From Viridothelium virens (Eukaryota; Ascomycota; Dothideomycetes; Trypetheliales; Trypetheliaceae), in NCBI GenBank assembly GCA_010094025.1, contig ML991906.1:1-28665 (forward strand): 28,665 nucleotides of DNA. Reading direction: 5' to 3'. The notes under the pieces were generated by a model. The model was not told the origin of the DNA. It made no database searches and saw only the letters and a list, made by a program, of their open reading frames with translations. Below are positions 1 to 28,665 of this stretch, one piece after another; the stretch's first letter is position 1; the number at the start of each line of letters is the position of its first letter. The position numbers were made by a program, and so were the translations under genes.

Positions 1-663
1 GAGACCCCGTCAAATATCCCATCTGGCGGTAATAGCCCATTCAGTTATCCTGGCGCTCCCGCTCTTGGCGGCGGCGAATCTGCCTGCTCTCCTTCCACAA
101 CCATCTACAGCACTGTCACCGTGACTGCTGGCGCCGGCTCCGGCTCAGGGTCCACCCCAGCACCTGGTAGCGGAAGTCCCAGCAATGGCGGAAGCTCCAA
201 CAACGGTGGAAGTCCTAGCAACGGCGGAAGTCCCAGCAACGGCGGAAGTCCCAGCAATGGCGGAAGCTCCAACAACGGTGGAAGTCCTAGCAACGGCGGA
301 AGCTCCAACAACGGCGGAAGTCCTAGCAACGGTGGAAGCTCCAACAACGGCGGAAGCTCCAACAACGGTGGAAGTCCTAGCAACGGCGGAAATCCAAGCA
401 ACGGCGGAAGTCCTAGCAACGGCGGAAGTCCCAGCAACGGCGGAAATCCAAGCAACGGCAATGGCAATCCAAATGGCAGTAATCCTGGTGGTCCTCAACC
501 CACCGGAACCGCGCCCAACGGCTCGCAACCCAGCTCCGGCTACGGAAGCTGGCCCGTGAACTACCCTACCCACTACAAGGTGCCCAGCACGCCCACACCT
601 GCCGCCTACTCTCCTAGCAAAGACGCATCGAAGGGTTTCCCATGGAGCAAGCTGCGGTTGTAA
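1..663 (+). CDS. Repeat-rich secreted or cell-wall type protein, 3' part only
   Basis: The reading frame is already open at base 1 and runs to a TAA at 661-663, so the 5' end lies outside the window and 220 residues are visible. The visible part begins with a Gly/Ser/Pro-rich stretch. A short segment with one Cys (ACSPSTTIYSTVTVT) follows, a Thr/Val pattern common between domains of fungal extracellular proteins. Then come about 16 tandem six-residue units, SPSNGG, SSNNGG or NPSNGG, and a Pro/Ser/Tyr-rich tail ending in KGFPWSKLRL. No hydrophobic C-terminal GPI-anchor signal is visible and no catalytic domain is present in this part. The composition (Gly, Ser, Asn, Pro, almost no charge) suggests a flexible extracellular or wall-associated linker. 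That is an inference, because the signal peptide would be outside the window. Function unknown. Confidence 0.75.
   Translation, partial: ETPSNIPSGGNSPFSYPGAPALGGGESACSPSTTIYSTVTVTAGAGSGSGSTPAPGSGSPSNGGSSNNGGSPSNGGSPSNGGSPSNGGSSNNGGSPSNGGSSNNGGSPSNGGSSNNGGSSNNGGSPSNGGNPSNGGSPSNGGSPSNGGNPSNGNGNPNGSNPGGPQPTGTAPNGSQPSSGYGSWPVNYPTHYKVPSTPTPAAYSPSKDASKGFPWSKLRL
175..462 (+). repeat. 18-base coding minisatellite, about 16 units
   Basis: Tandem units of 18 bases such as GGAAGTCCCAGCAACGGC, each coding for six residues. Two main unit types alternate irregularly, SPSNGG (ggaagtcc...) and SSNNGG (ggaagctccaac...), with two NPSNGG variants near the 3' end. Every unit keeps the length, so the frame is safe against gain or loss of copies. 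Because the period is a multiple of three and the units hold no stops, several other frames are open here too, including the antisense strand; those are artefacts. Confidence 0.95.
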
Positions 664-1500
664 ATGAGGGGTTCAACACATCTTAGGGCGAAGGCACGAC
701 GATGATCTGGGGGGCCAGATCTGGGTGTCACGGCACATGCATGGACTGGCGTTGTACAATGGCTTTTGGTCACGAGGTGGAAAACTTCTTATGTCGCGTT
801 CGAGCGCGTTCGAAAATGATTTCGACTTTTTCTTGACTTCGGGGGAAATGAAACTTCACTTCGATTCTTTGGGACTCTCCTTTTTGAGACATTTATTCAT
901 GAATATATGTAACCTTTAATATTTTAAATATACTTCCTTTAACCCTGCCGCCTTATCATGTGCACGTGAGACTGAATCGAGTGCAATAGTACAAGAATCG
1001 GGGTCTATGGAATCGATATTTAGACGGAGATTTCCGAGATTAGGGTAGCAAGGTCGATCGCGGGCAGAGTCGCGGAAGTGAAGACCGAGACATTGCTACG
1101 ACAAATAAGACTAGAGCGCATCAGCAATACGAGTCAATTTTCCATCATCTCATTTCATTCAATATTGCTAGTAAAGGCACAGTGGTATTCAGAAGGCGCA
1201 TACACGAAGTATCGACCCCTCGTACAATACCAAATCCATCTCTCGAACCAGCAAAACATGCCAGTCATGTGAGGAGCTCCGCTTCCTAGAGGGATTATAG
1301 CAGATCTGCCAAACCTGTCTCGTATCCACAAAGAAAAGCAGCCAAGGAACGCCTCTTTGCCATCCGATCAAGGTGGCCAGTCACATCACATCGAGATTCG
1401 CTTTACTGATGCCCATTACAAGATCAGCTATAAAAAGAAACATACCGTGAAGAACAGCAACATAGGGAATTACACATTATGTTCCCGGTGATAGTGCTTA
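664..1500. other. Intergenic: 3' ends of two convergent genes
   Basis: The secreted-protein gene ends at 663 (+) and the RGS gene ends at 1501 (-), so this is a tail-to-tail spacer holding both 3' untranslated regions. It becomes AT-rich around 890-940 (atattttaaatatac). No multi-exon gene or RNA gene was recognised. Confidence 0.6.
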
Positions 1501-2776
1501 TCATAGACGCTTCCCTGGCACGAAGATGAAGAGACACAGCAGCGCAGCGTCGATGGCGGTAACCCAGCCGAGACACATGAGGGCGCGCTTGGAAAGGAGG
1601 CGCCGGACGAAGGGCTCGCGGATGCGATAGAAGTCGAAGAAGGTATACTCGCTAAGGCCGGCGAGCGCGGCAAGCGGGTCCAGCATATACTGGTGGGAGG
1701 CGAGGAGATAGACGCCAAGGGTGAAGGGGAGGATGAGCTATGAAGCCGAATTAGCACTTGGCTTCCTATAATTATCGCAAAACCTGTCTGTAGCAGGATG
1801 GGAGAAAAACCGAGGAGAGTTATGGAGGGAAAGTAGAGGGTTCGGTAAAGCTTACCCAGCATCGAGTCGCGCGAGAGTAGTTCAGGAAGATGAGCACGAA
1901 GGCAGCCCAGAAGGCGCCGAACAGGCTGAGCATGCCGAGGATGAGGCGTAGCATCATGCTGGGTGGTACTATATTGCCGAGGGCCTTGGCGCGGAGGAAG
2001 CCTGGGAAGGCGTCGCGTTCCATCGCTTGGAAGACATAGTCTTTGGCTGGATCGAAGACCTCCGGATCATCGCGGCCTTGACGCTCCACTGCTTGCACGA
2101 TGTCATCGAGGATGCTTTGCGGCAGAATGATCTCGCGTTCAGCGCCAGGAAGGAGGTAGGTGTACAGAATCTTCTCGGCAGAGGCCCGGATATCCGCGCG
2201 AGCGACTGTGTGCGCCGGGGATTGGGAGGCTTGTGCTGGCGAGTTGGAGTTGCCCGTCATGAAACTGGGTCGCGGTGGTAGCTCTGTGCCGGTGGTTGTT
2301 CCCGAACCTTGGCTGCCATGGCTGTTCGACGGGGAGTGTTTGCTGCCACTTTCAGACCGGAGAAAGGCGGATAAGCGTGCATCTTGCGATCGTTGTTCTG
2401 TATAGTTAGAGGGCCCAGCGGCGTCCCGGATATCTTGTAAATTTTCAAGCACCTGAGACGACCTCTTGCTGCCAGCTTTCTCAAGCTCTGGCGTCTCAAC
2501 AAGTACTGATCTTCGAAGCTCGCGTACGTAGTGCCTACATAATGACATATGTTGCGATACATCCAGCCTATTATCCGACGTTAGTTTCATTGCCTAGCGC
2601 CTCGCCAGAACGTGGCTGTCATACCAAAAGTCTAGATAGTCTACCGATCTTTGCTGATCTCGCATGTATATGTAGAAGGAAAACAGGTCGACGGGCGCTG
2701 TTGTCCTTCTGCTTAACACTTCGAAGAGCGTTGGTAACCGGTCCCGGATGGGGACTGGCTGGTATTCGGTCGTCAT
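1501..2776 (-). CDS. RAX1: Rax1-type RGS-domain membrane protein
   Basis: Three exons on the minus strand: 2776-2625, 2567-1856 and 1737-1501, giving 366 residues. Introns are 2624-2568 (57 bases) and 1855-1738 (118 bases), with GTATGA and GTAAGC donors. The splice at Trp51 restores YLDFW-LDVSQH. Residues 12-75 (RDRLPTLFEVLSRRT, DLFSFYIYMRDQQ) and 175-245 form a split RGS domain around a low-complexity Ser/Gly insert (about 105-170). Three hydrophobic helices follow at about 257-280, 289-303 and 342-361. This layout is that of Rax1 / RgsC-like proteins, which in yeast work with Rax2 in marking sites of polarised growth; whether this one acts on G-alpha is unknown. ATG 2776 is chosen because the in-frame upstream ATG at 2866 only adds a non-conserved extension. 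Confidence 0.9.
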
Positions 2777-3973
2777 GTTTTTACTTGGAATCCAGCACCC
2801 GTGCGCGTAGCGGTTCAATGGCGCTTTCAATCGCCGTGACAGTGTTGTTTGATCACCAATCCGCAAGAGTCGCCGGGCTGTCCTTCAGAGCAGTCAATGG
2901 CTCTAATCTGCCGAACTGGCGACCAGGCTAGGAATCTTCGTAACCTGCACAATCCCTGCTACCTCTCAGTTCAATGTGAAAGATATATGACCCCAGTTAC
3001 TAGATTTGGCTTTTTGTTCGATGGCGAAGTGAGTGACGTGCCAATTTCGAGGGAATCGAGGTAATCTGTATCAAGGCTTGCGAGACTGAAGGGAGTGACG
3101 ATGGGTAGGTGCGTTTGGTCAGGGTTGCCGAGGCAGTGAGTTGTCGCTTGTCGCGGTCGGCAGCTTGAACGATGTAAAAGTTATTGCACGAAGAGAATGA
3201 AAAGGATCGGCTGGTAGGCTCGATGAGAGGACTTCATTGGGGATCGAGAGAATGGGCTCTGTCGTAACGTGTAGCAGCGAGAGTGAAGGCGTGGGAGATG
3301 AGAGTCGCGGTCTTCAACCAATCGGGTGGCTTCATTTAGTCGATGCTCGGTAGCATTGGCACGTGAATTTCGGCTGGCCCTAAGTACAGATGCGCAACCG
3401 ACACCACACAAAATTCCAAGTCCTTCTGAGCTCTGCCTTTTCTTTCCTCCAAGCGTCATCCTCGCCAAAGCTGCGTTTCTTTGCTCACAAACAGACGTTT
3501 GGTTTCCACTGAACATCAATATTTGCAAATGAGAAATTCGGAGAAATCTTCAAACTTGCCATCTTGTGCTTCCCTGCTTCGCACAGGTGCACGCTCTGGC
3601 TACTGCCTGTGAGGGTCTGGCGTGACTCACGTCTGCATTCGGCATCAGAAATTTCAGGACCTTCAGTCGGGTTTCCTTTTCCTTCGGGAAGGGTGGATCT
3701 GGTTTGGAGTTATCCTATGGGAGCCGGTGCGAAGATAGTATGTACGCTCTTATGAGAGTGCGATACTTCAGTGCAATACGCAGCGTGCATGCTTGATTGT
3801 TTTGGCGTTCGACATGCATAATTCGATTCCGATTACTCTGGTGAGGATGACGTTTCACCTTTCAAAATATTTTTAGGTAAGTCGAATCGTAGCTTGAGTT
3901 AAGGGGGCCCAGGATACTACTAATTTCATCTCAAAAATACATGTTTGTTATTCCCCAAACGGCTGGAATTATT
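2777..3973. other. Intergenic: upstream region of the RGS gene, downstream of the dioxygenase
   Basis: Both flanking genes are on the minus strand, so this 1.2 kb holds the 5' region of the RGS gene and the 3' region of the dioxygenase. ORFs in it, such as one at 3181-3528 (-), show no family resemblance and no plausible splice partners. Nothing else recognised. Confidence 0.5.
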
Positions 3974-4796
3974 TTACTCAAGCTTGTCCGCGGAGCAATT
4001 CTCTCTCGACTCGGGTTTTCGTTCGAACATGATATCCGTCCGCATTGTCAACTTGACGCCTTTCAATACGTCGTCTCCGGAATGCCGCAGGCCGCGGTGC
4101 TGGAACACGAGCACCCTTCCTGTCTTGGGTCTTACCCCTAATTCTCGTTCCTCGTCGAACGAAAGGAAGTTGGTAGCACCACCTTCCAGTTTCTCGTCTC
4201 CTAGGTTCGAATCCTCATCATTGAGGTATAGATGCAGGGTATAATATGACCTTTCTTGGCCATCAGGTGTCTCATAAACTCCGTCGCAGTGTGCTACTAA
4301 ATGTCAGAACGCCGATCTCTGGAATGCAGCAGGATCACATACCTTTGAAGAAATCACCGCTTGTGTATCTGAGAAACCTCATTCTCTCGTTCAAGCGTGT
4401 CATTTGCCACGTCTCCTCCCGTTTCGAGGGCCCAGGGCCCGTCACAAGTGGCCTTTGGTAGATTGTATTGAGCTCAGGCAAATGACCACTTATCCGAGCC
4501 CAGATTCTCGCTACAATGTCGCGGTCGTCCCAGATAATGCGTCCACACCGTCTCGCATCCAATATTAACATCTGCTTTCCCTGCCCAATATTTACTTGTG
4601 CTTGCTCCCATCGACTGGACGAGTGATGCTCTGCTGCAGATACCAGGCTATCGCATTCTTCTTTCGAAAGGACGTTTTCAAGAATGGCAGCATATCGGCC
4701 GGCATACTCCGGTAGATTGGTCTGGGAGAAATCAATCAATTGCTTGGTTATGTTCGCCGAAGGGTTGGAAAGGAAATTGCTTGGAAGAGTCGCCAT
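3974..4796 (-). CDS. 2-oxoglutarate/Fe(II)-dependent dioxygenase (prolyl-4-hydroxylase-like)
   Basis: Two exons, 4796-4343 and 4293-3974, make 257 residues; the 49-base intron (4342-4294) has a GTATGT donor. Of two possible acceptors three bases apart, the downstream one is chosen because it gives FFKAHCDG, with the family's usual spacing between the Lys and the His-x-Asp motif. Iron ligands by family pattern are His153 and Asp155 (HCD) and His222 (LRHSG); Arg236 in KLTMRTDIMF probably binds 2-oxoglutarate. GGATNFLSF and VLVFQHRGLRHSG form the usual double-stranded beta-helix strands. The start at 4796 (AACCATGG) begins MATLPSNFL; an in-frame ATG at 4862 adds 22 residues and is less likely. 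No signal peptide is seen, so a cytosolic or nuclear hydroxylase of an unknown protein or small substrate is inferred. Confidence 0.9.
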
Positions 4797-5980
4797 GGTT
4801 ATTGTTGTAATCGGTTGCTTGTGATTTTGGATAACATTTGTTCTTAAATACTTGAAAAGCATGTTGAAGGTGGTCGTGATGTTAGCCTTAAATCGCTGTT
4901 GCCTACTTTCTCATATGACTTTACAACCCACACAGCCGCACGAGTATTTCTCAAGGCTCATTCATGGCACGCCTAAACTGGTCGCAGTCTTAGAGCGTGG
5001 CACAGTCGGTTTGCACACTGCTGAACTATGGTGAGGTAGCTCGTAAACCAAGACTCTTGCGCCTCACGCTTAAATAGCGGTGACGGCTCAGATGCGCAGA
5101 TGTGAGGTGGTGAACGTGACTGATTCTACCTCCAAACGTTTCAGACTGATTTCTGGCAAGGACCGCAGAATTGGCCCCGAGAAGCTAGTCGAGCTATCAT
5201 TGAGAATCAAAAGAACTACGACTTGTGAAGGACGGTAGCGTCATTTTTTCTACCCATGATCACATAAGCACTACGGTACGGCAGGACTTTCTTCGCTGTC
5301 TCCTCGATAACGACGATATTAAATGTCATTCTTTTTTATTCTCACCTATTGATTTATGGATTATTTGGTTTGAATCGGTCTACTAGCTTCTGATCATATA
5401 CATATATCTAAGATCGAAATACAGTTGTTGCTGCCAAAAATGAGCTATGCTATATACGTCTAAATGTCATGTTCCACAAACCAACGCTCAGGAATACAGT
5501 CATCAAGCTGCAGCTAGAAGTCTGCATTATGATGAATGACTACATTGTTCGGCTAGGCTTAACAGACTACCTGGTAGCAATCTCTCTGTCGGATGACGAT
5601 CACTTGATAGGATCGCTAACTAAATTTGGACTTCTCAATTATGTATCGGAATATAAAATACACACATCAACCGTATTTTGATCATTCTTTAATCAACGGA
5701 TCCGCGTAATGTCACCAACAGAGTAGTCTGCTAATGATTGGTGAGAATTTTTCCGTCAGAAATGTCCTTGAAACACGAATAAGGTACTTTTGAATCCAGC
5801 GCTTAACAAGAACGGAACCTTGTATAGAGTAGGGTAGACCAAGCGGACCCCTCATCCCTTTATGAAAGCTACTCTACTGCAATTGTCCCAACTCCGACGT
5901 GACACGACAGTCTTCTTAATCATCAGCGAAACTGTTTCACCTCCGCCTTAGACTTCAAATAATTGCCTGCGATCGTGAGG
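4797..5980. other. Intergenic: shared 5' region of two divergent genes
   Basis: The dioxygenase starts at 4796 (-) and the cupin at 5981 (+), so the 1.18 kb spacer carries both promoters. Its middle (about 5330-5760) is visibly AT-rich. No gene, RNA or mobile element was recognised. Confidence 0.5.
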
Positions 5981-6619
5981 ATGCTGTCGTTCATGCGCAC
6001 GCAGGTTCCTCGAACCAATACAGCATCGCAAAATCCATTAAAATTCGAGGATGGCCGCACTGAGATGATCTTCTACAATCCCAGTGCGCCATATTTGATG
6101 ACCAACGTCATTCCCCCAGGCAAAAGTTTCTTCAATCCACCCCTTCACCTCCATCTTTTCCAGACGGAATTGTTTCATATTACATCCGGCACTGCCGCTT
6201 TCTATTTACGGCCGTCTTCGAAGAACCCGGGGCCCACGCTGGTCCCGCCGGGAGACACGATCCACATCCCTCGTCGCGCTTATCATCGTTTCGAGAATGC
6301 CAGCAAGACCGAAAATCTCGTGATTGATCTGAGGTTAGATCCCCAACAGTGGGATGTGGAGGAGTGTTTCTTCCGAAACTTTTTCGGATATTTCGAGGAT
6401 TGCAGGAAGGCGGGCCGAGAGCCAAGCTTCTTCCAGATCATGAGATTTCTGCATGCGAACGACACGCCGCTCGCCATACCTGTCCCTGAATGGTGCCCGG
6501 AATGGGTCGGATGCTGGGTGAGTCGAATATTTCTCGTTGTGGCAGGGCTCCTGATTGGCGAATGGACGTTGGGCTACAAGGGAAGCTATTCTGAATATTA
6601 TCGAAGGAGGACGGAATGA
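5981..6619 (+). CDS. Cupin-domain protein with a C-terminal membrane helix
   Basis: Single exon, 212 residues. A RmlC-like cupin fold is shown by motif 1 (PPLHLHLFQTE, His56, His58, Glu63, then ITSG at 67-70) and motif 2 (PPGDTIHIPRRAYHRF, residues 89-104, His102). These are the usual positions of metal ligands. A Trp/Cys-rich segment EWCPEWVGCW leads into a hydrophobic helix at about 177-195 (VSRIFLVVAGLLIGEW), then a short basic tail ending SEYYRRRTE. The protein is therefore probably tail-anchored, with the cupin in the cytosol; this topology is inferred. The first ATG is 5981; another in-frame Met follows at 5993. The substrate cannot be told from sequence. Similar small cupins in fungi often sit near secondary-metabolite or dioxygenase genes, but no such cluster is evident here. 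Confidence 0.85.
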   Translation: MLSFMRTQVPRTNTASQNPLKFEDGRTEMIFYNPSAPYLMTNVIPPGKSFFNPPLHLHLFQTELFHITSGTAAFYLRPSSKNPGPTLVPPGDTIHIPRRAYHRFENASKTENLVIDLRLDPQQWDVEECFFRNFFGYFEDCRKAGREPSFFQIMRFLHANDTPLAIPVPEWCPEWVGCWVSRIFLVVAGLLIGEWTLGYKGSYSEYYRRRTE

Positions 6620-9600
6620 TGGTCCCCAATACAGGGATGCTTCACTGGGCGGTGAGACGAGATAGCTATCTATTGCAAGCATTCTGACCCTGTGTGTCTG
6701 GAGTCACTTCAAGCGGCGCATGGTGCACAATCGTACAGATTAAGCGCGGACCTCATCTCCATCGTGACTAGTGCCAAGTCTTCGGAACATTCTTTGCAAT
6801 ACAAGGTATGCACAGTCTTGCTGCACTGACAAGGTATGGGTGCCGATTTGCCAGCTGCGAGGTGAATCCAAAGCACGCGAAACCCCTGATGTACGCCAGA
6901 GAGCCGGTGGAGCATTGCCGGGTGGAGCAATGGAGATCTCTTCATTGTGGGGTTTCAACAACGGTACTGGTCTCACGTTATTTGGTGACCCACGCCTGTG
7001 CCGGTGTTGCCACTCTGAAGCAATGCTAATGAGGTGCTGCTGCTCTTGCTTTTTCCCAACAAAAAGTCCACGTGTACAGAGACGTCAGGACTCCGTTTCG
7101 TTAGGCTTTGAGTTCCGATCAAATGATGCCAAAGATCCCACCTGGGATAGCACTAGCCAATGGTTTGGGAGAAGCCCTCGATATTCTGTCGATGGCCTTC
7201 CTCGATGACATAGCGTCCTGACGTTCAATTGGCACCTTAGCTCCATGTATAAAGTCTCATTTAAGTGAGGGTCCTGAGACGAGTAACCCGTCCATTTACA
7301 GATCTCTCTTGAGTCCGTTCTAATGCCTGGCCATGTCCCAAAAGGGTCCGAACCTTATAATAGCTGCTAAAGGCAAGCAGTCCCTTGGGCCCAGAATGGC
7401 TACCTGCTTAAGTAGATGGAAAGTCGTGTAACGTGGTACCTTCTCCAGGCGAGGATCGACGCAACGGGCCGCGACAGAGCCGCAGAGCAGTGTACAAGAC
7501 GCAGATTCTTTCAGGGCCTATTTACGGCTTAGCTGGCTTTTGTTTTTCAGTGAAACGAAGGATGAGGATTTGTACTTGACTCAGGCGCCGCACGGCTGCC
7601 CCCACAGAATGGCGTGGGGGACGCCGCTCTATTTGAGGGGAGCGCATCAAATGGTGGAATAGTCGACTGACAATTCCAGGAAATGGCAAATGCCCTGGGG
7701 ATCCGGCAGCGTCATTGGATGCCTCGTCATGGGTGGCGGCCTAGACTCACCAGTATTTTGTTGTCCACCAATATCGTCAATATGCACATACTTTATCGAC
7801 GCAAGTTAGACGAAGAAGGCGTTTTTAGACAACAATCAACATCCGGCCGAGATGCATAGAAAAAGTCGATTAGCTCACATTCTGGTAGGCTGCTTACCAG
7901 ATCAGTGAAGATTGAGCATCTCATTGGCAAAAAAGAGTTATATGGGATGACAAGGAAGATGATGCACGCTGCAGCGCTACTCGCGGGGAACCGGGGAAAG
8001 CACATCCGCGGCCTGTTGTGCTGGATGATCCTGCAGCCACATGAGCTGCACCCCGAGATCCTACTGCATGCAGAGCAGGGGAGCACCTGAGGTATGGAGT
8101 ACTTGCTCCGTAGTCGCTGCAACATGAAGGCAATCGTTCCAATGGAATCTCTATCAGGGTACGATAATGAACCGCCATCTGCTGTGCCGCGTCTGGTCTC
8201 GATTGGAGTCGGATCATGCTGCTTTTACGGAAGTAAGCGTTGCTGCTTGACTGAATCGGACAGGCGTTTTCTATGAAAAGATGTAGACGAGCTGCTCTTC
8301 GGGACATCTAAACTGCTTTTGTTCAACGAGTCAGTCGAGATTTGTCTACGATTGATACACCAGCGTCATGCATGCAAGCTTGCGGCGACTGCATCGTCAG
8401 AGGTATAGACTCATAGGCCGATAGCTCGGCGACCCTGCCTTGATTCAGGCTGTCATGACATGAAAATCTTTCCCCACGATGGTTCCAATAATCTGTCGGC
8501 AGAGTTCGAGATGGGGCGGGACAGCGGATGGGTCAGGAACCAGGATCTGCAAGCCCTGGAGCCCCCAGTCTGATTGTGTACTTTTTGCTTGTTCCCGAAG
8601 CTCTGGTTCATTTTTCCATGGGGTCAGGTGCTTTCGACGTCTAGGCTGTCCAAGCCCCTCGGCCAGGGCGTTTCGCTTTCGTGTCCTCATTGCTCAACAC
8701 GACCGCCGTTTTTCCCGTCTGCCCGGTCCCAGTAGATATGGCCATCCCCAATGCGAGAGTGCAAACACGGAAAGAGCACGAGGCCCGGTCAATGTTTGGT
8801 TGGGCGGACGACGAGATTCCAAGGAAACTGGGTTTGGAGCGTGAGAGACTCACCTTGCGTGTGCTAGCCGCCAATAACGAGGCGTCGGTACGATCTGGTG
8901 CAGGCGTGACTAGTATCGTATGGCGTACTCTCCTCTCTCTCGATATCGGGGAAGCGAGCGAAGCTCCGCCACTGTTAAGATATGACACAACCGCCACAGC
9001 CCTAGATGGAGCGCGTAGCGGGAGGAGAGCTACGATCTGGTGGAGCGGCGAGTCTGGTCGGTAGGCGCCAAGGAGGGGCTCATCTCCAGCGTCTACAGCA
9101 GCACGGAGCAAGACCTGCCGAATCAGGCCCGTCAACCGCGAGATGCAGCTAATAATTTCCGTTCGGCTGTTGCGAGGTACGTACAGCTGCAGGGAGGCTG
9201 GACGAGGGCGCATCGAAGCGCAGAAAGGCGCACGCGGAGATCGTTCGCTGGCCAGAGCACGACTACCTAACCTTACCGTAGGAGCATCCCTTACCCCACC
9301 CTGGCACGTCGCATGGCCCTTATGCTGCTCACTCGCGATCAGCGTCCCGTCTACCGTTGAAATCGAAGACATAGCTTCATGCACGACTCCAGAAACAGTG
9401 TGTGGCTCCAGATGGCGTTCCCAATTCTTCTGACTTCATCCTCGCACTATCCTTCCACCACACGAAACTCTACTAATATCAGCCCGAGACGGCCAGCTGG
9501 GTCCTTCCCATTGAGCGGCCAAGGTGACAATGTGGCTGGCTTATATATCTACTCGTGCCTGCGTCTTGCTGTTACCCCAATTCCATCATCTCGAAGGTGA

Positions 9601-9657
9601 AGGGTGAGCTTCGGACGGAGCTGCTCTTTACATGCCCCTCGTTTCCTTTCCTCTGCC
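6620..9657. other. Gene-poor 3.0 kb interval upstream of the glycosyltransferase
   Basis: No conserved protein could be read on either strand, with or without splicing. The part at about 8640-9390 looks more GC-rich and has overlapping open frames on both strands (247 codons on minus, 127 on plus), which look like chance openings. Around 7590-7625 a CCCCCAC...GTGGGGG inverted repeat could form a 7-bp stem. The last few hundred bases form the promoter and leader of the GT2 gene. Confidence 0.5.
9542..9548 (+). promoter_or_regulatory. Possible TATA element of the GT2 gene
   Basis: TATATAT about 110 bases upstream of the chosen ATG at 9658. It is followed by a pyrimidine-rich leader (ctcgtttcctttcctctgcc) directly before the ATG, a common arrangement in ascomycete promoters. 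Position and sequence only; no transcript evidence. Confidence 0.4.
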
Positions 9658-11189
9658 ATGTTTCTCGACAGCGTAGCGTTGACTTTTATTTCGCTCTGGT
9701 AAATCATGATGACCCTATCCCTCGAAAAAAAATTTTTTAAAAAAAAAATTCCATTGCTAGCTGGTTGAGGGCACGCTGACTTTGATCTCTTGGTTCCTGC
9801 AGGCTTTTCCGTTATGTTCGCTTGATCGTCAATTGCATCTCTTTTTGGACATTCCGGCCGGTTCCATTACCCGAGGAACCCACTTATGGTCCTAACGATG
9901 TTACGATAATCCTTCCTACCATTGCGGGTGACGGGGACGAGTTACGTGAGACGATCAGGTCTTGTCTACGATGCCGTCCTTTCGAACTCATAATTGTCAC
10001 TGTCGATGCGAATCTCAAACGTGCCAAGCAGATGGCGAGAGAGATGAACGAGAAACGAATTCGAGTGTTTAGCGTGACTCAGGCAAACAAACGCCGACAG
10101 ATGTGTCGTGCGATACCCGAAGTCCTGACCAAAGTCACCATATTCGCCGATGACGACGTGATCTGGCCTCCTATGCTTCTGGACTGGATCCTTGCTCCCT
10201 TCGAAGATTCTGAGATAGGGGGCGTTGGCACCTCACAACGACTTCGGCGTGAGCCCCAGCCCACTATCTGGGACTTCTTGGGCGCTTGCTACCTGGAGAG
10301 GCGTAACTTTGATATTGGTGCATGTACACACATCGACGGCGGATTACCCTGTCTGTCTGGGAGAACGGTAGCATATCGTACCGAGATCCTCCGGCATGAT
10401 GATTTTACGAAAGACTTCACCAATGAGACTTGGGGCAGCTTCCAATTGAACGCCGATGATGATAACTTCATCACTCGCTGGCTGGTGTCACATGGATGGA
10501 AGACGTACATCCAGTTCCACAAACAAGCTGAGGTCCAGACAACCCTTGAGAGCAATCAAAAATTTCTCCGACAGTGCCTTCGGTGGTCGCGGAGTAATTG
10601 GCGTAGCAATATGACGAGCATGTTCGTTGAAAGGCATGTCTGGTGGTGAGGCCTACATTCACTTTTTGGTTCTAGTTCAACCGTGTGGCAATGACTGATG
10701 AACATCTGATCAGGCGACAGCCGTGGAGCACGTACGCTGTCCAGCAAACTACTCTTACCGCGTGGTCTCTTCCAATTGATGCAACCCTCCTGTACCTCTG
10801 CTACAGAGCCACGGAGCACTGGCAGCCCCGTAATCAGGAGGGTGCATTAATCTTACAAGTTACGTGGATGTTATGCAGCAAGTTTGTCAAACTCTTGGGT
10901 CACTTCATCCGGTATCCTGAAGATGTGATCCTCTTTCCTGTCTATGTGGCATTTGGATACTTCCATTGCTTGATCAAGCTCTATGCAATGTTTACTCTCT
11001 CGGAAGTAAGACGCACTCCTCTGGCTGGCACCCAAGGCTTGATTTCTCGAGTCTAAACTCCTTGAAGTAGGAAAGGCTAACTAGATTATGCAGACTGCCT
11101 GGGGAAGCAGAGAAGGCGCTGACGTGGACGATGATTTGAGAATGATCAGACGCTCCGAGCCGTATACCAAAGCTAGTACGGAGAAATGA
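9658..11189 (+). CDS. Fungal family 2 glycosyltransferase, polysaccharide/hyaluronan synthase-like
   Basis: Four exons: 9658-9698, 9803-10645, 10714-11005 and 11094-11189, 423 residues. The 41-base first exon was found by joining MFLDSVALTFISLW to LFRYVRLIVN; the reading phase matches at every junction. A membrane helix lies near residues 8-29. The GT-A domain follows: VTIILPT (47-53), VDAN (Asp82), FADDDV (Asp130-132, the DxD-like nucleotide-sugar site), NADDDNF (232-234, likely catalytic base) and QCLRW (271-275, the QxxRW motif of processive synthases). Three more hydrophobic segments at about 305-325, 340-360 and 366-391 would form the membrane channel. All signature residues are present, so the gene looks functional. 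Homologous ascomycete GT2 enzymes are needed for hyphal growth on solid surfaces in Zymoseptoria and Fusarium; the same role here is inferred, and the polymer is unknown. Confidence 0.93.
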
Positions 11190-14100
11190 AGACACTTCCA
11201 TCCAATACCTACTTCTGTCCATATTCCGGCGTCGGGATACCCTATACAGGATTCTTCTTTTCTTATGTCTCCGGGTAGGCTTCTATAGAGGCGCTGTTAG
11301 CTCAATGACGTTGATAGCACCAAAAGTCTGCTAGTTCTCCTTTTGTTCATTCAACATTCGACATGGCGCTTGGGAGACGGAGAAAAGTCGGGCTTGCAGC
11401 TACCTGGTAACTTCGATTCGCTGAGGCCCCTTAATTTGCAGCATGAACGGCTGATGGGTTTGTCAGTCTCAAATTGATAATGTACAATATGATCAATAGT
11501 GGTTCTTGAGTGAAAATCCACTTAATGACAGGGTCTTCATGCTGTAGTAACAACCCTTCTGGACCGATGTGAGTCGAAGATGACGATCACGAGGGAAGGT
11601 CGTCTCTTCGCTTGATGTTTGGTGGTGCACGACATCGCCGGATCTGCAGTTGTGACTTGCCTGATCCCTGATGCAGAACATCGACGACTAGTGCAAATGT
11701 AAGATGAGTCGATACGAAATACTGTCTGTGTTGAACATTTGTTTTACGGAGTATACCCCCCCCCCACACGATCCATCGACGCGTCTTGTTGCCCCGCTGA
11801 GCACGCCAAGTTGGCGCTGCATACGCGCGTTAGCCACCACAAACGAGTCTGGGATAGGGATGGCTAAAGTTCGTGAGGCGGCGCTATCGACGCCATATGT
11901 TGCCATCGGACCTCCCGATTATGCACAGCGTCGTCGTCGGGCCACGGTGGCCTCGGAACAAGTGAGAAAGGCGAGGGGTACTGATACATGCTGCCTCGTG
12001 CTCTGTCCGGAAAGATGGTCCCGACGCTTTTATCCGGCCGGGCTGCCGAGTTGAAGTGCAGCAGTTGCGGGAGCATAACTCCAATTGAACTTTAATTGTA
12101 ACACAGGGCGAGAGGGCGAGAGGATTATCGTCGTTGTCCTCGATTCCAGCGAATCCGAGAGGACGACAGAAGCGAGCAGGGTTGTGCTTCACGGGTATGT
12201 CCGTGCCTGGTGTCAACACATGCTCGTCATCCTCATCGGTCGAGCCGTCCCGCAAAAACAAAGCATGTGCCAAGCTCTAGTGGTGACAGACGGGGATACA
12301 CCTTGCTCGAGTGCAAGGATATAATCCTTCTCATCACCCTGTGCCCGCCAGCCTCTGACCTCCATCTCCACCTCCACCATCTCTGTCAGTGGTAGCCCAT
12401 TTTTGCACTTGCCATTAGTCCTGCCGACCAGAATTCCTGCGTACTCCAGCGGAGGAGGAAATCCGGTCGCCTTCTCCCTGCCGCTTCCGGCCTCTCAAGA
12501 TGCTGCGAATAGTCCGGAGTGCCTCGGAAATCCTTCGACTTGCGAGTAGAATACAACCTAACACGTCGAAGTAGGCAGTTGCGGTAGTTAGGGTGACTTC
12601 CGCCGCCATCTTAATCATTCTTTTTCTTTCACAGCTTTCTGACTATGGCATCTTCCGCGGTCCCAAGTGAACCCTTAGCATCCAGTGCTAGAGTGTGTCC
12701 AAGCACATCGTCGCCTTGCAATTCGCTTCCGTGTCGAGACGGCTTACCATAGTGTGCCTTCTTAACAGCGCTTATATGCCGCCAAAACTGACTGCTTCCC
12801 CACCTCTGCAATCGCGGCTACGAGTCTACCAGTCTTCCTTCCCACAGGGCTTATGTTAGTACTGCCTGGAGAAATTAGGGGATTCAACATTCAGATGGTC
12901 TCGGACATGGGATTCCTAATCGACCGAAAAGCTGCCGGCGCGTTAAAACGGCCGTTCCAAACCACCATGGATGAGCTCATGTCGGTACCTGAGTCATTGT
13001 CCGCTAAGATAAGCAGAGCGGACCCTACCTAATACGGAGTGAGGACGTTGCTTTGCTCCGCTGCTAACAGCTGAAGATCGTCAGCATTACCTGCTCATCG
13101 TTGCCAACCCTGTGGCAATCTCTTCTCTGCGTGAACCGTAATCATTTCAGCCACCACTGATTTCCACTGCGGGGCTCCCATCTTTGATCACGAAAGAGCG
13201 GGATTATTCACGGAGTACGATACCATAGCTTTCGCGTAGTAGCAGGGTCGACTGTTTGTCCCTCCTGTTCTTTGCTATCTCCATTGCCCACGTGCATCCA
13301 TTCTCCTTCAAATAACCGGACTTTGATTACGGCTCCGCGTCACAAGTGCATCTTTGCCAAAAGGCCGATCTTCTCACATCAGAACGGAATCTTTGCCCTT
13401 TTCAACGGGTAATCCGAGACATTGTCTCTGCGAGGTTTCTCTCTTGCCAAACAAGAACCATGGGGACGGCATTGAGCTTTATTAACGCGTCATGGCTTGA
13501 AGCCATCATCTCACTTGCATCTCTTCGGCAACACATACTGCGTCTTCTCGATATCATACCTAGACGCACTCATGTACCAGGGCTGACGTACGTCTTGTGT
13601 AAGCAAACGTCACACAATAAATTGCGATGGTGAACTACTTTCCATTAAGATTGAATACGGAAAAACTGATACGTCTACGCACAGACTTTCTATCTCCAGA
13701 CGGCTAATCAAGAGGGTGCAACTAGTCTTGAGATCTACATTAACGAGAATAAGGTTCTTACTAGGAGCATGTCCTCATGCGCGTCATCCTGTAGGCTGCA
13801 CGTATCTAATTGCCACCCAGCCACGGCGCTCTCCAGCAGGAAGGGTGTGCTTAGGCGAGTAGAGTACCAGATTTGGTACTCCGTAGACCTCTGAGGCGGC
13901 TGAGTTGTGTCACCATGAACTCGCATACCAGACTTATCTCAACCCCACACATCCGACCTCTGCACCGGACGGTCTTAGAACCCAGCAGGTTTACCAAAGC
14001 GTCCGAGTCCAGATGAAAATGCATAACACTGCACTTTCCATGATTACACCAAGGCACTTGATTGCTAAATCAGCAGTCAAGCATGCTTGCTTTTCATCTG

Positions 14101-14536
14101 AAACATTGGCCTTCAATTATCGTAAACAGTAAAAATAGGAATACGTCCTACAAATAATTAGAGCTCGTCTTCTTTGCTATTCTACCATGACATCCGTTTT
14201 TCGATATGAATAGGGTATGCTAAAGATAGTGAGTATTGTTGCGTTTAAGAAATAGGTGACGAAGAAATGAAAGAAAGAAAGAAGAAGGGAAAAATATACT
14301 TGGATGACGAACACGAGTCGCAATACGCGCTTCCTTCGTGAAGCTCTTGGATTAAATGCTGAAGACATCAGCACGATGAATACAGCACGATAGTCTTACG
14401 AACAGCGCTATCTCTTTGATCAAACGTTATTTTGAAGCCTGAGAACACTGCCTTATATCATTGTTTTGTGTTCGATTGATGCCGTTTATTCATACTACGA
14501 AATCGATGAGTCTGTATTTGTGCAGCTTCTAGCTTT
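11190..14536. other. Gene-poor 3.3 kb interval
   Basis: Tail-to-tail spacer between the GT2 gene and the DUF155 gene. No conserved protein, tRNA or transposon could be read. It holds a C-tract at about 11757-11765, several copies of the word ACGGAGTA or its complement (about 11744, 13031, 13209 and 13874), a small perfect hairpin GAGTACCA-gatt-TGGTACTC near 13860-13880, and a purine-rich aagaaagaaag stretch near 14267-14290. Confidence 0.5.
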
Positions 14537-16720
14537 CTATAAGCGACCCCAAGGAAATGCCTCACTCCCCTTCCATGCTAGCACCGCAATACCACCTCCC
14601 GGTCCCAGTAACCTCAGCGCCCACCGACAAATCGTTGCTATCCACCTTCCTACTTGAAGCTCTGCTGGTGCCGCCACGCCTAGGAACATCTCTGGGGTTC
14701 CCGTTACTGATCTTGCCTGCAATCTCTCCAACCCGTCCTCACTACACATCCCCTTCCTCTGCTCGCTCTTACTCAGAATCCCATACCTCAGCAGTGTCTC
14801 GCTGCATGTGACAAAAATACTAATCACAATCAATACAATAATAATCCACGTCAACCGACTCATCTTCTTATCCGCCACCGCCTCGCCCAACATCTCAGCC
14901 AGCTCCAGAAACACCTTGCACCGCTCATTCAGCACCTTAATTCTGCTCTCAATCTCCATATACTCCCGCACCGCCACGTACAGCGGATGCAGATGGGGCT
15001 CCGCGTCCCAGAAGAAATTCGGCACATCCAGCATATTCGACGAGAGATTGACCTCCACCCGCGAGGTGTACAACCTGCCCAAGATCTTGACCACGTCCTC
15101 ACGGCGCATGCCGAGCTTGCCCGTGAGCGCGAGCCGCTTAGGCACGTACTGAGCCTCCAGCATGGTAGTGCCCATGCGGGCCTCGAAGAAGGACAGCTTC
15201 GTGCTCTGCGCGATGGCGTGCGACATGGTGAGCTTGATCATGTGGTCGCCGCTGCGCAGCGTGATCATGTCGTTGAAGAGGCGCGGCCGCGGAATCGCCG
15301 TGTTGTATTCGAAGTGCAGCTCTTCGGTCTCGCAGTCTTGCTCGGGCTGCGGCCGAGTGGCGAGGGAAAGGGAGCCTCCTGAGGGGGAGCAGGCGAAGGT
15401 GAGGTCGGCGAGGATGTCCTTTTCTTGGATCTCGGTGAAGTTCCAGAAGACGACGACGCCGTAGCTGAAGACGAACATCTCAGCGAAAGTTTTAGGGAGA
15501 GTGTGTGCGGGGAGGTGGGATGGCGAGGAGGAGCGGGTCGATGTTTCGTGGCTGCTGGGTCGAGAGGAAAGGGCGTGGCCGTCGGGATGGGAGTCCTGTT
15601 CATGGCGAGGACGAGGAGATTCAGCGTCATTTCGTGGGGAGTCTTTGACTGCGTATTCTTCATGCCCATGCTCGCCATCTTTGACTGCATATCTTTCGTG
15701 TTCTCTTTCCTCAGGAGGTGTCTCATCTTGTCTGCCACTCCAGTGAACGTCCTCCCCCTCATTCTTTACAGCATATCCACCTTCCATCCCATTCTCAAAA
15801 TACCCTTCTCGGTATTCTCTCCTCTCATTCCGCTCAATCTCCTCATCCAATACCGCCTTACCCCCCGGACTCTTCAAGACGGGACTACTCCTCACCCTGT
15901 ATCCCTCCACCCCTGGTAACAGCGGCAAATGATACACCGTATACAAACAATCATCATACAACTTCGTCCTCGCTCCATGCCTCTCCCTCACAAACTCCGC
16001 CGTCGCCCTCAACTTCCACGCCTGCGCCACCCCATACGCCGTCACCCTTGCAATATCGCGACTCCTCTGCGCCTTCGGCAGCCGCTCCGCCCAACTCTTA
16101 TCCTTCCCTTCCTCACCACCACCATCCCCTCCTCCTTCCTCCACTCTCATCCTCCTCCTCCTCATCCTCTCCGCCATCACCTCATCCGAAGGCGGCCCAG
16201 CCCCCACCCCAGCCCTAGCAACCGCACCCGCACCCCTCTCATCATCATCCTCCTCCTCCCCACCATCCACCAACCGTGCCAGCTCATCCCCCCTCGCCGT
16301 CTCCGGCAGCATCACCAGCCTTTCTGACACCTTGCTCGCCCTGCTCGGCATATTGACATGCTGCTGCGGCATCGGCGGCAGCAGCGCGCGCCCGCTGAGC
16401 TTCGGCTCGAGCGGGTGCCGGCCCGACGGCGTGCGTGGCGAGATGGGTGGTCGTGCTTGGCTGCCTGGTGGTAGTCGGCGTTGTTGCGAGGGTACGTCAG
16501 ATGCGTATTGCAGCACGTTGTCGACGGAGATGAGTTTTGTGGAGGAGCGGGCGGGGGGCGCGGGGCGCGGGGGGAGGGGGCGTGTGTCGCGTGTGTCGGT
16601 GACCTGGTAGGGAGGCATTTTATGTTAGTTTTTGGGGTGGGAGGGTTGGTTTGATAGGGTGGGTTGAGGACTTACGAGGACGGTAGGCCCGCGTTTGGGC
16701 TTGGGATTGTTGGAGGACAT
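14537..16720 (-). CDS. RMD1: RMD1/Sif2-like DUF155 membrane protein
   Basis: Exon 1 is 16720-16676 (MSSNNPKPKRGPTVL) and exon 2 is 16603-14537, joined across a 72-base intron with a GTAAGT donor: 703 residues. The first half is disordered and rich in Pro, Arg, Glu and Gly. Conserved blocks start near residue 215 (RVTAYGVAQAWKLRA, DCLYTVYHLPLL) and continue at about 385-600 (FVFSYGVVVFWNFTE, LEAQYVPKRLALTGKLGM, ESRIKVLNERC), the DUF155/RMND1 fold. A single C-terminal membrane helix follows (LTWIIIVLIVISIFVTC, about 596-613). The helix and fold match fungal Rmd1/Sif2 proteins, linked to meiotic division and, for mitochondrial relatives, to translation. A large charged insert with repeated YAVKD/YAVKN words splits the domain. 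The 3' end is uncertain: a 56-base intron (14772-14717) would replace the last 80-odd residues and stop at 14562, giving 676 residues. Confidence 0.88.
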
Positions 16721-17043
16721 GGTTGCGGAGGTGGTTTTGGTGCGATTGTTACCGTTGAGGTGATTTGGTAGGTGAATTGGCTGTTGCTTGCTCAATGCAA
16801 TGAGTTGGCTGGGTAGGATTCATAGCGACAGGGTTAGCGTTGTGAGGGGTGAATGGCAGATGAGAGAGGAAATTGAGTGGAGCTTTTTTGGCGTGAACCA
16901 GGGAGCTCGGCTTGAGCGAGAACGCCAACGTCATTGCCTTGGTGAAAATCAACATCACATACAAAGTGCGCGAAATCATGAATTTTCTTGAAGCTATTTT
17001 ACAGGTAGGCTCTAACAACTCATGATTGGACGCTCAAGACATC
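16721..17043. other. Short intergenic region upstream of RMD1
   Basis: 323 bases between the 3' end of the DUF2237 gene and the start of the DUF155 gene, both on the minus strand. It presumably carries the RMD1 promoter. An 89-codon minus frame here has no recognisable similarity. Confidence 0.5.
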
Positions 17044-17777
17044 TCAAGATGAGCCGTTAGTATGCTCCTCCTGCGCTGCAAACTTCCTCAGATCCGCTAG
17101 ATCGAGCTTGTCCAGCGCCTTCTCGTTTGTCGCACTCAGAAAAACTCTATAAATAGTCCTTTGTCAGCTTCGAGATGCTCACAGTAATCTAGATCTCCTC
17201 GCATCTGCACCAAGGGTGAGGATGTAGATGCTTACTTAGGGACCACATCATCATTGTCGCCGTTCCTCGCCTCCAGCGCCTCCTTCCATCGGCTTGCGCA
17301 TAGGCACCACTTGCAACCACCCGTCAGACCTGCCATCCTAAGATCATTTCCGCGCGATGCTGTAAAATCGAGGAATTTGTCGGATACCACAGCTACCACG
17401 AGTTCAATCCAACGTTAGCCCATCAGATTCTGCTAGACTGTTTAGAACCATAGCATAGGGAAACACGAGATGATCTATCGTGAAAATTTACAACGCTCTG
17501 CTGGTATAATAAGAGGATAGCTCAGGACATACCTGCTACACTATGGTTTCCAAAATCACCCGCTGGAACCTCGCAATACCCATTGCGAAGGAAGCCTGTC
17601 ATAGGCCGGGTCGAATGGACTTGTAAAGGCTGCTTAAAGACTGAGCCCTGAGTTAGCTAGTTGTATTCACAAAGAGCCTTTCAGCATCTTCTATCTAATG
17701 GTTTGATCGGAGAACTGTAGACAATTCTGACTTTTAAAGTGTCGTATGGGGAGCGTACCGTTTAGGCTAGGCATCAT
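17044..17777 (-). CDS. DUF2237 family protein, four exons
   Basis: Found only by splicing: exons 17777-17759, 17640-17533, 17392-17236 and 17146-17044 give 128 residues. Introns are 118, 140 and 89 bases, with GTACGC, GTATGT and GTAAGC donors, and phases agree throughout. The product reads NVFKQPLQVHSTRPMTGFLR (6-25), NGYCEVPAGDFGNHSVAA, VSDKFLDFTASRGNDL, then LTGGCKWCLCASRWKEAL (65-82) and a C-terminal helical tail. This is the signature of the DUF2237 family, small widespread bacterial and eukaryotic proteins of unknown function with conserved Cys residues (Cys29, Cys69, Cys72, Cys74 here) and a WCLCASRW core. The start at 17777 gives the usual family length. An in-frame ATG at 17843 would prepend 22 residues with a strong hydrophobic run (LLLVLLLAFIAEA), resembling a signal peptide. 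Confidence 0.9.
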
Positions 17778-18202
17778 GGGCTGCTGTTCAATTGCTTCCG
17801 CGATGAATGCCAACAAAAGAACTAGTAAAAGCTTTCCGAACATGGAGACAGCACTCGAAAGGGTTATTTGATCTAACAGCTGGGCATCCCGCCTATTTGA
17901 ACTGTTTATGACGTCGATATGCGTAACCGTCCCGCTTAGGTCGATCCATTTCACGATCTACCAATCTAGATCGGAATGCGAATCCGATCATCGCAGATCA
18001 TATCGCATCATTTCAGTTACCGACCTGTCCATTGCATAAGGTATTGTACACCATCATCATGATATCTAGGTCCATCTTTGAACCGTGATCTAAGGGAAAA
18101 AGATGAACGCCTCCCCTCATCCGCAGCGTGATCGTCAATTTCCCAAATAGTTTCGCCCAAGATCTCCAATCAATCGCCAATTCGTCCATTCCCAATTATT
18201 CA
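17778..18202. other. Intergenic: ELL 3' end and DUF2237 promoter
   Basis: Between the stop of ELL (18203) and the start of the DUF2237 gene, both on the minus strand. The first part (to 17843) may be coding if the upstream ATG is used. Nothing else recognised. Confidence 0.45.
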
Positions 18203-20903
18203 CTAACCCAAATCTCCCTCCCCCTTCACAAACGGAAACCTACTCCCCCTGCCATCCCCCTCACCACCATACCCCCTCGCCCCCATCCTCTCCTCGTACT
18301 CCCCCCAACTCCTTGGTTCTCCTTCGCTCCGCGGGATATCCGCATTCCAAATCATCTTCTTCATCTCCAACAATCGATTGTGCATGCGCCAATGATCCGC
18401 CACCTCGCCAGGATCCCGTAGCGTCTTGGGCGTCTCCTCCAACTTCCGCCGCGACGTCTCGTACGTCTTGTAGTACGTCTGCATCTGCTCGCACAACCGG
18501 CGGCACTGCCGGGGAGTGAGTCGATGGGGGAAGTCGTCGGAGGACGCAGAGAGCGGGTCGCTAGTATTGGTGCCAGATCCGGAGCCGGAGGCGTCGACGG
18601 GTGTGGCTGTGCTGCTGGAGGCGAGGCGCTCCGGGCGGGTGGAGTTGGAGGGGGTCTCGAGTTTGACGGCTTTGCGTTGCGGGGGCTGGGTGGTAGTGGT
18701 ACTGCTGTCTTTGTCTGAGTCGACGGCTTTGCGTTTGAGGGTTGTGGAGGATGGAGTCGAGGTGAGACGATCGGAGGAAGAGGTCGCTTGGGAGCTGGCT
18801 GCGCTGGTGTTTCGTGGTCGTTTGGTGTCTGAGGGAGTGCCTTCACCAGATCGACGACCGTTGACCTTAGCAATATCGTGATTCGCAGCAGTAGTAGCTC
18901 GACCAGAGCGATCCGCTTGACCCTTGGAGGAACTGCTCGACTGTGATTGAGCGAGTGGTGAGGGTGCCGTAACTTTTTTCGTGCTTTTGCTTTCTGGAGT
19001 AACTTGACTTGAATTTCGCCCGGGTTCATAAGACGCGGTGAGCGGCTTCGATGCGCCAAGTGGTGAGGGTACCTCCGGACGAGTGTCACTTCTGCGAGGG
19101 CTGATATCAGATTTGGATTTCGACGTCCCGTTGGTAGGAATGTTAAGTGCTTTGGTCTTGCTCTTTGCCGTCCCACTTTTGGTTGATGCAGCAGACTCAG
19201 ACTTGGTATTGGACGCAGGTTTCTTCTGCGCCACTTGAGTTCCATCGATCCGACGCTTTTTCGCATCTGAAGGTCGATTTTCGGACTCTGCTTTCTTGAC
19301 TGAGTTGGATGACTTGGGCACCTGTATCGCGTCTTCCTCAGCAGGGCGTTTTCGTGATTGAGACTGCAACTGATTCCTTTCCGACTGTTTCGAGGCAGAG
19401 GTTGCTGCAGCTATCTCCAACTCGACCTCTTCCTCATCGGATTCATTCACAAACTCCGATGACTTAGCAGGCCTTGCCTTCTTGCTGGTTGCACTCGTTG
19501 TCGTACTTGTCTTGGTGGGCCGATTTGCCTTTGCCTCGGCTTTCGCCACTTCCTTTTCTTGCTGTTTCTTCTGCTTGGCCTCAAACGCCGCCTGTGCTTT
19601 CTTGGGGTTCTTGGAGAGCAACCTCTTCGTCTGTGCTTCTCTCTCGCTAATCTTCTTCTTTTTGAGACCCTCTTGAGAAGTGGATCGCGCCATTGCCTCT
19701 CCGGAGCGTGCGGTGCTCTGTTCTGTGGCTGATGGATCAGTTGCTCCATCGACGTGAGATACATTGGCAGCCTTGGGGCCGAGCCGAGGTGTGGAATTGA
19801 TGTTTGTCTTTGGTCCTAGATGAGCTGCTAATCGTGATAATATTTTGCCTTTGCCTCTTTCTTGTTTTGGCAGTAACATCTGCCAGAGCGGGTCACTCTG
19901 TGCCAGCCGTTGGCGGTCGTATGCACGTATAGCATGGTCAATGGCCGATTGACGGTGACCATCTGAAGGATATGGAAAGGCCCAAACGTCCAATTCCTTG
20001 TAAGACTTATCAAGAAGTTGCCATTCAGAAGAATTCGCGGTAGGCTTGGCGACTTTGAGCAGAATGGGATCTACTTCTTCTTTCCTGCTGGCTGTCTTCC
20101 TTGCAATGACCAACTCAGCTGCAGGTCTCATAGCTAGGAAGTGAATCACTGTATGTCGCAAGGCCCGCAGCTGCTCCGGTTGTTGTTGAACATTTGGCGC
20201 CGAAGTGACGCCAGAGCCAGGCATCGGCGAGGATGACCGTCCTGGAAACGACGGGCTGTTGGGCATAGATTGGGTAAACTTCCTTCCCAAATTCGGCTGC
20301 AGTACATTGAGGAGTTTGCCGGGTTTATTCTTCTTTCCTGGGGCGGCTGTGACCGTATTCATTATGTTCGCCCTACTCAAAGTCAAACCATGACGCAGCC
20401 TCATTGAGCTAATATTACGTACTTTCTGGATTCCTTTTCCTGCTCCAGACGCTGCAGGCTCCTCTTCAACTGTTCCTCAGCTGCCTCTGCTCCAGCAGCT
20501 GCCGTTGCTACCTTCTGCAATTCAGCGATCCTCCCAGTATGACCGACTGTTCCTGCGTATGCCATGCCATTCGATGCACTTTCGGAGTCTTGAAAATGAT
20601 AGAGTTCGTGTCGGTGCTTTTCCGTAGAGCACAAGACTTTGTGCGTGTTGCCGTTGATACGTATTGCCTGCACCATTTCAGTTTGGAGACTTTTCGGAGA
20701 GTTGGAGGGTCGAGACTTACAGGCACTTTACCAGCAAGGAACTCGGCCGGTGTTCCATTTTGTGAGCCTTCCCGAACAGCATCTCTCAATTCGCTGGGGA
20801 TCGTAACGAGCAGGAGGTCTCTGGCCTTCTCCTTTGGTGCAGGTCCGTTAAGAGATTCATCTGGAGCCCCAGAGAGAGCCAGTCCTTCCCGTGGTAAATC
20901 CAT
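18203..20903 (-). CDS. ELL1: RNA polymerase II elongation factor ELL
   Basis: Three exons, 20903-20721, 20667-20423 and 20372-18203, give 865 residues. Introns are 20720-20668 (53 bases) and 20422-20373 (50 bases). The N-terminal ELL domain is split over all three exons: LLLVTIPSELRDAV, then RINGNTHKVLCST and ELYHFQD, a coiled-coil (QKVATAAAGAEAAEEQLKRS), then LRHTVIHFLAMRPAAE, ASRKEEVDPILLKVAKPT and KELDVWAFPYPSDGHRQSAI, which match fungal ELL proteins. The middle (about 320-740) is low-complexity, Lys/Ser/Thr-rich and probably disordered, with many nuclear-localisation-like basic clusters. A helical C-terminal segment (LTPRQCRRLCEQMQTYYKTY, then NRLLEMKKMIWNADIP) sits where animal ELL has its occludin-homology domain; whether it is equivalent is unproven. 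ELL stimulates elongation by suppressing RNA polymerase II pausing. The acceptor at 20373 is chosen because it gives ESRKANIMNT. Confidence 0.92.
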
Positions 20904-22385
20904 AATGACGGCAGGCTTACAAATTGGGTCCAGAATGGAATGAAGCAGTAGACATAAATGCTACTTGATATCCAGGAACTAATTTTCGAGGAAATCTCCG
21001 TCAGGCAAACAGATCGTGTTTGTAAATGGTAAGTTCGCCGGAGGGGTAGAGAAATTGCAAAGAGCAAGCGATTCGGAATGTAGCCGGTTGGGGGACAGCA
21101 AACGCAAAGTAGGGCGGACTCGACAATAAGAAGCCCAGACCTGAACCGACCATTGTGTGATGTGAAGTTGTGGAGGAGGAGGGCAGCAAGGCCAAACAAA
21201 GGCGTGAGGTGTGAGATAGGTGAAGCCCCAGTGAAGGTCACAGTGAGGACCAACTGGTGGAGCCCAGGCGTGGGTGGCACAAGAGCTTCACGCTCAGCTT
21301 TCCCGGTCGTATCGAGGCGCCATCGGCACGAACGTGGATGCTTTTACGGGACTAACTAGGGTGGGCTTGTGTCAGACAGGCAAAAGCCAGCTGCGGACTT
21401 TCATTCTTTATTCTACCACCTAACCACACCCGTCGACCTGCATCTGCAGGTGTGGAGTCCAAAAGTCCCGTGGCAAACCCGCCATTATCATTATTGCCGC
21501 CAGATCCAAATCTACCCGAATCTCCCCAAATGTATGCAAATTTCTCTGGATCTCTGCTACATTGTGTTCGTTTCAAGGCTGCACCGTTGAATCAGGTCCC
21601 CGCGATCGAGTTCCATATATAATCCGCCGGGGGGGAAAGGCACCAAAGGGACAGCGTGCGGACTTGACCACTCGGCGCTCCCGTACCTAGCCGACGGCGT
21701 TGCTCGGCCCGTAGCAATGGTAGCATCGCTGGCAGAATGGCCCACTGCACTGCATTTGAAGCCCGTCTTACAAAGCCTTAGATTTATCCATCAGAAGGGA
21801 AGCCGGTGTCGGTGACCGGGAGAGCAGTGACCTCCAGGTGTCTACGTGGTGGATCGACGATCACGCTCTTTGGATTCTTGGGCGTGAGCCTGACTCGGTT
21901 CCTGGCGGGCATGGAGTGGTGGGAGCGTCTAAGTTGGTCGGTTGATTCTTTATTCGACTCCGTACCCTGTCATGTCGCGCAGGACAGGGAAAGTTGGCAG
22001 GGTTTCGTAGCACCACGTTCTCGGGTGCAGATCGCGCGCTTCCGTTTACGTAGGTGTGAACCTTGCCCATGCACGAGCCATCTAAGCCATCGTTTAATTG
22101 TTCTATGAGAAAGTCATTTACAGGCTTGTCATTTCTCACTAAGTGATTGAAGGTTCTGAGGTTCTGTGAGGTTACGATCTCATGCACCCAATTACAATGA
22201 GGCTGTATATCAGAGACTATTTGTCCCGGCTTGACTGATCGCTAGAAGTGCAAGGAAATGTCCCGTTCCAACCGGTTAGTGCAGCCATCCCAATGCAGTT
22301 CATGCCATCCTACTCCAAGCTTGCTAAAAGGCCCTGTCATGATCATTTGTAGAATGCCACTCGATCATGTAATCAATCGTAGCCA
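20904..22385. other. Intergenic 1.5 kb, ELL promoter side
   Basis: Between the ELL start (20903, -) and the E2 gene's stop (22386, -). A TATATAA-like word lies near 21615-21622 but not near a recognised gene start. Short frames on both strands (such as 20786-21280 and 21352-21576, minus) show no family resemblance. Confidence 0.5.
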
Positions 22386-23047
22386 TTACTGTCCTGCTTC
22401 GTCGTCTGTGATGTCTCGATGTCGCGCTAGAACATGCTTTTTGAACTCGGCCGGATCTTTATCCCAGAGCTCAGCTGCTTGACCGTTGAGTGGACTCGCA
22501 CTTGAAAAGGCTAAGTTTTAGCGAACTTCAAGAAAGATTAAAGAGCCGAACGACACTCACTTGTTGGGTTCGCCCAGGAGACTCTGCAAACTTAGCAGGA
22601 CGCTTTGGACATTGTAGATTGCACTCCACTTGTCCTTCAGAATATCGAGACATATCCTGCCAGAGAAATCGATGTTTGGATGATAGATGGGTGTCTTGAA
22701 GAGTACAGTTGGCGCAGTGTAGGGGTATGTCGAAGGAAAGGCAAAGGAAAGCTTCATCGTGAGACCTGCATAGGGTGTTCCCTCAGGACCGACAATGGTT
22801 GCTGTCCAGTTCAGAAGATTGCCATCGTTTGGAAATGCAGAGATGCCAGGCGTAGAAGCCATCATGAGGGACATCAGTTCGGATTGGAGTCTGTGAATTC
22901 GTAAGTAAATTAGCTGAAGAGAATGACTCTGAATCCAGTGCTGGGCATATACCTCTTTGTAACATTGGCATTCTGGCTGGCTGTGGTCATTGGGCTTGAA
23001 GCCTTCTCATTCATAGTCGCCGGATTTTGACCATGGAGGATATTCAT
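22386..23047 (-). CDS. UBC11: Ubiquitin-conjugating enzyme E2, UBE2C/Ubc11 type
   Basis: Three exons, 23047-22953, 22890-22561 and 22500-22386, give 179 residues. Introns of 62 and 60 bases have GTATAT and GTGAGT donors. The UBC fold is complete: [50 protein letters not shown], the HPN motif (102-104), active-site Cys112 in [30 protein letters not shown], and the C-terminal helix [19 protein letters not shown]. The 30-residue N-terminal extension before TKRLQ and the [12 protein letters not shown] segment mark the UBE2C/Ubc11 class, which works with the anaphase-promoting complex to ubiquitinate mitotic cyclins. The class assignment rests on pattern and is less sure than the E2 assignment. 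The start could also be Met12 (23014). The frame stays open upstream to 23224, but that part has no E2 similarity. Confidence 0.92.
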
Positions 23048-23803
23048 TATGGACGACGGCCCACTAATGGTCGTTTGTCGGTCAGGGATATTGAAAGTTT
23101 TTCGCTTGGTGAGATCGAGACAGTCTTGAAAGAGGTACAACTGAGTCCTCTTACCCTGACGGAATGGAAGTAAGATGGGCAGGTTGTATGAATAGGACTG
23201 CGGCGAACAGAGAATAAGATTCATTTAAAAATGCGTGAGAGACTAGCACTTTTGTTTACAGGGCACGCCATGGCAACGCATTAGGGAAGTGGGGCTAGGG
23301 TCTTGGCTGCCACCGAGAGCGGCAACTCCAACCAAGCCACTTTGCGCGCGTTACCTTCGCGTTCATGAAACCGTTGGAAACGAATCTTTCCTTTTTGCGC
23401 CAAACGCCAGTGGTGACACGCATGCGAAACTCCACTATTTTGCTTGTTGCCAATCGGTGGCGTCTAAGAATTGTTATACCCAGATTTAACCCGGGATCGG
23501 CCGTCCAGACGCTCTCCGCAATTCAAAGTATCCTCTTCAAACCATTTCGCCCAGACCAGTGGTTCTTTTCAGACGAGTCAATGTTGTGGTTCATCGGAAT
23601 ACTCCACGCGCGGACATAGATAGCCCTCTCCGAACATATCCTGGATACAATAGTCCAGTTGCAGCACCAGTGCAGCAAAATACTAAGCAAGCCAGTTGTG
23701 AGCATGCTGCACGCCTACAAACTAGCTCTTCTTGCGTAGCCCCATCGTGACGCTTTTGAGGGACTTGGGCACCCTTTATATCGTTCCTTCCCAGGTCACA
23801 CCT
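23048..23803. other. Intergenic: E2 promoter and PET117 3' region
   Basis: Both neighbours are on the minus strand. No conserved product could be read in the short frames at 23289-23750. Nothing else recognised. Confidence 0.5.
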
Positions 23804-24111
23804 TTAATTAGGTGTGTCTTTGTCTGTAGCCGAGACCGTCTGGATCTTCCGATATTCCTGCTCCAACGCTCGTTGCATTTCGAAATCTGCTTGTCGCTCT
23901 CGTTTCAATCTCTGCTGCTCCATATCGCGAATGACACCGGCATGCATAGCCTGTTATTGTATGAGATGCGGACAGGGTTCGGATCAAGACGAAGTTGCGC
24001 TGAGATACTACTCACTGCCCTCTCTGCTTGCTGGCCATAATGTACGAAGATCACGATACCGATTGCGCCAAGCGTTGTGCCTGCAAGTGTAAGTTTGGCA
24101 GCTTGTGACAT
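23804..24111 (-). CDS. PET117: Cytochrome c oxidase assembly protein PET117
   Basis: Two exons, 24111-24016 and 23950-23804, give 80 residues. The 65-base intron (24015-23951) has a GTGAGT donor and an ACAG acceptor and falls between GQQAERA and AMHAGVIRDMEQQ. The N-terminus MSQAAKLTLAGTTLGAIGIV, followed by IFVHYGQQAERA, is the single hydrophobic segment. MHAGVIRDMEQQRLKRERQ and a Glu/Arg-rich helix follow, the full PET117 pattern. PET117 is a small mitochondrial inner-membrane protein needed to assemble complex IV; in yeast and humans it works with Cox15, coupling heme A synthesis to assembly. The usual family length is met and nothing is missing. It is transcribed divergently from the V-ATPase G gene across a 267-base spacer. 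Confidence 0.95.
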
Positions 24112-24378
24112 TCCTGCACAAGCGGGAACTCAAAGGTTGATAAATTGGGTAAGAAAATTGTGATGGAACTCCGTTAGTGGAGTTATGATTGCATGTTGAA
24201 ATCTCTGGTCATCGGGAAGAGACGAGTACTCCCGTCCGTACAGCAGAGGCGCGCTAGTGGCCATAGGGCTGAGGACTTGGCTTGGACCGGGGTCTTTGCT
24301 ATCACACGGTCCAACTGGCCAACAACTCCGCAAAGCGACAGCTTGCAAAACCTCTCAGACGTATATTCGATAACCAAA
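24112..24378. promoter_or_regulatory. Bidirectional promoter region between PET117 and VMA10
   Basis: A 267-base head-to-head spacer between the start codons of PET117 (24111, -) and V-ATPase subunit G (24379, +). It must contain both 5' leaders and promoters. No clear TATA box is seen. Co-expression of the two genes is plausible but not shown. Confidence 0.6.
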
Positions 24379-25002
24379 ATGGTTCGTATGGCAGAAATCT
24401 AGCTTCAGGGACTTACTAAATCCTAAGTAGTCGGCCCAAAACTCAGCTGGAATCCAGACACTACTCGATGTAGGGCAACCCCATTAAATTAAGCGTTCAC
24501 TGCTAAGTTTGATCAACAGGCCGAGCGGGAAGCCCAGAAGATCGTTCAAAAGGGTATGTACAGTCCTAGATTGATTCTACAGTCATGATCTGATTTCACC
24601 ATTAGCCAGAGAATGTACGACGAATATCACTATGATCAACTGCTTCTTCTGTAGCCATTAACACCGTCTAGACCGAACTAAGCGAGTAAAAGACGCAAGG
24701 AGCGAGGCACAGAAAGAGATAGAAGATTACAGGAAACAAAAGGAAGAAGAATACAAAGCTTTTGAGAAAGAGGTGTGTTGAGACTGGTAACTGCCGGGCG
24801 AAAGTCAAGGTCCTAACGAAAGGCATAGCATTCGAGCGGCAACCAGAAGGCCGAAGATGACGCCAACAAGGACACAGAGGAAAAGCTGAAAGAGATCAAG
24901 GGTATCGGAGATAAGCAGGGCAGTAAAGTCATTGATGATTTGCTTAAGGCAGTATTTGACGTCAAGCCAGAGGTGCCTGACAGGATCGAGGCACCAGCAT
25001 AG
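24379..25002 (+). CDS. VMA10: V-type proton ATPase subunit G, six exons with a 9-base micro-exon
   Basis: Exons 24379-24381, 24431-24469, 24520-24553, 24606-24614, 24672-24772 and 24829-25002 give 119 residues, with phases agreeing at every join. The protein begins MSAQNSAGIQTLLDAEREAQ, the conserved start of fungal subunit G. KIVQKAREYRTKRVKDARSE and a long Lys/Glu-rich coiled-coil follow, ending RIEAPA. Subunit G pairs with subunit E to form the peripheral stalks holding the catalytic V1 head to the vacuolar membrane sector. Exon 1 is just the ATG and needs a GTTCGT donor; the matching acceptor (TAG at 24430) has a good branch site ACTAAAT. Exon 4 is nine bases (ccagagaat) and supplies A-R-E plus the first base of Tyr; without it the conserved KAREYR core is lost. 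Introns are 49, 50, 52, 57 and 56 bases. Confidence 0.93.
24606..24614 (+). other. 9-base micro-exon of VMA10
   Basis: ccagagaat, between an acceptor ccattAG and a donor GTACGA. It is bounded by a 52-base and a 57-base intron and restores the KAREYRTK core of subunit G exactly in frame. Confidence 0.85.
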
Positions 25003-25456
25003 ATGATTGAGGAGCTATTTTTTAAATCTGCATGTACACCTTTGGTTGAATCAAGCGGAAGCCATATTGCTACAGTGCCATTCGAGTGCTGGTACATCCG
25101 AACAAACTTTGAGCATGGTCTACGTGGTACTTACTAGTCACGCTCTCGTGCTCGTCTTATGCAGTTCATTTCCATAGACCTTCCTTTCCAATCCAAATGG
25201 GCGAGCATACCAATGGACCTCAGAAAACAGGATCGGCAGCATCCTTATACTATGGCCGCAATCCAATGTTTCATGGTATTCTGTAAGCTAGAGAGGGAAG
25301 GACAGCTTGAGATAAGATTAGTGACGAAAAATGGCAAGATCCTTGTTGTATCGACGTCAGAGCTCAAAGACCGGTACCGGCTCCGCGCTGAGCTTTTTTG
25401 CTATTAGGTTACCTATCACTCTCCAACATGCGGAAGTGGTATTGCCATCGTCCTCA
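25003..25456. other. Intergenic: VMA10 3' end and lipase promoter
   Basis: 454 bases between two plus-strand genes. If the lipase starts at the in-frame ATG at 25331, its last 126 bases are coding. Another short frame at 25159-25407 is not recognisable. Confidence 0.45.
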
Positions 25457-26913
25457 ATGTTACAAATTTGCACGAGAAAGGCCAAGATTTCTTCCAGAGT
25501 CTCTCTAGCATATAGGATACGCCACGCATGCCTGCATACTTCATCTCTGCGACTAAGGTCAGCTCCAGACCCGCGACTACGCGAGGAGAATTTGATTGAA
25601 GACGCATTTGCAACGATTAGAGACACTTATCGTTCGAGGTACCCTGCCCTTTTACGTGAGATCCAAGGCTGATTGTGTCCTAGAAGCCCCCCGAAATCCT
25701 ATCATTCTTGCCCATGGCCTCCTTGGCTTCGATGAGCTCCACCTCCTGGGGGAGCAGCTCCCAGGGATACAATACTGGAGAGGCATTACAGAAGCGCTAG
25801 CAGCACGAGACATAGAAGTTATTACTGCCACCGTACCACCGTCTGGATCGATAGAGGCAAGAGCACAGAAGCTCGCGGGATGCATTCGGCGCAAGGCTCG
25901 GGGTAAGAGTGTCAACATTATTGGGTAGGACTATCCCGGACTGTCCTGACCGTTCATTTACTATAATGCTAAGAACAAGTAGTCATAGCATGGTACCGGC
26001 TATTCCAAAAATTATGCCAACACAGCTAAACTTTCAGTAGGGGTAGGAATGCATACCAAATACTCAAGCAGGCTGCTAAGCTTGATAGTGGTCTTGATGC
26101 TCGATTTATGATAAGTAGGCTTCGACTTCCAGACGTCAGAGTGCTATCTCTGACTACAATTGCGAGTCCCCACAGAGGTGCGTCCCCTCAGTATACGTAC
26201 GATGCCTTCCCGTCGTTGCTAATTGCTAAAGGTTCTGCATTTGCGGACCATCTCCTCAAGCAAATCGGTCGTAAGACCCCCTGTAGTTTTATAACCTTCT
26301 CGAAGTTGACGACAAAACAGCGACGCAGCTGCCAAGATTGTACAAAGTCCTTGAGTACTTCGGGATCGAGAGTGGCGCATTCAGTCAATTGACTCGTGAA
26401 TACATGCTCAACGAGTTCAACCCAAAGACCCCAGATTTGGATACAGTACGGTGAGCTTTTTCATTTCCAGAGCCCATCGATCTCTGTCAAAGCCCCCAGA
26501 CCAATAACTCAGTAGTTGTTATTCGTATGGGGCTACTGTAGAACCGACACTGCTATCGATGTTTCGGCAATCTCATCGCGTAATCCAAGATATTGAAGGC
26601 CCAAACGACGGCCTGGTCTCCGTTGAGTCTAGTAAATGGGGCGTGTACAAAGGTACTCTTCTTGATGTCAGCCATCTTGACCTCATAAACTGGACAAATC
26701 GGCTGCGTTGGATGATCTGGCACTTGACAGGAAACAAACGAAAGTAAGGTCTAGAGTCCATTGCGCTGAGATCAATAGCTTGCCTGACATGGACCAGTTT
26801 CAACGCTATAGCATTCTACCTGGACATCGCTGGTAGGTTCCACTTTACGACAGCAAAGATAGAAAGCTGACATTCGTGGTACCCTAGACATGCTGGCAAA
26901 AGAGGGCCTTTGA
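25457..26913 (+). CDS. Alpha/beta-hydrolase lipase (Tgl2-like), ten exons
   Basis: Exons 25457-25631, 25684-25924, 25983-25992, 26041-26042, 26089-26177, 26232-26270, 26321-26450, 26516-26743, 26798-26832 and 26888-26913 give 324 residues; all phases agree. HGLLG (69-73) is the oxyanion-hole strand. GHSMGG (139-144) is the nucleophile elbow with Ser141. Asp260 (GPNDGLVS) and His282 (VSHLDLINW) are the likely remaining triad members. PGIQYWRGITEAL and TATVPPSGSIEARA match fungal triacylglycerol lipases; yeast Tgl2 is a mitochondrial relative. Residues 1-34 are rich in Arg, Ser and Leu without acids and look like a mitochondrial presequence, so a mitochondrial location is inferred. An in-frame ATG at 25331 would add 42 residues. 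The first intron needs a GTTCGA donor, which alone gives DTYQAPRNPIIL. The elbow requires a 10-base and a 2-base exon; if this is wrong the gene is broken at its active site. Confidence 0.85.
25983..26042 (+). other. Lipase micro-exon pair: 10 bases, 48-base intron, 2 bases
   Basis: 25983-25992 is tcatagcatg. Intron 25993-26040 has donor GTACCG, branch GCTAAAC and acceptor cagTAG. It is followed by gg (26041-26042), then donor GTAGGA at 26043 with a 46-base intron ending gatAG (26088). Joined, these read G-H-S-M-G-G-L-D, the exact lipase elbow. Confidence 0.6.
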
Positions 26914-27860
26914 TGCTTCCCCGTCCCCCATGCATGAGTGGTGATTGGAAGGCTTCCCCACGGCTCTTACCAAGTTCGTACAATTCGTCAATGTATTTGT
27001 TCTCACAATAAATGCATACAAATTATGCCGATCAAAACGTCCAGTCTTTTGCAAAGTCACATATTTAAAGCTTAAGATCTGCTTTGCGTTTAGTAAGTGT
27101 TGAAATTGTTCATATGGAGAAATGCGAATTAGGGAGCTCTATGACTATGACTTCACTCCTTGGGGTTGAGTCAGTTCCACCTGTCGAGTCTCGAGGTCAA
27201 ATGCCAGCGTATTCTAGAGATCCAAAGCATTGGAATAGGCAATAAAATAAAATTAAGCAAAATAGTAGAGATTTCAAGCTCCTAAGGCATCGATGAAGAG
27301 GATATTACCATCGCTTGGGGAATTGCGTTTGGTCCGAGAATGAAGTAAGTCAAGGTCTGAATTTAGAACCGAATAGTAACCGTCACAAGTTATTCGACGG
27401 GGTATTGACCCTTGAGGTCAATTGGGTACTTGCAGTCAGACTTTGTCCTGGCCTGGATTGATTATTGTTGTTTATCTCAGTAAACTCAGCCTCTAGAATG
27501 AAGAATGCTTGCAGCGCTACGCGCTGCTTGCTAGGGGCCCTGCTTAGTCGGAGTTGTTGATTGGTTTTTATCACGCTTGTGGCTGCGCTATGAAGCGAAC
27601 CAATTAGATGTTGTAATTCGCATTCTTTGTTCTAGAGTCTGAGTTACACTTATTCTGACTTTGCTGTGGATCAAAAATGCTGTAATAAAGCTGAAGGGCT
27701 ATCTTTTAGGCATTAAATTTTGACCCTCCAACCTCCTTCCCTTTATCCAATTTTTACAGCTATCTCTTCATAAGTACCTAAAATAAGCAGGTTTCTGCAT
27801 TCAACTCTCTATGTGCCTTTATTCTTAAGTAATACTAATATCTGTAGGAACCCCTTTTGA
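26914..27860. other. Intergenic, AT-rich, no gene seen
   Basis: About 950 bases with many stops in all frames. A perfect 7-bp hairpin GCAGCGC-tac-GCGCTGC lies at 27511-27527. No RNA gene or mobile element was recognised. Confidence 0.5.
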
Positions 27861-28119
27861 CCTGCCTACCTACCTGCCTACCTACCTGCCTACCTACCTA
27901 CCTATCTACCTAGCTACCTAGCTACCTAGCTACCTAGCTACCTAGCTACCTAGCTACCTACCTGCCTGCCTGCCTGCCTAGCTACCTGCCTACCTAGCTA
28001 TCTGCCTACCTAGCTACCTAGCTACCTACCTAGCTACCTACCTACCTGCCTGCCTGCTTGCCTAGCTACCTGCCTACCTAGCTATCTGCCTACCTAGCTA
28101 CCTAGCTACCTACCTGCTC
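27861..28119. repeat. Degenerate tetranucleotide array (CCTA/CCTG/GCTA)n
   Basis: Nearly uninterrupted four-base periodicity of cctacctg, cctagcta and close variants. A block reading roughly gctacctgcctacctagctatctgcc occurs twice (around 27980-28015 and 28065-28100), so the array has also grown by a larger duplication. No coding potential. Confidence 0.9.
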
Positions 28120-28665
28120 ACACCCACCTAGGCAGAGGTGCGAGACCTACGCAGACACTCACACAGCAACCTACGCAGCGATCTACGCAGCGACCTACAC
28201 AGCGACTTACGCAGAGACCCACGCAAAGATCTACGCAGAGACCTACGCAGAGACCTACGCAGAGACCTACATAGAGACCTACATAGAGACCTACGCAGAG
28301 GTATAAGACCTAGCTAGGGACCTCTGCGCAGACCTTTCATCTCTACGCAGGTTTCACACCTCTAGCTAGATCTCGCACCTCTGCCTAGGTCTCTATGTAG
28401 GTCTCTATGTAGGTCTCTGCGTAGGTCTCTGCGTAGGTCTCTGCGTAGATCTTTGCGTAGGTCTCTGCGTAAGTCGCTGCGTAGGTCGCTGTGTAGGTCG
28501 CTGCGTAGGTCTCTACGTAAGTCGCTGCGTAGGTCGCTGTGTAGGTCGCTGCGTAGGTCGCTGCGTAGATCGCTGCGTAGGTTGCTGTGTGAGTGTCTGC
28601 GTAGGTCTCGCACCTCTGCCTAGGTGGGTGTGAGCAGGTAGGTAGCTAGGTAGCTAGGTAGGCAG
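28086..28665. repeat. Large imperfect palindrome of 12-base units at the window end
   Basis: The left arm (28086 to about 28317) is the reverse complement of the right arm (about 28362 to 28665), around a spacer of about 44 bases. Both arms carry ctgctcacacccacctaggc, a linker gacactcacacagcaac, and tandem 12-base units of the form gacctacgcaga, gacctacgcagc and gacctacataga. The right arm is longer by about six units. The left arm continues leftward into the tetranucleotide array, and the right arm shows the same array beginning at the last bases, so the palindrome probably continues past the window. No TTAGGG telomere repeat is present. The 83-codon minus frame at 28362-28613 (RSDLRSDL) is a by-product of the 12-base period. 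Confidence 0.92.

Follow-up and report, generated by a model that had tools for sequence, protein, structure and literature searches.

A probable two-nucleotide exon in the active-site elbow of a Tgl2/LipA-like lipase gene of the fungus Viridothelium virens

A lipase gene on contig ML991906.1 of Viridothelium virens raises the question of how a conserved active-site motif can be assembled across introns that lie only two bases apart. The original prediction held that gg at 26041-26042 acts as a two-base exon between two short introns, and the exons, introns and gg that it proposed are all present in the window, by which we mean the whole 28,665-nucleotide stretch of DNA analysed. From the enumerated splice products and their homology, we consider it likely that 26041-26042 is a constitutive two-nucleotide exon between complete introns that are predicted to be removed consecutively.

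The gene (25457-26913, plus strand, as are all features of the model below) was modelled with nine exons and eight introns; translation of this model gives a reading frame that is open from the ATG at 25457 to the stop codon ending at 26913 and a product of 342 residues. A search of the PDB with this product returned LipA-type lipases, mostly over its N-terminal half (best E value 1.5e-15; 6e-12 for 1EX9), and four bacterial loci align over most of its length at 30-35% identity, reaching the C-terminus; six of 22 plasmid records were taken into the bacterial comparison. The NCBIfam scan gave a single match, far under its cut-off, to a lipase model (residues 124-155). Sequence alignment predicts a catalytic triad of Ser141, Asp278 and His300, which together with the GxSxG motif and colinear homology to LipA-type lipases places the product among the Tgl2/LipA-type lipases. 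We use the label Tgl2/LipA-like because the closest structural homologue of yeast Tgl2, itself an enzyme with a Ser-Asp-His triad, is Pseudomonas aeruginosa LipA (1EX9) according to PMC11889585. A protein search of the 30.7-Mb, 175-contig genome found no second copy (E<=1e-3; own exons only), a 301-base nucleotide search of the same genome returned the self-match only, and no relatives were found among viral contigs. The gene therefore appears to be a single-copy nuclear gene for a Tgl2/LipA-like triacylglycerol lipase of predicted activity. Its basic, Ser/Arg-rich N-terminus resembles a mitochondrial presequence and suggests targeting, and the product is probably a fat-splitting enzyme of mitochondria.

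Exon 1 (25457-25631), an open frame whose presumed start is the ATG at 25457, is followed by intron 1 (25632-25683; 52 nt, GTTCGA...GCTGATT...TAG), and the junction formed by its removal, DTYQAPRNPIIL, agrees with DTYAATRYPVIL/DNYAATRYPIIL of PDB lipases in the PDB alignments. The donor of this intron, GTTCGA (25632-25637), is poor and is anchored by homology to the DTYxAxRxP of PDB lipases; further downstream lies a stronger donor, GTGAGA, but its use would reduce the intron to only 28 nt. Exon 2 (25684-25924), which ends in VNIIG-, has homology to PDB lipases and bacterial relatives, and intron 2 (25925-25982; 58 nt) reads GTAGGA...GCTAAG...TAG. Beyond the elbow, exon 5 (26089-26270) opens with -GLDARFMISRL... 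and has homology to bacterial relatives; it is followed by intron 5 (26271-26320; 50 nt), exon 6 (26321-26450), an open frame of the nine-exon model, and intron 6 (26451-26515; 65 nt), which ends in CAGTAG. Exon 7 (26516-26743) carries the predicted catalytic Asp278 (GPNDGLVSV) and His300 (SHLDLIN), and intron 7 (26744-26797; 54 nt), exon 8 (26798-26832; 35 nt) and intron 8 (26833-26887; 55 nt) lead to exon 9 (26888-26913), which ends in ...DMLAKEGL and the stop codon, with a C-terminus alignable to the bacterial relatives.

In this model the nucleophile elbow spans four exons (...GG / TCATAGCATG / GG / TGGT...). The 10-nt micro-exon TCATAGCATG (25983-25992) encodes His-Ser-Met and so contains Ser141, predicted to be catalytic; intron a (25993-26040; 48 nt) has the donor GTACCG, the branch motif GCTAAAC and the tandem acceptor CAGTAG; the 2-nt micro-exon GG (26041-26042) follows; and intron b (26043-26088; 46 nt, GTAGGA...GCTAAGC...TAG) leads to TGGTCTTGAT. 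The GG exon is flanked on both sides by GT, AG and a branch-like motif, as befits an ultra-short micro-exon, with a weak donor in intron a. The claim that each intron possesses its own donor, CTAA-type branch site and TAG acceptor is accordingly correct as far as the letters go, with a reservation about the strength of that one donor. Within GTAGGGGTAGGA (26037-26048), two donors (26037, GTAGGG; 26043, GTAGGA) sit at the CAG and TAG acceptors, and for this reason rival splice readings arise. The tandem acceptor CAGTAG ends two introns of the gene, at 26035-26040 (intron a) and 26510-26515 (intron 6). For intron 6 the bacterial alignment is ungapped with the second AG (judged by eye, the first-AG form being unscored); in both introns homology favours the second AG and the first AG is also in frame (for intron 6, again by eye).

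To determine which splicing patterns give the family motif, possible products were enumerated in two ways. With sequential chains of at most three GT-AG introns of 35-130 nt, GHSMGGLDAR came from only one of 152 in-frame chains; with nesting allowed, by successive removal of at most three GT-AG introns of 38-130 nt, it came from one of 242 in-frame products. The original statement that the motif can be rebuilt only with a gg exon is therefore true of the exact motif, which among the products enumerated arises only from the two-base-exon product. A GxSxG joined to LDARF was obtained in three of the 242 products, namely the two-base-exon product, a product with GHSIGLDAR that corresponds to a [D1,2] spliceosomal twin intron (stwintron), and GTSIGLDSGLDAR, which is made without the His-Ser-Met exon. 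Two further products contain the gg exon and use the acceptors 26115 and 26118; they keep GHSMG and lose LDARFMIS. Use of the CAG acceptor with the donor at 26043 yields ATG TAG, a stop codon. Wrong splice choices at the elbow are costly.

Six of the enumerated products were then scored against a profile of 13 bacterial homologues and three were scanned with Pfam. The two-base-exon product scored 167.3 bits, ahead of the five others by 12.8-32.2 bits (154.5 bits for the 88-nt-intron product, 153.9 for the [D1,2] stwintron product, 151.9 for the 79-nt-intron product, 142.4 for the 54-nt-exon product and 135.1 for the skipped form). At E<=1e-3, Pfam matched the two-base-exon product to PGAP1, Palm_thioest, DUF676, Abhydrolase_1 and Thioesterase (three of these five matches exceed the curated cut-off) and gave no match for the stwintron or 54-nt-exon products. 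Over the elbow, 16 distinct bacterial genes were aligned: 15 run without a gap from Ser to Ser+7, and Arg occupies Ser+7 in 14, as it does in the two-base-exon product; the exceptions are L014, with a 7-residue gap after GHSMGG, and L013, with Arg at Ser+8. Since L010 and L046 are one gene, the 17 aligned loci count as 16 genes and the 13-protein profile as 12 distinct genes. GHSMGGLDAR itself occurs in three bacterial genes (L007, L008 and L009), and the elbow spacing in three PDB alignments equals that of the two-base-exon product, whereas the stwintron product is one residue shorter there.

The likelihood that such an arrangement occurs by chance was evaluated with shuffles that preserved dinucleotides and kept GT 25993 and AG 26088 fixed while the sequence inside was shuffled. 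AG/GG/GT with both introns at least 40 nt long appeared in 0.495% of 20,000 shuffles (0.77% and 0.115% at minima of 35 and 45 nt, respectively). Over the 164-nt region 25925-26088, a sequential chain of any kind that yields GHSxGG from introns no shorter than 40 nt appeared in 7 of 60,000 shuffles. These frequencies bear out the earlier judgement that chance is unlikely to give the motif: the two-base arrangement is real and an accident is unlikely.

The splice sites themselves point the other way. The reference set comprised 67 model introns collected from 228 kb with a motif-seeded finder, which replaced a first codon/Markov finder that had returned only 17 poor introns; their median length is 57 nt, their donors lie near GTRAGT and their branch motifs near RCTRAY, which is in keeping with a filamentous ascomycete. 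Ribosomal protein L3 of this genome points to such an organism as well, its nearest PDB chains being 8oo0, 7olc and 7r81 of Chaetomium thermophilum and Neurospora crassa (452-456 bits; 406 at most for the chains that follow). The GTACCG donor of intron a, at -2.5 bits, scores lower than that of any of the 67 model introns; the comparison is harsh because these introns were picked partly for good sites. None of the 67 has C at +5, as GTACCG does, and 63 have G, which also occupies +5 in all ten other introns modelled in the lipase and V-ATPase G genes. A donor-free selection of introns for the +5 frequency proved too noisy (it gave 23 GT sites, where five decoy dinucleotides gave 6-15) and was abandoned. 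Intron 6 of the lipase also has a total score below all 67, and the donor of intron 1 is near the bottom. A splice-site score alone would miss intron a, since 29% of the 3,528 GTs found in long ORFs can be paired with an AG to give an equal or better score. In 40 of the 67 model introns, 9-13 nt separate the branch A from the acceptor; nine of the 67 have the 11 nt that apply to the TAG of intron a, and two have the 8 nt that apply to its CAG. The first AG after the branch A is used in 47 of 67, and the TAG of intron a is the second. The GCTAAG of introns 2 and b places a G after the branch A, which occurs in none of the 67, and the scan chose more distant motifs in its stead. Ranked by its weakest intron, the two-base-exon model scores 7.4 and is surpassed by the stwintron at 8.1 and by the 54-nt exon at 10.5. 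Splice-site scoring gives the two-base-exon model no support; protein homology does, and it is homology that argues for the predicted inclusion of GG in the mRNA.

The alternatives were weighed against this evidence. A reading absent from the original prediction dispenses with the micro-exon: a true [D1,2] stwintron (as defined in PMC5639578 and PMC12403724), in which an internal intron at 25993-26037, ending in CAG, splits the external donor G(25992)/TAGGGG, and the 52-nt external intron consists of 25992 plus 26038-26088. The internal intron lies between G1 and T2, as that class demands, and the mRNA would read AGC ATT GGT CTT GAT, giving GHSIGLDAR in frame with GxSxG kept; its weakest intron is the stronger of the two models, and its acceptor is the AG that comes first beyond the branch motif, at 8 nt. 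The unit begins with two Gs, as every [D1,2] stwintron does according to PMC5639578, and PMC12403724 reports that the stwintrons described are almost all of the [D1,2] type. This product nevertheless scores 13.4 bits below the two-base-exon product, has no Pfam match at E<=1e-3 and displaces the conserved Arg, which comes to stand at Ser+6 instead of Ser+7; held to the conserved protein, a standard of plausibility that lies outside the published definition, it is one residue short. The reading also depends on a weaker external donor (GTAGGG, 3.7 bits, versus 5.7 bits for GTAGGA) and on the same weak GTACCG donor, and it would make the exact family match of the micro-exon a coincidence of about 0.5%. 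We therefore judge this chief rival distinctly unlikely; it requires the cDNA AGCATTGGT, and the cDNA ATGGGTGGT would speak against it. If instead intron a is exonic, exon 3 would run from 25983 to 26036 with a single intron at 26037-26088 (GTAGGG), inserting VPAIPKIMPTQLNFH after GHSM in an inactive retained-intron isoform or in the only product. Such a transcript is in frame, does not need GTACCG and has the best weakest intron of the three models (10.5 versus 7.4 for the micro-exon); moreover, the length of intron a is divisible by three, it is free of stops before its last codon, and codon usage gives no sign that it is non-coding (14 codons scoring 0.44 against flanking-exon medians of -0.11 and -0.14 in equal windows). 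The insertion breaks GxSxG (G-H-S-M-V), costs 24.9 bits and leaves no Pfam match at E<=1e-3, which makes this reading highly improbable.

Gene decay, an assembly error or some other splice choice could also account for the locus, with no functional elbow and an accidental gg. One donor is very weak and there is no second copy for comparison, yet the nine exons are otherwise intact, the triad residues and the C-terminus are conserved, and the arrangement would arise by chance at about 0.5%; we regard this explanation as improbable. A combined reading, which overlaps both the micro-exon and the stwintron and which we hold to be rather unlikely, treats CAGTAG/GG/GTAGGA as a dual-use switch. TAG would give the 2-nt exon (GHSMGG, active), CAG would give the [D1,2] stwintron (GHSIG, an altered enzyme), and retention of intron a with the donor at 26037 would give a catalytically dead insert form. 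Were this true, the locus would represent a natural transitional form linking tandem introns to stwintrons, in which a three-base shift of the acceptor converts one into the other.

Under the favoured two-base-exon model, introns a and b, each complete, would be recognised by intron definition, described as the rule in ascomycetes (PMC6616335), and removed in succession. Just two bases separate the acceptor of a from the donor of b, so that joint engagement is unlikely, and machinery on the donor of b would overlap the acceptor of a; from this we infer consecutive removal. Intron b would probably leave first, a guess that follows from its better donor, and the weak-donor intron a next, giving an mRNA predicted to read GGT CAT AGC ATG GGT GGT CTT GAT (GHSMGGLD) and an active enzyme. 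The stepwise removal put forward originally is sensible in the light of the overlapping sites and intron definition, but the stwintron mechanism attached to it was wrong. Excision of intron a was said to bring gg next to GTAGGA, whereas gg at 26041-26042 already adjoins 26043 and the excision joins ATG to gg. Closeness to stwintrons does not hold either: what defines them is a splice element of one intron interrupted by another, and the splice elements of a and b are both uninterrupted. With gg directly followed by GTAGGA in the gene and no donor split, the micro-exon model falls outside the stwintrons sensu stricto.

Several features that might have accompanied the arrangement were looked for. 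Introns a and b were considered as products of a duplication, and this was rejected: their alignment, with a score of 7.0, is slightly better than usual for introns, yet 7.1% of 946 intron pairs do as well and the difference is not significant; alignment of intron a with intron 2 revealed no likeness. The region 25985-26095 showed no unusual RNA folding (z 0.55), and GTAGGGGTAGGA was rejected as a repeated element, with six copies in 30.7 Mb against 21 for the backward-read control. The lipase is not the only gene in the window with a tiny exon: a V-ATPase G gene has a 9-nt micro-exon, CCAGAGAAT (24606-24614), flanked by introns of 52 and 57 nt; with it included, 94 residues fall on 94 PF03179 positions and align ungapped to the PDB subunit G. 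This upstream gene (24554-25002, plus strand) encodes a VMA10-like V-ATPase subunit G (PF03179, E 6.4e-28, downstream of its first exon). Elsewhere in the window, about 16 tandem 18-base units (GCGGAAGTCCCAGCAACG) occupy 170-459 and, their length being a multiple of three, are perhaps a coding repeat. The region 27860-28609 at the window end, open in several frames, contains long tandem arrays: one kind has 4/8-base units (ACCTACCT), and two further arrays have 12-base units with the consensuses GAGACCTACGCA and CTCTGCGTAGGT, which are mutual reverse complements.

If confirmed by RNA, the arrangement would place a two-nucleotide exon, one of the shortest known, in a nuclear gene of a fungus. 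No described 2-nt exon was found in open-licence PubMed Central texts, among the titles and abstract openings of the matches listed. Automatic annotation is likely to miscall a two-base exon, and the arrangement offers a test case for tandem introns turning into stwintrons. Because an error at the elbow should kill the enzyme, splicing fidelity might, if the model is true, be read out as enzyme activity.

Among known proteins, yeast Tgl2 and P. aeruginosa LipA share with the present product its probable family, the GxSxG motif and the Ser-Asp-His triad, here predicted; LipA is bacterial and, unlike the lipase described here, needs no splicing, and Tgl2 is likened by its description in PMC11889585. 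Among splicing arrangements, fungal [D] stwintrons (PMC5639578, PMC9024468, PMC12403724) are likewise adjacent short U2 introns of ascomycetes that are removed consecutively; by contrast, the favoured model interrupts no splice element and leaves two exonic bases between the introns, although the elbow bases also permit a [D1,2] reading via the CAG acceptor. The 'lipase stwintron' of lipS was set aside as a direct precedent: PMC5639578 describes a different, hormone-sensitive-lipase-like gene (Pfam07859; 871 aa in Aspergillus nidulans) whose stwintron splits a Pro codon. The stwintrons sensu lato, or complex intervening sequences, of Lipomyces (PMC7138796) resemble the present locus in their neighbouring or abutting donor copies and in the alternative outcomes of one cluster, and differ in that their introns are nested in a two-step scheme with no exonic base between. 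Tiny internal exons are known from other ascomycete genes, such as the 3-nt exons of Dactylellina haptotyla lipS (PMC5639578), the 15-nt, alternatively included exon II of Aspergillus niger rtnA (PMC6616335) and the alternatively included micro-exon of Trichoderma Xlr2 (PMC11121469); those of lipS and rtnA are longer than the exon predicted here.

The predicted two-base exon would work like an ultra-short plant micro-exon. The single-nucleotide exons of plant APC11 and VPS55 (PMC4674806, Guo and Liu 2015; PMC8831610, Nat Commun 2022) are likewise ultra-short, constitutive and frame-essential and lie between complete introns, for which intron definition and sequential removal are thought to apply. 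Guo and Liu argued for consecutive removal around the 1-nt APC11 exon and cited potato invertase, in which the second intron leaves before the first (PMC4674806); plant micro-exons of <3 nt are treated as a class in PMC8831610, the main text of which does not use the wording '2-nt'. The plant exons are 1 nt long and RNA-validated, whereas the fungal exon is 2 nt long, lies between introns of 46-48 nt in the nucleophile elbow of an enzyme, and is predicted.
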